NCBI GenBank assembly: GCA_001829185.1
Contig: MIAR01000041.1
Coordinates: 1 to 60,893 of the forward strand
Source of the DNA: Spirochaetes bacterium GWB1_60_80
GTDB lineage: Bacteria > Spirochaetota > Spirochaetia > Treponematales > UBA12059
Length of the DNA stretch: 60,893 nucleotides
Direction of reading: 5' to 3'
Below are positions 1 through 60,893 of this stretch, piece by piece. The notes beneath the pieces were generated by a model. That model searched no databases. It was given only the letters and a program-made list of their open reading frames with translations, and was not told where the DNA came from. The position numbers and the translations under genes are program-made. The number at the start of each line of letters is the position of its first letter. The stretch's first letter is position 1.

Positions 1-50
1 GGACGTTCTCCTCACGACAGGTCTAGTTTGGTCACAAAACCTTACCGTGA

Positions 51-224
51 ATGAACGTCCGTTTTCTATCCCGTCCACAAGAATCGATTATATCTCCCTA
101 TACCATCGTCGGCAAGCTGTCGGCCATTGAACTACGTAAGGTGGAAGCCGCCGGCCGGACCTGTCCGGTACGTCTTACTTTGGGCGACCAGGTCGAAGTA
201 CTGGAATCCTATCAGGCCGGTTGA
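51..224 (+). CDS. possible short ORF, 57 aa
   Basis: An ATG directly follows an in-frame TGA and opens 57 codons ending in TGA. The translation looks protein-like (a stretch ending GDQVEVLESYQAG), but no Shine-Dalgarno sequence precedes it and no family is recognised. It may be the remnant of a longer gene that lay left of the window. The first 8 bases and positions 53-60 form an 8-bp inverted repeat (GGACGTTC/GAACGTCC) that overlaps its start. Confidence 0.2.
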   Translation: MNVRFLSRPQESIISPYTIVGKLSAIELRKVEAAGRTCPVRLTLGDQVEVLESYQAG

Positions 225-280
225 GCCGAATTTGCCTCCAGTAATATCGATAAAATCAGTTTGATTGAGTTGTTTATTGA

Positions 281-310
281 TTGACAATATTTTCGGGTCG
301 GCTCTATACT
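281..310 (+). promoter_or_regulatory. sigma-70-type promoter of the DUF3798 gene
   Basis: TTGACA at 281-286 and TATACT at 305-310 are separated by 18 bp, close to consensus. The leader is about 30 nt and carries AAGGAGG at 334-340, six bases before the ATG at 347. Confidence 0.75.
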
Positions 311-346
311 GGCCATGATTGAACCACAATCACAAGGAGGCTACTA

Positions 347-1585
347 ATGAGAAAGGTTCTGGGTATCGCGTTCACCATGCTGATCGCGTTTACACTGGTT
401 TTTACTGGCTGTCAGAAAACTGACGATCAGACGACAACCACGGGCGCCGCAACCGAAGCCGCGTTCCATATCGGCATCGTTACCGGTTCTGTCTCCCAGT
501 CAGAAGATGATCTCCGTGGCGCTGAAGAGCTGATCAAACTCTATGGCGACGCCAGGACCGGTGGCATGATTTCCCATATCACCTATCCCGACAATTTCAT
601 GGATCAGATGGATACCACCATCTCCCAGATCTTGTCCTTGGCTGATGATCCCAAGATGAAGGCTATTGTCGTCAACCAGGCTATCCCTGGCACCACTGAA
701 GCTTTCCGCCGCGTTCGCGAGAAGCGCCCCGACATCCTGCTGTTCGCCGGCGAGCCCCATGAAGACCCGCCCGTCATCCAGTCTGCTGCCGACCTTGCCA
801 TCAACAGCGACTTCATTTCTCGTGGCTATACCATCATCTGGGCGGCCAAGCAGCTTGGCGCCAAGACCTTCGTGCACATTTCCTTCCCCCGCCACATGTC
901 CTATGAGACCCTCGGCCTGCGCCGCCTCATCATGGAACAGGCTTGTAAAGATCTCGGCCTGACCTTCGTGTTCGAGACCGCCCCGGATCCGACGACTGAA
1001 GTCGGCGTGGCCGGCGCTCAGCAGTACATCCTCGAAAAAGTACCGCAGTGGGTCGAGAAATATGGTACTGACACTGCCTTCTTCTGCACCAATGACGCCC
1101 ACACCGAGCCGCTGCTGAAACAGCTGCTGGCATACGGCGGAATGTTCGTGGAAGCCGACCTACCGTCCCCGCTCATGGGCTACCCGGGAGCGCTCGGACT
1201 TGACCTGACCGCCGAAGCCGGTAACTTCCCGGCCATTCTGGCCAAGGTTGAACAGGCGATCAATGACAAGGGCGGCGCTGGCCGCTTTGGCACCTGGGCT
1301 TACAGCTATGGCTTTACCGTCACCGCCGGCCTGGGCGAGTTTGCCAAGCGCGTCATTGAAGGCACCGCCGTCAAGACCGACATGGCCGCCCTCAATGATT
1401 CCTTCGCCATGTTCACCCCGGGCGCCCGTTGGGCTTCCGGTAACTACATCAACGCCCTGACCGGCGAGCAGGCGAGCAATCACCTGTTGGTGTACATGGA
1501 CACCTATGTCTTCGGCCGCGGCTACCTGCCCACGACTCAGCAGGCCATCGATCCGAAATATTACAGCATTAAGTTCACAAACTAA
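347..1585 (+). CDS. DUF3798 domain-containing substrate-binding lipoprotein
   Basis: 412 aa. The signal peptide ends in a lipobox (FTGC, Cys22), so the mature protein should be membrane-anchored outside the cytoplasm. The rest matches my memory of the DUF3798 family: an early GIVTG strand near residue 44, AIVVNQ near 106, FVHISFPRHMS near 175-185 and FVEADLPSPLMGYPG in the C-terminal half. The fold is like a type I periplasmic binding protein. It is followed by two-domain ATPase and permease genes, so it is most likely the binding component of that ABC importer. The substrate is unknown; nucleosides or sugars are possible by analogy. A strong promoter, an ideal ribosome site and a terminator behind it suggest it is made in excess over the membrane parts. 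Confidence 0.9.
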   Translation: MRKVLGIAFTMLIAFTLVFTGCQKTDDQTTTTGAATEAAFHIGIVTGSVSQSEDDLRGAEELIKLYGDARTGGMISHITYPDNFMDQMDTTISQILSLADDPKMKAIVVNQAIPGTTEAFRRVREKRPDILLFAGEPHEDPPVIQSAADLAINSDFISRGYTIIWAAKQLGAKTFVHISFPRHMSYETLGLRRLIMEQACKDLGLTFVFETAPDPTTEVGVAGAQQYILEKVPQWVEKYGTDTAFFCTNDAHTEPLLKQLLAYGGMFVEADLPSPLMGYPGALGLDLTAEAGNFPAILAKVEQAINDKGGAGRFGTWAYSYGFTVTAGLGEFAKRVIEGTAVKTDMAALNDSFAMFTPGARWASGNYINALTGEQASNHLLVYMDTYVFGRGYLPTTQQAIDPKYYSIKFTN

Positions 1586-1616
1586 GCAGCACTTCAGCTA
1601 GTTTGCGGTACAAAGG

Positions 1617-1652
1617 CGGTGCCGCTTCATTCGATGAAGCGGCACCGTTTTT
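1617..1652 (+). terminator. intrinsic terminator after the DUF3798 gene
   Basis: A perfect 14-bp stem (1617-1630 with 1634-1647) with a 3-nt loop is followed by five T. It separates the binding-protein gene from the transporter genes. Confidence 0.9.
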
Positions 1653-1723
1653 AAAAACGCACCAAAAGTTAAAAGAATGAATATCTCCGAAAAACCAGGT
1701 TTTCGTTGAAGAACCGGCACTAA

Positions 1724-1852
1724 CAGGTTGTTGAAAAAGCCGGTTGCTTTCTCAACAACCTTAACAATTCCTCGCATAGCTTGCGCTATGCTGCGTAATT
1801 GTACCGGCTTTTGAAGTGTTGAAAAGCCGCATCCGCGTTTTTCAACACCCTG
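1724..1852. mobile_element. MITE-like palindromic element, copy A
   Basis: 129 bp, identical at every base to 59095-59223. The ends are imperfect inverted repeats: the left end begins CAGGTTGTTGAAAAA and the right end, read on the other strand, CAGGGTGTTGAAAAA. It is flanked by CTAA at 1720-1723 and 1853-1856, a 4-bp target duplication. Inside are three nested hairpins, including GCATAGC-TTGC-GCTATGC in the centre. It carries no transposase, so it would need one in trans. The YTAR target fits IS5-type transposition by family knowledge. The apparent extended start of the following ATPase gene (from 1816) is only the translation of this element. Confidence 0.85.
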
Positions 1853-1917
1853 CTAAGGGGTTCTTCTGTTTTTTGGTAGACGATAGACTAAGCTGCGTTA
1901 GAATAAAGGTAGGAAAC

Positions 1918-3519
1918 ATGGCAAACGAATCGTCCTTGTTATCTCTTGAGGGAATATCAAAAGATTTTTATGGCAATGTCGTGCTTGAGGATGTGACGTT
2001 TACCGTCGGGCGCGGGGAAATCATTGGCCTGGTCGGCGAAAATGGCGCCGGCAAGACTACGTTGATGCGGATCCTGTTTGGGATGCCCGTTATCGCCGAA
2101 ACCGGTGGTTTTAAAGGGCGCATCATGCTGGACGGGAAGCAAGTCGCCTTTACCAGTCCGTTCGATGCGCTCGATGCCGGTATCGGCATGGTGCACCAGG
2201 AATTTTCCCTGATTCCCGGATTCACCGCCACTGAAAACATCACGCTCAACCGCGAGTCCATGAAACGTAATGTGGCATGCGACATTTTCGGGGAACGCAT
2301 GAGCGTACTCGACAGGGCTAGGATGCGGACGCGCGCCGCCAAGGCTATCAGCCGACTGGGTGTCAAACTTGATCCGGACATCCTGGTGTCCGAAATGCCC
2401 GTCGGCCATAAGCAGTTTACCGAGATTGCTCGCGAAATCGATCGCTCGAACGTCAAGCTCCTGGTGCTCGATGAACCAACGGCCGTTCTGACCGAGACCG
2501 AGGCCGAGGTCCTCATCCAGTCGATGCGAATGCTCGCCGCTCAGGGTATTTCCATCATCTTCATCTCCCACCGCTTGCATGAAATCATCAACGTGGCCGA
2601 TAAGATCGTGGTTTTGCGCGATGGCAAGGCCGTGAAAAGCGTCCCGGTAAAAGGCGTGTCAGTGCACGATATCGCCACCTGGATGGTTGGTCGCGAGGTA
2701 AAGGGTAGTTCTTCCATGTTGTCCGCCTGCAGTGAAAAAGTCTTTCTCAAGGTTGATAACCTGTGGGTAGATATGCCTGGCGAGACTGTCCGGAATGTCT
2801 CCTTTGACGTCTGCGAAGGCGAGATCTTCGGTATCGGCGGTTTGGCCGGCCAAGGGAAACTCGGGATTCCCAACGGGTTGATGGGGCTTTTCCCGGCCGG
2901 TGGCAATGCCAGCTTGGATGACTCTCCCGTGCCGCTCAACGATCCGCACAAGGTTCTCAACAACCACATGGCCTTCGTCAGCGAGGACCGACGCGGCGTT
3001 GGACTGTTGTTGGATGAAACGCTGGAGTGGAACGTCGCCTTTACGGCCATGCAAGCCAAGGGCGAGCACTTGATTCCGGTCCTCGGTGGCCTTTTCAAGT
3101 TGCGCAATGAGCGGACCATGAAGCTGTTGGCCGAGGAATACATCAAGACGCTGGAGATCAAGTGCACTGGGCCCAAGCAGCGCGCCAAAGAGTTGTCCGG
3201 CGGCAATCAGCAGAAGATCTGCCTTGCCAAGGCTTTCGCCCTGAAACCCAAGCTGTTGTTCGTCTCCGAGCCGACGCGCGGCATCGACGTCGGCGCCAAG
3301 GCCATCGTGCTGGAGACATTACGCCGCTACAACAAGGAATACGGCATGACGATTGTCATGGTGTCCAGCGAGTTGGAAGAGCTGCGAAGTATCTGTCACC
3401 GCATCGCCATCGTCGACGAGGGCCGGATCGCCGGTATCCTGCCGCCCACGGCGGAAATAGCCGAGTTCGGCTTGTTAATGTCCGGTGAGAAGACGGGCAA
3501 GAACGGAGACGCAGCATGA
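1918..3519 (+). CDS. ABC transporter ATPase, two nucleotide-binding domains (RbsA/MglA type)
   Basis: 533 aa. Start chosen at the ATG at 1918 behind AAAGGTAGGA; an open frame from 1816 runs through the MITE and is not family-like. The first domain has a good Walker A (GENGAGKTT), a Q-loop (VHQEFS), Walker B (LLVLDEPTA) and an H-loop (ISHRL), but its signature loop is degenerate (MPVGHKQ). The second domain has a degenerate Walker A (GLAGQGKLG) and an intact signature (LSGGNQQ) with SEPTRGIDVG. This asymmetry is normal in RbsA-type ATPases. It energises the two permeases that follow and overlaps the next gene by ATGA. A weak promoter (TAGACG, 16 bp, TAGAAT at 1899-1904) may lie between the MITE and the gene. 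Confidence 0.93.
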   Translation: MANESSLLSLEGISKDFYGNVVLEDVTFTVGRGEIIGLVGENGAGKTTLMRILFGMPVIAETGGFKGRIMLDGKQVAFTSPFDALDAGIGMVHQEFSLIPGFTATENITLNRESMKRNVACDIFGERMSVLDRARMRTRAAKAISRLGVKLDPDILVSEMPVGHKQFTEIAREIDRSNVKLLVLDEPTAVLTETEAEVLIQSMRMLAAQGISIIFISHRLHEIINVADKIVVLRDGKAVKSVPVKGVSVHDIATWMVGREVKGSSSMLSACSEKVFLKVDNLWVDMPGETVRNVSFDVCEGEIFGIGGLAGQGKLGIPNGLMGLFPAGGNASLDDSPVPLNDPHKVLNNHMAFVSEDRRGVGLLLDETLEWNVAFTAMQAKGEHLIPVLGGLFKLRNERTMKLLAEEYIKTLEIKCTGPKQRAKELSGGNQQKICLAKAFALKPKLLFVSEPTRGIDVGAKAIVLETLRRYNKEYGMTIVMVSSELEELRSICHRIAIVDEGRIAGILPPTAEIAEFGLLMSGEKTGKNGDAA

Positions 3520-4589
3520 ACAGGATAAAAGCTTTTATCACCGACTTTGGGTGGCCGCGCATCATCATAGCTATCTTTCTTTTGGCCTTGTTCATCTCCG
3601 CTCCCTTTGTAGGGGTGAAGCTCGACGCATCGTTCACCGACGTGTTCAACCGTTTCGGGCAGAATGTGATCATGGTTTTGGCCCTGGTTCCCATGGTCCA
3701 GGCTGGTTGTGGCTTGAATTTCGGCCTCCCCTTGGGCATCCTCTCCGGCTTGCTGGGCTCCACCATGGCCATGCAGTTCGGTTTGACTGGTCCGATGGGC
3801 TTCCTGGTCGCCATCCTTATTACGATTTTTTTCGGTAGTATCTTTGGCCTTGGCTACGGCAAGCTACTGAACAAGGTCAAAGGCGAGGAAATGACCATTG
3901 CCATGTATGTCGGCTTTTCCGCCGTCATGCTCTTTTCGATACTGTGGCTATTGCTCCCCTATACCAAGCCTGACCTGGTAATGGGTTACGCCGGTGAGGG
4001 TTTACGCCGTTCGATATCGCTGGAAAAATACTGGGACAAAATACTCAACAATTTCCTGGCCCTTCGCATTGGTAGCGTGCGCAACCTGGCGGGCAACCTG
4101 TCGGGCGGTTTTATTTTCCCGACCGGTTTGATGATGTTCGTGGCGGCTTGTGTCGTGTTCATGTGGTTTTTCCTGCGCACCAAAACGGGAACGGCCATGA
4201 CGGCAGTCGGTTCAAACCCCGACTTCGCCCGCGCCAGCGGTGTTTCGGTCGAGAAGATGAGGACGACCAGCGTGGTGGTATCGACCATTATAGGCGGTAT
4301 CGGCATTCTGGTTTACCAGCAGAGCTTCGGATTCGTGCAGGTGTATGACGCGCCCTTGTATATGGCCTTTCCGGCGGTATCTGCCTTACTGATCGGCGGC
4401 GCTTCGGTTACCAAGGCGAGCATGCTGAACGTGGTTATCGGTACCTTGCTCTTCCAAGGCATGCTTACCATGACCCCGTCCGTGATCAATTCGGTGCTCA
4501 AGACCGATATGTCAGAGGTGATAAGGATCATCGTATCCAATGGCATGATCATCTACGCGCTTACCAGAAAGACAAAGGTGACCAAATGA
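3516..4589 (+). CDS. ABC transporter permease (RbsC-like, BPD_transp_2)
   Basis: 357 aa, strongly hydrophobic with about eight to ten membrane segments. The cytoplasmic loop near residues 225-245 reads RTKTGTAMTAVGSNPDFARASG, the part of RbsC/YufP-type permeases that contacts the ATPase. It starts inside the stop of the ATPase gene (ATGA) and ends with the same 4-bp overlap with the next permease, so the genes are translationally coupled. With the following permease it should form a heterodimeric channel. Confidence 0.92.
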   Translation: MNRIKAFITDFGWPRIIIAIFLLALFISAPFVGVKLDASFTDVFNRFGQNVIMVLALVPMVQAGCGLNFGLPLGILSGLLGSTMAMQFGLTGPMGFLVAILITIFFGSIFGLGYGKLLNKVKGEEMTIAMYVGFSAVMLFSILWLLLPYTKPDLVMGYAGEGLRRSISLEKYWDKILNNFLALRIGSVRNLAGNLSGGFIFPTGLMMFVAACVVFMWFFLRTKTGTAMTAVGSNPDFARASGVSVEKMRTTSVVVSTIIGGIGILVYQQSFGFVQVYDAPLYMAFPAVSALLIGGASVTKASMLNVVIGTLLFQGMLTMTPSVINSVLKTDMSEVIRIIVSNGMIIYALTRKTKVTK

Positions 4590-5725
4590 ACCCGCTCAAG
4601 AAATTTGAACCACTGAAATTTATTAGTGATAATATTGTAACGGTTATTTTTCTTGCCTTGACCATTATCGCGATTCCTTTCTCCAGGTTGTCCGGGATAT
4701 ATATCTTGAGTAACCTGATTGATCGTTTTGCCCGCAGCGCGTTTCTGGTTTTTGCGCTTATCCTGCCCATCATGGCCGGCATGGGCATCAACTTCGCGAT
4801 GGTACTCGGCGCGACCGCCGGGCAGATCGGCCTGATCTTCGCCATCGACTACAACGTGATGGGCATCCAGGGCTTGCTTCTGGCAACCTGCATCGGCGTG
4901 CCGCTATCGATCTTCCTCGGCTGGTTCTGCGGTCAGGTTCTCAATCGGGCCCGGGGACGTGAAATGGTAACGGGCTTCATCCTGGGCTACTTCATGGATG
5001 GCGTCTATCAATTTTTCGGATTGTACGTGATGGGTTGGCTTATTCCGATCCGGACCCGGGAGGTCATGCAAGTAACTGGCAGCGGCGTTCGCAATACCCT
5101 GGCGCTTGGCCCGGTGCGCGGCGGACTCGACAACATACTCAACCTCCAGGTTGGTCCCTTCCATCTCCCCCTGCTCACTTTTGGCGTCATTGCCTTCTTG
5201 TGCCTGTTTATCATTTGGTTCCGTAAAACCAAGCTGGGGCATGACATGCGCGCCATCGGCCAGGATCAGGGCGTTTCCCACTCGGCCGGTATCGCGGTGG
5301 ATCGAACCAGGATTATGGCTATCGTCATATCGACGATCCTGGCCTGTATTGGCCAGATTATCTACCTGCAGAACATGGGCAACATGGGCACTTATACCAG
5401 TCAGCGCCAGGCCGGCTACTTCGCCGCTGCGGCGATATTGGTAGGCGGCGCGACAGTCTCCAAGGCGACCATCATGAATGTTTTCGTCGGCGTTTTCCTG
5501 GTCCATTCGCTGTATATCACCATGCCTATAGCCGGTAAAGAAATATTCAAATCGGCTATGGTTGGCCAGTACATGAGCGACTTTATCAACTATGCTATTA
5601 TTGCGCTGGCGCTGGTGCTGCATGCCTGGCGGAATAAGCGGAATGCCGATCTGGCGCGCGCTGGCCTGCGGGGGCACGCCGACAAGGATAGCGCGCTCGC
5701 GGCGCAGGCGGGAGCGGTCCAATGA
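4586..5725 (+). CDS. ABC transporter permease (RbsC-like, BPD_transp_2), second subunit
   Basis: 379 aa with about ten membrane segments and the coupling-loop signature RKTKLGHDMRAIGQDQGVSHSAG in the second half. It is a paralogue of the preceding permease, and the pair likely forms the heterodimeric pore used with the two-domain ATPase. The C-terminal tail (residues about 350-379) is charged and rich in Ala and Arg. It overlaps the genes on both sides by 4 bp. Confidence 0.92.
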   Translation: MNPLKKFEPLKFISDNIVTVIFLALTIIAIPFSRLSGIYILSNLIDRFARSAFLVFALILPIMAGMGINFAMVLGATAGQIGLIFAIDYNVMGIQGLLLATCIGVPLSIFLGWFCGQVLNRARGREMVTGFILGYFMDGVYQFFGLYVMGWLIPIRTREVMQVTGSGVRNTLALGPVRGGLDNILNLQVGPFHLPLLTFGVIAFLCLFIIWFRKTKLGHDMRAIGQDQGVSHSAGIAVDRTRIMAIVISTILACIGQIIYLQNMGNMGTYTSQRQAGYFAAAAILVGGATVSKATIMNVFVGVFLVHSLYITMPIAGKEIFKSAMVGQYMSDFINYAIIALALVLHAWRNKRNADLARAGLRGHADKDSALAAQAGAVQ

Positions 5726-6093
5726 GCAAGAAAACGTTGATGGCCCGCGGGCTGTTTGTGGCAGCCTATCTTCTGCTCGCCATTTGGGCGTATACCACCG
5801 GCAAGGGTTATGTCGTATTCATCAATAATTACGCGACCGGCGAATCGGTTGAGGTTTTTGTCACCTTGGATAAGGCCTCTCCGGTCCGCATCCGGCGCGG
5901 CGGCTTCGTGCCGCTGATGGTCAAGGGTAAGGGGACGCACCAGATTATGGTCAGGCGCGAAGGCGCGGCCGATTTCGAGGGGGCTTTCGTGTACCCGAGA
6001 TCGGCTGAGGCCCTGAGTATCGCGGTGGCGATGATTATGCCGGGGCAGGAGCTGGTCGTGGTGCCGGTTTCGGCGGCACTGGAAGAGCGCTAG
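5722..6093 (+). CDS. small membrane-anchored protein of the DUF3798 transporter operon
   Basis: 123 aa. One N-terminal membrane segment (residues about 9-27) is followed by a beta-rich domain (GYVVFINNYATGESVEVFV). It overlaps the permease stop by ATGA and is the last gene before a terminator, so it belongs to the transporter operon. I think it corresponds to DUF6672, but that is from memory and unverified. Its role is unknown; an accessory subunit at the membrane is plausible. Confidence 0.75.
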   Translation: MSKKTLMARGLFVAAYLLLAIWAYTTGKGYVVFINNYATGESVEVFVTLDKASPVRIRRGGFVPLMVKGKGTHQIMVRREGAADFEGAFVYPRSAEALSIAVAMIMPGQELVVVPVSAALEER

Positions 6094-6160
6094 CAGGTTC
6101 TGGTCGGGGAGGCAACGTTTGGCTGTCCCGGCCGGTGCCGGTTGCTATGATGTTAAGGGA

Positions 6161-6192
6161 GGGTCGACCGTTTCAGGCGGACGGCCCTTTTT
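6161..6192 (+). terminator. terminator of the ABC transporter operon
   Basis: 6161-6170 pairs with 6178-6187 (one G-U pair, one A-A mismatch) around a 7-nt loop and is followed by five T. Confidence 0.7.
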
Positions 6193-6250
6193 CGTCGCTA
6201 GACAGCGTCTTGCTGATGTTGACAGCCTGTTAGCTGGCACTGCCAGCGTG

Positions 6251-7879
6251 TCAGCTGGCGCTAATGCGATCCATTTCTTGCTCAAGCGTCATGATTTTCT
6301 CGATATTTTGCTCGCCGATACGCTTGACCTGACCTAGGGCGCCTTCAATGACCTTGAAGTCAACCGATAATTCACCGATCATCTTGTCTAGTTGACAGGC
6401 AAATTCGTTGATGCGCGCCACGCTTTCCGAGCCGGCCTTGACTTTACGGGCGACATCGACTACTCGCTCGCCGGTATCGTGGGCGATGGTAATCATATTT
6501 CCGGTCGCCGCTGTAAGTTCCTTGGTTCCGAGGGAGATTTCGCCCAGGCCGCTGATGATTTCCTCCATGGCGTTGAAGGTATCCTGGACGTCCTTGATGA
6601 TGCCGGCCGTCTTGTCGGTATATTGATGGACGATGACGGTAGCTTGGGTCACGATATCGTCATTGCGGGACAGGGCTCGGCCGATGGCTTCGGTGTTGGT
6701 CTGGGTTTCCTGCGACAGTTTCCTGATTTCGCCGGCGATGACGGCGAAGCCCTTGCCGCTCGAACCGGCATGGGCCGCTTCAATGGAGGCGTTCATGGCC
6801 AGCATGTTGGTCTTTTCGGACACGTCGAAAATGCCGCTGACTACGCTCAGGACCTCGCCGGACGAGGCTCTGATGCGCTCGAAGCTCTCGATGACCAAAT
6901 GGATGCCATGCTCCTGTTCTTGCAGCTTGCCCAGCAAGCCGTCCATCACGGTCCTTTTCTGGTCGGCCAGGTGAGCGATATTCTGGATGGTGGTCATGAT
7001 TTCGGTTACGGCGGTGCTGTTTTCCTCGAGGAAGGCGTTCTGGTCGTGGACGGCCGTCTGCATCTCGTCGGCGAAGGTCACGACCTCCTTGTTGGCGGTA
7101 TCGGCGCAGCTGGATTCACCACTCATATCGCGGGCGGCGTCCTTGATGAAGCCGATGGCGGTGTTGATGGCATCGCCGCGGGTCTTGCTGTCGTCAGCGC
7201 ACTCCAACAGGGTCTTGCCAATTTGCAGCGAATTCTTGGCGTTTTTGATCAATTGATTGAGGGCTTCGGCCTTGTGGCGGTTTTTATCGACTTCGGTCTC
7301 GGCAATCTGGATGACGTCGCTGGCCAGCTTGTTTGTGAAGAGCAAAACGACCATTGTGGGTATGTACAACATAGTCATGGTAATGAACACGGTGCGTATC
7401 TCGCCGTTGAACCCGCCAGAACGCGGGGCGTATACCAGCAGGGTGGAGAGCAGCAGTACGGCGTAACCCAGGAAACCATAGATAATAATCTGTCGTTTCC
7501 TGATGGCCAACATACTGTTGACGACGCAAGAGGCGATGACGTACACCGCCAGACGGTATAAATCGGCTGATCCAGCGCTGGGCAGCAGAACGCCTATCCA
7601 GAGAGAGTCGCACAGAATCCCCAGCGTCGAAAGCGTGGAGGCAGCTAAATAGCGGCGCAAACGGACCAGGATTTGCGAAATCAGGAAGGCGCCATTAGTA
7701 ACGTTGACGGCGATGAAAAACAATTTGACATTGGTCGGATCGGTCAGGTAGCGCGTAAAGCTGGCAAACATGAAATAGGCAATCAGTAAATAATTCAGGT
7801 TAATCAGGATTGGCACCCGCTTGAGTAGGGAGATAGGCAACCCCGTGCGATGAGATTCTGGGAAAAATATATTCCGCAT
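6251..7879 (-). CDS. methyl-accepting chemotaxis protein with a multi-span membrane sensor
   Basis: 542 aa. The first 190 residues contain about six membrane helices with short loops instead of the usual two helices flanking a periplasmic domain, so it probably senses something in or near the membrane. After a short linker comes the coiled-coil signalling domain, with the conserved tip around SGKGFAVIAGEIRKLSQET (residues about 365-385). AAGGGGAG lies six to seven bases before the ATG. It stands alone, convergent with the ABC operon, with no che genes beside it. Confidence 0.92.
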   Translation of the reverse strand: MRNIFFPESHRTGLPISLLKRVPILINLNYLLIAYFMFASFTRYLTDPTNVKLFFIAVNVTNGAFLISQILVRLRRYLAASTLSTLGILCDSLWIGVLLPSAGSADLYRLAVYVIASCVVNSMLAIRKRQIIIYGFLGYAVLLLSTLLVYAPRSGGFNGEIRTVFITMTMLYIPTMVVLLFTNKLASDVIQIAETEVDKNRHKAEALNQLIKNAKNSLQIGKTLLECADDSKTRGDAINTAIGFIKDAARDMSGESSCADTANKEVVTFADEMQTAVHDQNAFLEENSTAVTEIMTTIQNIAHLADQKRTVMDGLLGKLQEQEHGIHLVIESFERIRASSGEVLSVVSGIFDVSEKTNMLAMNASIEAAHAGSSGKGFAVIAGEIRKLSQETQTNTEAIGRALSRNDDIVTQATVIVHQYTDKTAGIIKDVQDTFNAMEEIISGLGEISLGTKELTAATGNMITIAHDTGERVVDVARKVKAGSESVARINEFACQLDKMIGELSVDFKVIEGALGQVKRIGEQNIEKIMTLEQEMDRISAS

Positions 7880-8026
7880 GATGTACTCCCCTTAATAAAT
7901 ATCGTCCATGCGGAGATAATATTCTACTTTTTTGACTTTTTTTTTGGTTTTTCCAGGTGGATTTCCCGTGGTCAGAAAGGTGCCAAGTAGAGGCGAGGCC
8001 AGGGTTGAACAATGGATTCTATCGGC

Positions 8027-8057
8027 TTGCCCAGTAATGGTATTTCTGTGCTATACT
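8027..8057 (+). promoter_or_regulatory. promoter of the aminotransferase gene, extended -10
   Basis: TGcTATACT with the hexamer at 8052-8057 is an extended -10. TTGCCC at 8027-8032 lies 19 bp upstream. The leader to the chosen ATG at 8120 is about 55 nt. Confidence 0.55.
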
Positions 8058-8119
8058 GCTATTCAATGGCTGAAACATCGTTTTGGTTATTGAAACTGCA
8101 TGATTGTATGGGGGGAACC

Positions 8120-9325
8120 ATGTCGGTAGCCGTGGCTGTCAGGCAAAATCTGGAGCGCAGTTCCTGGATTCGCAAGATGTTCGAAGAGGGGCGCCGCCTC
8201 AAGCAGCAGTTTGGCGAGACCAAGGTGTTCGACTTTTCGCTGGGTAACCCCGACCTGGAACCACCGGCCGAATTCTTGCAGGCCCTAGCGGCGGCGGCGG
8301 CCAGCGCCGAGCTGGGGACTCACGCCTACATGCCCAACGCCGGCTACCAGTTTGCCCGGGTGGCCATGGCTGAAAAAATAGCGGCGGAGCATGCCTTGGC
8401 CATGACGGCCGACGATGTCATTCTGACGGTCGGCGCGGCCGGCGCCCTCAACGTGGTGCTCAAGACCATCATGGATCCGGGTGACGAGGTGATCGTCATC
8501 CGCCCTTATTTCGCGGAATACGCCTTCTACATCGCCAACCATGGCGGCTGTATGAAGCCGGTCGACGCTGGCGACGGGTTCCTGCCGGACATGGCGACCA
8601 TTGCCGCGGCCCTCTCGGCCAAGACAGCTGCCGTCATCCTGAACACCCCGAACAATCCCAGCGGGCGGGTCTATCCGCGGTCGGTCATCGAGGACTTGGC
8701 CGCCGTGCTCCTGAAGGCTGGCCGAGAGACTGGCCGCCAGCCGGTACTGATCGTCGACGAGCCTTATCGCGACATCGTCTACGACGGGTTGGTGGCGCCG
8801 CCCATCCTCGACGCCTACCCTGAATCGATCGTGGTATCCAGCTTCAGCAAGACCTTGTCGATACCTGGCGAACGTATCGGCTATATCGGCGTTAATCCGG
8901 CCATCGGCGATAAGCGCCTGTTGCTGGATTGCATGGTGATGGCCAACCGTATTTTAGGCTACGTGAATGCGCCAGCCCTAATGCAGCGGGCAGTGGCCGC
9001 CAGTTGGCGGGCTCGGGCCGATATTGACCGTTACCGGCGCCGGCGCGACATGCTGACCGGCGTGCTCGATGCCTCCGGCTTGAGCTACGCCAAGCCGGAG
9101 GGCGCCTTCTACCTGTTCTGCCAAGTACCGCCAGCCAAGCACAGCCACGATGCGGCCGACAGCAGCGATGTGGCCTTTGCGATGCACTTGAAGACCTTCA
9201 ACGTATTAGGCGTACCAGGCACTGGCTTCGGCTGTCCGGGCTGGTTGCGCTTCAGCTATTGCGTACCGGAAACGGTTATTGAAGCCTCCAAGCCGGCCTT
9301 CATCGAGGCCCTGCGGCACTGGTAG
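8120..9325 (+). CDS. PLP-dependent class I/II aminotransferase
   Basis: 401 aa, fold type I. Visible motifs are FSLGNPDLEPP near the N-terminus, NTPNNPSGRVY, VDEPYR and the cofactor site SFSKTLS, where Lys244 (codon 8849-8851) should form the Schiff base. A distal Arg for the substrate carboxylate lies in the C-terminal GWLRFSY. The start at 8120 follows GGGGGGAACC and gives the usual family N-terminus; longer in-frame starts at 8012 and 8066 are possible but add non-family sequence. The substrate cannot be told; aspartate or aromatic amino acids are typical for the group. Convergent with the cyclase gene only 6 bp away. Confidence 0.9.
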   Translation: MSVAVAVRQNLERSSWIRKMFEEGRRLKQQFGETKVFDFSLGNPDLEPPAEFLQALAAAAASAELGTHAYMPNAGYQFARVAMAEKIAAEHALAMTADDVILTVGAAGALNVVLKTIMDPGDEVIVIRPYFAEYAFYIANHGGCMKPVDAGDGFLPDMATIAAALSAKTAAVILNTPNNPSGRVYPRSVIEDLAAVLLKAGRETGRQPVLIVDEPYRDIVYDGLVAPPILDAYPESIVVSSFSKTLSIPGERIGYIGVNPAIGDKRLLLDCMVMANRILGYVNAPALMQRAVAASWRARADIDRYRRRRDMLTGVLDASGLSYAKPEGAFYLFCQVPPAKHSHDAADSSDVAFAMHLKTFNVLGVPGTGFGCPGWLRFSYCVPETVIEASKPAFIEALRHW

Positions 9326-9331
9326 GCCCGT

Positions 9332-10600
9332 TTATTTGCTGCCGTATACTACTTGCAGCTGGTTCATATTGCGGACCTGAACCTCTCCCATAGGCTGGAA
9401 CAGGCTTTGGTTTTCCAGGGTCAGGTCCTTGTAGACCGCTTGGCTGATCAACAGATCCTGCTTGAATTCGCGGCACAGCGAATCGAAGCGGGCGGCTACA
9501 TTGACCGTTTCGCCGATGACGGCGATGCGGGCGTTGCCGGAGGCCACGGTCAGGGCGCCGGTCGTCACCGGGCCGGCGTGGATGCCGATGCCGATGTGCT
9601 TGACCAACGGCAGGCGGTGCTCGGCCAACTCATCCTGAAAATAGACAAACTGAGTCAGGAAATCGTGGGCGCAGCCGACGGCTGCATCAACGGCATCGGT
9701 CTCGCCTAACAGCCCGAAGATGATGATGGCCGTGTCGCCGACGAACTGCTCGATGATGCCGTTGTGGCGGCGCGCCACCAAGTCCCACAGGGCGTAATAG
9801 CGGTTCAGGAGGCCGATGGTGGCGGCCGGTCCTTCTTTTTCTGCGATGGGCGTGAAATTCCATAAGTCAGCGTATAAAATGACAACATTCCGGGTTTCAC
9901 CGGTATTGAGGGCTTTGACGCTGTCGATCGGGGCCGTTGGCGGCTCGACGACGCTGTAGACCGCATCCAGCCGGTATTTGAGCGAGATCTGCTTGATCTT
10001 GTCAGAAACCTGGAACAGACCGAACATCAAGGCGCCGAAAATAATGAAAACATGCTGGACTGGTCTGGTAAAGGCCAAGAAGGCCGGTATGAAGTTACCT
10101 ACTGACAGGCTGCGCTCTAGCTCGGCGAAACTGATGCTGCCGTTGGCATAGGCTTCCGAAACGTCAACGCGCAGGTTTAGGTAAAAGTAGAAAAATACAA
10201 AAGTCAGGATAGTGCCGAGACTCAGGAACATTTCGGCGATGCGCTTCGGCCATTTGTGCTTGGAGATCAGGTCGATGGCTTGCAAGAGGCCAAGATAAAA
10301 GGCGATGGCCCACAGGAAGACGGTCGCCATGTCAAAGGGCAGTTTGTTGAGGTTGAGCAGGCGACCGATGGTGAAGGCGGCCGGGGTGATGAACGAAAAC
10401 AGGAAGCGGGCCAGCGGGCGATGGCCATAGCGGGCCAGCAGGCCAATTTGCAGCATCAGGAAGCCGATCAGCGCTACGATGACGTAACTATCCGGCCGGA
10501 TTACCCGGGGCGAGGTAAACAGAACTAGGATGAAAAACAAGACGAACTGGCTGGAATAGAGGAAGAACTCTTCCAGAAAGCGCCGTGGCAGAAATTTCAT
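9332..10600 (-). CDS. membrane-bound class III adenylate/guanylate cyclase
   Basis: 422 aa. About six membrane helices fill residues 10-215, followed by a class III cyclase domain (residues about 230-420). Both metal aspartates are present (LYADLWNFT and QFVGDTAI), as are GIHAGPV and the transition-state Asn/Arg in GETVNVAAR. The usual Asp of GDTVN is Glu here, so nucleotide preference is open. GGAGG precedes the ATG. It likely makes cAMP in response to a membrane-embedded cue. A second, broken cyclase gene lies at 43.1-44.4 kb. Confidence 0.9.
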   Translation of the reverse strand: MKFLPRRFLEEFFLYSSQFVLFFILVLFTSPRVIRPDSYVIVALIGFLMLQIGLLARYGHRPLARFLFSFITPAAFTIGRLLNLNKLPFDMATVFLWAIAFYLGLLQAIDLISKHKWPKRIAEMFLSLGTILTFVFFYFYLNLRVDVSEAYANGSISFAELERSLSVGNFIPAFLAFTRPVQHVFIIFGALMFGLFQVSDKIKQISLKYRLDAVYSVVEPPTAPIDSVKALNTGETRNVVILYADLWNFTPIAEKEGPAATIGLLNRYYALWDLVARRHNGIIEQFVGDTAIIIFGLLGETDAVDAAVGCAHDFLTQFVYFQDELAEHRLPLVKHIGIGIHAGPVTTGALTVASGNARIAVIGETVNVAARFDSLCREFKQDLLISQAVYKDLTLENQSLFQPMGEVQVRNMNQLQVVYGSK

Positions 10601-10778
10601 GGTATCCTCCAGGTTGGTCGCTGCCGCAATGCGCAGCGCCGGCCGGTTTTTCAGCTTGAGCTATTCCGGGAAATCGGCTACCTTGAACAGGCGAGGGCTT
10701 GTTGCTGTTTCAGGTGCCAGTTTGAATCCGGCCATCATAATAAGGCAGAATCCGATAAAAAGGAAGCGTTTCTTTACC

Positions 10779-12119
10779 ATGAAAACCGTCTGGTTCCCAA
10801 TAGTCAACCATGAAGCCGTTTCTACTAGGCGACCAAGTGGCCAGCCGCCTGGCTGGTGGCTAACCGCTTTGTTGTGCCTAGTATTAGCCAGCGTGGCTTG
10901 TCGCTCTGGTAACGTGCCCGCTGACCTGCCTACCAAACTGGCTGGTCTAGCCGCTGGCGCGACCCCGGTGGCGACGGCCAGCACGGCTACTGCGACCCCG
11001 TGGCTTTTACTGATCGATACCGATGGTCCGGCCAGCGATGCTGAGTCTGGCCTACGGCCGGCCGCTGTCCGGCGGATGGTTTTACCGGATGGGACGGGCG
11101 ACTACGCTTCCGCGTTGCGCGAGCTGGCCGCTACCGGCCTGGCCGCTGGCGGGTGCAAGGCTGTCGTCATCTCCCCGGCGCGGCGCGGAACGGCCGCCGC
11201 CTTGCGCCATTTGCGGCCTGACTTCCCGGAGCTAGCCTGGTACGCCATCAACCCGGAAGACAGCCTGCTGGAGATCGAGGCCGAGGTGGACTTGATTCTG
11301 AGCGGCGACCCGGTGGCTAGCGCCTGGCAAGCCGTCTGGGTGGCCCGTGCCTTGGCCAACAACCGCCTGGCGACGCTGGCGGCCACTGCGGTGCCGCCGG
11401 ATAGCCTGCAGTTCGTGCAGCAACGCAGCTTGGCGCGAATCGCCGCCGATCTCGGCGTACATTTGGAGTCGATTCTGCTGCCGATGGAAGACGCCGCGGC
11501 TCAGACCGGCCAGCCGGCGGCAGTGGTTTGGCTGGCCAGGCAGCGCGTCGCCATGACAGCCGTCGGTTGGGCTGGTCGCGACCAGGTGCGGCCTTTTGGC
11601 CAAACGGTCGCCGTCGCCGACCGCCCAGACAATGATGGCTCCCAGCCACCTTGGCTGGCCTTGTTCGCCCTGGATAGTCTGTCGTGGCCTGTCGCGCAGG
11701 CTCTGGCCGCCGAGCCGGTTTTCTTGCAGGTCGAGAACCCGCTGGTGCCGACCGGCCAGGCGGTGGCCCCAGCCGCCAGCCCGCCTGGTCAGCCGTCGGA
11801 TTGCCAGGTGAGGCGCTTAGCCGGCCCGGCCGTGCCGTCGTCGGTGGCCCTGGAGACGGTGCTCGTGCAGCTGGCTCTGACCAGAACTGGAGCGGGCAGC
11901 GCTACGCCAACACCCGCCCCGGTGCCTGACCAGCTGGCGGTGCAACAGCAGCTGGAGTTGTCCTTTCCGGGCGTGGCCTGGTATACCGACTACATGTTCG
12001 ATGCCGGCACCGGCGTCCGTTCGCGCATCCATATCACGGTCTGGCAGGAATTGTACTTGGCGGGCGCGACTAGTCTGCCCTTCTCGCGGCTGGTTCCCCC
12101 GGTTCGCTACCGGCGCTGA
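10779..12119 (+). CDS. lipoprotein resembling a diverged DUF3798-type binding protein
   Basis: 446 aa. The start at 10779 leaves a hydrophobic stretch ending in SVAC (Cys41), a probable lipobox; AAGGAAG lies rather far upstream (about 12 nt). The upstream frame to 10599 overlaps the divergent cyclase gene and is discarded. By eye, residues 126-228 align with residues 103-206 of the DUF3798 protein at 347-1585: CKAVVIS/MKAIVVN, GTAAALRHLRPD/GTTEAFRRVREKRPD, then AWQAVWVARAL/YTIIWAAKQL and IAADLGV/ACKDLGL, with nearly equal spacing. The conserved HISFPRHMS core is lost. It is probably a paralogue with changed or lost ligand binding. No transporter genes lie beside it. Confidence 0.7.
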   Translation: MKTVWFPIVNHEAVSTRRPSGQPPGWWLTALLCLVLASVACRSGNVPADLPTKLAGLAAGATPVATASTATATPWLLLIDTDGPASDAESGLRPAAVRRMVLPDGTGDYASALRELAATGLAAGGCKAVVISPARRGTAAALRHLRPDFPELAWYAINPEDSLLEIEAEVDLILSGDPVASAWQAVWVARALANNRLATLAATAVPPDSLQFVQQRSLARIAADLGVHLESILLPMEDAAAQTGQPAAVVWLARQRVAMTAVGWAGRDQVRPFGQTVAVADRPDNDGSQPPWLALFALDSLSWPVAQALAAEPVFLQVENPLVPTGQAVAPAASPPGQPSDCQVRRLAGPAVPSSVALETVLVQLALTRTGAGSATPTPAPVPDQLAVQQQLELSFPGVAWYTDYMFDAGTGVRSRIHITVWQELYLAGATSLPFSRLVPPVRYRR

Positions 12120-12171
12120 GGCTGGCCACCCCGCTGGCTGGCTGACTGCCTGGTCGCCCCGTTGCGCGTGA

Positions 12172-12200
12172 TTGATAAAGCGGCCGTAAGCTGGTAAAAT
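12172..12200 (+). promoter_or_regulatory. leuS promoter
   Basis: TTGATA (12172-12177), a 17-bp spacer and TAAAAT (12195-12200) lie 55 bp upstream of the leuS ATG. No T-box-like leader is seen. Confidence 0.65.
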
Positions 12201-12255
12201 CGGCGCGGAGGACGGTGTCGCGCCGGCCTTATTCCAATCGCCGTGGAGCAGCATT

Positions 12256-14694
12256 ATGGCCAAGTATCCATTTTCCGAAATCGAGCCCAAGTGGCAGAAA
12301 TATTGGGACGCCAACCAGACCTTCCGCGCCGTCGAGGATCCGGCCTTCGCCAAGGCCAAGCGCCGCTATGTACTGGACATGTTCCCGTATCCTTCCGGCG
12401 CCGGCCTGCACGTCGGGCATCCGCTGGGCTATATCGCCACCGACATCTATTGCCGCTACCTGCGCATGAACGGCTTCAATGTGCTGCACCCGATGGGTTT
12501 CGACGCCTTCGGCTTGCCGGCCGAAAACTACGCCATCCAGACCGGCACCCATCCGGCGGTGACCACCTTCGCCAATATTGAGCGCTTCAAGAAGCAAATC
12601 GGCATCCTCGGCTTGTCCTACGATTGGGCGCGCGAGGTGAGTACCTGCACGGCCGACTATTACAAGTGGACGCAGTGGATATTCATCCAGCTGTTTAAGC
12701 GTGGATTGGCCTACGAGTCGAACGCGCCCATCAACTGGTGCCCGTCCTGCCAGACCGGCCTGGCCAACGAGGAAGTCAAGGACGGCGAGTGCGACCGCTG
12801 CGGCTCCAAGGTGACGCGCAAGCGCATCCGCCAGTGGGTGCTCAAGATCACGGCCTACGCCGACCGCCTGCTAGCCGACTTGGACAAGGTCGACTGGCCG
12901 GAGCCGGTCAAGGCTATGCAGCGCAACTGGATCGGCCGCTCCGAAGGCGCCAGCGTCCACTTTGCCGTCGACGGCTTGAGCGAGAAACTGGAAGTCTACA
13001 CCACCCGGCCGGACACCTTGTTCGGCGCCACCTACATGGTGGTGGCCCCCGAGCATCCGCTGGTATCCAAGCTGACCACGCCGGCCCAGCAGGCGGCCAT
13101 GTCGGCCTATGTCGAGGCCGCCGCCCGCAAGAGCGACCTGGAGCGCACCGACCTGGCCAAGGACAAGAGCGGCTGCTTTACCGGCTCCTACGGCATCAAT
13201 CCCGTCAACGGGCGCAAGCTGCCGATCTGGATTTCCGATTACGTGCTCATCAGCTACGGCACTGGCGCCATCATGGCCGTGCCGGCCCACGACGAGCGCG
13301 ACTGGGCTTTTGCCCGCAAGTTCGGCCTGCCTATCATCCAGGTGGTGGCGCCGGAAGGCAGCCCGGCGGCGCGCATCGGCACCTGCGGCGATCCGGACGA
13401 AGCGTTCTGCGAAGAAGGTATCGCCATCAATTCCGGCGACTGGAACGGCCTGACCACGGCCGCCTTCAAGGCGGCTATTACTAAGTGGCTGGAAGACCAG
13501 GGGCACGGCCAGGGTACCGTTAATTATAAGTTACGCGACTGGCTGTTCAGCCGCCAGCGCTACTGGGGCGAACCGATGCCGCTGGTGCACTGCCCGAAAT
13601 GCGGCATCGTGCCGCTGCACGATGACCAGTTGCCCCTGACGCTGCCGGAAACCACCAGCTACGCCCCCAGCGGCAACGGCGAGTCGCCCCTGGCCAACAT
13701 CGAGCCCTGGGTAAACACCACCTGCCCGGACTGCGGTAGCCCGGCCCGACGCGAGACTAACACCATGCCGCAGTGGGCCGGCTCGTGCTGGTACTATCTG
13801 CGTTTCATCGACCCGCGCAACGACCGGGCTTTCGCCGACCGCGCCAAGGTCGATTACTGGATGCCGGTGGACCTGTATGTTGGCGGCACCGAGCACGCCG
13901 TACTGCATCTTTTGTACGCCCGCTTCTGGCACAAGGTGCTGTTCGACATCGGCGCGGTCAACACTGACGAACCCTTCCAGCGCCTGGTCAACCAGGGCAT
14001 GATGCTGGGCGAGGACAACCAGAAGATGTCCAAGAGCCGCGGCAACGTCGTCAATCCGGATGACATCATCGGCGAATACGGCGCCGACGCTCTGCGCCTG
14101 TACGAGATGTTCATGGGGCCGCTGGAGGTCAGCAAGCCATGGACCACCGCCGGCATCGTTGGTTCGTCCCGCTTCCTGGAACGCTTGTGGGCTATGTCCG
14201 AAAAGCCGCTGGATGACGCGCCGCCTTCAGGCGAGCTGTTGCGCTTGCTGCACCGCACCATCCGCAAGGTGACCGAAGACAGCGCCAACCTGGCGTTCAA
14301 TACCGCCATCTCGGCGCTGATGGTGCTGTCGGCCGAGGCCAACAAGGCGGAGCGCCTGTCGCGGCCGCTCTGGGAGGCCTTGCTCAAGATGGTTGGCCCC
14401 TACGCGCCGCACCTGGCCGAGGAGCTGTGGCAGAAGCTCGGCCAGACGGCCAGCATCGCCTACGCCGCCTGGCCCGGCTTTGATCCGCTGCTCTGCGAGA
14501 GCGACGAGCTGACTATCGTGGTGCAGTTTAACGGCAAGCTGCGCGCCGATTTCCAGGTGCCTAAAGACACCGGCCGCGAGGAGCAGGAACGCCTAGCCAG
14601 GCTGCATCCCAAGGTGCAGGAATACCTAGTCGGCAAGGAGATCGTCAAGGTGGTGGTGGTGCCCGGAAAATTGGTGAATTTCGTGGTACGCTAA
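12256..14694 (+). CDS. leuS: leucyl-tRNA synthetase
   Basis: 812 aa, a usual bacterial length. Charges tRNA-Leu in the cytoplasm. The HIGH motif appears as HVGHPLGY near residue 52 and KMSKSRGN near 591. A zinc ribbon (CPSCQTG...CDRCGSK) lies near residues 160-185. The CP1 editing domain shows [19 protein letters not shown] followed by [18 protein letters not shown] sits about ten bases before the ATG. It ends just before a strong terminator and is single. Confidence 0.98.
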
Positions 14695-14723
14695 TAGTTT
14701 ATTGCATTCTTGTCGAGGTTTGG

Positions 14724-14750
14724 GGCCGGCGTGGAAGCGCCGGCCTTTTT
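14724..14750 (+). terminator. leuS terminator
   Basis: GGCCGGCG (14724-14731) pairs with CGCCGGCC (14738-14745) around a 6-nt loop, followed by five T. The T-tract touches the last base of the convergent diguanylate cyclase gene. Confidence 0.85.
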
Positions 14751-15793
14751 CAGGTTGGCGTGGAGCCGTTGTCGGCTCCGGTCTGGGGCTCGTCCGTTGG
14801 ACCATCTCCGGACCGGCCTATCTCCGGGTTGTCGTCTGCCAGTACTACCCGGTTTTTACCGGCGGCCTTGGCCTGGTAGAGGGCGACATCTGCCCGGTAG
14901 ACGAGTCGCTCCCAGGTTTCCTCGCCGCCGCGGCCGCTGGCTACCCCACCGCTGACGCTGCAGCGAAATTCGGTAACCGGCCTGGTAGTGGTGGCCAGCT
15001 CCGAACGTAGCCCTTTTGTCCGGGCGCCAAGGCTCAGTTCCTCGATGGCTTGGCGGCATTTCTCGGCTACAACTTCAGCTTGCTGATTGGTGGAGTCGGT
15101 GCAGAGTACTAGGAATTCCTCCCCGCCCCAGCGGGCACAGGAGTCGCTGCGGCGTAGGCGGCCGCGCAGGGCCTCGGCGATGGCCTTGAGGGCGAGGTCG
15201 CCGGTGTCGTGTCCCCAGGCATCGTTGATGGCCTTGAAGTCGTCGATATCGAACATGATGACCGCCATCGGCTGGTGGTTACGCAAGCTGCGGGCGTATT
15301 CCAATTCCAGCCGCTCCATCATGTCGCGGCGGTTGGACAGGCCGGTCAACTCGTCGGTCTTGGCCATCAGTTCCATGCGCAGGCCGCTGCTTTTCAGTTC
15401 GTCCTGGTAGGCATCGCTGATGGCCATGATCTTGGAGAGCTGTCTGGACAGTTTCTGGTAGCGCAGGGTCAGTTGCCGGACCATCGGTTCGGGGTGCTCG
15501 AGCAGGCTGGTGAAAGGCAGTTCCGGTTCGGCCAGGCCAGCGTCGATGCGCCGTTCGGGGTTACCCGCTGGACGATGGCTTTGCAGCCGCTGCTCCAGTT
15601 GCCTGAACATGTCCTGGTACCGGTCGCTGATGCTGAGCACCTTGTCGAACTGGTGGGACAGCTTGAGGTAAGCCTGGGCGGCGAGGCGGTAGTCGGCTGC
15701 TAAGGGCGAATTTTCGCCTTCGATTTCAGCCAGCCGCACTGCCAGATGGCGGGCAAAATCCGCCACCGGCCGGCCGGCGTCGTCGGGCATCAT
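14750..15793 (-). CDS. siaD: SiaD-like diguanylate cyclase (GGDEF)
   Basis: 347 aa. The C-terminal GGDEF domain (residues about 165-325) has the active site GGEEF and, five residues earlier, the RxxD inhibitory site (RRSD), so it should make c-di-GMP and feel product inhibition. The N-terminal half is helical with two related segments (VLSISDRYQDMF and IMAISDAYQDEL) and no membrane helix. In Pseudomonas aeruginosa, SiaD is activated by unphosphorylated SiaC binding its helical stalk; the same gene order here supports that role. The start overlaps the siaC stop by ATGA. Last gene of the operon. Confidence 0.88.
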   Translation of the reverse strand: MMPDDAGRPVADFARHLAVRLAEIEGENSPLAADYRLAAQAYLKLSHQFDKVLSISDRYQDMFRQLEQRLQSHRPAGNPERRIDAGLAEPELPFTSLLEHPEPMVRQLTLRYQKLSRQLSKIMAISDAYQDELKSSGLRMELMAKTDELTGLSNRRDMMERLELEYARSLRNHQPMAVIMFDIDDFKAINDAWGHDTGDLALKAIAEALRGRLRRSDSCARWGGEEFLVLCTDSTNQQAEVVAEKCRQAIEELSLGARTKGLRSELATTTRPVTEFRCSVSGGVASGRGGEETWERLVYRADVALYQAKAAGKNRVVLADDNPEIGRSGDGPTDEPQTGADNGSTPT

Positions 15794-16176
15794 GGCTGCT
15801 CGTCCAAGCGGTGCACCGGCTTGATCTCGAAGGGCAGGCTGACGTCCTCGCTGAATTCCTCGGCCAGCTCGTAGGCCCGGTCATTGCCTTTTTCGTAGAG
15901 CCATTCCACTCTGATATCGGCGCCGGTGGCGGCGCGCTCCGCCAACATGTCCAGAACGTCGAGCATGCATTTGGTGCTGCTCGAATTCATGTAGGGAATA
16001 TCAACACGTAGTGTCAGTTTTTCCAGCCTGGGCAGCTCGGCCTTGAGCCACGAAAATAAAGGCGCAAAAAACTCGAATGAATTCTCGGGGTACGACTCGC
16101 CCTTCAGGACGAGACTGTGGCTTTCGTCTTGCCAGGCGATACTGGGCGACGATCTGGTGGCGGGCAGTGATAGCAT
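15790..16176 (-). CDS. siaC: SiaC-family regulatory phosphoprotein (DUF1987)
   Basis: 128 aa from the ATG at 16176, chosen because AGGAG lies 6 nt upstream and because this start places the threonine of NSSSTKCML exactly at residue 68, the site phosphorylated in Pseudomonas SiaC (Thr68). A longer frame to 16218 would overlap siaB and is not favoured. The phosphorylation state set by SiaA and SiaB should decide whether SiaC binds and activates the diguanylate cyclase. The ATG begins one base after the siaB stop. Confidence 0.88.
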   Translation of the reverse strand: MLSLPATRSSPSIAWQDESHSLVLKGESYPENSFEFFAPLFSWLKAELPRLEKLTLRVDIPYMNSSSTKCMLDVLDMLAERAATGADIRVEWLYEKGNDRAYELAEEFSEDVSLPFEIKPVHRLDEQP

Positions 16177-16177
16177 G

Positions 16178-16720
16178 TCAGGCTCCTGTAACATGGACGA
16201 CCAGGCTGAAAAAGTCATGTGTCGCGTCGAGATTCTCGAAGCTCCAGGTCAGCGGGCCGGCGGCCCGTCGCGCCATGTCGATGAGGCCGAGTCCGGCGCC
16301 GCGCGCCTCGGCCACCGGCGGCGCTCGCAATTGTTGCCTGTACAGCTGCTTGAGGTCAGCTTTGTCCAGGCGGCTCAGCGCGGTCAGCCGTAGCTCGAGG
16401 GCCGGCCGGTCGCGCTTGAGCACCGGATTGCCGGCCGAAACGGCGTAGAGGCCTTCGGTCGCGGTGATCAGCACGATGGCCGAGTCGTAGGCGGACTTGG
16501 CCAGGCCGCGCTCCAGGACGTAATTTCGGACGTTTTGAGTTTGTTCGATATACACCGCGAAGACGTCGGTGATGGTGTTCTTGTTCAGATCCCGGGTTTC
16601 CATGTAGCGCTTGGCGGCCGTACCGACTTCTTCGATAATACTGTGGCTGAAAGAGCCATTGAAGCTGATCAGGATGCCTTGGCGGGTAAAGTCCTCCTTG
16701 AGGGCAAGTAATCGGTTCAT
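16178..16720 (-). CDS. siaB: SiaB-family protein kinase (DUF6272, GHKL-like)
   Basis: 180 aa. The opening ILISFNGSFSHSIIEEVG and the N-box-like IEQTQNVRNYVLERG (residues about 57-75) are characteristic of the SiaB/DUF6272 family, a GHKL-fold kinase that phosphorylates SiaC. The C-terminal part (GAGLGLIDMARRA) resembles a GHKL G2 loop and lid. GAGGAG precedes the ATG, which overlaps the siaA stop by ATGA. The substrate is inferred to be the SiaC protein encoded directly downstream. Confidence 0.85.
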   Translation of the reverse strand: MNRLLALKEDFTRQGILISFNGSFSHSIIEEVGTAAKRYMETRDLNKNTITDVFAVYIEQTQNVRNYVLERGLAKSAYDSAIVLITATEGLYAVSAGNPVLKRDRPALELRLTALSRLDKADLKQLYRQQLRAPPVAEARGAGLGLIDMARRAAGPLTWSFENLDATHDFFSLVVHVTGA

Positions 16721-18759
16721 CGTTTCTCCTCAGGTGTCGGCGCTGCGCCTCCACCGGCGTCCGGCATGGGCAATTCGAAGGAAAATAGGCACAGGTCGTC
16801 GCGCTGGCCATGGAGGCCCTGCCAGGCGGCGCAAGCTGACTCGATGGCGGCGGCTTGTCTGGTCAGTGGCTGGCGCCAGCTGGCGGCCAAGTGGTTGAGG
16901 AAGCCGGCGGCGGACAGGCCAAAGCCGTGCTCGCCACCGGGTAGGTCGAGGATGCCGTCGCTGACCAGATGGAAGCGTTGGCCGCCACCGCAGGGCAGAC
17001 GATGGACCGGGAGGTCAGCCTGGCCGCTGCGCTCGAAACCCAGGTGCAGCCGGGCGCCGTCAATCTGGCGCGGGCCGTCTCTATCGGTCAGGAAGAGCGG
17101 CAGGCCGGCGCCGGAGAATTCCAGCACCGCCTGGGGGCGGCGGTAGCGGCAGAGGGCGATATCCAGGCCGTTTTCTAGGTGGGCGGTGTCCTTGGCGGCC
17201 CGCAGGTTGTCGAGTAGCGCCAGGTGTAGGCGCTGCAGCAGGCGGCCACTGTCATCGGCGGGGCCGGTGGCGGCGATGCGGTTGAGCAGGCTGGCGGCCA
17301 TCATGGTCATGAAGGCCCCGGGTACGCCGTGGCCGGTGCAATCCACGACCGCGGCGCAGAAGCCGTCGGGCAGGGGGCGAAAAAAGGCGAAGTCGCCGCC
17401 GACCGTGTCCAGCGGCCGCAGCCACAGGTGGTGCGCGCCTAAGTGCTCGGCCATGTCTCGTTCGCTGGGCAGGATGGAAGTCTGGATCAGCCGGCCGGAA
17501 CGGATAGACCCCAGCAGGCGGTCGCGCGACTCGGCCAGTTCGCTGGTGCGCTCGGCTACCATCTGTTCCAGGTGGGCGGTGTAGTCGTTGATGCGGCCGG
17601 TCATGAAGCGGAAGGCGCCGGCTAGGAGTCCGGTCTCATTGCGGTTTTCCAGCGCCAGGTTTAGCCGGTAGTCGCCTTTGGCCACCTGGTTGGCGGCGGC
17701 GGTCAGCGCTCCGAGCGGCCGGAGCACCAGCTGGTCGAGCTGCACCAGTACAATGCCCAGAATCAGCGACAGCGACAGCACGGTGGCCAGGAGGAAGGGT
17801 ACAAAGTCGCCGGGGCCGATCACGAGGCTGTCCTCGACCATCACCAGGTTGTACCAGCCTAGTTCCGGGATGGCGGCCAGCGCAGCGGTGACCGGCGCGC
17901 CGCCGTAGCGCAGGCGCAGTAGAACCGGCGGCATGTCCAACCCGCCGGCCGAGATCCGGGTCGATGCCAGGGCGGCCAGGGTCTCGCCCAGAACCGCCCG
18001 GTCGGCCGGCTGGTCGAATAGCTGGTAGATGTCGATCCGGTCGGCGTCGACCGCTACCCGGGCATTGTGCTCGATAATGGCCCGGTCGCGGTAGGCCAGG
18101 ATCTGGCCTTCACCGTTGACGATGACGCTGGTCAGCTGTCGCTCGTCGTGCTCCACCAAGCTAGCCAGGAAGGTGCTCAGGTCCATGCCGGTACCGGCCA
18201 CGCCAACCATGGTGCCGGCCTCGTCGCGCAGGGCGGTGTTTATCCAGACCCGGATTTCGTCCAGGAAAGCGTCGTAGTTGACGTTGATCCAGAAATCGGC
18301 GCTGCCGGTCAGGGTTTCGAAGAACCAGCGGTCGCCCGGGTTGGCCGGATCCAGCACCACGGCGGCCGTGATGGACTGATTACGGGTGCTGACGAAGTAA
18401 CGCCGGCTGCCGGCGGCGGCGATGAAGATGGTCTGATCGCGGAACAGCCGCTGATAGCTGCCGAGTTGACTGAGGGCGGTGGCCTCGGCCGCGGCATCGG
18501 CTTCGTTTCGCAGCCAGCCGACGATGGCCTGGTCGTCCGCTAGCTTGAGGCAAAGCGCCGTTTCGCGTCCGAGCAAGGAGCGAATGCGATTCTGTTCCAG
18601 GATATTGCGCGCCGTAGCGTAGCGCTCCACGTAGTTCCTGGTCAGGTGTCTGGCCGAGGTCAGGAAGACCGTCAGGTTGACCAGGGTGGCGACGCTGTAC
18701 AGGACGGCCAGCGTCAGCACGAAACTACGGCGTAGCGAGTGGGCGGCGGTGAAGGCCAT
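16717..18759 (-). CDS. siaA: SiaA-like transmembrane PP2C-type phosphatase with Cache sensor and HAMP
   Basis: 680 aa. A first membrane helix (residues about 13-33) precedes an extracytoplasmic Cache-type sensor (to about 305). A second helix, a HAMP domain (RPLGALTAAANQVAKGDY) and a SpoIIE/PP2C phosphatase domain (residues about 425-660) follow. The metal-binding motifs DTVGGDF and VVDCTGHGVPGAFMTMM are intact; the latter is typical of SiaA. It should dephosphorylate SiaC when a ligand binds outside, switching on the diguanylate cyclase. No Shine-Dalgarno is at good distance, and a -10 box ends 6 nt before the ATG, so the mRNA may be leaderless. Confidence 0.9.
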   Translation of the reverse strand: MAFTAAHSLRRSFVLTLAVLYSVATLVNLTVFLTSARHLTRNYVERYATARNILEQNRIRSLLGRETALCLKLADDQAIVGWLRNEADAAAEATALSQLGSYQRLFRDQTIFIAAAGSRRYFVSTRNQSITAAVVLDPANPGDRWFFETLTGSADFWINVNYDAFLDEIRVWINTALRDEAGTMVGVAGTGMDLSTFLASLVEHDERQLTSVIVNGEGQILAYRDRAIIEHNARVAVDADRIDIYQLFDQPADRAVLGETLAALASTRISAGGLDMPPVLLRLRYGGAPVTAALAAIPELGWYNLVMVEDSLVIGPGDFVPFLLATVLSLSLILGIVLVQLDQLVLRPLGALTAAANQVAKGDYRLNLALENRNETGLLAGAFRFMTGRINDYTAHLEQMVAERTSELAESRDRLLGSIRSGRLIQTSILPSERDMAEHLGAHHLWLRPLDTVGGDFAFFRPLPDGFCAAVVDCTGHGVPGAFMTMMAASLLNRIAATGPADDSGRLLQRLHLALLDNLRAAKDTAHLENGLDIALCRYRRPQAVLEFSGAGLPLFLTDRDGPRQIDGARLHLGFERSGQADLPVHRLPCGGGQRFHLVSDGILDLPGGEHGFGLSAAGFLNHLAASWRQPLTRQAAAIESACAAWQGLHGQRDDLCLFSFELPMPDAGGGAAPTPEEKR

Positions 18760-18765
18760 CCTGCA

Positions 18766-18794
18766 AGTCTAGTGCAGCCTACTCGGGTTTGCAA
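18766..18794 (-). promoter_or_regulatory. putative leaderless promoter of siaA
   Basis: On the minus strand, TTGCAA (18794-18789), a 17-bp spacer and TAGACT (18771-18766) are followed by six bases and the siaA ATG, so transcription would begin at or next to the start codon. Confidence 0.5.
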
Positions 18795-18842
18795 GCGCGC
18801 CTGGCTAGCCGGACTATGGCGTCAGACCGGAAGCGGCGCGGC

Positions 18843-20027
18843 TCAGGCCTCCGGCGCGGCAGCCTCGTCGGGCTGGTACAGGCGGGTCAGCAAACTATCG
18901 ACGTCGGGAAAGAAACGGCGCGGTCGGATCTGGCCGGCCTGACTGGCCAATTGTTCGTAGAGGCGCATCGCCGCCGCGAACAGCGCTCCAATGCGGCCGG
19001 GTAAACGCAGCGTTGGGCTGATGGCGGCGCGCGACAGCAGAAGGATGGCCTGGAAGGCCAGCGCTTTTTCCAGACCTTTAATCAAGGCATCCTGGCTGAC
19101 TAGTATCGAGCCTAGTTGCCATAGTACCCGGCCAGCCGGCACCAGTAAGTGAGCCAGTACGATCCCGGCCATGACCAGGATGATATTCAGCGGCCGCATG
19201 CGTCGGCCGGCCAAAGCGGCCAGCAGCATGCCGACCAGGAAGCCGGCCGCCTTGGCCGGCAGACCCGGCAGCGTCAGTATTAAGGCCATCAGGCTCAGTC
19301 CGCCCAGGGTGGCGGGCAGCGGCGGCATCAGCCGTTGCCAGCGGTCGCGCTGCCGGCCCAGGGCCTCGTCGCGCCGCCGCCGGGTAGGCGTCGCCTCCGG
19401 CTGGGTCGGCGTCGGCCGGACTGGGCTGTCGGCCGGGCTGGCCGCCGGGCCGCTGGGGTCGGCGGCGCCGGCCATGGACAGGCCGCGCTCGGTCAGACGA
19501 GCGGCCAGCCAGGCGGAACGGCGGGCGAACAGATTGGTAAAGCCGCCGAGGGCCAAGCCGCTGGCTAGGCCGAAGCCAGCCACCAGCGGCAGCATGTAGA
19601 AGGCCGCCGCACCGAAAACCATCAGCCGGGCGGCCAGCAGCTGGGCGCCGTTCGAGGCCAGGGCACCGGCCACGCATAGGCCCAGGTAGGACAGGCGCTG
19701 GCCGGCCAGACGGCGCAGGCCACGCATCGCCAGGCCGCTGGCCAGGGTGCCGAGCAACGAGAACAGCGCCAGATAGCTGAACAAGGTGCCCGACAGCAGG
19801 TTCATACCCAGCACCTTGACGAACAGCAAAAGCAGGTACGGGCCAAGGTCGAGCAGGTCGACGGCTAGCAATAGCGGAATGTTGGCCAGGCCCAGGCGCA
19901 GGAAGGGCAGGGGCCGCGGCAACAGGAACTCGATGGTAGACAGAAAGAAGGCGAGAGCAGCCAAAAAAGGCAGCAAACGGGCTTGGTGCACCTGGCTGGA
20001 GGCGGTATTTTCAGTGGAGGATGGCAT
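18843..20027 (-). CDS. Gx transporter family protein with EcfT-like C-terminal half
   Basis: 394 aa from the ATG at 20027, which follows GGAGGGG at 5-nt spacing; the longer frame to 20060 is not needed. Residues about 10-170 match the Gx transporter family (once called heptaprenyl diphosphate synthase component I): LRLGLANIPLLLAV, VKVLGMNLLSGTLFS and SNGAQLLAARL. A polar Ala/Pro/Arg linker (about 175-235) leads to a second membrane half whose LIKGLEKALAFQAILLLSRA...RLYEQL pattern is reminiscent of ECF transporter T components. It overlaps the NusG-II gene by 17 bp. These two genes commonly travel together near flavin-linked redox genes. The substrate is unknown. Confidence 0.75.
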   Translation of the reverse strand: MPSSTENTASSQVHQARLLPFLAALAFFLSTIEFLLPRPLPFLRLGLANIPLLLAVDLLDLGPYLLLLFVKVLGMNLLSGTLFSYLALFSLLGTLASGLAMRGLRRLAGQRLSYLGLCVAGALASNGAQLLAARLMVFGAAAFYMLPLVAGFGLASGLALGGFTNLFARRSAWLAARLTERGLSMAGAADPSGPAASPADSPVRPTPTQPEATPTRRRRDEALGRQRDRWQRLMPPLPATLGGLSLMALILTLPGLPAKAAGFLVGMLLAALAGRRMRPLNIILVMAGIVLAHLLVPAGRVLWQLGSILVSQDALIKGLEKALAFQAILLLSRAAISPTLRLPGRIGALFAAAMRLYEQLASQAGQIRPRRFFPDVDSLLTRLYQPDEAAAPEA

Positions 20028-20412
20028 CGACCCCTCCGTCCGCGGCCGCCTCGCCGTCAATGCGCAAGAATACTTCGTTGGGCAGGCAGGCCGACCATTC
20101 GCCGGTGGCTTCTTGCCAGCCGGCGCTGATGCAGGTCTTATTAGTACAGGGCGACTCGAGGATGCGGGCGGCGCCGTGGCTGAGCTCGATGACGGTAAGG
20201 CCGAGTGGTCCGGCCACGCTGACCAAGCGGTCTTCAGCCAGGGGGTAGACGAATTCCCGGCCTTCCACTTGAACCAGGAGACGGGCCGGCGGCGGGCCAG
20301 CGTACACCAGCCAGGCGGCCAGGGCAGTCAGTGCCAGCCCGCAGGCGATGATAAACAGGTCGGCCGGCCGCGTGCGCGCAGGCAGGCGGCCGGCCGGCCG
20401 GGAAACAAGCAC
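20011..20412 (-). CDS. NusG domain II-containing protein
   Basis: 133 aa from a GTG at 20412, eight bases after the slyD stop; no convincing ribosome site is seen, so coupling to slyD is likely. A longer in-frame ATG at 20562 only runs through slyD in another frame and gives low-complexity sequence. One membrane helix (LFIIACGLALTALAAWLVY) is followed by an extracytoplasmic NusG-II domain with ESPCTNKTCISAGW and ACLPNEVFLRI, whose paired cysteines are conserved in this family. Role unknown; it regularly accompanies Gx transporters. Confidence 0.78.
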   Translation of the reverse strand: MLVSRPAGRLPARTRPADLFIIACGLALTALAAWLVYAGPPPARLLVQVEGREFVYPLAEDRLVSVAGPLGLTVIELSHGAARILESPCTNKTCISAGWQEATGEWSACLPNEVFLRIDGEAAADGGVDAILH

Positions 20413-20419
20413 TGAGTCG

Positions 20420-21007
20420 TCAGTCGCCGCCACAGCCGCAGCCGCTGGCGCATCCGCAATCGTCGCCGCATTCTTCGCCGCATTCTTCGTCGCAGCTTCC
20501 GCCGCATTCTTCGTCGCAGCTTCCGCCGCAACCGCATTCATGGTCGCCGTGAACGTGGCCATGACTCAGCTCTTCGGCGCTCGCCTCGCGCACCTCGCGT
20601 ACGGTGACATCAAAGTGTAGGCTCTGGCCGGCCAGCGGGTGGTTGGCGTCGACCGTCACTTCTTCGTCGGTTAGGCTAGCCACGGTGACGATGTGGACGC
20701 CGTCGGCTTGCTGGGCTTGAAACTGCATGCCCACCTGAACCTTGTCCGGCTCGGCGAATTCTTTGCGCGGCACGGCGAAAACCAACTCGTCGTCGCGCTC
20801 GCCGTAGCCTTCGGCCGGGGCGATGACGCACTGTAGCTTGTCGTCGGCCTTTTTGCCTTCCAGCCGCTTTTCCAGGCCGGGAATCAGGTTTTGGTTACCG
20901 TGCAGATAAACCAGCGGTTCGCCTGGCTCGGAGGCGTCGATGACGTCGCCTTGGGCATTCTTGAGTTGATAATCAATCGAGACGACGCGGTCTTTTTCGA
21001 TATTCAT
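20420..21007 (-). CDS. slyD: FKBP-type peptidyl-prolyl isomerase, SlyD-like
   Basis: 195 aa. The N-terminal FKBP domain with the inserted chaperone flap of SlyD (GLEKRLEGKKADDKLQCVI, PAEGYGERDDELVF) is followed by LAGQSLHFDVTVREV. The tail from about residue 150 is extremely rich in His, Cys, Asp and Glu (about a dozen Cys), as in SlyD proteins that bind nickel for metalloenzyme assembly. Part of the tail is encoded by a 24-bp tandem duplication. GGAAG precedes the ATG. It heads the operon slyD, NusG-II, Gx transporter. Confidence 0.92.
   Translation of the reverse strand: MNIEKDRVVSIDYQLKNAQGDVIDASEPGEPLVYLHGNQNLIPGLEKRLEGKKADDKLQCVIAPAEGYGERDDELVFAVPRKEFAEPDKVQVGMQFQAQQADGVHIVTVASLTDEEVTVDANHPLAGQSLHFDVTVREVREASAEELSHGHVHGDHECGCGGSCDEECGGSCDEECGEECGDDCGCASGCGCGGD
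20477..20524. repeat. two perfect 24-bp tandem repeats in the slyD metal-binding tail
   Basis: 20477-20500 and 20501-20524 are identical and on the minus strand each encode GGSCDEEC. The duplication lengthens the metal-binding tail by one motif. Confidence 0.9.
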
Positions 21008-21149
21008 GGGTGCTTCCTTTCAGGACGGAATGATAAGGTCGCTGGCACAACAGCCTGTACAGCGCCGATCCGATTGCCGACTCCAACGGGGCCGATTCGG
21101 GAATAGGTCTATAAAATACTGATACAGGGCCAAAACTTCAAGAGGGCTC

Positions 21150-21185
21150 GCGAAGTGAGCTTCGCGGGCGAAGTGAGCTTCGCGG
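21150..21185. repeat. two tandem 18-bp palindromic repeats
   Basis: GCGAAGTGAGCTTCGCGG occurs twice without a gap (21150-21167, 21168-21185). Each unit can form a GCGAAG/CTTCGC hairpin. It lies in the divergent slyD/uppP intergenic region, just upstream of the uppP -35 box. Confidence 0.85.
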
Positions 21186-21190
21186 AGTGC

Positions 21191-21220
21191 TTGGTTAACT
21201 CGACGGCCTCGTGCTAGGCT
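21191..21220 (+). promoter_or_regulatory. probable uppP promoter, extended -10
   Basis: TTGGTT (21191-21196), an 18-bp spacer and TGcTAGGCT (hexamer 21215-21220). GGAGG lies before the uppP ATG. Confidence 0.45.
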
Positions 21221-21248
21221 GCCGGGGATTTATCATTCCGGAGGTATT

Positions 21249-22043
21249 ATGACTATTTTGCAAGCCATATTGCTCGGCGCTTTCCAGGGGGTGGCTGAAT
21301 TCCTGCCCATTTCGTCCAGCGGCCATCTGGTGCTGCTCAAGGAACTGATGGGCCTGGCCGAGGTGCCGGCTCTCTTTGACATTATCCTGCACGTTGCTAC
21401 GCTGTGTTCCATTTTACTGGTCTTCGGGAAGCGGATCGGGGCTATCCTGGTCTCGATCTGGCGCTGGTTGACCAGGAAACACGGCGAAGCGGACGCCGGC
21501 AACCTGGCGCTGGTCGGGCCGGCCCTTCTCGCGACGGCGCTGACGGCGGCTATCGGTCTGGCAATCCGCAAGCTTGACCTAGTGCCGAGCCCGCAGCTGG
21601 TCGGTGGCGGCCTGCTGCTTACTGCCTTGTTGCTGCTGGTCAGTGGCCGCGTTCAGGGCAAGACGGCCTACCAGGGGATGCGCTGGTGGCACGGCGCGCT
21701 GGTCGGGCTCGGTCAGGGCATCGGCGTCCTGCCGGGCGTCAGCCGCTCCGGCATCACCATCAGCGCCGGCCTGGGAAGCGGTCTCAGGCGCGAGGTGGCC
21801 GGCGAATTCTCCTTCCTGCTGGCCATCCCGGCCATTTTAGGAGCGTTGCTGCTGGAGGCCGGCGATGTCGGCGCGCTGATGGGTACGGTGGCCTGGCTGC
21901 CGCTGCTGCTCGGTTCATTGGTAGCCTGCCTGGTCGGCGTCCTGGCGTTGTGCCTGCTGTTGCCCCTCGTGCGCCGCGGTAAGCTGGCTTGGTTCGCCAT
22001 TTACTTGGTGCCGGTTGGCTTGGTGTCGATTTTTCTGTTGTAG
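21249..22043 (+). CDS. uppP: undecaprenyl-diphosphatase (BacA/UppP family)
   Basis: 264 aa integral membrane enzyme that recycles undecaprenyl diphosphate, the lipid carrier for cell-wall synthesis. Both signature loops are present: AEFLPISSSGHLVL near residue 17 and GVSRSGITI near 163. About seven to eight membrane helices and the normal family length. The ATG follows CCGGAGGTATT. Convergent with the unknown gene that follows. Confidence 0.97.
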   Translation: MTILQAILLGAFQGVAEFLPISSSGHLVLLKELMGLAEVPALFDIILHVATLCSILLVFGKRIGAILVSIWRWLTRKHGEADAGNLALVGPALLATALTAAIGLAIRKLDLVPSPQLVGGGLLLTALLLLVSGRVQGKTAYQGMRWWHGALVGLGQGIGVLPGVSRSGITISAGLGSGLRREVAGEFSFLLAIPAILGALLLEAGDVGALMGTVAWLPLLLGSLVACLVGVLALCLLLPLVRRGKLAWFAIYLVPVGLVSIFLL

Positions 22044-22079
22044 TGCCGGTGGCGCTACCTGCCGCGTGTTTCGTGCCAA

Positions 22080-23075
22080 TCAGGTCGACGCGCGGTCCGT
22101 GGTTGCAGCCGGGCTGGCCGTCAATTTCAGACGATAGTATTGAACCGCCAGGTTGTGGCCGCTGTCCGGGTCGGTATGGTTGATCTTCAAACGGCCTTCG
22201 GCGGCGGCCAGCACCAGCTGGCTGTACGACTGCGAGGCTTTAGCCGCCAGTTCGGCCAGCAGCGGCCTGGCCGCCTGTTCCCGGGCAATGGCGTAACCGA
22301 GGTCGATCAGGTTGGCGTCGTACAGGCATAGATGGCGGGCCGCTGCCGGCAAGGCTAGTACCGCCGGCAGCAACTGGGCCAATTTCATCCTGCCGTCGGT
22401 GGTGGACTTGAGGCAAAGATCGACCAGCCGATCCTGGCTGGCCATGATATTATATTCACTAAAGTGCAGAAATTCGCCCTGCCGCAGCTGCTGGACATCC
22501 TTGAGGAAATTCTCGGATACCGATTCGCGCAGCATGCGGTCTAGCTGCAGGGCTGGCAGCTGGTTAAGGGCCAGGGCGGTGCGATGGCTACCCAGTGCGC
22601 TGAAACAGGCAAAGGCCATCCGCTTGTCCTGGGCTAGCCTCTGCAGGGCCGTCAGGAAAATGTTACCGGACAATCTGGCCTTGAGTCGGCTGAATTCGTG
22701 CCGCCGGACGGCATCCAGCTCAGGGATTTTCCGGCAGATGGTTTCCAGCCGCGATAACAGCCGGCGCAGGTTACGAAAAAGCAAATAGCAGACCGCCTGG
22801 TTCCAGACGACGGCTTCGCGGCCCGGCTTGCGGATGCTGGCCTCGACGTCCGCAAAGTCTTTTTGCTGGTTGGCGCTCAACAAGCTGCGGAATTCCGGCG
22901 ATATGTCGAGCAAGTTGGTTACGGTGCGCAACATCGCCCAGTTGACGAGTTTCTCGGTGAGCAGGAAGCGGCTGAGTTGGTGCAGGCTGGGCAGCGGCAG
23001 GTCGCGCAGCCAGGTCAGGAAGGGGAATCCTAGGAATTCCTCCAGTTTTACCGTGTCCGCCTGGGCCAGCGCCAT
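22080..23075 (-). CDS. unrecognised 331-aa helical protein
   Basis: Start at 23075 behind AAGGAGG; a longer frame to 23120 has no ribosome site. The protein is predicted largely alpha-helical and rich in Leu and Ala, with no signal peptide or membrane helix. Visible patches such as WLRDLPLPSLHQLSRFL and NLLDISPEFRSLL give no family I can name. It is transcribed divergently from the large unknown gene at 23204, from a good promoter in a 128-bp shared intergenic region, so the two may act together. Confidence 0.75.
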   Translation of the reverse strand: MALAQADTVKLEEFLGFPFLTWLRDLPLPSLHQLSRFLLTEKLVNWAMLRTVTNLLDISPEFRSLLSANQQKDFADVEASIRKPGREAVVWNQAVCYLLFRNLRRLLSRLETICRKIPELDAVRRHEFSRLKARLSGNIFLTALQRLAQDKRMAFACFSALGSHRTALALNQLPALQLDRMLRESVSENFLKDVQQLRQGEFLHFSEYNIMASQDRLVDLCLKSTTDGRMKLAQLLPAVLALPAAARHLCLYDANLIDLGYAIAREQAARPLLAELAAKASQSYSQLVLAAAEGRLKINHTDPDSGHNLAVQYYRLKLTASPAATTDRAST

Positions 23076-23098
23076 ACTTGTCCTCCTTGTGTCGCCAT

Positions 23099-23127
23099 AC
23101 TTTATGGCCTCTGCTGACAATCGTCAA
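23099..23127 (-). promoter_or_regulatory. promoter of the 331-aa protein gene
   Basis: Minus strand: TTGACG (23127-23122), 17 bp, TAAAGT (23104-23099), with a leader of about 17 nt containing AAGGAGG. Confidence 0.6.
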
Positions 23128-23169
23128 GCCGGCCGGACGGGTAAGCGACCGGAGGCGCCGGAAAGCGCT

Positions 23170-23197
23170 TGAAAATCAGCCGGTTTCGGGCTACCAT
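23170..23197 (+). promoter_or_regulatory. putative leaderless promoter of the 1,076-aa gene
   Basis: TTGAAA (23170-23175), 16 bp, TACCAT (23192-23197), then six bases to the ATG at 23204. No ribosome-binding site is present. Confidence 0.45.
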
Positions 23198-23203
23198 TAC
23201 GGA

Positions 23204-26200
23204 ATGGCCAAACCCCTTGCCAAGCCTGAAGCCGATGACGAAGTCCTCCCGCCCATCGCGCCGTATCCATCGAGCGACGACGAGCTGGAAAACGATGACC
23301 ATCGTAAGCGGGGCGGTACCAAGCCGGACTCCGATCCCGCGGCGACTGCGGCGGTAGCCACAGCCGCCGCCGCAGTCAGCGATGCGGCCGGCGAGATCCT
23401 CGAAAACGAGGCCGGCATCAAGTCGCTCAACGTTTCCGATTCGATGCGCGCCAAGATACGGACGCTTGAGAAACTGGGCACCCGGACGCAGTTCCGGCAC
23501 CGCATCGCGTTGATCGGCGCGGCCGAGCTGGACGAGAAGCGCCCGCGGCCGCAGCAGTCCGGCGCCATGTTCCTGCTGGAAGCCTTCTACGAACACGGCG
23601 CGCCGCACTGGCTCGACCCCGTCACCGCCATAATGCCATTGCGTGATATTTTATTTAAAATGGAGGCGCCTCCGGTGGCCGACCGCGGCGTCTTCTACGT
23701 GCTGACGCGCGCCGCGCGCGGCGGCATTTCGCCGGCGGCCTTCGCCACGCACGTCGTGTTGCCGCGCATGTCCATCGATTACGACTGGCGGCGCTGGAAG
23801 GCCCGCCATAGCTGGATCCTCGATTCCATCGTCGACCTGCTGGTTTCCCTGCGCAAGCAGGCACCCTGGAACGCCGACCGGCTCGGCGCCACCGACATCA
23901 TCAGCGACATCGCCCTCTGCAAGTACGTCGGCCGGCCCCTGGCCCGCCTGGTGGGCGAGCGCTTCACCGGCCAGGAAGCCCACCTCGATTCCTGGCGCGA
24001 TGCCTGGAAGACCTTTTCCTTCAAGAGCGCCGGCTTTCTGCTGTTCATGCGCCGGGCCATCATGCCTTGCCTCTACCGGATGTCGGGTCGCATTGACCCC
24101 GAGCAGCTGGCCCCCATCGGCCGGGCGCTTTCCGGCCTGGAGCGGACCATGGGCCGCCGCCTTAATGCCATGAGCAAGGCGGCCGTCCAGATTTTCGTCG
24201 ACAAGGCCGGCCTGGCCGACAACTTCGACAGCCGCGTCCAGCGCCGCCTGGATGAGCTGCAGGGCAGCGCCTCGCTGGCCGTCGCCCGGGAGGTCAAATC
24301 GTTCATCGAGCTGACCCGCGAACTGGCGGCCTTCGACGCTGGACCCGCCTTGCTGGGGCGCTTATCCGATATCAGCCTGAAGCTCGATTCCGCCTACCTG
24401 TCCGACGCCTTAACCCTGACGGCGGCCCTCCCGAAGCAGGAGGGCACCGCCATCCTGCGTTGGCATTACGAAGCCCTGGCTCGGGTGCCTGCCGCCCGCC
24501 GCATCGCCTTCATCACCGAGGTCAAGTCCTCCGGCGGCAGTCATTCGGGCTGCCCCTACCGCAAGCGGCGGGTGCCTGCTCCCGGGCAGGCTGACGCCAC
24601 GGCGTTGGCGCTGGCCAGCGGGCTTTCCCCGGAGCAGGTCGACGCCCTTGCCCAGGCCGGCGGCGGTGTTCTGACCCTGGATCGGCTGCGCGAGCGCCTG
24701 TTCACAGATCAGCCAAACCTGGCCGCCGCGCACGGCAAACTGGCGGCCGCTTTAGCGACCGGCCTGGACCGCGACTGGGATATGGCGCAGCTGGAGCCGA
24801 TGGAAGCCCTCGGCGGAGCGGGTCAGGAGTTGATCCTGCGCAGCCTGATACCGGGTTTGGAAGGTCGTGAAGGCGAGCCTCTCTCTCTTGATGCTATCTA
24901 CAACCAGTACGTCGACGCCCTGAAAGGACCTTTTATCCCGGCTAGCTGGGCCCTGCGCCTGCCCCAGGGCCCAGCGGGAGGCGGCGGCATCGAGCCGGCC
25001 GGTCGAGATGCCGCCAGAACCCGGCTGGACATGAAGCTGCTACAGCAAACCTGGCAAGCCGCCACCGCCCGCGAACCGGACGCCGAATGCGCCCAAGCCT
25101 TTGCCGACCTGGGCAAAATCGCCATGACTCTGCAGCGCGACCTGGATCGGGAGCACTCCCGCGCCCTCAACGAGGAGGCTGTCGCCAGGCAGAAAGCGGG
25201 CGGTAGTGCCACAGGCGGCAGTGCCGCCCTCATTCCCTTGCCGAATGACGATCCGCAGGTGAAAGCGCTGCGCCTTCAAGTCAAGCTGCTGGACATGTTG
25301 TTCGCCGCCATGGAGGATGCCCCGGTCAACAAGCTTGACGCCCGTCGTTTCGCGGCTGCCTTATTGGCGTCATCGCGTTTTTCGCAACCGGGCGACGAGG
25401 TGTGCCTGACGGTACTGGGCGGGGCCGTGGCGCGCTATAGTCGAGCCGAAGACCATCCCTCCGCCAGCTGTCTGGCGGTCAGGGCTATCGTCCAGCAGCT
25501 GCAGGCCGACGTCGTCCCGGCCGAGGTGGCGCTCTGCTTCCTCGGCATCGAGCAGGCCGCCATGCTGGGCGATCTGGTGGATGCGCTTGGTGTAGCGCTG
25601 ACGGCCGACGACTCCCTGCGGCTGGCCATCCGGGAAATCAAGGCCGAGGCCGGCCAACTCCTGGATTTCATGGAACAAGCCAGCCCGTTGCCGAACCGGC
25701 AGCTGACCATGGAAAGCCTAGTCTTGGCCCTCCGGCGGGCGGCCGGGGCCGAGCCGCTAGGGCTGGAACTGGCCAAATGGCGTGACCTGCTTATCAAGCT
25801 GGCTCCCGCGGAGACTAGCCAGCGGCCAGTGCGCTTCCTGGTCTCGCGCAGCCCGCTTGATGCTTTGTCTGGCTACATGGGCGGCCGCCCGGCCGAGCCG
25901 CTGCCGGCAGCAACGCTCGCCCTTATTAAGCGTCCCGGCGTGCTGGTTGGCCGGCTGTGGGATGAAGCCGCCTCGCGCCTGGCTGGCAGCTGCTTGTTTG
26001 CTTATGTCCAGGCTGGCGCGACAAGCACCGGCATCGCCAAATTCTGGCAATTCTCGGCCCTCGATCCAGCCCGCGTCCTGATGCGCGACCTGGGAGCCAA
26101 GGCGCAGTTGGCGGTTTATCTGGGTTTCCGCGCTTTAGCCGAGACGCTGTCCAAAAAAACCGGGTTGCCGGTACTTATTCCCGGCAGTCCTTCCAGCGGC

Positions 26201-26434
26201 ATGGTTTCGCGCGACCCGGCTTTCGCCGCCTTGATAGAGCGCTACGAGCTGGCCGCGGGAACGCTTCTGGCCGGCGAGGCGCAGGCGGGGAACACCTCAG
26301 CAAGCGCCATCGCGGAGGCCTATGTAATCATCGACCCCCGGAAGCCGGCCACCTACCGAGCGGATCGGGAATTGCGCCGTCTGGGCTGCTTCGATGGAAG
26401 CGCCTTGCCATCCGGGCCGGCCAGTCCGAATTAA
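23204..26434 (+). CDS. large unrecognised protein, 1,076 aa
   Basis: The first ~60 residues are acidic and low-complexity (DDEVLPPIAPYPSSDDELEND, then an Ala-rich run), likely disordered. From about residue 80 the protein is a long helical array without membrane segments or signal peptide; recognisable blocks are RHRIALIGAAELDEKRP, GAPHWLDPVTAIMPL and, near the C-terminus, FLVSRSPLDALSGYMGG. Several basic or charged interruptions (GCPYRKRRVPAPGQ near 490) suggest separate helical lobes. I know no function. The upstream extension to 23078 lacks any start signal. The stop overlaps the ribosome site of the Rrf2 gene, so cotranscription with it is likely. Confidence 0.8.
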   Translation: MAKPLAKPEADDEVLPPIAPYPSSDDELENDDHRKRGGTKPDSDPAATAAVATAAAAVSDAAGEILENEAGIKSLNVSDSMRAKIRTLEKLGTRTQFRHRIALIGAAELDEKRPRPQQSGAMFLLEAFYEHGAPHWLDPVTAIMPLRDILFKMEAPPVADRGVFYVLTRAARGGISPAAFATHVVLPRMSIDYDWRRWKARHSWILDSIVDLLVSLRKQAPWNADRLGATDIISDIALCKYVGRPLARLVGERFTGQEAHLDSWRDAWKTFSFKSAGFLLFMRRAIMPCLYRMSGRIDPEQLAPIGRALSGLERTMGRRLNAMSKAAVQIFVDKAGLADNFDSRVQRRLDELQGSASLAVAREVKSFIELTRELAAFDAGPALLGRLSDISLKLDSAYLSDALTLTAALPKQEGTAILRWHYEALARVPAARRIAFITEVKSSGGSHSGCPYRKRRVPAPGQADATALALASGLSPEQVDALAQAGGGVLTLDRLRERLFTDQPNLAAAHGKLAAALATGLDRDWDMAQLEPMEALGGAGQELILRSLIPGLEGREGEPLSLDAIYNQYVDALKGPFIPASWALRLPQGPAGGGGIEPAGRDAARTRLDMKLLQQTWQAATAREPDAECAQAFADLGKIAMTLQRDLDREHSRALNEEAVARQKAGGSATGGSAALIPLPNDDPQVKALRLQVKLLDMLFAAMEDAPVNKLDARRFAAALLASSRFSQPGDEVCLTVLGGAVARYSRAEDHPSASCLAVRAIVQQLQADVVPAEVALCFLGIEQAAMLGDLVDALGVALTADDSLRLAIREIKAEAGQLLDFMEQASPLPNRQLTMESLVLALRRAAGAEPLGLELAKWRDLLIKLAPAETSQRPVRFLVSRSPLDALSGYMGGRPAEPLPAATLALIKRPGVLVGRLWDEAASRLAGSCLFAYVQAGATSTGIAKFWQFSALDPARVLMRDLGAKAQLAVYLGFRALAETLSKKTGLPVLIPGSPSSGMVSRDPAFAALIERYELAAGTLLAGEAQAGNTSASAIAEAYVIIDPRKPATYRADRELRRLGCFDGSALPSGPASPN

Positions 26435-26444
26435 GGAGAATGTA

Positions 26445-26864
26445 ATGAAAATATCAACCAGAAGCCGGTACGGGCTACGGTTGCTCATGGACTTGGCCAG
26501 TCGCCCCGGCGACAAACCGGTCTTCCTGGGCGATATCGCCGCCAGGCTGGCCGTATCCGAAAAGTATCTTTCCAAGCTGGTCATCCCGATGCGACGGGCC
26601 GGTCTGATTCGGTCGGTGCGTGGCGCGTACGGCGGCTATGCGCTGGCGATACAGCCGGCCAGTCTCAGCCTGTGCCAGATAATCGAATGCCTAGAGGGCA
26701 GCCTTAGCCTGGTCGATTGCGTGGAGCAACCCGATTGCTGCGAGCGGGCCGAAGACTGCACTGCCCGCCGCATCTGGGGCGGCCTGGAAAAAGTGATGCA
26801 CGATTATTGCATGGCGGTGAGCCTGGCTGACCTCGTCGGGCAGGAGACTGCGATCCGCGCTTAA
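26445..26864 (+). CDS. Rrf2 family transcriptional regulator with Fe-S-type cysteines
   Basis: 139 aa from the ATG at 26445 behind TTAAGGAGAA. The winged-helix N-terminus (TRSRYGLRLLMDLA, LAVSEKYLSKLV, GAYGGYAL) is typical of Rrf2/IscR proteins. The cysteines in LVDCVEQPDCCERAEDC (residues about 85-101) match the cluster loop of [2Fe-2S]-binding members, so it probably senses iron-sulphur or redox state. Its position at the head of the PHP/ATPase cassette suggests it controls the neighbouring redox genes. Confidence 0.9.
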   Translation: MKISTRSRYGLRLLMDLASRPGDKPVFLGDIAARLAVSEKYLSKLVIPMRRAGLIRSVRGAYGGYALAIQPASLSLCQIIECLEGSLSLVDCVEQPDCCERAEDCTARRIWGGLEKVMHDYCMAVSLADLVGQETAIRA

Positions 26865-26880
26865 AGGCGCGCCGGGCCGT

Positions 26881-27621
26881 ATGAGGATCGCCGCGGACCT
26901 GCATATCCATTCGACCCTCTCGCCCTGCGGTTCCCTGGAGATGTCGCCGCGGGCTATCGTCGAGCAAGCGCTGGCTTTCGGCCTGGACATGATTGCGTTA
27001 ACCGATCACAACAGCGTCGAGAACGGCTTCCATGCCGCTGCCTACGGCGCTAGCCGCGGGCTGTCGGTCATCTGCGGCATGGAGGCCCAGACCGTTGAAG
27101 ACGTCCACCTGCTCTGCCTGTTGCCCAGCCCCAGCGCGGCTGCGGCTTTTTACCGGCGGATTTATCCGCATCTGCCGGAGACAGCCAACAATCCAGCTTA
27201 CTTCGGCGACCAAGTAGTCGTTGATTGCGCCGACAACATCGTCCGGGTGGAGGAACGGCTGTTGCTGAACAGCCTGGACCTGTCGCTCGGCGAAGTGACT
27301 GCGCTGGTAGTAGCCTGCGGGGGCTTCGTCATTCCAGCGCACGTCGAAAGCCGGCAGTACAGTCTGCTGGCCACGCTTGGCTTCCTGCCGGACGAGCTGG
27401 CGGCTTGTCCGTTGGAAATTTCCTATTGCACGCCCTTTGAGGCGGCCGTAGCGGCCTTTCCGGCCCTGGCCGGCCGCCGGTTGGTGAGCAACTCTGACGC
27501 GCATTACCTGGCTGATATCGGCCGGGCGCGCACGGTGTTCGAGGCGGAAGGAAAGACCCTGGCCGCCGTCTTTCAGGCCGCCCTGGCCGGGCGCTATTGT
27601 GTCGAGTATCGGGAGGGTTGA
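26881..27621 (+). CDS. PHP-domain phosphoesterase
   Basis: 246 aa. Metal ligands of the PHP fold are visible: DLHIHSTLSPCG, ALTDHNSV, GMEAQT, IPAHVE and the final SNSDAH near residue 204. By family knowledge such proteins hydrolyse phosphoesters or small nucleotides. This subgroup recurs in [FeFe]-hydrogenase neighbourhoods, usually beside GHKL ATPases as here. It begins 16 nt after the Rrf2 stop and its stop is 3 nt from the next ATG. The substrate is unknown. Confidence 0.88.
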   Translation: MRIAADLHIHSTLSPCGSLEMSPRAIVEQALAFGLDMIALTDHNSVENGFHAAAYGASRGLSVICGMEAQTVEDVHLLCLLPSPSAAAAFYRRIYPHLPETANNPAYFGDQVVVDCADNIVRVEERLLLNSLDLSLGEVTALVVACGGFVIPAHVESRQYSLLATLGFLPDELAACPLEISYCTPFEAAVAAFPALAGRRLVSNSDAHYLADIGRARTVFEAEGKTLAAVFQAALAGRYCVEYREG

Positions 27622-27624
27622 GCC

Positions 27625-28170
27625 ATGGTCAGGGACCTGTGTTTCCACATTGTTGACCTGGTGCAGAACGCCGTGGCCGCCGGTGCCAAGCGCGTCACGG
27701 TTAGCCTGGTTGATTCGGCCGCCAGCGACGAGATCCAGCTCAGCGTGGTTGACGACGGGCGCGGCATGGACGCCGCCACGGCGGCCAACGCCCGTGATCC
27801 GTTTTATACCAGCAAGGGTTTCAAAAAGGTCGGCTTGGGCTTGCCGCTTCTGGAGGCTACCAGCCAGGCTTGCCATGGCGATTTCGAACTGGAGAGCGAG
27901 TTAGGTAGCGGCACCACCGTGCAGGCGCGGCTGGAGAAGAGCCACTGGGACTGCCCGCCCCTGGGCGACCTGTCGGACACTATGCTCCAGCTGCTGGTGT
28001 CCCTCGATACCATCAATCTGGTTTTTCGCTACCATGGCGACGGTGGTGATTTTTCCATTACCAGCGATGAGGTGCGCGAGCAGGCTGGCGGCCTGCATCT
28101 GTCCCATCCGGATGTTTATTCCTTCCTGCGCGAATACTTCGCGAGTGAACTGCGACCTTTACTGGAGTAG
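27625..28170 (+). CDS. GHKL ATPase (histidine-kinase-like ATP-binding protein)
   Basis: 181 aa. A lone ATPase domain without a histidine phosphotransfer helix: N-box DLVQNAVAAGA, G1 box DDGRGMD, an F-box-like FYTSKGFKKV and G2 GLGLPLL. The C-terminal 70 residues are unique to this small family. GGGAGGG lies just before the ATG, inside the end of the PHP gene. It may act as a switch kinase or anti-sigma-like factor. Converges on the CBS-ATPase gene with a 7-bp gap. Confidence 0.85.
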   Translation: MVRDLCFHIVDLVQNAVAAGAKRVTVSLVDSAASDEIQLSVVDDGRGMDAATAANARDPFYTSKGFKKVGLGLPLLEATSQACHGDFELESELGSGTTVQARLEKSHWDCPPLGDLSDTMLQLLVSLDTINLVFRYHGDGGDFSITSDEVREQAGGLHLSHPDVYSFLREYFASELRPLLE

Positions 28171-28177
28171 AAGTCCG

Positions 28178-29149
28178 TCAGTTTTTTGTCAGCGTGCCCG
28201 GTGTGGCCGGCGCGGATGCTTCAATCGGTAAATAAAGTATCATTTCCACCTGGGTGCCGACGTTCTTCTCGGACAGGATGACCAGCTTGTCGACGAAGCG
28301 CTTGATGTTGGGTATGCCCATGCCGGCGCCGAAGCCCAGCTCGCGCACGTAATCGGGGGCGGTGGAGTAGCCTTCCTTCATGGCCATGTCCATGTCCTCG
28401 ATGCCGATGCCGTTGTCCACCACCCGCACCATTATCAGGTCGCCTTGCAGGAAACAGTAGATGTCGCCGGTACCGCGTGAATGTATGATCACGTTTGTTT
28501 CGGCTTCGTAGACGGCGACGCCGATGCGGCGGATGATCTCGGCGGGGTAGCGCTTGTCGGCCAGGAAGGTCTTGAGCATCACGGCGCCGACGCCGGCCGA
28601 GCCGATGTCGGTGGTGTCGATGTTGTAGTGGAATTCGGCGTCGCCCACCGTCAGGCGCTCGCCGGTGATGAACGAAAACTCCGAGTTCAGCGTCGAGATG
28701 CGCTTCTGGTCGTGCACGTAAATCAGGTTGAATTTTTCCAGCACCCCGTTGAGGATGTCCTTGCGGCTGATGATGCCGCGCAGCACGTTGTCGGCGTCCA
28801 CGACCGGGAAGCGGCCGAAGCGGTAGGCTTGAAACTTGCTGACGATGTCGGTCAGGCGGTCGTTAACGCCTACCGTAATCACGTCCCGGGTCATCATGTT
28901 GCGGATCGGCTCGCCCAGCCGGTTGAATTCGAGGGCGTGGATGATGTCCTCAACCGTCACGATGCCAATCAGGTGCCGCGTCTCGTCGACCACGGGCAGG
29001 CCCGAGATGCGTTTGATATTCATCATCTCCTTGGCATGTGATATTTTTTTTTCAGGCGGAATGACGGTGACGTTGGCCGTCATGATGTCGGCGGCCCTAA
29101 TGTCCTCAAAGAGGCCGGCGTACTTGGAAAGGTCATTCCTATCGCTCAT
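28178..29149 (-). CDS. CBS-pair protein with C-terminal SpoIIAB-like ATPase
   Basis: 323 aa from the ATG at 29149 (a GTG at 29155 is possible). Two CBS repeats (residues about 15-135: DIMTANVTVIPPEKKI, MTRDVITVGVNDRLTD) would bind adenylates. The C-terminal GHKL domain has the N-box YEAETNVIIHS, G1 DNGIGIEDM and G2 GFGAGMGIPNIK, like anti-sigma factor SpoIIAB. The combination suggests a cytoplasmic energy or redox sensor acting by phosphorylation or partner binding. The start lies within the end of the DRTGG gene, indicating coupling. Confidence 0.88.
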   Translation of the reverse strand: MSDRNDLSKYAGLFEDIRAADIMTANVTVIPPEKKISHAKEMMNIKRISGLPVVDETRHLIGIVTVEDIIHALEFNRLGEPIRNMMTRDVITVGVNDRLTDIVSKFQAYRFGRFPVVDADNVLRGIISRKDILNGVLEKFNLIYVHDQKRISTLNSEFSFITGERLTVGDAEFHYNIDTTDIGSAGVGAVMLKTFLADKRYPAEIIRRIGVAVYEAETNVIIHSRGTGDIYCFLQGDLIMVRVVDNGIGIEDMDMAMKEGYSTAPDYVRELGFGAGMGIPNIKRFVDKLVILSEKNVGTQVEMILYLPIEASAPATPGTLTKN

Positions 29150-29492
29150 CGACACCCCGCAGGCCGGCCGCGTACAGAATTCCGCAGGAGGAGAACATGA
29201 ATAGCCTAGTTTGGAGCATGAGGATATTGTGCTGACGCGCCATCTTGATGGTTTCCGGCGGAATGTTCTTGCAGCGCACGAAGACCAGCCCTAGGAGCTC
29301 GGTGACCAGCGCGGTGCGTATCACCTGTGGGTGGATATAGCCGGTCAAAACCAGTTGGTTGGGGCCGCATAGGGCCAGGATATCGCTCATCATGTCGGCC
29401 GCGCCGCCGTGCTTCACCTCGATATCGAGCTTGTCTTCGCCGGATAGAACCTCGGCTTCCAGCAACTTGGCTACGTCCCGAACAGTCATCAT
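29139..29492 (-). CDS. DRTGG-domain protein 1
   Basis: 117 aa. Start at 29492 after AAGGAGACTC; the longer frame to 29525 is not supported. DRTGG domains occur in phosphotransacetylase, CBS proteins and stand-alone near hydrogenases, and are thought to be ligand-sensing. Recognisable pieces are DVAKLLEAEVLSGEDKLD, DMMSDILALCGPNQLVLTGY and ARQHNILMLQT. It lies between the Dx-rubrerythrin and CBS-ATPase genes, overlapping the latter by 11 bp. Confidence 0.82.
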   Translation of the reverse strand: MMTVRDVAKLLEAEVLSGEDKLDIEVKHGGAADMMSDILALCGPNQLVLTGYIHPQVIRTALVTELLGLVFVRCKNIPPETIKMARQHNILMLQTRLFMFSSCGILYAAGLRGVDER

Positions 29493-29551
29493 GAGTCTCC
29501 TTATCGAGTTGGTCGCTCTTGGCACCGGTTCTTCGTCTCAGCCGCTTCGAG

Positions 29552-30106
29552 TCAATTTTCGCGGTAGATGTCTTTTTCGTATTCATTTTCCAAACGCAGT
29601 TTGTGCTTGGCCTCTTCCTTGGCCAATGCCTGGAAAATAGTTTTTAGTTCATCATCGCCACTGATCGCGGCCAAGTCGGTGTACAGTTTAATGGATGATT
29701 TCTCGCGACGCATGGCGATTATCAGCGCTTCCTGGTAATCCATGTCCGGGGTTGGACCGATGTCGACCAGGTAGTCGACAATTTTCAAGTCGGTCACCTG
29801 GGAGGCGGATGGCAGGAAGGCGGTGCCCTGCTTGATGCGCTCCAGCGTCACTTTATGCTTTTGTTCCTCAGCCGCGAAGGTCAGGAACAGTTCCTTGAGA
29901 TGGGCGGCTTCGAGTCGACCGGACCAGTCGATGTAAAAGTCATGGGCTTCGGCCTCTTTTTCGATCGCAAAATCCAGAATGCCATCCACCGACTGGAAGC
30001 CGGCTAGGGGCTGCATGGCTTGGCCGCAGCAGACCAGGCTACCCTTGCCCTCCTGGATTACCTTAACGATACGCGCGCAGCCTTTGCATTTGAAGAAATC
30101 ATTCAT
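29552..30106 (-). CDS. rubrerythrin-like protein with desulforedoxin (Dx) domain
   Basis: 184 aa. The first 35 residues carry CKGC and VCCGQ, the four-Cys iron site of desulforedoxin/desulfoferrodoxin N-domains. The rest is a ferritin-like four-helix bundle with diiron ligands visible in EKEAEAHDFY, FAAEEQKHK, RREKSSIKLY and LAKEEAKHK. Such proteins reduce peroxide or protect anaerobes from oxygen. GGGAGGTG precedes the ATG. It heads the minus-strand operon with DRTGG and CBS-ATPase genes. The Dx domain replaces the C-terminal rubredoxin of classical rubrerythrin. Confidence 0.88.
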   Translation of the reverse strand: MNDFFKCKGCARIVKVIQEGKGSLVCCGQAMQPLAGFQSVDGILDFAIEKEAEAHDFYIDWSGRLEAAHLKELFLTFAAEEQKHKVTLERIKQGTAFLPSASQVTDLKIVDYLVDIGPTPDMDYQEALIIAMRREKSSIKLYTDLAAISGDDELKTIFQALAKEEAKHKLRLENEYEKDIYREN

Positions 30107-30131
30107 GTTAGCACCTCCCGCTTAGGCTATC

Positions 30132-30160
30132 ATTGTAGCATGGCCACGGCCAGGGGGCAA
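30132..30160 (-). promoter_or_regulatory. promoter of the Dx-rubrerythrin operon
   Basis: Minus strand: TTGCCC (30160-30155), 17 bp, TACAAT (30137-30132), about 25 nt upstream of the ATG. Confidence 0.6.
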
Positions 30161-30211
30161 ATTTTTTTCCGCTAATCTGGCCGGCGGCAGCTTTCTTTTC
30201 CTATTTTTTTC

Positions 30212-30240
30212 TTGACAGGCCGTAAAATCCAAAATACCAT
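30212..30240 (+). promoter_or_regulatory. promoter of the formate/redox operon
   Basis: TTGACA (30212-30217), 17 bp, TACCAT (30235-30240). It is the only good promoter seen before an eight-gene run that ends at the terminator at 40827. The leader is about 80 nt. Confidence 0.65.
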
Positions 30241-30252
30241 ACAGCAAGGATC

Positions 30253-30284
30253 CTGAGATTCGATAAAAATTTCATGAAACTCAG
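30253..30284 (+). promoter_or_regulatory. palindromic element in the redox-operon leader
   Basis: CTGAG (30253-30257) and CTCAG (30280-30284) are the ends of an imperfect hairpin, and TTTCATGAAA (30270-30279) inside is a perfect 10-bp palindrome. The position just downstream of the promoter would suit an operator or an mRNA hairpin. No regulator assignment is possible; the Rrf2 protein encoded 3.4 kb away is one candidate. Confidence 0.35.
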
Positions 30285-30328
30285 TTAAAAGCCAAGGGTC
30301 AAGAATTTTCTATGGGGAGTTACGGACG

Positions 30329-30670
30329 ATGCTAACAAGTGAAATAGTGGCTAGGCTGGGATTTCGCATCCTGGCCGAGGGCCGGGACTGTCCGGTGACT
30401 GGCGGTTATGTCGCCGACCTTTTGTCGGACGTCATCGCCAATGCCCAAGAAGGCTGTATCTGGGTTACCGTACAGCGCCACCTCAACATCATCGCCGTCG
30501 CCCAACTCAAAAAAGTTGCCGGCGTTCTCGTGCCAGCCGGGTGTATCCCCGAAGCCAATGTGCTGGAGCGGGCCGTAAAAGAAGGAATTTTCATTCTTCA
30601 GGGCACTGGCGATGCCTTTGAAATATGCGGCCGATTATACGGCTTGCTACAACAATCAAACCAGACATAG
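30329..30670 (+). CDS. DRTGG-domain protein 2
   Basis: 113 aa with GYVADLLSDVIANAQEGCIWVTV and NIIAVAQLKKVAGVLV, a stand-alone DRTGG protein distinct from the copy at 29139-29492. GGGGAG lies about ten bases before the ATG. It is the first gene of the redox operon. Such proteins commonly precede NuoE-like subunits in hydrogenase clusters and may sense a metabolite; no enzymatic residues can be claimed. Confidence 0.82.
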   Translation: MLTSEIVARLGFRILAEGRDCPVTGGYVADLLSDVIANAQEGCIWVTVQRHLNIIAVAQLKKVAGVLVPAGCIPEANVLERAVKEGIFILQGTGDAFEICGRLYGLLQQSNQT

Positions 30671-30714
30671 CCCAATATGCTATACAAGGCCATACGGATG
30701 ACCAGGAGGTAGGC

Positions 30715-31218
30715 GTGGAGACAGCACAGGTTCATATTCCAGATAATGCCGAATACAGGGAACTTAAAAAATTCATCGATGAGAATGGCAAGGAGCCAGG
30801 GCCACTCATTCAGGTACTGCATCGGGCGCAGAAGATATTCGGCTATCTGCCGCCGGAGGTTCAGCACTTCGTGGCCCGCGAACTGCGCCTTCCGTTTGGC
30901 CAAGTGTACGGCGTTGTCACTTTTTACAACTTCTTCCGGACTGAACCGATTGGCGACCATATCGTGAACATCTGCCTGGGCACGGCTTGCCATGTTAAAG
31001 GCGCCAGTGAGATTCTCAAGGTTTTGGAGCAGGAACTCGGCATCCGCGTCGGTGGTACTACCCAAGACCGGTTCTACACCTTGTCAACCGCGCGCTGTTT
31101 TGGCGCTTGTGGTTTGGCTCCGGTCATGATGGTCGATGATGAGGTTTACGGCCGACTCAATCCGCAAAAGACACTTCAGATCCTGCGGGATCTTCGCAAC
31201 GCACAGACGGTGAACTGA
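30715..31218 (+). CDS. NuoE-like [2Fe-2S] subunit 1
   Basis: 167 aa from a GTG at 30715, chosen because AGGAGG sits 5 nt upstream; the ATG frame at 30625 overlaps the DRTGG gene. Helical N-domain (LIQVLHRAQKIFGYLP) then a thioredoxin-like domain with all four cluster ligands: CLGTAC and CFGAC. It should pass electrons to or from the NuoF-type flavin subunit encoded two genes downstream. Same family as HydC/HndA subunits of soluble hydrogenases and transhydrogenases. Confidence 0.93.
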   Translation: METAQVHIPDNAEYRELKKFIDENGKEPGPLIQVLHRAQKIFGYLPPEVQHFVARELRLPFGQVYGVVTFYNFFRTEPIGDHIVNICLGTACHVKGASEILKVLEQELGIRVGGTTQDRFYTLSTARCFGACGLAPVMMVDDEVYGRLNPQKTLQILRDLRNAQTVN

Positions 31219-31237
31219 ATATTCCAAGGAGGCCGGT

Positions 31238-31600
31238 ATGAAACTCGAGGATCTACGTAAAATACGCGAAAAGACAGAGAAGGAAATGGTCCTACGCGAC
31301 GGCAAGGCCCGCGTCAGGGTAGTGGTGGGCATGGGCACCAGTGGTATCGCCGCTGGGGCGCGCGATACCATGAAGGCGCTGCTGGACGAGATTGCCAAGC
31401 GTGAACTGAAGGACGTCATCGTTAGCCAGGCCGGCGAGCGCGGGCTCAGCTCCTCCGAGCCGGTGGTTACCGTTTTCGAGGAGGGCAAGCCGTCAGTGGT
31501 GTACGGTAACGTCACCATCGATATCGCCCGCAAGATTGTGGCCGAGCATCTGGTCAACGGCAATCCGGTTTCCGATAGCGTCATCGAAGTCAACGGTTAA
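31238..31600 (+). CDS. ferredoxin-like thioredoxin-fold protein without cysteines
   Basis: 120 aa. The sequence follows the (2Fe-2S) ferredoxin-domain family (VVVGMGTSGIAAGARDTM, then AEHLVNGNPV), but the cluster ligands are gone: the usual GTC is GTS, the second CxxxC region reads AGERGLSSSEP, and there is no Cys anywhere. It therefore cannot hold the cluster and is probably structural. A cofactor-free small subunit (HydD) is known in the Acetobacterium woodii hydrogenase. An AAGGAGG site precedes the ATG, and the next gene starts 12 nt after its stop. Confidence 0.85.
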   Translation: MKLEDLRKIREKTEKEMVLRDGKARVRVVVGMGTSGIAAGARDTMKALLDEIAKRELKDVIVSQAGERGLSSSEPVVTVFEEGKPSVVYGNVTIDIARKIVAEHLVNGNPVSDSVIEVNG

Positions 31601-31612
31601 GGCGGGGGCGTC

Positions 31613-34600
31613 ATGAATAAGCGTCTGGATGTCCTGATTTGCGGCGGCGGCGCCTGTATCTCGTCGCACAGCCACGAACTCAAGAAAAGCTTGCTGCGGG
31701 CAATCGAAGACAAGGGCTTGACGGAAGAGATCAATGTCGTCGAGACCGGTTGCATGGGGCCTTGTGAGCTGGGGCCGGTCATGGTGGTGTACCCTGACGG
31801 TTCCTTCTATATTAATCTGAAGGAAGAGGATGCGCCGCGGATCGTCGAGGAGCATTTCCTAAAAGGCCGGCCGGTGCACGAGTTGCTGTGGCTGGCTCCC
31901 GAAGCGCGCAAAATCGTCGAACAGAAAAAGCAGATTCCGTTCTTTGAAAAGCAAAAGAAGATTGTTCTGGCCAATTGTGGCCGAATTGATCCGGATAATA
32001 TTGAAGAGTACATCGGGCAGCGAGGCTATGAGGCGCTGGGCACGGTGCTCACCACCATGAAACCGCAGGAAGTGGCCGACGCCGTCGAGCGATCGGGCTT
32101 GCGCGGTCGCGGTGGCGCCGGTTTCCCCACTGGCACCAAGTGGAAGATGGCGCTCCAGAACGCGGCCGACCAGAAATATCTGCTCTGCAATGCCGACGAA
32201 GGTGACCCGGGCGCCTTCATGGATCGCGCCGTGCTGGAGGGGGATCCCCACACCGTCATCGAGGGCATGGCCATCGGCGGCTATGCCATCGGCGCCAGCA
32301 AGGGCTATGTCTACGTGCGCGCCGAGTACCCGCTGGCCATCGAACGCCTGACGGTGGCCATCAAGCAGGCTCGGGCCTATGGCATGCTGGGCGACAATAT
32401 TTTCGAGACCGGCTTCAAATTCGACCTGGCTGTCCGGATTGGCGCCGGCGCTTTTGTCTGCGGCGAGGAAACGGCGCTGATCGCATCAGTTGAGGGTAAG
32501 CGGGGGCAGCCTCGTCCCAAGCCACCGTTCCCGGCCCAGAAAGGGCTCTGGGGCAAGCCCACCATCATCAACAACGTCGAGACCTTGGCCACCATCCGCC
32601 ATATTTTTAATAACGGGGTGGACTGGTTTGCTTCGATCGGCACCGAGAAAAGCAAGGGCACCAAGGTGTTCGCGCTCTCCGGCAAGGTTGTCAATTCCGG
32701 CTTGGTGGAAGTGCCCATGGGCATCACCTTGGGCGAGCTGGTTTTCGACATCGGTGGCGGCATACCCAACGGTAAGGCCTTCAAGGCTGTCCAGACTGGC
32801 GGCCCATCCGGCGGCTGCATTCCGGCTAAGTTCCTCAATACGCCCATCGATTACGAATCACTTAAGCAGTTGGGCTCGATTATGGGTTCCGGCGGCTTGA
32901 TTGTGCTGGACGAGGATTCCTGCATGGTCAACATGGCCAAATACTTCCTGGAATTTTCACTCGAGGAATCTTGTGGCCAGTGCGTGCCTTGCCGAGTCGG
33001 CCTCAAGCACATGCACAGCCTGCTCGAGAAGATCACCAACGGCCAGGGCACCATGGAAGACCTCGAGAAACTGGAATCGCTGGCCTACACCGTGCGCGCC
33101 TCGTCGTTGTGCGGCCTGGGACAAGCCGCTCCCAACCCGGTCATCTCCACCCTCAAGTATTTCAAGCACGAGTACATCGAGCATATTCAGAATAAGAAAT
33201 GTTCACCTGGCGTCTGCGCGGCGCTGTACAATGCGCCGTGCGAGAACGCCTGCCCGGCCAACGTCGATGCCGCCGCCTACATTTCGTACATGGGCGATGG
33301 CAAATTGATGGAAGCCTACTTCAAGCACATGGAGCACAATCCCTTCCCCATCGTCTGCGCCCGCGTCTGTCCGGCCTTCTGCGAGAAAAAATGCGCCCGT
33401 GGCAAATACGACCAAGAGATCGCCATTCGCGAGGTCAAGCGCCTGTTCGCTGACTGGGCCATCGACCAAGGCATGGGCTTCACGCCGCCCAAGAAACCGA
33501 AAAAGGAGCGTGTCGCGGTCATCGGCGCCGGGCCGGCCGGTCTGGCCTGCGCCTTCTACTTGACGCGCCTGGGCTACTTGCCGGTGGTTTTCGAAGCCCT
33601 GCCGGTGGCCGGCGGCATGATGAAGGTCGGCATTCCGGATTACCGTCTGCCTAAAGACAAACTGGAAGCCGAAATATCGGTCATCGAGCGGGCTGGCGTG
33701 GAAATCCGCCTCGGCGCGCCGGTCGATTCGATCGAGGCACTGATGGCCCAAGGTTTCCAGGCCGTCTTTGTCGGTACCGGCGCTCATCAAGCCCAACCGT
33801 TGAGTATCGATGGTTCTGAATTGCCCGGCGTCATCAGCGGTATCGACTTCCTGCGCAAGGTGAATCTCGGTGAAACCTTCGATGTCGGGGCTGACGTGGT
33901 GGTGGTTGGCGGCGGTTCGACGGCCATGGATGCCGCCCGGACGGCCAAGCGGCTGGGCGCGCACAATGTACGCATCGTCTATCGCCGCACCCGTACCGAG
34001 ATGCCAGCCCAGCTCGACGAAGTGGTCGACGCCGAGGAAGAAGGCATCGAGATGGATTTCTTGGCCAACCCGCTGCGCGTTGTCGAAGCCAATGGCAAGG
34101 TCAGCGCCATTCGCTGCATCAAGACCGAACTCGGTGATTTTGACGATTCCGGCCGCCGTCGGCCGGTTCCGGTGTCTGGGAGTGAATATAATATCCGGGC
34201 CAACCTCATCATTCCCTGCCTGGGGCAAAAGCTGAGCCTTGGCCTGACCGGCGGCAAGCTGAATCTCGATCGCCGCGGCCATATCGCGGTCGATCCGCTG
34301 TCCGGCGCTACCAACCTGCCGGGCGTGTTCGCCGGCGGCGACGCCATCAATCCGTCGACGGTTATCGAGAGCGTTGCCCAGGGCCGTCTGGCGGCCTCGC
34401 ACATCGACAAATTCTTCGGCTACGAGGGCAAGCTGTTTGATCGGGCCCGCCAGCCGGTCGTCGTGGCCTACGATGAGGAAGCCTACCTCAAGACGCTGCC
34501 CCGTCACCTGCCTCACCTGGAGCGGGCGGAGAGCCGCATCACCAAGATGGCCATGGAGGTCAACCGAGGGCTGTCGCTGGAAGAAGCCATCGAAGAAGCC

Positions 34601-34687
34601 CGCCGCTGCCTGCATTGCGATCGTAATCAGCCAGCCGCGCTGAAGCCGGCTGCAGCCAGCGCGCCGCGGATCGAGGACATGTTATGA
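31613..34687 (+). CDS. NuoF-type flavoprotein fused to a GltD/NfnB-like NAD(P)H oxidoreductase
   Basis: 1,024 aa. (1) Residues 1-110: thioredoxin-like [2Fe-2S] domain with CGGGAC and CMGPC. (2) About 130-520: NuoF with the NADH/FMN loop GRGGAGFPTG (about 164) and the N3-type 4Fe-4S site SCGQCVPCR (about 453). (3) About 530-610: two 4Fe-4S sites (CENACPANV, CARVCPAFCEKKC). (4) About 630-990: GltD/NfnB-like flavoprotein with VIGAGPAGLACA, VVVGGGSTAMDAARTAKRLG and GVFAGGDA. It joins in one chain the NuoF and NfnB-like subunits that, as I recall, are separate in Sporomusa-type transhydrogenases. It probably links NADH, NADPH and ferredoxin. Overlaps the next gene by ATGA. Confidence 0.92.
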   Translation: MNKRLDVLICGGGACISSHSHELKKSLLRAIEDKGLTEEINVVETGCMGPCELGPVMVVYPDGSFYINLKEEDAPRIVEEHFLKGRPVHELLWLAPEARKIVEQKKQIPFFEKQKKIVLANCGRIDPDNIEEYIGQRGYEALGTVLTTMKPQEVADAVERSGLRGRGGAGFPTGTKWKMALQNAADQKYLLCNADEGDPGAFMDRAVLEGDPHTVIEGMAIGGYAIGASKGYVYVRAEYPLAIERLTVAIKQARAYGMLGDNIFETGFKFDLAVRIGAGAFVCGEETALIASVEGKRGQPRPKPPFPAQKGLWGKPTIINNVETLATIRHIFNNGVDWFASIGTEKSKGTKVFALSGKVVNSGLVEVPMGITLGELVFDIGGGIPNGKAFKAVQTGGPSGGCIPAKFLNTPIDYESLKQLGSIMGSGGLIVLDEDSCMVNMAKYFLEFSLEESCGQCVPCRVGLKHMHSLLEKITNGQGTMEDLEKLESLAYTVRASSLCGLGQAAPNPVISTLKYFKHEYIEHIQNKKCSPGVCAALYNAPCENACPANVDAAAYISYMGDGKLMEAYFKHMEHNPFPIVCARVCPAFCEKKCARGKYDQEIAIREVKRLFADWAIDQGMGFTPPKKPKKERVAVIGAGPAGLACAFYLTRLGYLPVVFEALPVAGGMMKVGIPDYRLPKDKLEAEISVIERAGVEIRLGAPVDSIEALMAQGFQAVFVGTGAHQAQPLSIDGSELPGVISGIDFLRKVNLGETFDVGADVVVVGGGSTAMDAARTAKRLGAHNVRIVYRRTRTEMPAQLDEVVDAEEEGIEMDFLANPLRVVEANGKVSAIRCIKTELGDFDDSGRRRPVPVSGSEYNIRANLIIPCLGQKLSLGLTGGKLNLDRRGHIAVDPLSGATNLPGVFAGGDAINPSTVIESVAQGRLAASHIDKFFGYEGKLFDRARQPVVVAYDEEAYLKTLPRHLPHLERAESRITKMAMEVNRGLSLEEAIEEARRCLHCDRNQPAALKPAAASAPRIEDML

Positions 34688-35154
34688 AGAAGGACATGAA
34701 CACGCACGAGATTCTGCAGAAATACGGTAAAGACGCGGAAAACCTGTTGGCGCTGTTGCACGAGCTACAGAATACCCATGAGCAGCATTACCTGAGCGCC
34801 GAGAACCTGGCCGCCGCCGCCGCCCACATGGGCTTGACCGAGGGCTATGTCTACGGCGTCGCGTCATTCTATACCATGTTCAGCCTCAAGCCACGCGGCC
34901 GCCATATCGTGCGCGTCTGCCAGTCGCCGCCTTGCCACTTGATGGGCTCAACCGATGTGGCCAGGGAACTGATCAAGGTGCTTGGCGTCAGCTTCGGTGA
35001 AACCACCGCCGACGGTCAGTTCAGCCTGGAAATGTCCTCCTGCCTCGGCGTCTGCGGCGTGGCGCCGGCCATGATGGTCGATGATGAAGTGTACGGCAAC
35101 CTGTCGGCATCACGCGTCCATGAGATCATCGAAGACCTGAGGAGGGTGAAATGA
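34684..35154 (+). CDS. NuoE-like [2Fe-2S] subunit 2
   Basis: 156 aa. N-terminal helices (NLLALLHELQNTHEQHYLS) and a thioredoxin-like domain with the ligands CQSPPC and CLGVC. It overlaps the preceding fusion gene and the following NuoF gene by 4 bp each, so it is made together with the second NuoF. It is only moderately similar to NuoE-like subunit 1 and so is a distinct paralogue that most likely serves the formate dehydrogenase. Confidence 0.92.
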   Translation: MKKDMNTHEILQKYGKDAENLLALLHELQNTHEQHYLSAENLAAAAAHMGLTEGYVYGVASFYTMFSLKPRGRHIVRVCQSPPCHLMGSTDVARELIKVLGVSFGETTADGQFSLEMSSCLGVCGVAPAMMVDDEVYGNLSASRVHEIIEDLRRVK

Positions 35155-36752
35155 GCATCTACCGCACCCATATCCTGGTTCCGGTCGACGAGGGTACTGT
35201 CCAGGCCGGCGTCTTCGAAGTGAAGCGGCGACTGGAACAGAAGATCACCGAGCAAGGCCTCGGTAACGAGGTCAAGGTGGTCGAGTCCGGCACCGTCGGT
35301 ATCGTCGGCAAGGGCGTCATCCTGGTCGTCTATCCAGAGCGCATGTATTACACCAATGTCCGGCCGGGTGATGTTTCCCTCATCGTCGAGGAACACCTGC
35401 TGAAAGGCCGCATCCCACCGACGCTCAAGTACGCCAGTCTGGATATCCAGGGCGGCCTGAAGTCGCTGCACAACACCGGTTTGACCCGCGAGCAAAAACG
35501 GGTGGTGCTCGACAAGTCGTGGAAGATGAGCCCCGAGGACATCCGTGAAGTCCTGGCTACCGGCGGTTATAAGGCCGTCGAAAAGATTTTTACCGAAAAA
35601 ATGACGCCTGAAGCTGTCATCGACCTGATCAAACAATCGGGTCTGCGCGGCCGCGGCGGCGCCGGCTTCCCGACCGGCCTGAAGTGGGAAGCGACCCGCA
35701 AGGCCGCTGGCGACCAGAAGTACATTATCTGCAACGCCGACGAGGGCGAGCCGGGCACCTTCAAAGATCGCCTGATCCTGGAAGGTGACCCGCACAAGCT
35801 CATCGAGGCTATGGTCATCGGTGGCTACGCCATCGGCGCAACCAAGGGCTACATCTATGTGCGCGGCGAGTACGGGCTGTCCATACAGCGCATGCAGCAG
35901 GCCATCGACCAAGCCCGGGAATACAGTCTGCTCGGCCCGAGCGTGCTGGAAACTGGATTCGCCTTCGACCTTCAGATCAAAATCGGTGCCGGCGCTTATA
36001 TCTGTGGTGACGAGACGGCCCTCATTGAGTCACTCGAGGGCAAGCGCGGCAATCCGCGCATCAAGCCGCCGTATCCGGTCACCAACGGATTGTGGCAGAT
36101 GCCCACCGCGGTCAACAACGTCGAAACCTTGGCCAACATTCCCGAAATCGTCAACCGCGGCGCGGCCTGGTTCCGGACGATGGGCACGGACAAGTGCAGC
36201 GGTACCAAGGTATTCACCATCCTCGGACACGTCGAACAACCCGGCCTGATTGAGGTGGAGATGGGTACGCCATTGCGCGAAATCATCTTTGCTTATGGCG
36301 GCGGTGTAGCTGGCGGCAAGAAATTCAAGGCTGCCTTGCTTGGTGGCGCTTCCGGAGTATTCCTGCCCGAAAAGCTGCTGGACGTGCACATGGACTTTGA
36401 GAGTCTCAAGGAAAACAAGGCCGTGCTCGGGTCGGGCGCTGTCTTGGTGATGAATGAGGCAACCTCGATTCCCGACATGCTCTTTTCGATTCTCAAGTTT
36501 TACGCCCATGAAACATGCGGCCAGTGCGCCCCTTGCCGGATTGGCACGCACCAGCTGCTTCAATTGGCGTGGAAGCTGCGTGAAGGCCAGGGGCGGGTGG
36601 AAGATATCGATACCATGCTCAATCTGGCCGAGACGATGCAGCGCACCTCACTCTGTCCACTCGGGCAGTCGGTCGTGGCGCCGGTCAAGAGCGCGATAGA
36701 CAATTTCAGGGACGAATTTGAACGGGCCGCCGGCCACAGCGAGATATCCTAA
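35151..36752 (+). CDS. NuoF-like NADH-binding flavoprotein subunit of the formate dehydrogenase
   Basis: 533 aa. The NuoF core has GRGGAGFPTG (about 167) for FMN/NADH and CGQCAPCR plus a distal LCPLGQS (about 455-505) for the 4Fe-4S cluster. The N-terminal thioredoxin-like domain (1-95) keeps the fold pattern but not the ligands: both usual CxxxxC and CxxxC positions (VPVDEGTV; SGTVGIVG) lack Cys. Electron entry must therefore use the NuoE partner. A 4-bp overlap precedes it, and its TAA touches the next possible ATG. Confidence 0.92.
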   Translation: MSIYRTHILVPVDEGTVQAGVFEVKRRLEQKITEQGLGNEVKVVESGTVGIVGKGVILVVYPERMYYTNVRPGDVSLIVEEHLLKGRIPPTLKYASLDIQGGLKSLHNTGLTREQKRVVLDKSWKMSPEDIREVLATGGYKAVEKIFTEKMTPEAVIDLIKQSGLRGRGGAGFPTGLKWEATRKAAGDQKYIICNADEGEPGTFKDRLILEGDPHKLIEAMVIGGYAIGATKGYIYVRGEYGLSIQRMQQAIDQAREYSLLGPSVLETGFAFDLQIKIGAGAYICGDETALIESLEGKRGNPRIKPPYPVTNGLWQMPTAVNNVETLANIPEIVNRGAAWFRTMGTDKCSGTKVFTILGHVEQPGLIEVEMGTPLREIIFAYGGGVAGGKKFKAALLGGASGVFLPEKLLDVHMDFESLKENKAVLGSGAVLVMNEATSIPDMLFSILKFYAHETCGQCAPCRIGTHQLLQLAWKLREGQGRVEDIDTMLNLAETMQRTSLCPLGQSVVAPVKSAIDNFRDEFERAAGHSEIS

Positions 36753-36763
36753 TGGAGGCATTC

Positions 36764-39481
36764 ATGTCGGAAACGATAACGATCTGGATCGACGGAAAAG
36801 AAATCAAGGCGGAAAAGGGCGCCAACCTGCTCAAGGTGGCCCGCGATAACGGGTTCGATATCCCTGGGCTCTGTTTCCACGAAAAAGTGACACCCACCGG
36901 CGACTGTCGCCTGTGCATGGTCAAGATAGAAGGACGCCCGGCCATGACGCCGTCCTGCCTTGTCAAGATCGAAGACGGGATGAAGGTCACGGCTTTTGAC
37001 AAGCAGCTGGAGGACACCCGCGCCATGTTGGTGGACGTGCTGCTGTCGGAACACAATGATGATTGCATAACTTGTGAAAAGGATGGCGATTGCCAACTTC
37101 AGGACCTGGCCTTCCGCTACGGAATGGACACGCCAAAGCGCATGTTTGACACCGTCTGGCAGGAAATCCACCAGTCGCCGGATTCCTCGTCGCCCGTGCT
37201 GCTGTACGATTCCTCGAAATGCATCAAGTGCGAACGTTGCGTCAAGGCCTGCTATGAGATCCAGGGCAAAGGCGTGCTGAGCATGGCCAGTCGCGGTATC
37301 CACAGCCACGTTGTCGCCGGTACCGCCTCCTGGGAGGGTTCCGAATGCGACGGCTGTGGTGAGTGCGTTCAGGCTTGTCCGGTTGGCGCCCTGATGGAGA
37401 AGCCGGTCTATGGCGGAAAAGTCAAGGCCAAGGATATCCAGAGGAAGGCCGTCACCACCTGCCCCTACTGCGGTGTCGGTTGTCAGCTGGAGCTCTGGAT
37501 CAAGGACGGCAAGATTGCCAAGGTCAAAGGCGCTGAAGGTGTCCCGAACCTCGGATCGTCGTGCGTCAAAGGACGGTTCGGCCTCGATTTCGTCAACCAC
37601 CCGGACCGACTCAAGAAGCCGCTCATCCGCAAGGATGGCAAGTTGGTTGAAGTCGAGTGGAAGGAAGCCATCGACTTTACCGCCAAACGTTTCGCCGAGA
37701 TCAAGAAGGCGAATGGGCCTGATGCCTTGGCCGGCTTGGCCTCGGCCCGCTGTACCAATGAAGAAAACTTTTTGTTCCAGAAATTCATGCGCTCGGTGAT
37801 CGGGACCAACAACGTTGACCATTGCGCGCGGCTCTGTCATGCTTCCACCGTAGCCGGCTTGGCCAACACGCTTGGCTCCGGCGCCATGACCAACTCCGCC
37901 GCCGAACTGGAATACGCCGATGTCATCATCGTCATCGGTTCGAATACCACCGAGACCCACCCGGTAATTGCCACCTTCATCAAGAAGGCGGTGTTGTTCC
38001 ACGGCGCCAAGCTCATCGTTATCGATCCGCGCAAGATTGACTTGGTCAAGTACGCCACCCTGTGGCTGCGCCAGCGGAACGGTACCGACATTGCGGTAGC
38101 CAATGGCCTCATGAACGCCATGCTGGCCAACGGTTGGGAGAACAAGGCTTTCATTGAGGCCAATACCGAAAACTTCGAAGCCCTCAAGGAGATGATCAAG
38201 AAGTATGACCCGAAGATGGTTGAGGGGATCACCGCCATCCCAGCGGCCGACCTGATCGAAGCGGCGCGCCTCTACGCTACTGCTGCCAAGGCTTCTATCG
38301 TCTATTCGATGGGAATCACCCAGCATGCCCATGGCACCGACAATGTCAAATCGATGTCCAACTTGGCGCTGATCTCCGGTCAGATTGGCAGGGAAAGCAC
38401 CGGCGTGAATCCTCTGCGTGGTCAGGGAAATGTTCAGGGAGCCTGCGATATGGGCGCCCTGCCCAATGTCTACTCCGGTTACCAAAAAGTCGACGATCCG
38501 GCCGCCAAGGCCAAGTTCGCCGAAGCCTGGAAGCAGCCCAACCTGTCCGACAAAGTCGGCCTGACGGTTACCGAGGTTCTGCGCGATGCCCATGCCGGCA
38601 AGGTCAAGGGCCTGTACATCATGGGCGAGAACCCGATGATGTCCGACCCTGACCTGAATCACGTTAAAGACTGCCTGGAGCACGTCGATTTCCTGGTGGT
38701 GCAGGATATTTTCCTCACCCAGACAGCAAACCTGGCCGATGTCGTCTTTCCGGCGGCGTCCTTTGTCGAAAAGGCCGGTACCTACACCAACACCGAGCGC
38801 CGCGTCATGGCCATGGTCAAGATACTGGAGGTTCCTGGCGAAGCCCGCGATGACGCAATGATCATCCAGGATCTCGCCAACGCCCTAGGCCAGAATTGGA
38901 AGTATGACAGCGCGGCTGACATCCTGCGCGAAGTGAATGCGCTAACGCCGTCCTACGGCGGCATAACGACCGAGCGCATCGCGGCCGGCGAAAAGCTGCA
39001 GTGGCCCTGCCCGAATGCCCAGCATGGCGGCACCAAATTCCTGCACAAGGAAGGAAAGTTCACCCGTGGCAAGGGCTTGTTCTGCGCGCTGGAGCACGTC
39101 CCGACCAAGGAAATGCCCGACAAAGAATATCCCTTCGTCCTGAGCACCGGCCGCAACCTGTTCCGTTACCATACCGATACCATGAGCGGTCGAACCGTTG
39201 CCTTGCCGCAATACGCGCCGGACGCCTATGTGGAAATGTGCGAGGCCGATTGTGTGATCCTCGGTGTTGGGCATGGCGACAAGGTGCGCGTCACCTCGCG
39301 TCGCGGCACCATCGATATTGGTATCCGCCTGACGGACAAGGTGATCAAGGGCAGCTGTTTCATTCCTTTCCACTACAAGGAAGCGGCCGCCAATCTGTTA
39401 ACCAACGGCGCTATCGACCCAGTCGCCAAGATTCCTGAATTCAAGGCATGCGCGGTGCGCATTGAAAAGATCAAGAGCTAG
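36764..39481 (+). CDS. NAD-linked molybdo/tungsto formate dehydrogenase catalytic subunit, NuoG-like N-terminus, Cys type
   Basis: 905 aa from the ATG at 36764 (GGAGG 5 nt upstream); an ATG at 36752 overlaps the NuoF stop and adds four residues. Order: plant-type [2Fe-2S] (CRLCMVKIEG), His/Cys cluster (DDCITCEKDGDCQ), two 4Fe-4S (CIKCERC about 152; CDGCGEC about 194), then the molybdopterin enzyme with its own 4Fe-4S (CPYCGVGC about 231). The metal ligand in ARLCHAST is Cys358 (TGT), not selenocysteine. It oxidises formate or reduces CO2, passing electrons to the NuoE/NuoF pair. It could also resemble NuoG-type hydrogenase subunits, but the pterin-binding domain makes formate dehydrogenase much more likely. 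Confidence 0.93.
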   Translation: MSETITIWIDGKEIKAEKGANLLKVARDNGFDIPGLCFHEKVTPTGDCRLCMVKIEGRPAMTPSCLVKIEDGMKVTAFDKQLEDTRAMLVDVLLSEHNDDCITCEKDGDCQLQDLAFRYGMDTPKRMFDTVWQEIHQSPDSSSPVLLYDSSKCIKCERCVKACYEIQGKGVLSMASRGIHSHVVAGTASWEGSECDGCGECVQACPVGALMEKPVYGGKVKAKDIQRKAVTTCPYCGVGCQLELWIKDGKIAKVKGAEGVPNLGSSCVKGRFGLDFVNHPDRLKKPLIRKDGKLVEVEWKEAIDFTAKRFAEIKKANGPDALAGLASARCTNEENFLFQKFMRSVIGTNNVDHCARLCHASTVAGLANTLGSGAMTNSAAELEYADVIIVIGSNTTETHPVIATFIKKAVLFHGAKLIVIDPRKIDLVKYATLWLRQRNGTDIAVANGLMNAMLANGWENKAFIEANTENFEALKEMIKKYDPKMVEGITAIPAADLIEAARLYATAAKASIVYSMGITQHAHGTDNVKSMSNLALISGQIGRESTGVNPLRGQGNVQGACDMGALPNVYSGYQKVDDPAAKAKFAEAWKQPNLSDKVGLTVTEVLRDAHAGKVKGLYIMGENPMMSDPDLNHVKDCLEHVDFLVVQDIFLTQTANLADVVFPAASFVEKAGTYTNTERRVMAMVKILEVPGEARDDAMIIQDLANALGQNWKYDSAADILREVNALTPSYGGITTERIAAGEKLQWPCPNAQHGGTKFLHKEGKFTRGKGLFCALEHVPTKEMPDKEYPFVLSTGRNLFRYHTDTMSGRTVALPQYAPDAYVEMCEADCVILGVGHGDKVRVTSRRGTIDIGIRLTDKVIKGSCFIPFHYKEAAANLLTNGAIDPVAKIPEFKACAVRIEKIKS

Positions 39482-39507
39482 ATTCGAACCACAAGGAGAA
39501 CGGGATT

Positions 39508-40809
39508 ATGAGCAGTACGAACGGAAAGACTGTCAATCGATGGCTGATTGCCATCATGGGAACAGTGCTCCAGATCTGTCTGGGAACTATTTATGCCTGG
39601 AGTTTCTTCCAGAACCCACTCATGCGCTTTGCCGGCTGGAATAACCAGCAGGTAGCCATGATCCTATCCCTGGCGCTGTGCTTCCTGGGCCTCTCGGCGG
39701 CCGTCGGTGGCACCTTGCTTCCCAAGATGGGCCCGCGCAAATTGGCCGTCTCCGGCGCCATCCTCTATGCCTTGGGTTGGGCGCTGGGCGGTCTGGCCTT
39801 GACCATCAAGAGCCTTCCCTTGCTGTACATCGGCTTGGGCGTCATTGGCGGTATCGGTCTGGGCCTCGGTTACGTCACCCCGGTGGCTACCGCCGCCAAA
39901 TGGTTTCCGGATAAAAAAGGTTTTATCACCGGCATGGTGGTGATGGGCTTTGGTCTCGGTGCCTTGTTCATGAGCAAGGTGATCGCGCCTTCCTATCAAG
40001 CCATGTTTACCGTTGGCGACAGCACCAACTGGCCGATGGTCTTTTTCTGCATCGCCGGTACCCTCGGCGTCCCGGCGCTGATCGCCGCGCTTACCTTGCG
40101 GAATCCTCCGGCAGGCTATGTTCCGGCTGGCTGGACACCGCCGGCCGCCGAAGCCAAGGCCAATGCCGCGCCTGATCTCAAGCTCAAGGAATGCATCTCG
40201 TCGACCCGCTTCTGGTTTGTCTGGGTGGTCTTTTTCTGCAATATCACCGCCGGCTTGATGTTCATCGGCTTTCAGTCGCCGATGCTTCAGAACCTGCTGA
40301 AACTCAGTGATCCAAACCTGCTGCCGGCCGCCTTGGCCGCAGCCGGCGCCACCTTGATTGCCATCAGTTCACTCTTTAACGGTATTGGTCGCTTCTTCTG
40401 GGGCGGCTTGTCTGACAAGATTGGCCGGGCCAACACCTACCGCATCATCCTGGGTAGCCAGATCCTGATCTTCATCGCCCTGATTTTCGTGAAGAGCCCG
40501 ATCTTGTTCGCTGTCCTGGTTTGCTACATTCTGCTCTGCTACGGCGGCGGCTTCGGCACCGCGCCTTCTTATGTACTAACCGTTTTTGGCAATAAGATCA
40601 TGGGCGTTGTCTACGGCTGTCTGCTAACCGCCTGGTCGATGGCCGGTTTGGTAGGCCCGCAGGTTGCGGCCATGATCAAGGATCGGGCGGCTGATCCGAC
40701 CAAGGCAGCCACGACAACCTACATTGTTGGCGCTATTTTCCTGGGCGTCGGCTTCCTGGTGGCCCTGCTCTTGCATAATAAGCCCTTCGAACAGAAGAAG
40801 AAGGCCTGA
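39508..40809 (+). CDS. OFA-family MFS transporter (oxalate/formate antiporter-like)
   Basis: 433 aa with twelve predicted membrane helices. The start (RWLIAIMGTVLQICLGTIYAWSFF) and the motif GGIGLGLGYVTPVATAAKWFPDKKG are hallmarks of the OFA family. AAGGAGAA lies before the ATG. Position directly behind formate dehydrogenase, before the operon terminator, suggests it moves formate, oxalate or another small carboxylate. Many OFA members carry other monocarboxylates, so the substrate is inferred only from context. Confidence 0.9.
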   Translation: MSSTNGKTVNRWLIAIMGTVLQICLGTIYAWSFFQNPLMRFAGWNNQQVAMILSLALCFLGLSAAVGGTLLPKMGPRKLAVSGAILYALGWALGGLALTIKSLPLLYIGLGVIGGIGLGLGYVTPVATAAKWFPDKKGFITGMVVMGFGLGALFMSKVIAPSYQAMFTVGDSTNWPMVFFCIAGTLGVPALIAALTLRNPPAGYVPAGWTPPAAEAKANAAPDLKLKECISSTRFWFVWVVFFCNITAGLMFIGFQSPMLQNLLKLSDPNLLPAALAAAGATLIAISSLFNGIGRFFWGGLSDKIGRANTYRIILGSQILIFIALIFVKSPILFAVLVCYILLCYGGGFGTAPSYVLTVFGNKIMGVVYGCLLTAWSMAGLVGPQVAAMIKDRAADPTKAATTTYIVGAIFLGVGFLVALLLHNKPFEQKKKA

Positions 40810-40826
40810 TTTTCTCACTAAGCGAG

Positions 40827-40861
40827 GCAAGGACATCGCTCTGGCGATGTCCTTGCTTTTT
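40827..40861 (+). terminator. terminator of the redox operon
   Basis: A perfect 13-bp stem (40827-40839 with 40844-40856), TCTG loop and five T follow the OFA gene. Confidence 0.92.
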
Positions 40862-40938
40862 AGAGTGGTGACGCGGCAGATAGTTTGGAGACGAGTACCA
40901 ACTGGAACCGCCAGTCTGTCGAGCAAGGACGATCAAAC

Positions 40939-42060
40939 GTGCCAGGGTTGACCAAGAGTGGATCACGCGAAGATGTATTGCTCATTGGCGGAGCCGCCAT
41001 CGGCCTGGCGAAAACTGATTTCATAGCCAGGCTGATAGCGCAATGCGCTTCAGCGAGGCCTGTAGTCGGCATCAAACTGTCTGCATTGCGGCCCGATTCG
41101 GTCCTGGAGCAGAAGGGTTATACTATCAGCGCATCGCCGGAAGGCTCGACGCCTGACGATTGTACTTTTGTCATTTTTGAGGAAACTAGTCGGGTTGATG
41201 GCGAGGCGGCTTACCTGTTGGCTGCCGGCGCCAGCCGGGCGTTTTGGCTGCAGGCTACGCCTGGCGGAATGCCGGCGGGCCTTGAGGCGGTGCTTGGCTT
41301 GGTTTCGGCTGGATCGGCCATCATCTGCGAAGCCGATGTTACCAGGAATTTCTTGGCTGCCGGTCAGTTTGTTGTTATCAATAATTTATATGAATCAGTC
41401 TCAGGTCTAGGGAGTGAGGCGCTGCGCGGCTTGCCAGTTCAGGTTGACGAACCCCGGCAATTGGACTTTGCGGACGGTCGTTGGCTGATTACCCAGAACG
41501 CTTCGGCAATTATTCTGTCTGGCGGCAAGAGCACCCGGTTGGGCCAGGACAAGAGCCTACTCCCCTATCACGGCATTCCCTTGATCGCCCATATCGCGAC
41601 GCAGCTCAAGCCAATGTTCCGGGAGGTTGTTGTCAGCACCAACGATCCAGGGAAATATGATTTTCTCGGGCTGCCGCTGATCGCCGACCGGCTGGCCGGA
41701 CAGGGACCGCTGATGGGAATAGCCTCCGCGCTTGAACATGCCGACAATGACCTGTGCTTTGTGATGGGCTGCGACATACCAACCGTGAATTTTCGGTTTG
41801 TGCAACGTATGATCAGCCTGGCCGATGGCTATGACATCGTCATGCCGCGGGATGCGGAAGGACGCTTCGAGCCGCTGTTTGCAGTCTATCGCCGTGGCGT
41901 CTGCTCTACAGCCCTCGAAATCCTGGAAGCCGGCGAGAGAAGGATCGCGGCCCTGTTTAACAGGGTGCGGGTGCGCTTTGTTGAATTTGATGGCGGCGAC
42001 TGGTATAAAAATATCAATACCATGGATGATTATATTGCCGCTTCCGGGATGTCAGGCTGA
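40939..42060 (+). CDS. MobA-like molybdenum cofactor guanylyltransferase with extra N-terminal domain
   Basis: About 373 aa. The C-terminal half (from about residue 185) is MobA: AIILSGGKSTRLGQDKSLL, then VVSTNDP, CDIPTVN and a terminal NINTMDDY. It links GMP to molybdopterin, probably serving the formate dehydrogenase. The first ~180 residues (VLLIGGAAIGLAKTDFI, then ICEADVTRNFL) look like a degenerate MobB-type P-loop domain in which the GKT is lost; this is inference. The GTG at 40939 was chosen because AAGGA lies nine bases upstream; a TTG at 40885 is possible. Confidence 0.82.
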   Translation: MPGLTKSGSREDVLLIGGAAIGLAKTDFIARLIAQCASARPVVGIKLSALRPDSVLEQKGYTISASPEGSTPDDCTFVIFEETSRVDGEAAYLLAAGASRAFWLQATPGGMPAGLEAVLGLVSAGSAIICEADVTRNFLAAGQFVVINNLYESVSGLGSEALRGLPVQVDEPRQLDFADGRWLITQNASAIILSGGKSTRLGQDKSLLPYHGIPLIAHIATQLKPMFREVVVSTNDPGKYDFLGLPLIADRLAGQGPLMGIASALEHADNDLCFVMGCDIPTVNFRFVQRMISLADGYDIVMPRDAEGRFEPLFAVYRRGVCSTALEILEAGERRIAALFNRVRVRFVEFDGGDWYKNINTMDDYIAASGMSG

Positions 42061-42079
42061 TGATCTACGGAATATTTCC

Positions 42080-42108
42080 TTGCCGCCTGAACGAATTGGG
42101 CTTATAAT
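42080..42108 (+). promoter_or_regulatory. putative leaderless promoter of the NadD-like gene
   Basis: TTGCCG (42080-42085), 17 bp, perfect TATAAT (42103-42108), then seven bases to the ATG at 42116. Confidence 0.6.
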
Positions 42109-42115
42109 TTCCGCA

Positions 42116-43057
42116 ATGTCAGAAGCCAAGCTCCCGGAGTCCAGTCAATCGCCAGTACCCGTCCATCCGCTGGTGGCGGCTATTTTCCACAAGATGGAAG
42201 ACATCTTCAATCGACTGGACAGCTACCAGTATCTTCGATCCGAGGATATTCAAGACTTCCTGTGGTACAGCCAGTTTTTCAGGGATGCCTTGCTGGATAT
42301 AGACTGGCGGATCAGGCGCGGCGACTTGACTCTGCTGGGCGATCCACTCGCCCCGGCTGGCAGCTCCAGATCGGCGGGAACGGGCGTTGGCCCGCGCGAG
42401 ATGCACGTCGCCCTTTTTATCGGCTCTTTTGATCCATTCCAGATGACCCACCTGGCGATGGCGCTACGTTATCTGGCATCGCCGAAGGCCGAAGCGCCGC
42501 TGGTGTATATCATCCCAGAAGGCCACGAAAACCCCTACAAGCCAGCCAAAAGCGCTTACGATTATCGCTACAGCCTGTTGCGCATGCAGATCGACGAGGT
42601 GTTCCGCCGCTTGATTATGCCGCTGGATATCGGGGAGGGTGCCGATACCATGGAAATTGTGCGCCGTTACATCGCCAGCCAGCCGGGCATGCGCCTGAAA
42701 GTGACGCATCTGATTGGGTCTGATGTATTGCCGTTTGCGGTTCGCATGCTGCCGGATGATTTCAAGCTATGGAAGCGCGAGGCTGCCTTGCACGGTGGGG
42801 AAATTGATTATAATATATTTATTCTTAAACGGGCTTCCTGTCCGCCGGTTGCCGAGTCGCTGCTTGCCCTTGAACGGTTAAAGGTTCCTTACGTACTGGA
42901 CAACCGGGAGCTGGTGACGCCATCGAGCACGGATTTCCGAAAAAACAACGCCTTCTCCATCGTCTTCCCGACTACCGAGATAATCCACCACCTGGAAGTG
43001 CTGTTCCGTTATCGGCTCAACCGTAACTGGAATAACGAGTCCGACACGGGTATCTGA
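42116..43057 (+). CDS. NadD-like nucleotidyltransferase superfamily protein
   Basis: 313 aa. About 95 residues of unique helical N-terminus precede a nucleotidyltransferase fold: FIGSFDPFQMTHLAMA (the HxGH site reads QxTH), YIIPEGHENPYKP, LIGSDVLPF and the C-terminal SSTDFRKN, equivalent to the SSTxxR motif. Resembles nicotinate-nucleotide adenylyltransferase, but the altered first His and the extra domain make the reaction uncertain. The start was set at 42116 because a -10 box lies 7 nt upstream and the longer frame from 41825 overlaps the MobA gene. No ribosome site, so likely leaderless. Confidence 0.78.
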   Translation: MSEAKLPESSQSPVPVHPLVAAIFHKMEDIFNRLDSYQYLRSEDIQDFLWYSQFFRDALLDIDWRIRRGDLTLLGDPLAPAGSSRSAGTGVGPREMHVALFIGSFDPFQMTHLAMALRYLASPKAEAPLVYIIPEGHENPYKPAKSAYDYRYSLLRMQIDEVFRRLIMPLDIGEGADTMEIVRRYIASQPGMRLKVTHLIGSDVLPFAVRMLPDDFKLWKREAALHGGEIDYNIFILKRASCPPVAESLLALERLKVPYVLDNRELVTPSSTDFRKNNAFSIVFPTTEIIHHLEVLFRYRLNRNWNNESDTGI

Positions 43058-43102
43058 ACTCGGTGGGACGCTTGGTTCCTGAGTACTGGCCGCCGCAGTC
43101 GG

Positions 43103-44384
43103 TTAAGCCGGTGCGTCGGTCGACCAGAGCCCGACCGGGTCGGCCTTACCCTTGAGCCGGGCCGGGCCGGGCTGATGCTCGCCAGCCGGGCGCGGGCGGA
43201 CTCGGACAGGCGTTGGCAGGTGGCGTCCGACAGCAGGATGGCCTGTCCGTTTTCCTTGGTCAGCCCTTCCAGGCGCGAGGCGACGTTGACCGTGTCGCCG
43301 ATGACCGCGTACTGGGCCTTGATGCGCGATCCCTGGTTGCCGGCGAAGACCGGGCCGGAGTGCAGGCCGTCGCCGATGTACTTGTCGATCATGCCGCTGT
43401 TGAGCAACGGTTGGTTATAGAACGGTTACGGTGTTAGAATGTACAACGGCGAATGGTTTGTTCAGGGGCGGTACAGACGCGGGGCCTGGCGCTTTAAAGC
43501 ATGGCCAGCTTATCGCTTGGCCATGCTTGGACGCGCCACCCGCGGCGTTGCGGCTATCCAGGGTAAGCGCGCGCGGGGTTGGATGGTTTCACGCCGTACT
43601 GTTCTGTAAGCGGTGGTTTAAAGTGGCGTGCGGATGCCCAATAGGCCTTGTCCTGGATCGGAGGCGACTCCCCCTCGGCCAGGATTCCCGCGCCGCTTTT
43701 GGTTTGCCGGCCAGGCGGTCTTGCTGGGCAAGACGGTAGACGGACGCTGGTCAGCTGGCCGGCCTCCACTCGGCGCATGGCCAGGCCCAGGTCGCGCAGC
43801 GGCAGGATGATGTCCGCCGGCGCCAGGTCGGCTGGTTTGGGATGATGTCCGTGCCGACCACCAAGTGCAGCCCCGACAGGACGGCCGCCTCCCAAGGCGA
43901 GCGCATCAGCTGCCGGCCGGTTGCGTCGCGCGTAGCCGGGTCGAGCGTTTCGCCACGACTCAGACGGCGGAAGGCCCGGTAGAGTGGCCGATGCCACAGC
44001 CTGACCTTTACCAGCGCCAACCCGACACCCAGGGTGGACAGCATTTCGCCGCGGACCAGAACCAGTCCTAGTTCAGCGTTCTGCTGGCCATCCTGGGCGC
44101 TGTTCATCGCCAGCCGGACGCTGCCGCCTGGCGCTAACAGCGGGCGGGTGGCCGGTGCCTGGTCACCCGGGAGGAGCAGCGGCGCTTCAGGATCGGCCGC
44201 GGCTTCGGTCATAGCGGTCAGGGTGGCGCTGCCGTGATTCTCGATGCCACGGCGAACCACTTCCTTGAGGGTCAGGAAGAACAGCAGGCTGGCGTAGAGC
44301 AGGAAGTACAGGCCGAAGCCAGCCACCACTATCCGCAGGACGCTGAAGCGCCTGGTTTTGGCTGTCCTTGCAACCGCCGGCCGC
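43103..44384 (-). pseudogene. decayed membrane adenylate cyclase gene
   Basis: Fragments of one cyclase gene follow each other on the minus strand in changing frames. Near 44330 a membrane segment (GLYFLLYASLLFFLTL) starts an N-terminal region running to about 43870 in one frame and continuing in another (LPLRDLGLAMRRVEAGQLT). At about 43400-43200 the catalytic domain appears as GMIDKYIGD joined directly to GLHSGPVFAGNQGS and IGDTVNVASRLEGLTKENG; the stretch normally between GD and GLHSG is missing, an internal deletion. Another shift near 43150 moves to the end KGKADPVGLWSTDAPA and a TAA at 43105-43103. It cannot make an active enzyme. Its 5' end abuts the U32 gene stop. Confidence 0.8.
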
Positions 44385-44394
44385 CGAGCCCTGA

Positions 44395-47103
44395 CTAGCG
44401 ACCTCGATCCGGCCGGGCTGAGGGCTTACGACCAGCCGGCTTGCGGCCAGAGGCTGCGCCGTCGGCGGGGCTCCGGCGTGCGCCGTCGGCGGGGCTCCGG
44501 CGTGCGCCGTCGGCGGGGCTCCGGCGTGCGCCGTCGGCGGGGCCGCGGCGGGCGTCACTACTACGCTTGCCTACCGGGCGGTCAGAGGCGGGGCGGCCAC
44601 CAGTCAGCCTACTGCCCGGTCGGCCGTGGCTGGCGCCGTCGGCGTCGGAGCGGCGGGTGCGGCTGGCGGGTGCGGTGCGGTCTCTGCCGGGAGCGGCGCG
44701 GTCTGGCCGGCCGGGGCGGCGAGGACGGTTGACGGGTGCGGCGCGGTCCCGGCTGGGAGTGGCGCGATCTCTGCTGGGGGCAGCCCGCTCAGTGGTGCGG
44801 CCGGCCGAGCGGTCGGCCGCGCCGTGGTTGCGGTCACCGCTGGCGCGGCCGCGGGCGGCTGGCCGGCCTGGCCGGTCGGTACGGGTCTCGGTACGGGCGT
44901 CGGCGCGCGGGGCGAAGCGGCCGTTGGGCAAGCGGGTCGGTTTGCTGCCTGTACCACCGGCTGCGTCATAGGCGGGCTTGTCGTCAGCCCCGCTGTGGCG
45001 CTCGGCGCGGCTGCCGTCGTCGGCGTTGGCGCGGACCGGTTTCTCCTCTTCGGGATTCCAGAAGCCTTCCTTCCAGTTGAAGCGGCCGGTATCCGGCAAG
45101 AGGGCGCCATTGCGGGCGGCGTTCATGATGCGCCGGTAGATCTGCTTCTTGATGTCCACGAAGGAGAAGTCGAGCACGAATTTGCCCAGCCCGTCGCGCT
45201 TGAAGAGCGGCAGCCGGTCGACCAGCGAAAACGGCTTGGTGGGAATGACCACCGAGTAGTCCGGATCGTTGACCAGCTCGTAGTCGTCCTTGTCGCGGTC
45301 GTTGAAGAAGCGGAACTTGTAGCGCTCGCCCAGGTTGCCGCGGATGGTGAAGAGTTGCGGGTAGGCGAAGACCGTCGGTATCAGGCACTTCAGCGGCACC
45401 ACCTCGGTCATGCGCTGGAAGGCCTGCTTGCTGATCTCCAGCGGCGGAATCAGGAAATCGGCGCCGTTGCCGAGCACGAAGGCCGCGGCGAAGGAGTTGA
45501 AGGCGTACAGCCAGGGCCCGGCGATGATGACATTTTTGTTACCCTTGAGCATGGTCAGGTGGCCCAGGTTGTTGACCACGAAGTACTTCTGGCCCTGCTC
45601 GGTCCAGTAGTCGAGCTCTTCCTGCAGCCAGGCCACGTCGCCCTCCGGCAGGAAGGGCTCCAGCCAGAAGATCAGCTCGTTCTTTTTGTAGGGCAGCTCC
45701 TTCTCGTGGCGGCGCATCAACTCGGCGTTCTTGCGGCTGAAGCGGATGATCATGCGGTCCGGCCGCTCGGTTAGGCTGGCGTGCATGTCCTGCACCCGGC
45801 TGGCCATGGCGTAGAGGCCGTCGGGCAGGACGGACAGGCGCTCGCGCGGGATAGCCGGGAACTCGGCCTTGGGGGCGGCGTCGTAGCTGGGGAACTTGTG
45901 GTATTTGACCAGCGACGAGGGCAGCACCGGCTTGTAGCGGCGCGACAGGCTCTTGGTCTGCACCAGGTAGATATCGTCGTCCTGGTTGTAGTCGCCGTCG
46001 ATCTGCAGGTACATGCCGTCGTTGCGGTTCCTGACCTCGCGCACGCGGGCGGTGGTGCGCCCCGAGTCGTCGTGGCGGTGGATGCGTATCGAGTCGCCCT
46101 CGGCAATGCCTTCGTAGGTTTTGAGCACCATGTAACGCTTGTCGTCGAAGACCCGCACCACCTTGACCTTGCCCAGGGCAATGCCGGTGCCGCCGGCCTG
46201 GGCCGGCTTGATGTAGTCGGGCTGGACCGTGCCGTCGAACCAGAAGGTGGTCTTGCGCCGGGCGAAGTCGCCCTGCAGGATGCTGCGCGCCTTGACGGTG
46301 GCGCGTTCGCGGTCGAAGCGCCAGTTGTCCAGCATGTAGCGGTAGGCGGCCACCACCGTGCCGACGTACTCGGAGCTCTTCATGCGGCCCTCGATCTTGA
46401 GGCTGGTGACGCCGGCCTCGACCAGATCGGGTACTTGGTCGACCAGCTGCAGGTCGTCGGGGCTGAAGAAGTAGCCGTCGTCGTTGTCGTCGGCCTTGAA
46501 GAGGCGGCGGCAGGCCTGGGTGCAGGCGCCGCGGTTGGCCGAGCGTCCGCCCAGGTAGCTGGAGAACAGGCACAGGCCGGAGGCCGAGACGCAGAGCGCG
46601 CCGTGCACGAAGGTTTCCAGCTCGACATTGGTGGAAGCGCGGACGCTCTTGATTTCGGCCAGCGACAGCTCGCGCGACAAGACGACGCGCTTGAAGTTGT
46701 AGCGCGACAGGAAGTTGGCGCCGTTGGCCGAGCCGATGTTCATCTGGGTGGAGGCGTGCAGGTGCAGGCCGGAGAAGTGCTCGCTGGCCAGCTTGATGAC
46801 GCCCAGGTCCTGGACGATGATGCCGTCGGGGCCGACTTTTTCCAGATACTGCAGCAGCTGGTACATGCGGTCGGCCTCGCGCTGCTCGAACACGGTGTTG
46901 ACGGTGACGTATATCTTTTTGCCCAGCTTGTGCAGGCTTTCGGTGGCGGCTTCGAACTGGCTGAAGGCGAAATTGGCCGAGCGCAGGCGGGCGTTGAAGT
47001 TCTTGAGGCCGAGGTAGACGGCGTCGGCGCCTTCGCCGATGGCGGCGTCGAGGGCTTCCGGCGTGCCGGCGGGGGCCAGCAATTCGGCAGTGCTAAAGGT
47101 CAT
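44395..47103 (-). CDS. U32 family peptidase-like protein with a long basic disordered tail
   Basis: 902 aa. The first ~670 residues are U32: AGTPEALDAAIGEGADAVYLG at the start and the four-Cys iron-sulphur region HGALCVSASGLC...RGACTQACRR near 170-205. U32 proteins include tRNA/rRNA hydroxylation factors (TrhP, RlhA); the long core fits the RlhA type, but this is tentative. The last ~230 residues are rich in Arg, Pro, Ala, Asp and Gly and probably disordered, ending in SPADGARR repeats encoded by 24-bp tandem copies. A promoter and AAGGAA precede the ATG. Confidence 0.87.
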   Translation of the reverse strand: MTFSTAELLAPAGTPEALDAAIGEGADAVYLGLKNFNARLRSANFAFSQFEAATESLHKLGKKIYVTVNTVFEQREADRMYQLLQYLEKVGPDGIIVQDLGVIKLASEHFSGLHLHASTQMNIGSANGANFLSRYNFKRVVLSRELSLAEIKSVRASTNVELETFVHGALCVSASGLCLFSSYLGGRSANRGACTQACRRLFKADDNDDGYFFSPDDLQLVDQVPDLVEAGVTSLKIEGRMKSSEYVGTVVAAYRYMLDNWRFDRERATVKARSILQGDFARRKTTFWFDGTVQPDYIKPAQAGGTGIALGKVKVVRVFDDKRYMVLKTYEGIAEGDSIRIHRHDDSGRTTARVREVRNRNDGMYLQIDGDYNQDDDIYLVQTKSLSRRYKPVLPSSLVKYHKFPSYDAAPKAEFPAIPRERLSVLPDGLYAMASRVQDMHASLTERPDRMIIRFSRKNAELMRRHEKELPYKKNELIFWLEPFLPEGDVAWLQEELDYWTEQGQKYFVVNNLGHLTMLKGNKNVIIAGPWLYAFNSFAAAFVLGNGADFLIPPLEISKQAFQRMTEVVPLKCLIPTVFAYPQLFTIRGNLGERYKFRFFNDRDKDDYELVNDPDYSVVIPTKPFSLVDRLPLFKRDGLGKFVLDFSFVDIKKQIYRRIMNAARNGALLPDTGRFNWKEGFWNPEEEKPVRANADDGSRAERHSGADDKPAYDAAGGTGSKPTRLPNGRFAPRADARTETRTDRPGRPAARGRASGDRNHGAADRSAGRTTERAAPSRDRATPSRDRAAPVNRPRRPGRPDRAAPGRDRTAPASRTRRSDADGASHGRPGSRLTGGRPASDRPVGKRSSDARRGPADGARRSPADGARRSPADGARRSPADGAASGRKPAGRKPSARPDRGR
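44456..44547. repeat. 24-bp tandem repeats in the U32 gene tail
   Basis: Three perfect units (44456-44479, 44480-44503, 44504-44527) and one partial unit. On the coding (minus) strand each gives SPADGARR. Copy number could change by slippage without breaking the frame. Confidence 0.9.
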
Positions 47104-47121
47104 TCTGATTCCTTGGGAGTT

Positions 47122-47141
47122 GGGTATATGTCAGTATACCC
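47122..47141. promoter_or_regulatory. inverted repeat overlapping the U32 gene promoter
   Basis: GGGTATA and TATACCC are separated by 6 bp. One arm covers the -10 box of the U32 promoter, a typical operator position. Confidence 0.4.
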
Positions 47142-47162
47142 GCTGGAGGCCCCAGTGTGCAA
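47133..47162 (-). promoter_or_regulatory. promoter of the U32 gene
   Basis: Minus strand: TTGCAC (47162-47157), 18 bp, TATACT (47138-47133). Leader of about 25 nt with AAGGAA. The intergenic region 47163-47450 beyond it holds no gene I can support. Confidence 0.55.
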
Positions 47163-47453
47163 TCAGGCCGCGCGGGAGGTGGTTTTTGGGGTAGTCAGGG
47201 TGATCAGGGCGACCAGGGACGCAGCAGGCGGGATCTCGTGCCGGCTGGATTTTCGCAAGCGCTACCATCACCCCGTTGGCGCACTTTGGTAGCCCTTCCG
47301 CTCAAGCCGGTACTGCAGCAGCTGGCGGAAGCGCCGGCCGGAGTGTCCATGAACTGCCAATTGCTCCCAGAGTGACAGTCCCCAAAACGATTCCAGTTGG
47401 GGCCTGTCCCAACCATCATGATGTTTTGGCCGCTGCACGTGGTATTGGTCGGT

Positions 47454-47566
47454 TACAGAGCCTATGTAGCCGATGTACAGAGCTTGGTTCGGGTGGTCTA
47501 CAGAGCTTATGTAGGCAGCCTGCAATGCTTATTATCGATAGGCTACAGAGCTTTTTAACGAGAGGC
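47454..47566. repeat. array of five ~22.5-bp units beginning TACAGAGC
   Basis: TACAGAGC or a close variant starts at 47454, 47476, 47499, 47521 (degenerate, TGCAATGC) and 47544, a 22/23/22/23 spacing. Two units contain CTACA/TTACA facing TGTAG. The array covers the last codons and stop of the LRR gene. Confidence 0.6.
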
Positions 47567-48803
47567 TGGCCAGGCTGGTACAGTTGTCGAAGGTGCGGTA
47601 GAAGTCGTTAACCGCAGTGTTGTAGCGGAAGAGGTCGGCTGGCAGGCTGGCCAGGCTGGTGCAGCCTGAGAAGACCCCGCTGAAGTCGGTAACCGCGGTG
47701 TTATAGCGGAAGAGGTCCACTGGCAAGCTGATCAGGCTGGCACAGCCCCAGAAGGCGGAGCTGAAGTCGGTAACCGCGGTGTTGTAGCGGAAAAGGTCAG
47801 CTGGCAGGCTGGTTAGGCTGCTGCAGTCTTCGAATATCCTGTTCATGGACTCGTTCATGAACAGGATATTCGTGCAAACCGGTATGCCGCCACCGGCCAG
47901 TTCGGTCAGTTTGCTGCATCCAGAAAAGTTTAGAAACACAAGACCCTCGAAAACCGGCGCTTTGCCCCTGGCTAGTACCTTTGTGATAGCCAGCCGGCTT
48001 GCCGGGACCGCTTCGAAACTCCAACCGTCACAGCTACCGGAGATGCTTACCCGATAGCTGCCGGCTGCCGCGTAAGTATGCATCCGGTTCGGATCGTCGA
48101 AGGCGGTGATGGTGGAGCTGGCGCCGTCGCCCCAGTTTACGGTGCAAGCATATGGTACATCAACATAATTAGAAATATCAATCAGCGGCAGGGTGATGCT
48201 GTCGCCAGGATTGTCGATCTGCCATTCGGTTACGAAGCAGGCGCCGCGTAGAATGTTGATGGCATAAGCCTGGGAATCGCCATTGGCGGCGGTAACGGTA
48301 ATGGTCAGGGGATTGCTTCCCATGGCCAGGGTCATGGGCTGGGCCAGGCTGTAGTAGATGGTGGCATCGCTGGCGGCGGTGATGGCGGTAACGGTAATGG
48401 CGCTGATCGTCTCGTCCAGCGCCACCGTATAGGTGGTTATCACGCCATCGAATTGCGGCGACAAGCTGCCTACGCTCAAATCGATGCTGGCCAAGCTGAC
48501 AATCCAGACCGCGTACAGATCCAGGCTGCCGCCGTTATAGTCGTCTCCGGCAGCATAGGCAGTACCGCTGCCGTCGGCAGCCGTATTCCAGCCGGTAAAG
48601 GCATAGCCGGAGCGCACCAGGTTGCCGGTATTGCCGACGATGATGATGCCACCAGTGGTTACCGATTGTGGGGCCGGCACGGTGCCGCCGGTAGCGCCGT
48701 TGGCATGGTACGTGACTACAACGGTGGCTGGTGGATAGATCGGACAGGCCACCAGTGTCCCGAGGCTCAGGGCCAGACATAATGTGGTCAGGGTTTTGTT
48801 CAT
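47532..48803 (-). CDS. BspA-type leucine-rich repeat lipoprotein with Flg_new and cadherin-like domains
   Basis: 423 aa. Lipobox LVAC (Cys20). Then an InlB-B/Flg_new repeat (VVTYHANGATGGTV...GYAFTGWNTAADG, about 27-95), a cadherin-like beta-sandwich (SIDLSVGSLSPQFDGVITTY, about 105-185), a PKD-like stretch (TVNWGDGASSTI) and BspA-type repeats of 27 aa (CxSLxSLPxDLFRYNTAVTDF). Likely surface-exposed, for adhesion or binding. The last repeat is cut short and replaced by SLKSSVAYR encoded by the adjacent repeat array, so the gene looks truncated. A 17-bp perfect inverted repeat lies inside it. GGAG lies before the ATG. Confidence 0.85.
   Translation of the reverse strand: MNKTLTTLCLALSLGTLVACPIYPPATVVVTYHANGATGGTVPAPQSVTTGGIIIVGNTGNLVRSGYAFTGWNTAADGSGTAYAAGDDYNGGSLDLYAVWIVSLASIDLSVGSLSPQFDGVITTYTVALDETISAITVTAITAASDATIYYSLAQPMTLAMGSNPLTITVTAANGDSQAYAINILRGACFVTEWQIDNPGDSITLPLIDISNYVDVPYACTVNWGDGASSTITAFDDPNRMHTYAAAGSYRVSISGSCDGWSFEAVPASRLAITKVLARGKAPVFEGLVFLNFSGCSKLTELAGGGIPVCTNILFMNESMNRIFEDCSSLTSLPADLFRYNTAVTDFSSAFWGCASLISLPVDLFRYNTAVTDFSGVFSGCTSLASLPADLFRYNTAVNDFYRTFDNCTSLASLSLKSSVAYR
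47564..47806. repeat. 81-bp tandem repeats encoding the 27-aa LRR units
   Basis: Unit starts at 47564, 47645 and 47726, with a partial fourth from 47807; the spacing is exactly 81 bp. High DNA identity indicates recent duplication. Confidence 0.88.
47831..47872. repeat. perfect 17-bp inverted repeat inside the LRR gene
   Basis: 47831-47847 and 47856-47872 are exact reverse complements with an 8-nt loop. The coding strand reads it as NILFMNESMNRIFE, four residues longer than the matching part of the neighbouring repeats. It should form a very stable hairpin in mRNA. Confidence 0.92.
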
Positions 48804-48877
48804 GGCGTTTTCTCCGATATGACGTTCTGGCCGGCGTAAGGTGCGTGTCGATAGAGCGGCGGCAAATTTGATGCCAC

Positions 48878-48906
48878 GCAGTACTATGGAACGAGTGTGC
48901 TGTCAA
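48878..48906 (-). promoter_or_regulatory. promoter of the LRR lipoprotein gene
   Basis: Minus strand: TTGACA (48906-48901), 17 bp, a weak -10 TACTGC (48883-48878). Leader of about 70 nt. Confidence 0.4.
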
Positions 48907-48958
48907 CGTGAAGCGCGGCCGGGATTACTCGTCTGGCCCACCCGCCACCCACGTCGCC

Positions 48959-48987
48959 TTGCCGGAACGCTTTAAACAAGCTATAGT
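48959..48987 (+). promoter_or_regulatory. putative leaderless promoter of the 603-aa gene
   Basis: TTGCCG (48959-48964), 17 bp, TATAGT (48982-48987), then seven bases to the ATG at 48995. The layout equals that at 42080-42116. Confidence 0.6.
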
Positions 48988-48994
48988 CGGTGGC

Positions 48995-50806
48995 ATGAAG
49001 ACTTCCGTGCTGGGCCGGTTTTTTCTGGTAGCCGCCATTTATATCGTCATTTTCATCGCGCTGGTGGTCATCCAGCATCCGCTGGGCGGGCCGTTCAGCC
49101 TGTCGGCCGGGGCGCTGCAGTTGCGCGGACGGCTGATGACCGACGAGCAGACCCTCGATACGCTGGAGTTGGGCGCCAACGGCCTGGTCTTCGTGTTTTC
49201 GGCCGAGAAACCGCTGCGTTACCGTACGGCCGAAGGCCGGCAGGTGGAGGCCTTGCCGGTTTCGTATGAAGCTGGCGACCAGGGTTTCAGCATCGCCTTT
49301 GACGACGGCAGCCGCTTTTCCGCTGCCGCCGATGGCGAGGGACGCCTGAGCTGGCAGGCCGAGACGCCGGTGCCGGTGGCGGCCATCGATCTGGCTTACC
49401 GCCTGTCCCGCAATGCCGCCATCGTCCTGGAAGAGGAATTCGACGGCCTGTACGTGGTCAGCAGCGGCACGGAGTGGTCAGTCAGCAATCTGCACGCCGC
49501 GCTTGAGGCTGACCGGGTTGAGCTGGCGGTCAGCCGCGGCCGACCGTTGGCGGTGAGCATGCTGACGCGCGATGTGGCGCCGCCGCCGGGCATCGTCCAG
49601 CTGCTGCCGCCGGTGGCGCTGAGCGACGCCGACTGGACGGCCGAGCTTTCGGCCTGGCGCGACAAGGCCTGGCGGGCCCTGTCCGGGCCGCGCTTCAATG
49701 CCCGGCGCGTCGAATGGTCCGACTCGGCCGGACGGCAGGCCTACAGCAACACGGCTTTGATGATGCATGTCGCCGAGCTGATGCAGCGCGGCCTGTACGA
49801 GCAGGCTAATACTTTGATAACCGCGGTGCGCAGCCAGCACCTGGACGAGATCGACTGGCAGGCCAGCGCCATCGCCGGCAACGTGGCGCCTAGCCAGCAG
49901 TGGCGCGAGGCCACCGACCGCGAGCGCGCCGCCGCCCTGGCCGACCAGCTGGCGGCCGGCAGCCTTCTTCCCTTCGAGCAGTCAGACCTGATCCATTTCG
50001 TCTTTGACCGCGCCGCGCCCGGCTTGTCCAACCGGGTGCTGCAGCAGGCCAGCCGCCTGGACTACGATTCCCTTGATACGCGCCAACTGGTGGCGATGCT
50101 CGAGCACCAGTCCGCGGCCAACGCTTACCTGAGCGAGGCTGAGAATCCCTTCGCGCCGGCGCTGGCTCAGGCCGGCAAACTGGTCGAGGCCATTCGCAAG
50201 CTGGAGCTGGATTATTGGTTCGTCAGCGCCTCGGAGGAGATACCGGACGGCGTGGTGGACACGCGGCTGTCGATCCGCGCCGCCCGCCAACTGTTGCGCC
50301 TGGGCGAGGAAACGGCCACGCCGCTGTATTCCATCGCCGGCCAGGCTATCATCGGCAGCCTGCTCCGCCAGGCCGACCTGAACGCCGCCATCCCGGCGGG
50401 CTTCAGCCTGCTGGACGGCGGGGTGCAGTCGGCCGGCGAAAAGTATGACGCCGAGCAGCTCTACCCTCTGCTGGTGGACGCGCCGTATTACCCGCGCGCC
50501 ATCAGCTATTACCGGAGCATCACGCCCGGCACCTGGGCCTGGGCGGCCAGCCCGCAGTTTGCGATGAGCCGCTCCGGCGAAGCGCTGGTCTTCACCGCCG
50601 ACTATCCGGTCGGCAATGCCCATTACCCGACCATCAGCGGCATTCGGCCCTTCCGGGCGATACAATTGTATAACATCAACTACAACATGGACCCCTCGTT
50701 CGAGCGCTACAACTCGGCGGGCTACTTCTACAAGCGGTCCGAAGGCGTCATCTACGTTAAGCTGAGCCACCGGGCCGACAAGGAAAGCATCCGCTTCATC
50801 TACTGA
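48995..50806 (+). CDS. unrecognised membrane-anchored protein, 603 aa
   Basis: Start at 48995: the preceding frame to 48908 crosses the -35/-10 region and has no start signal. One N-terminal membrane helix (LGRFFLVAAIYIVIFIALVV) anchors a large exported region. Residues about 40-210 look beta-rich, with strands such as GLVFVFSAEKPLRYRT and GFSIAFDDGSRFS. The C-terminal part (about 250-600) is helical and ends in aromatic-rich YNINYNMDPSFERYNSAGYFY. No family known to me and no catalytic motif. Neighbours are small membrane and FecR-type genes on the other strand. Confidence 0.8.
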   Translation: MKTSVLGRFFLVAAIYIVIFIALVVIQHPLGGPFSLSAGALQLRGRLMTDEQTLDTLELGANGLVFVFSAEKPLRYRTAEGRQVEALPVSYEAGDQGFSIAFDDGSRFSAAADGEGRLSWQAETPVPVAAIDLAYRLSRNAAIVLEEEFDGLYVVSSGTEWSVSNLHAALEADRVELAVSRGRPLAVSMLTRDVAPPPGIVQLLPPVALSDADWTAELSAWRDKAWRALSGPRFNARRVEWSDSAGRQAYSNTALMMHVAELMQRGLYEQANTLITAVRSQHLDEIDWQASAIAGNVAPSQQWREATDRERAAALADQLAAGSLLPFEQSDLIHFVFDRAAPGLSNRVLQQASRLDYDSLDTRQLVAMLEHQSAANAYLSEAENPFAPALAQAGKLVEAIRKLELDYWFVSASEEIPDGVVDTRLSIRAARQLLRLGEETATPLYSIAGQAIIGSLLRQADLNAAIPAGFSLLDGGVQSAGEKYDAEQLYPLLVDAPYYPRAISYYRSITPGTWAWAASPQFAMSRSGEALVFTADYPVGNAHYPTISGIRPFRAIQLYNINYNMDPSFERYNSAGYFYKRSEGVIYVKLSHRADKESIRFIY

Positions 50807-50815
50807 CGCCGCGCT

Positions 50816-51064
50816 TCAGCCGGCGGCGAGGACGGCCGACAGCAGGTAGTTGGCGGCCAGCAGCCCTCCGCTGGCCAGCACGGCGCTGGCCAGCAGGATG
50901 AAGGCGAAGGCCGCGCGGCCGAAGCCGCGGGTCACCGCGTCGCGGCCACCGAAGCCCCACAGCAGGCTGGCCACGACATTGGCCACCGGGACGCACAGGA
51001 TCAGCAGGCGCAGCAGCCAGGTACCTGCCTTGGCCGGATAGTCAGTCATATTCGTATCACTCAT
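50816..51064 (-). CDS. small membrane protein, 82 aa
   Basis: Two hydrophobic segments (LLRLLILCVPVANVVASLLWGF and FAFILLASAVLASGGLLAANYLL). The ATG overlaps the stop of the FecR-domain gene by ATGA and GGAGCC lies upstream, so it is co-translated with that gene. Function unknown; a membrane partner of the FecR-domain protein is plausible. Confidence 0.7.
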   Translation of the reverse strand: MSDTNMTDYPAKAGTWLLRLLILCVPVANVVASLLWGFGGRDAVTRGFGRAAFAFILLASAVLASGGLLAANYLLSAVLAAG

Positions 51065-52788
51065 TGCAGGCTCCTCAATCGTTGGTCGATGGTACTCGCG
51101 TCCAGGCCGAGTTGGTCCAAAAGCTCGCGGAAGGCGCTTTCGCGGCGCAGCTCGTTCAGGCTGGCGCCGAGGGCGTCTAAGTCGACCGTCTGGCCGATCT
51201 GACGGCCGACGGCCGACAGGCTGGCGTGGTCCAGGTCGCCCAAGCCGGCGGCCAGGCGGCGGGCCTGTTCCAGGATGGCCAGGGTGGCGCCGGAGCGGCG
51301 GATGGCTGCCTCGTCCTCCGGCCGGGTGGACAGGGCCAGGTCTTCGTTCAGGGCGGCGATGGTGGCCTCGTCCAGGGGGAAGGGTTCCAGGGGAAGGTTC
51401 AAGCCGGCCCGCAGTTGGCTGGCATCGGCCTGGATGGCCTGGCCGGCTGGCACCAGGGTAGCCTCTCCGGCCGGCGGCTGCAGGGCCACGCTGCCGCGCA
51501 GGACCTGCAGCGTCAGTTCCTGGCCGGCATGGTAACTGAGCACCAGGTCGGTGCCGCGCACGCCCAGGACGCCGGCGCCGGTGGTGATTTCGAAGCCGGA
51601 TTGCGGGTCGATCAGTTTCTGGATGACCGCTCGGGCCCGGCCGGCCACTAGGCTGAGGCGGGTGATCGAGGTGGTACCGGCCTGCGGCAGGCTGTCCAGC
51701 CCGAACTCGGTGTTTTCGTCTAGGTACAGGCTGGAGCCGTCGCGTAGCAGCAGTTCGAGGCTGGCGCCCGGCCCGGTCAGGATGGTGCTGCCGGCATACA
51801 GGTCGTCGCCGATATCCAGCAGGCGCTCCTGGCCGTCGGCGCCGCGGACGGTGGCCTGATTGACCATGAAGCTGACCAGGGCGCTGGGTTGGGCCGGCGC
51901 GGCGCCCGTGCCGAGGCTGGCCAGGGCGGCGGCGGCATCCAGCGCCGGCTGCAGGCTGGCGCGGTCGATGCCGGCGGCGGCGCTGGCCTCCAGGGCGGCC
52001 ACCAGTTCGCCGCCCCGGGCCGACAGGCTGGGCGACAGGGTGGCCAGCAGGCGGGCGCTCAGGCGGTCGTCGAGGCGCAAGCCCAGGCGCAGGTGACCCT
52101 CGACGGACTCGACCGATTGCAGGCGCACCAGGTCCGGCAAGTAGCGGTCGGCGAAGGCATAGGCCAGCACCAGGTGTGGTCCGGCCGGCCCGTCCAGGCG
52201 CAGGCTCAAGCCTTCGGGCAGTTCCAGCCCATCCAGGGGCAGGCGGCCGGAGGCGGCCAGCGCGGTCAGCAGGCGCTGGGGGACGGGCAAGCGGCCGAGG
52301 GTCAGACCTTTCAGGCTGAGGACCAGGCTGCCGTCGGCCTGGCTCAGGTCAAGCCGCAGCCGCGCCGTCATGGTCAGGGGACGCAGGCTGAAGCCGGCCG
52401 CGAGGCGTTGCGGTTGCGCCATGGCCAACTGCACGGCCAATTCGGCCGCGCCCGGGGTCAGGCGGAGGCCGGCGCGGCTCGGTTGGATGGTGGCAGCGGG
52501 CAGGTCGCGCAGGGCGGCGGCCAGTAACCGGTTCAGTTCGGCCTCGGGCAGTTGCAGGTGGCTGCCGAGGCTGGCGCTACCCAGCGCCTGGCCGAGTTCC
52601 GCCGCCAGGCCGGGGCTATCTTCCGGCCGCGGCAGTTGGCGCGCCCAGGCCGGAGTCGGTGGCGCCAGGGCCAGACCGGCCAGCAGGCCGGCGCTGGCTA
52701 GCGCCGCCGCTGCCACCCAAAGCGGCAGCAGGACCAGGCCAAGCAAGGCGCCGGCCAGAATCAGGCCGGGTTTCTTTCGTGTACTCAT
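51061..52788 (-). CDS. FecR-domain protein with N-terminal membrane anchor
   Basis: 575 aa. A membrane helix (residues about 9-35) is followed by a ~280-residue region built of lipid-carrier-like beta segments (LQLPEAELNRLLAAALRDLP, LRLDLSQADGSLVLSLKGL) and then a FecR domain (about 325-450: DIGDDLYAGSTILTGPGASLELLLRDGS, GVLGVRGTDLV). FecR domains often sit in envelope signalling or binding proteins; no sigma factor gene lies here. GGGAG precedes the ATG. Confidence 0.82.
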   Translation of the reverse strand: MSTRKKPGLILAGALLGLVLLPLWVAAAALASAGLLAGLALAPPTPAWARQLPRPEDSPGLAAELGQALGSASLGSHLQLPEAELNRLLAAALRDLPAATIQPSRAGLRLTPGAAELAVQLAMAQPQRLAAGFSLRPLTMTARLRLDLSQADGSLVLSLKGLTLGRLPVPQRLLTALAASGRLPLDGLELPEGLSLRLDGPAGPHLVLAYAFADRYLPDLVRLQSVESVEGHLRLGLRLDDRLSARLLATLSPSLSARGGELVAALEASAAAGIDRASLQPALDAAAALASLGTGAAPAQPSALVSFMVNQATVRGADGQERLLDIGDDLYAGSTILTGPGASLELLLRDGSSLYLDENTEFGLDSLPQAGTTSITRLSLVAGRARAVIQKLIDPQSGFEITTGAGVLGVRGTDLVLSYHAGQELTLQVLRGSVALQPPAGEATLVPAGQAIQADASQLRAGLNLPLEPFPLDEATIAALNEDLALSTRPEDEAAIRRSGATLAILEQARRLAAGLGDLDHASLSAVGRQIGQTVDLDALGASLNELRRESAFRELLDQLGLDASTIDQRLRSLQ

Positions 52789-52860
52789 GATTGGCTCCCG
52801 GGACGGCGACCAGGTCGGCCACCGCCGCCAGAATTCAGTATGGCCGCTTCCGGCCGCTTG

Positions 52861-53505
52861 TCAAGGTTTGGCGCTCGGCGCCAGCTCCGCTTGGCGCTGG
52901 CGCGGCAACGGCTCCAGCCGGTTGGCCTGCACGAAGGCATCCACCCGGGTCGGGTCGATGAAGGCCTGCCAGCCGTCGCGGCGGGCGTGGAACCAGCCGG
53001 CCGGGGTGCCGGCCAGGCGGCTGTCGCCCAGGTAAAAGCCGACGGCTAGGCTGTTTGAGGTGATGGCCGTTGGACTGGCCGGCAGCTTGACAAGGTCGGC
53101 TGGCACATAGCCGTCGTCGCCCCACAGCTGGCTGCGCGTTCCAAAGGCGAAGCTGCGGCCGTCGGGCAGGACCACCAGGGCAAAGACGTCGGGCAGCAGC
53201 GTACCATTGCAGGTCAGGTAATGGCTGCGGCCTTCGGAGCGGGTGCCTGGTTGGTGGTAGACGATGCTATGTTCCCAAACGTAGACCAGCGTGGCGACGG
53301 GCCGCGCGGCCGCCTGGCTGGCTGAGGTGGCAGCGTCTGGCTGGGTGGTGGACGCTTGGACGCTCCCTGGCGCCGGGGCCAGATTTGGCGCGGCTAGGTG
53401 CTGCAGTTGACCGGCGGAGCGGCAGCCGGTCAGCGCCAGGCCGAGTGCCAGCAGGCTGAAGGCTACGTGGCGGGCTGGCCTGGTCGACAGGAGTAGTTGT
53501 TTCAT
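52861..53505 (-). CDS. lipoprotein with SH3-like domain, 214 aa
   Basis: Start at 53505, six bases after the stop of the clostripain-like gene; the frame to 53709 overlaps that gene. Lipobox ALTGC (Cys28). A Thr/Ala/Gln-rich spacer leads to a beta-rich domain (TLVYVWEHSIVYHQPG...LWGDDGYVPADLVKL) that resembles bacterial SH3-like folds. It is probably cotranscribed with the protease gene and exposed at the cell surface. Function unknown. Confidence 0.72.
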   Translation of the reverse strand: MKQLLLSTRPARHVAFSLLALGLALTGCRSAGQLQHLAAPNLAPAPGSVQASTTQPDAATSASQAAARPVATLVYVWEHSIVYHQPGTRSEGRSHYLTCNGTLLPDVFALVVLPDGRSFAFGTRSQLWGDDGYVPADLVKLPASPTAITSNSLAVGFYLGDSRLAGTPAGWFHARRDGWQAFIDPTRVDAFVQANRLEPLPRQRQAELAPSAKP

Positions 53506-53510
53506 GGCGC

Positions 53511-55616
53511 TCACCACTGGTACCCGTTGCCGCCGCCATCGGCGCCGTTGGCCGGGTCGAACCAGGCATCCAGCAGCTCGAACCAGTTGCCGACGGCGTT
53601 GATGCTGGCGTTTTGGCCGTCCTGGCAGGCGGCCAGCTTGCCGTAGAAATGGCCGCCCGTCCACCAAACATTGGTCTCGATCGAGTTGTACCACCACTGG
53701 AATGCCCATAGCGGTTCGGCGGGGGAGGAATAAATGCGGTCGCCGTCGGGGAAGAAGACCGACAGGCCGTTTTTTCCACCAATGAAGCCGCTGTAGTCGG
53801 CGTTGCCGAAGGAGTGGACGACGGCGGCGTCGACGGCATTGGCCAGGGCCGTCGCCTGGTCCAGGATGGCGGCCGAGAAATTGGCGCTGGCCGCCAGGCG
53901 GCTGGCCAAGTGATGTAGGTCAAAATAGGGGTAGCTGACCCACTCGTTTTCGTCAGTAGCGGCGAAGTAATGCAGCGTCGGCACCGTGGTCAGCGAGCCG
54001 CGTAGCGTTTCGGTGTCAGCCTTCTCGCCGGCCGCATACAGCAGGACGGCCAAGTCATCCAGCTCGGCCTTGGCTGCCGCTACCAAGGACAGGTCGATGA
54101 GGGCCAGCGATTCGCCGCTACCGCCGGAACCAGCCGCTAGGCTGTCATCCTTCTGCTCCTCGACGATCACGGCGCCGAATTGGCGGGCGGTCAGGCTGGC
54201 CGGATCATAGTACAGTTCGTTGCCGCCCAGGGTGCTATCCGGGCTGCCGTTGTCGCCGGCGATGGGGCGCAGCCGTTCCAGGATGGCGGTGTAGGGAAAG
54301 CCGGAGCCCCAGACGGTGGGGGCCGACGCCACTAGGTAGTCGGCGTTAAAGTCGCCCGTCCCCGGGCGGTACTGGTAGGCCACCTCGATGGTGCCCATCA
54401 GGCAGGCATCGAAGGCTAGCAGGTCGACCGAATGGGCCTCGGTCAGCACATCGCTCAGCTCGGCGGTATACAGGCAGTCGCCGCCGTCGGTGTCGTCCCA
54501 GCAGACCGCCTTGACCGACGAAGTCTCGGCGCTGTCGCCACTACCGGCCGAGCGAGCGCCGCCGCCGTGGTTGGACAGGAAGAGGGCGTAGTGGTCGGCC
54601 GGGTAAGCCAGTTTGCCGAAGGCGATGAAGCGGCGCAGGGTGTCGGCGTCACCCATGTTGGCCTCGTAGGCGCTGGTGGTGGTGATCTGGGGCAGGTAGG
54701 TGTCATCGCCAGCGATGCGCTCGTAGCCGGCGGGCAGGAGGCGGTACAGGCGGGTGTCTTCGAAATTTTCGCCTAGCACCAAGCTGTCGCTGCTGTAAAG
54801 GGGAATGCGGTCAATCAGCAGAATGACGTTGATGTCAGCGTCGGCCTTCAAGCCGGCTTGCAGTTCAGCGACGTCGACCAGCAGGGCATCCTCCAGGTCG
54901 CAGTCGGCGTCGGAATAGTAGAGGATGGTCCAGGACTTCGTAGTGGCGGCGGCGCTGCTCTCGCTCAGGCGCAGGCGGAAGCTGCCAGTATCGGCGGCGG
55001 TCTGCGGCCGGACCACGACGTAAACGGTTTGGGCGCTGGCGCTGGTAAAGGTCGGCGGCGTGGCTAGTTCGTAGTGCGAGACGGGGGCCAGCACTGGGGT
55101 GGTCATATCGGCGGCTACAACTTCCGCCGCGAGGTTGGCGGCATACCCGGCGCCGGCATCCTCGTCCAACCATTCCAGGCGGTAGGTCGTGCCGGCCGCA
55201 GCCTCGAAACTGTACCAGCGCGGTGCCGAATTGAGGCTGTCGTCGATCCAGGTAGCGGCTGTCAGCGGCTTGGCCAGCACCGAAACGGTATGTTCGGTAA
55301 TATTGGCGGCCTTGACACTGGCTAGACTGATGGTGGTGGATCCCGGCTTGAGCGCATAGCAGTTGAAGCCGCCATCGGCGTCCGTCGGATCAATGATAGT
55401 AGCGTTTGATGATGACCAGACTAGGTCGGCCGCCGCTATCGCTTTGTCGGCTGGATTGGTTAGCACCTGCAGGCTGAGCTGGTCGCCGGCGTAGACGCTG
55501 GTTTCCCCGCTCAGGCTGATTGTCGGCTTAAAAAGGTTGCCGATCAGTTCGCAACCGGTCAACAGGCTCAGGCCGACCAACAGGCCGGCAATCTTAAAAT
55601 ACTTGGCTGTTTTCAT
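53511..55616 (-). CDS. clostripain-like (family C11) cysteine protease lipoprotein
   Basis: 701 aa from the ATG at 55616 (GAGGAGT upstream); the frame to 55874 runs into trpS. Lipobox LLTGC (Cys22). A Big-like domain (PTISLSGETSVYAGDQLSLQV) and a beta domain typical of exported proteases (to about 250) precede the C11 catalytic domain. The His of LFLSNHGGGARS and the Cys of LLAFDACLMGTIEVAYQ are the expected dyad. C11 enzymes cleave after Arg and often self-activate. Likely surface-displayed. Confidence 0.88.
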   Translation of the reverse strand: MKTAKYFKIAGLLVGLSLLTGCELIGNLFKPTISLSGETSVYAGDQLSLQVLTNPADKAIAAADLVWSSSNATIIDPTDADGGFNCYALKPGSTTISLASVKAANITEHTVSVLAKPLTAATWIDDSLNSAPRWYSFEAAAGTTYRLEWLDEDAGAGYAANLAAEVVAADMTTPVLAPVSHYELATPPTFTSASAQTVYVVVRPQTAADTGSFRLRLSESSAAATTKSWTILYYSDADCDLEDALLVDVAELQAGLKADADINVILLIDRIPLYSSDSLVLGENFEDTRLYRLLPAGYERIAGDDTYLPQITTTSAYEANMGDADTLRRFIAFGKLAYPADHYALFLSNHGGGARSAGSGDSAETSSVKAVCWDDTDGGDCLYTAELSDVLTEAHSVDLLAFDACLMGTIEVAYQYRPGTGDFNADYLVASAPTVWGSGFPYTAILERLRPIAGDNGSPDSTLGGNELYYDPASLTARQFGAVIVEEQKDDSLAAGSGGSGESLALIDLSLVAAAKAELDDLAVLLYAAGEKADTETLRGSLTTVPTLHYFAATDENEWVSYPYFDLHHLASRLAASANFSAAILDQATALANAVDAAVVHSFGNADYSGFIGGKNGLSVFFPDGDRIYSSPAEPLWAFQWWYNSIETNVWWTGGHFYGKLAACQDGQNASINAVGNWFELLDAWFDPANGADGGGNGYQW

Positions 55617-55706
55617 GGCTACTCCTCGACGGACGGCGCTGAGGTCCGCTGGCCCAGGCGCTCGATTAGCCAGGGCCGCGCGGCCGCTGACTATCCGTCT
55701 GCCTGA

Positions 55707-55735
55707 AGTATAGCACAGCCGGCGGATTTTCTCAG
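55707..55735 (-). promoter_or_regulatory. promoter of the clostripain-like gene
   Basis: Minus strand: CTGAGA (55735-55730), 17 bp, TATACT (55712-55707), about 90 nt upstream of the ATG. Confidence 0.5.
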
Positions 55736-55896
55736 CCGTTGGCTGCCCAGCAAGCGTAGCTTGCTGCCACCTGCCATGCCTGGTACTCGTCCAGGACGGC
55801 TTCAAGCTCGGCCTGGTCGACGGCCTCGGCCGGTAGGCTGGCGCCGGAGCGGACGAAGGCCAGGTAGCGGCCACGCAGCGCTAGCCGGCGCGCCAA
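55732..55896 (-). CDS. possible small ORF behind trpS
   Basis: The 188 bp between trpS and the protease promoter are open in one frame on the minus strand and read like protein (LALRGRYLAFVRSGASLPAEA). A TTG at 55896 would give 54 aa, but no ribosome site is seen. It could be a genuine small gene or the remnant of a longer one. Confidence 0.25.
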   Translation of the reverse strand: MARRLALRGRYLAFVRSGASLPAEAVDQAELEAVLDEYQAWQVAASYACWAANG

Positions 55897-55919
55897 CAGT
55901 TCCGTCTGGCCGGCCGCCT

Positions 55920-56915
55920 TCAGTCCATCCCAATTGCGGCGCGCAGGCGGCCGATGGTCGCCCCGGCTATCGCCCGGGCCTTGAGGGCGCCGCGGGCCAG
56001 GATGGCGTCCAGGCCGGCTGGGTCGGCCAGGATGGCCTCGTAACGCTGGCGCAGCGGCGAGAGCTCGCGGTTGACGGCCTGGAAAAGCGCCTCCTTGGCC
56101 TCGCCCCAGCCCATGCCGCCGGCCCGGTAGCGCGCCGCCAGGCTGTCCTGCTCGGCCGGCGTGGCAAACAGCGTGTACAGGGCAAAGACCTGGCAGCCCT
56201 CCGGATCCTTCACTTCGTCCACGGCCTGCGAGTTGGTCACGATGCGCATGATGGTCTTGCGCAGCTGCTTCTCCGGCACAAACAGCGGGATGGTGTTGCC
56301 GTAGCTCTTGCTCATCTTGCGGCCGTCCAGCCCGGGGATGACGGCGAAATTCTCGCGCATCTGGGCCTGCGGCACCCGCAGCAGCTCGGCCTTATAGTTG
56401 AAGTTGATGGCCTGGGCGATGTCCTGGGCCATTTCGACGTGCTGCACCTGGTCCTTGCCCACTGGCACGATGTCGGTGTCGAAAAGCAGGATGTCGGCCG
56501 CCATCAGCACCGGGTAGGTGAACAGTCCCATGTTGACGCCTGAGTCCGGGTCGTCCTGCTTGTCGAGGTTGGCCTGGACGGAAGCCTTGTAGGCGTGGGC
56601 GCGGTTCATCAGCCCCTTGGCCGTGAAGGCCATCAGCAAAGTGGACAATTCAAAGGTTTCCGGCACGGCGCTTTGGCGGTAGAAAATCACCTTGTCGGGG
56701 TCCAGGCCGGCCGCCAGCCAGCCAGCCGCCACGGCGCGGATGTGCGTGCGCAGCTCGGCGGCGTCCTTGACGGAGTTGAGGGCGTGGTAGTCGGCGATAA
56801 AGTAGCGGGCTTCGTAGCTCTCGGCCAGCTGCAGGGCCGGCCGCATGGCGCCGAAAAAATTGCCGATGTGCAGGTCGCCGGTCGGTTTGATGCCGGTCAG
56901 GGAAATCTGGCGCAT
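55920..56915 (-). CDS. trpS: tryptophanyl-tRNA synthetase
   Basis: 331 aa, normal family length. Charges tRNA-Trp. The HIGH motif reads PTGDLHIGNFFGA near residue 17 and KMSKSYGN appears near 200. The start at 56915 follows GAGGAG; the longer frame to 57542 is a shadow. A good promoter lies 50 bp upstream and no trp-type leader is visible. Confidence 0.97.
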   Translation of the reverse strand: MRQISLTGIKPTGDLHIGNFFGAMRPALQLAESYEARYFIADYHALNSVKDAAELRTHIRAVAAGWLAAGLDPDKVIFYRQSAVPETFELSTLLMAFTAKGLMNRAHAYKASVQANLDKQDDPDSGVNMGLFTYPVLMAADILLFDTDIVPVGKDQVQHVEMAQDIAQAINFNYKAELLRVPQAQMRENFAVIPGLDGRKMSKSYGNTIPLFVPEKQLRKTIMRIVTNSQAVDEVKDPEGCQVFALYTLFATPAEQDSLAARYRAGGMGWGEAKEALFQAVNRELSPLRQRYEAILADPAGLDAILARGALKARAIAGATIGRLRAAIGMD

Positions 56916-56967
56916 GGTGGCGCTCCTCGGGCGGCTCCAGGTAGGCCGCGAAAGTGGAATGTCCACC

Positions 56968-56997
56968 AGTATAGCCCGAGCGGCCCCTCGCCGGCAA
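56968..56997 (-). promoter_or_regulatory. trpS promoter
   Basis: Minus strand: TTGCCG (56997-56992), 18 bp, TATACT (56973-56968). Confidence 0.65.
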
Positions 56998-57010
56998 GGC
57001 ATTTTGGCTA

Positions 57011-57098
57011 AAGTTGGGGGTGTATCCCCCTGGCTGCGCGGTCCGCCCTTGGCGGTGCCGCTGCGCCCGCCGCTACTGCGGCGCACCCCCCCCAAACT
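57011..57098. repeat. GC-rich multi-hairpin element
   Basis: Outer arms AAGTTGGGGGTG (57011-57022) and CACCCCCCCCAAACT (57084-57098) can pair, and smaller hairpins such as GCCGC-TACT-GCGGC lie between them. It sits between the divergent trpS and 57189 promoters and codes for nothing recognisable. Resembles a dispersed extragenic palindrome, but only one copy is in the window. Confidence 0.4.
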
Positions 57099-57151
57099 CC
57101 GCCAGTATGGGCGCAGCCGGGTAAGCGGTAGCTTGAACAACCGGCCGCCGC

Positions 57152-57181
57152 TTGACAGCCGCCGGCCGGCCGCCGAATACT
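57152..57181 (+). promoter_or_regulatory. putative leaderless promoter of the 123-aa gene
   Basis: TTGACA (57152-57157), 18 bp, AATACT (57176-57181), then seven bases to the ATG at 57189. Confidence 0.5.
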
Positions 57182-57188
57182 TCTTGCC

Positions 57189-57560
57189 ATGACGGACTCT
57201 GACGAACCTTATCGGCGCGCCGCCGCTGCGGCCGTGGCTGACTTGCCCGGCAGCCCCTACTTTGTCACCCTCGAACCGTATGAAGGACTGAGGGTCGAGG
57301 CGGTCTTGGCCGAGGGCAGCCTCCGCTTTTGCCACAACCTGGGCGGTTTCCACTGCCCCAGCCGCGCCGAGGCTGTCGCCCAACTGGCGGCGCTGCGGGC
57401 TTACTACCAGCGGCTGCAAGCCGCCTCGGACGAGTTTCGCGCCTTGGCGGCCGGCCGCCGCTTCAGCGCCGAGCTTTATGTTTTCTCCGGCCAGATGGAC
57501 TTCCCGGTGGCCACGCAGACCGAGGCCGGTACTGTCTGGCAAGTAGCGTTGGACACTTGA
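57189..57560 (+). CDS. unrecognised 123-aa protein
   Basis: A small cytoplasmic protein, probably mixed alpha/beta (SPYFVTLEPYEGLRVEAVLAE, FHCPSRAEAVAQLAALRAYY). No family known to me. No ribosome site, but a -10 box 7 nt before the ATG. Its last 85 bp overlap the 3' end of rlmN on the other strand, so one of the two C-termini may have been extended by loss of a stop. Confidence 0.6.
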   Translation: MTDSDEPYRRAAAAAVADLPGSPYFVTLEPYEGLRVEAVLAEGSLRFCHNLGGFHCPSRAEAVAQLAALRAYYQRLQAASDEFRALAAGRRFSAELYVFSGQMDFPVATQTEAGTVWQVALDT

Positions 57561-58606
57561 TCAGCCGGTCCACCCAGCTGGCCGCAGGCCGCCATGATGG
57601 ACTGGCCCTTGGCGCCGCGCCGGCGCGCCTCCACGCCGGCCGCCTTCAGCCAGCCCAGGAAGCGCTCTATCTCCGGGTCGGTCGGTGATGGCGCGTCCAG
57701 CGCGCCGCCGGGGTTATACGGAATCAGGTTGACCAGGCAGCGCCCGACGCGCCGCGCGAAGGCCGCGACGCCCGCGGCGGCCTCGGCGCTGTCGTTGACG
57801 CCCGGGATGAGGCAATAATTGAGCGCGAAGTAAAAGTTGCGCCGCCGCGGGTAAGCCAGCAGGGCCGCCTCCAGGGCAGCCAGCGGCCAGCGCCGGTTGA
57901 CGGTCATCAGGCGGCTGCGCGTGGCGTCGTCCGGGGCATTGAGGCTGACCGACAGCCCAATGCGCTTGTAGCCCAGCGCCGCGAAGGCCCGCAGGCCGTC
58001 GACGTGCCCGCAGGTGCAGACCGTGACGCGTTCCTGGCCAAAGGCCAAGCCGGAGCCGTCGGTCAAGACACGTAGGGCCTGGGCTAATCCGGCCAGGTTG
58101 TCCAACGGTTCGCCCATGCCCATAAAGACCAGGTTGCCGAAGCTCAACCCCAGCTGGCGCCGGGCCAGCCAGGCCTGGGCGACGATCTCCTCGGCGCGCA
58201 AGTCGCGTATCAGCCCCATCGTGCCGGTGCGGCAGAAGGCGCAGCCCATGGCGCAACCCACCTGGCTGGACAGGCAAAGCGTCGCCTTGGCGCCATTGCC
58301 GCCGGGCATGGCAATCAGGACCGATTCCACCCGGTGGCCGTCAGCCGTCTGGAAGACCAGCTTGAGCGCGCCGTCCTCGGCCGCCCGTCCCGCCAGGGTC
58401 AGCGGCGGCTGGAAGTCAAAGCCGCCTTGCCAGACGGCCAAGGCGCGCGGTTGAACCAGTTCGGCGGCGAAGCGGCCCTCACAATGGAATAATTTATATA
58501 GTTGCAGCGCCAGGCCCGAGCCGGCCACGTCGCCCCGCCGTTCCAAAAACAGCCCGCGCGCCGCTGCGGCAAAACCGGCCGCGTCAAAGGACAATATCGA
58601 TCGCAT
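57476..58606 (-). CDS. rlmN: 23S rRNA (adenine2503-C2)-methyltransferase RlmN
   Basis: 376 aa radical-SAM enzyme that methylates 23S rRNA A2503 (and tRNA). The cluster motif is CAMGCAFC; MGMGEPLDN, SLNAPDDATRSRLM and the C-terminal catalytic Cys in AACGQLGG match RlmN. About 30 residues continue past the normal end and overlap the convergent 57189 gene. No ribosome site is visible before the ATG. Confidence 0.93.
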   Translation of the reverse strand: MRSILSFDAAGFAAAARGLFLERRGDVAGSGLALQLYKLFHCEGRFAAELVQPRALAVWQGGFDFQPPLTLAGRAAEDGALKLVFQTADGHRVESVLIAMPGGNGAKATLCLSSQVGCAMGCAFCRTGTMGLIRDLRAEEIVAQAWLARRQLGLSFGNLVFMGMGEPLDNLAGLAQALRVLTDGSGLAFGQERVTVCTCGHVDGLRAFAALGYKRIGLSVSLNAPDDATRSRLMTVNRRWPLAALEAALLAYPRRRNFYFALNYCLIPGVNDSAEAAAGVAAFARRVGRCLVNLIPYNPGGALDAPSPTDPEIERFLGWLKAAGVEARRRGAKGQSIMAACGQLGGPADQVSNATCQTVPASVCVATGKSIWPEKT

Positions 58607-58612
58607 GCTATC

Positions 58613-58641
58613 ATCAAACCACGCCGCGCCGGGCCGCGCAA
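58613..58641 (-). promoter_or_regulatory. weak, possibly leaderless rlmN promoter
   Basis: Minus strand: TTGCGC (58641-58636), 17 bp, TTTGAT (58618-58613), six bases to the ATG. The -10 match is poor. Confidence 0.3.
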
Positions 58642-58707
58642 GGGGGGGCGGCGCCCAGCCGTCCAGCCGAGGTAACTGCCTTGCGCCTACCTGAGTGGTA
58701 AACGTCC

Positions 58708-58742
58708 GTTAAGTAATGGCGTCGCCGGCGCCTGATATATCA
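58708..58742 (+). repeat. GTTAAG-N19-TGATATATCA motif, copy 1
   Basis: GTTAAG is followed after exactly 19 bp by the palindrome TGATATATCA. The same arrangement with a different spacer occurs at 59722-59756. The two copies flank the AbiEi pseudogene with its MITE. Confidence 0.4.
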
Positions 58743-58797
58743 ACTGCGCTCGTCGTGGGGACAGACCCTGGTTTCTTAGCTTGTAGGTATTCGCGTA

Positions 58798-59425
58798 TTA
58801 GAAAGCCGCAATAGTGCAGCCGGGCGTCAGGTAGGCCATATCTAACAGGGCCTTTTACGGGCAGGTCATGAAGATACCTGGCTACCCATAGTCACTTCTT
58901 CATAACTCCCAGAAGAGGGCGGGCTTGATAGGGCGATAGCTGATACGGCCGGCTGGCGTTTCGACCAGTTGTGGTCGACCGGTGGACACGCAGGTGATTT
59001 CCGGCACGTATTCCGGAAACAAGCCGTGCCAGGCTAGCGGGGATTGCAGGCTGACGCAGGCTGCCGGCTTGATCTGGCAAGCCACCACCATTAGCAGGTT
59101 GTTGAAAAAGCCGGTTGCTTTCTCAACAACCTTAACAATTCCTCGCATAGCTTGCGCTATGCTGCGTAATTGTACCGGCTTTTGAAGTGTTGAAAAGCCG
59201 CATCCGCGTTTTTCAACACCCTGTTAGGTTAAGTCGGTTTTTCGGTAGGGTTCGGCTAGGCTGTACCAGCCTTTGTGCAACCGCACTATCCGGCGCTGCG
59301 TACCCACCGGCTGAGCTGGACCCGCACCTGAAGCAGGTTTTCCCCAGCGGTAACCAATCCCGGCGTGAAGTAGTGCAGACTGACGGTCAGTGCCACCAGT
59401 TGCTCGAATTTTATTGCACTTGTTT
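58798..59425 (-). pseudogene. AbiEi-like antitoxin gene, disrupted
   Basis: Pieces of a type IV antitoxin/abortive-infection regulator (AbiEi, COG5340-like) appear in order but in different frames. 59425-59279: winged-helix part ending QVRVQLSRWVRSAG, then a stop. About 59287-59224: RIVRLHKGWYSLAEPYRKTD. Then the 129-bp MITE. 59093-58900: ACVSLQSPLAWHGLFPEYVP, STGRP, ETPAG and YRPIKPALF. About 58860-58798: KALLDMAYLTPG. Two or three frameshifts plus the insertion make it non-functional. No AbiEii toxin gene is seen. Identification is from memory of the family pattern. Confidence 0.7.
59095..59223. mobile_element. MITE-like palindromic element, copy B
   Basis: Identical to 1724-1852 over all 129 bp and in the same orientation. 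Flanked by TTAG at 59091-59094 and 59224-59227, a 4-bp target duplication different from copy A (CTAA) but its exact reverse complement. It is inserted in the AbiEi-like pseudogene. Being direct repeats, the two copies could recombine and remove the 57 kb between them. Confidence 0.87.
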
Positions 59426-59905
59426 AGCCTAATAGGCAAGATGCTGCATTGGAATGCTGGATATGCCCCGTGAATAGAAGTACTGCCAATGGCAATGAGA
59501 GGTCACGGTCAGCGAAGCTACGGCCAGTACTAGCACCACACTATAGATCAAGCCAGGATCGGCTAAGCTCTGGACCAGTTCGATGCTACAGCCATTTCCG
59601 AGCTGCGGCATATTATTACCGCCATGTACGGTGTCCTGGTTAAAGCCGAGTAGCCGGATGTATTCGGACTAAGTTAGTCCCCAATCGCCCAATTCTGTAG
59701 AAGACCAATCAGCCAACATTTGTTAAGCGGTCCGGAGGTCAGCGGCTGATATATCACTGGTTGCGATAAAAATATTCCTTGCTGGATTTCGCGGACAGCG
59801 GTTACGATACTGTCCAGAGATACTATCCCGGACCGCCACGGCGGCTCGAGGATTCCATGGGACCGACAGCGGGAAAAGCCTCACACCAACCAATCAGGAG
59901 AGATG
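59426..59905. other. intergenic region without a supported gene
   Basis: No reading frame here has family-like sequence. It contains the second GTTAAG-N19-TGATATATCA motif (59722-59756) and, before the metalloprotease gene, a weak promoter candidate (CGGACA 59792-59797, 18 bp, GATACT 59816-59821). Confidence 0.5.
59722..59756 (+). repeat. GTTAAG-N19-TGATATATCA motif, copy 2
   Basis: Same 35-bp layout as 58708-58742; the 19-bp spacers agree at about half of the positions. It lies about 150 bp upstream of the metalloprotease gene. Confidence 0.4.
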
Positions 59906-60751
59906 ATGAAAAAGTCACTCATCGCTTTGCTATCGCTGTGTGCCATCGCGGCGCTTCTCGCCCTGTCCTGCACGATGCCGGACCAGACCCCAGCAGCCGA
60001 CGCCTACACCTGGGACCGCTTCTTTGCCGAATCGGTTCAGGAGGTCTCCATCGACGGCCAAACTCGCTACCTTATTGAGGGCGACATCCTGGCCAGCGAG
60101 ATGGCCGAAGTCAGGCAATACTACGACAGTATGCTCGAAGAGCCCGAAGACGGCAGCCGCGCCACAGTCAACGTTATCCGTAAGAGCGGCAAGCGCTATG
60201 CCGACACTTACAACAGCACGGTGCGCTGGAACATCACCTACAAGATCTCTACCGCCATCAACGCCACCACCCGCACCAACCTGGAATGGGCCCTGGCGCA
60301 GTGGGAAGGCGTCGCCGGCGTGGACTTCAAGAATATCACCGGCAGCAGCGCCACCCCGGTCTTCACCATTCGCAACGCTACCGCTTCCGAAGAAAACGCC
60401 ATGCCTGGCGTCATCGCCTCGGCCTTCTTCCCTAGCTACAGCAACAAGACTCTCATTCTGTTCAATGATTTCTACGAGTTGTTCGCCAGCGGCACCTTCT
60501 ACGGTTGGGATCAGAAAGCCGTCCTGCTGCACGAGCTTGGCCACGGCGTTGGCCTGCGCCACGAGTTCATCTGGACTAAGAACTCAGCCGGCACCTGGAC
60601 CCAGACCGGCGAGACCAGCGCCGAAGCCTATCTGATGTCCGCCGCCCGCGACGACTACTCCATCATGTTCTATCCGCAATACTCCGCCTACAAGGGCAAC
60701 GGCCGCCTGTCCAGCGAGGACAGCCGCTGGATCGCCTGGCTTTACCCGTAA
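59906..60751 (+). CDS. metzincin-type zinc metalloprotease lipoprotein
   Basis: 281 aa. The second of two adjacent ATGs (59906) was chosen because GGAG is then 5 nt upstream; 59903 adds one residue. Lipobox ALSC (Cys22). The zinc site HELGHGVGLRHE (residues about 210-221) is the HExxHxxGxxH/E-type signature and SIMFYP behind it is the Met-turn. A ~100-residue N-terminal region probably serves as propeptide. Likely an exported or surface protease of the matrixin/M57-like group. Confidence 0.87.
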   Translation: MKKSLIALLSLCAIAALLALSCTMPDQTPAADAYTWDRFFAESVQEVSIDGQTRYLIEGDILASEMAEVRQYYDSMLEEPEDGSRATVNVIRKSGKRYADTYNSTVRWNITYKISTAINATTRTNLEWALAQWEGVAGVDFKNITGSSATPVFTIRNATASEENAMPGVIASAFFPSYSNKTLILFNDFYELFASGTFYGWDQKAVLLHELGHGVGLRHEFIWTKNSAGTWTQTGETSAEAYLMSAARDDYSIMFYPQYSAYKGNGRLSSEDSRWIAWLYP

Positions 60752-60784
60752 GCCGACCTTCAGGCCGCTTGTTTGAGACACTAG

Positions 60785-60812
60785 GGCCGCCCGCTTTGCG
60801 GGCGGCCTTTTT
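60785..60812 (+). terminator. terminator after the metalloprotease gene
   Basis: GGCCGCCCGC (60785-60794), TTT loop, GCGGGCGGCC (60798-60807) and five T. Confidence 0.93.
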
Positions 60813-60893
60813 AACTGGGGTAGCGTCGTCCGCTTGAAGTTTTCCACACGGTTGACCCCAACAGTAGCATGATGGTAGCCCTTGGTCGGGGGG

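Follow-up and report, generated by a model that had tools for sequence, protein, structure and literature searches.

The window analysed here, a stretch of 60,893 nucleotides, contains two copies of a 129-bp element, at 1724-1852 (copy A) and 59095-59223 (copy B), both on the forward strand and without a single difference between them. The second copy lies exactly where the original prediction had placed it. Each copy sits within its own 4-bp target-site duplication, to which no strand is assigned: CTAA, a YTAR motif, at 1720-1723 and 1853-1856 around copy A, and TTAG at 59091-59094 and 59224-59227 around copy B. Reading both sides of each copy confirmed that the two duplications differ, as had been claimed. 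The inverted ends described earlier were likewise found in both copies. In copy A the left terminal inverted repeat, CAGGTTGTTGAAAAA, occupies 1724-1738 on the forward strand, its first 14 bp being the same as in end B of the IS5-type element of this genome (see below), and the right one, CAGGGTGTTGAAAAA, occupies 1838-1852 on the reverse strand. The element has no ORF of its own; the ORFs that overlap it only begin inside and then extend into the flanks.

Internal folding into three hairpins, another part of the original prediction, was recovered by structure prediction at -49.7 kcal/mol (z = -5.9), an energy that no shuffled sequence equalled. In copy A, terminal hairpin 1 (1725-1761) is formed by the terminal repeat pairing with an inverted copy of itself. 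It is followed by a central hairpin with an internal loop (CCTCG ... TGCG; 1764-1802) and by terminal hairpin 3 (1816-1847); all three are supported by fold prediction and alignment and are placed on the forward strand.

The assembly that holds the window comprises 3.6 Mb in 59 contigs. A pattern search of the whole genome for the 129-bp sequence, a step proposed together with a tabulation of flanking tetranucleotides in the original prediction, returned 136 copies with at most three mismatches, or about one per 26 kb, and a control search with the pattern read backward over the same genome gave 0 matches. Zero divergence, as first stated, holds for the window pair and for the 107 identical copies among the 136, but not for the remaining 29, which carry one to three mismatches. 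Both flanks were read for 103 distinct copies, the others being counted, mostly without individual reading. Equal tetranucleotides bound 100 of the 103 on both sides, and 99 of these pairs are YTAR (CTAG 43, TTAG 22, CTAA 18, TTAA 16), with a single GTAG; about 30% of copies would be expected to have equal flanks if these were independent YTAR draws. The three exceptions (a joint in a 422-bp tandem array, one TTAG/CTAG copy and one TTAG/TTAA copy) are consistent with recombination between MITE copies. Five further copies with one mismatch all carry C110T and have the flanks TTAA/TTAA, TTAG/TTAA, CTAG/CTAG, CTAG/CTAG and CTAA/CTAG. Overall, the element is short and gene-less, with inverted ends, target duplications and many near-identical copies, the features by which a MITE is recognised.

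These flanks bear directly on two other accounts of the repeat. The copies might stem from a duplicated chromosomal segment, an assembly artefact or a gene-converted repeat instead of separate insertions, and a 422-bp tandem array does surround one MITE copy on contig 11; the 100 flank pairs are all distinct, with a separate duplication at each, which makes this very improbable. Gene conversion may contribute to the identity among copies. A second alternative, REP/BIME-type repeats mobilised by a single-strand (HUH) transposase of the RAYT type, in which YTAR would be a tag and not a duplication, is scarcely credible either. The likeness is real insofar as hairpins with a foot tetranucleotide resemble GTAG-tagged REPs (PMC3733652), and REP/REPIN elements (PMC3733652, PMC3116915) are likewise short, palindromic and repeated many times, with a tetranucleotide at each hairpin foot. 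Here, however, the tetranucleotide varies among copies, yet the two sides of a copy agree in 100 of 103 cases, which fits staggered DDE insertion and not a fixed tag, and every copy is bounded by inverted ends. Unlike REP/REPIN, this MITE has true, copy-variable 4-bp duplications, a central hairpin between two terminal ones, and an IS5-type partner. The RAYT/REP reading was rejected, since a fixed one-sided tag without duplication is contradicted by the variable two-sided tetranucleotides.

Neither a MITE copy nor an IS end was found in the same-genus genome G001. Given that no MITE copy occurs there, the burst is probably lineage-specific, and we infer that it was recent and confined to the source lineage. 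The phage and plasmid collections searched gave no match to the MITE.

A number of unusual copies were also noted. At L022 (G000:C11:23555-24527), a 422-bp segment is repeated three times in tandem with one MITE in each, probably via recombination. At three loci (L010, L019 and L020, ~1263-1496), a 233-bp repeat bounded by GGAGTCTGTCGGGCTTTGG ends has a MITE inserted right at its edge. Solo-hairpin mini-elements (about 46-53 bp), each consisting of a single MITE terminal hairpin between CAGG-like ends, lie at L105 (~1478-1523), L097 (~1473-1518) and L008 (2215-2263). A longer variant, at L025 (1258-1419, 162 bp) and L099 (1501), has the central hairpin plus a paired 19-bp stretch (TTCGCCAGAGTACTGGCGC) on both arms.

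Insertions are unevenly distributed with respect to open frames. Frames of at least 300 codons hold 6% of MITE sites versus 40% of the YTAR sites in the window (p = 3e-10), and about 29% of MITE sites versus 14% coincide exactly with the stop codon ending a frame of at least 130 codons (p = 0.003). At such insertions the stop is kept because the duplicated YTAR restores it. Stop-codon targeting was considered as the main insertion rule and set aside, the enrichment being only two-fold; it probably reflects purifying selection rather than site choice.

Searches of the source genome's assembled contigs with DDE_Tnp_1 and DUF772 found no transposase, because the IS that would carry it is collapsed at contig breaks. 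Five contig ends break inside a left IS end, end A, which begins CAGGCTGTTGAAATT… and continues through an RBS into an ORF starting MRGFEEKQVDAF… (CAGGCTGTTGAAATTCTCAAATTTG...GGAGGGGCAGT-ATG-CGTGGATTCGAGGAGAAGCAGGTTGATGCATTT). Five other contig ends break inside a right end, end B (CAGGYTGTTGAAAATT…; CAGG(T/C)TGTTGAAAATTACACACC...). All ten adjoin YTAR, and in this genome they read CAGG(C/T)TGTTGAAA(A/T)TT, accompanied by the start of the transposase gene. At the A ends the duplications read CTAA, CTAA, TTAA, CTAG and TTAG, the same set as at the B ends when taken on the same strand, a coincidence with a chance of about 0.03; five A ends and five B ends with matching sets thus point to about five copies of one collapsed IS. 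When the flanks from contigs C6 and C2 are joined, a frame is open over 199 codons. The IS is seen as about 95 bp per end in this assembly, and its transposase as the first 12 codons only. Family searches were negative and contig ends revealed the element, which illustrates how a partner IS can hide in assembly breaks.

The original prediction had called for a matching transposase-bearing IS elsewhere in the genome, and its ends and the start of its transposase gene at ten contig breaks bear this out. Ends matching the first 20 bp of the MITE had also been foreseen; an IS was indeed found, but the match covers only some 13-14 bp, namely 13 at end A and 14 at end B when variable position 5 is allowed for, with divergence beyond. 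Internal deletion of this IS does not account for the MITE. No other IS with CAGG-TGTTGAAA ends was found among 118 contig ends or by pattern searches of the genome.

Other repeats also interrupt this assembly. At L171 (G000:C7 end), an IS copy, seen by its B end, has landed within the terminal sequence of a second copy, at an internal TTAA there. Two further repeat families, CCCCATGGTAGAGTCTACTCACAGGGCTAG (L108, L109, L118 and others) and CCAGGAAACTCTAGTCCAAGCTTATCC (L115, L122, L134 and others), both with TTATGAGKCAAC motifs, coincide with assembly breaks at dozens of contig ends and are probably large multi-copy insertion sequences.

Family assignment of the IS draws on its relatives. The IS end followed by MRG(M/N)EEKQIDAF also occurs, likewise cut by contig ends, in Spirochaetes bacterium RA.bin110 (G014; same family as the source), where the related end begins MRGMEEKQIDAFCYIS, and in Spirochaetaceae GL140_3_metabat_44 (G065; same order), where it begins MRGNEEKQIDAFSYVS; both records were matched at 100% identity. 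G014 carries the MITE as well as the IS end. The MITE-rich relatives G005 and G051 yielded no IS in their fragmented assemblies, and no CAGG-TGTTGAAA ends adjoin the DUF772 transposases found in relatives. In a scan of named genomes, Gammaproteobacteria, spirochaetes, Myxococcota and others had the same IS end together with a start codon. Intact related IS in other bacteria measure 1299-1339 bp, have equal YTAR duplications on both sides and encode a transposase of 360-379 aa. The relatives' transposases match PF05598 (DUF772), PF01609 (DDE_Tnp_1) and NCBIfam NF033581 'IS5 family transposase', the last with 276.6 bits against a cut-off of 140 for a full-length relative sharing the IS end and N-terminus. 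YTAR is a documented IS5 target motif (PMC10359306); this literature and the 99 YTAR-flanked copies uphold the earlier attribution of YTAR to IS5-type elements. By way of its full-length relatives, the partner in the source genome, whose own ORF is visible as MRGFEEKQVDAF only, is therefore best regarded as a putative IS5-type IS.

Taken together, copy number, YTAR duplications and IS ends in the same genome support the original reading of the 129-bp element as an IS5-type MITE, which appears to have been moved in trans by the IS5-family transposase of the same genome (probability about 0.88). The transposase would recognise the roughly 14 bp common to both MITE ends, excise or copy the MITE, and insert it at YTAR with duplication of 4 bp. 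IS5-family elements (NF033581 transpos_IS5_4; DUF772 + DDE_Tnp_1) have the same YTAR target, 4-bp duplication and end sequence CAGGNTGTTGAAA; the MITE differs from them in lacking a transposase gene and in agreeing with the IS over only some 14 terminal bp. A less likely course of events is amplification by a different, closely related transposase with ends CAGGKTGTTGAAAAA, now lost or located in the unassembled ~4% of the genome, in which case the visible IS would be a cousin. The MITE ends do diverge from both IS ends at position 14-15 and onwards, and from most of them at position 5; related IS are numerous in other phyla, and this assembly contains no intact copy of any multi-copy IS. Against this stand the single IS with CAGG-TGTTGAAA ends detected at contig ends and by pattern, the target and duplication that it has in common with the MITE, and the 14 bp in which end B and the MITE agree. 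With mobilisation by the visible IS as the preferred reading, the genome offers a clean example of a MITE burst, recent and limited to one lineage, alongside a plausible partner IS.

Bacterial MITEs such as Correia/NEMIS, RUP, ERIC and Chunjie have been reviewed (PMC10969869, PMC2229807). Like the present element, they are short and gene-less, have inverted ends and a target duplication, are mostly intergenic, form hairpins and reach high copy number. In contrast to them, each end of this MITE is a hairpin of two facing terminal-repeat copies, the target is YTAR, the copies are unusually uniform (107/136 identical), and the three-hairpin plan is conserved across genera with covariation. Elements of this kind are already known; what stands out here is the covarying scaffold.

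MITE relatives at 70-79% identity were found across several genera, and many of them are flanked by a YTAR duplication of their own. A MAFFT alignment of 19 revealed changes on both sides in 17 of 35 pairs, with 96.7% of cells paired and shuffles and slid structures far below. These paired changes include the central helix, which is no terminal repeat; because this helix too is kept by paired changes across genera, the hairpins appear to be more than a by-product of the terminal repeats. A covariance model detected further three-hairpin members in other families of the class, among them 16 matches in G046, with ends GGGGCTGTC where read. Relative to the window copy, the G008 element at L421 retains 35/35 pairs with 19 double changes, and those in G150 and at L417:4684 are similar. 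Pair counts from the model-fitted alignment lean towards structure, a bias from which the MAFFT alignment is free. Copies with diverged stems have missing or eroded CAGG ends and YTAR duplications, while their loop and linker motifs persist. Conservation of unpaired versus paired positions was 0.75 versus 0.53 (p = 0.01) in one same-genome comparison and weaker in most others. G-U pairs are rare throughout. Rfam returned nothing at the gathering threshold for the three-hairpin element, and its sub-threshold matches, which looked like chance matches to hairpins, were discarded.

Covarying stems may reflect selection for DNA or RNA structure, or arm-to-arm template correction. One version of this, in which selection for the fold comes first and mobility second, would make the element a structured RNA or a regulatory element such as a bidirectional terminator or processing signal; it is improbable. 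The three helices conserved across genera, with both-sided changes in 17/35 pairs and 96.7% of cells paired, speak for it, as do the diverged intergenic copies that retain 33-35/35 pairs with up to 19 double changes. Yet the copies in the source genome are recent, near-identical, dispersed and flanked by target duplications, which is mobile-element behaviour; nearly every copy has just 0-1 G-U pairs, which is not typical of RNA helices; and no Rfam family reaches the gathering threshold. We advance somewhat less hesitantly, and still only tentatively, the proposal that the spirochaete class has long kept the three-hairpin plan as a structured element under selection, one that reaches beyond transposon ends, with IS5-type ends as one of several vehicles. 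This proposal stems from the persistence of the linkers and central internal loop while paired changes, with G-U nearly absent, replace the stem sequences, and from ends that differ by genus: CAGG..TGTTGAAA with YTAR here, GGGGCTGTC in G046 and unrelated stems in single G008 and G150 copies. On this proposal the structure would act either in DNA, through a cruciform or through a hairpin that can form on each strand, or as a signal at the 3' ends of genes. A covarying plan in several families of the class, with no Rfam gathering-threshold match, lets one ask whether MITE hairpins are selected, and whether at the DNA or RNA level.

The three-hairpin elements of G008, G150 and G046 lie between genes where checked, and most lack both CAGG ends and YTAR duplications. 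Plan and linkers are the same, with stems that are unrelated yet remain paired, in G008 at L421:2729-2859 and L417:4684-4812, in G046 at L426-L428, and in G150 at L424:18378-18504, L424:18896-19037 and L425:16211-16349.
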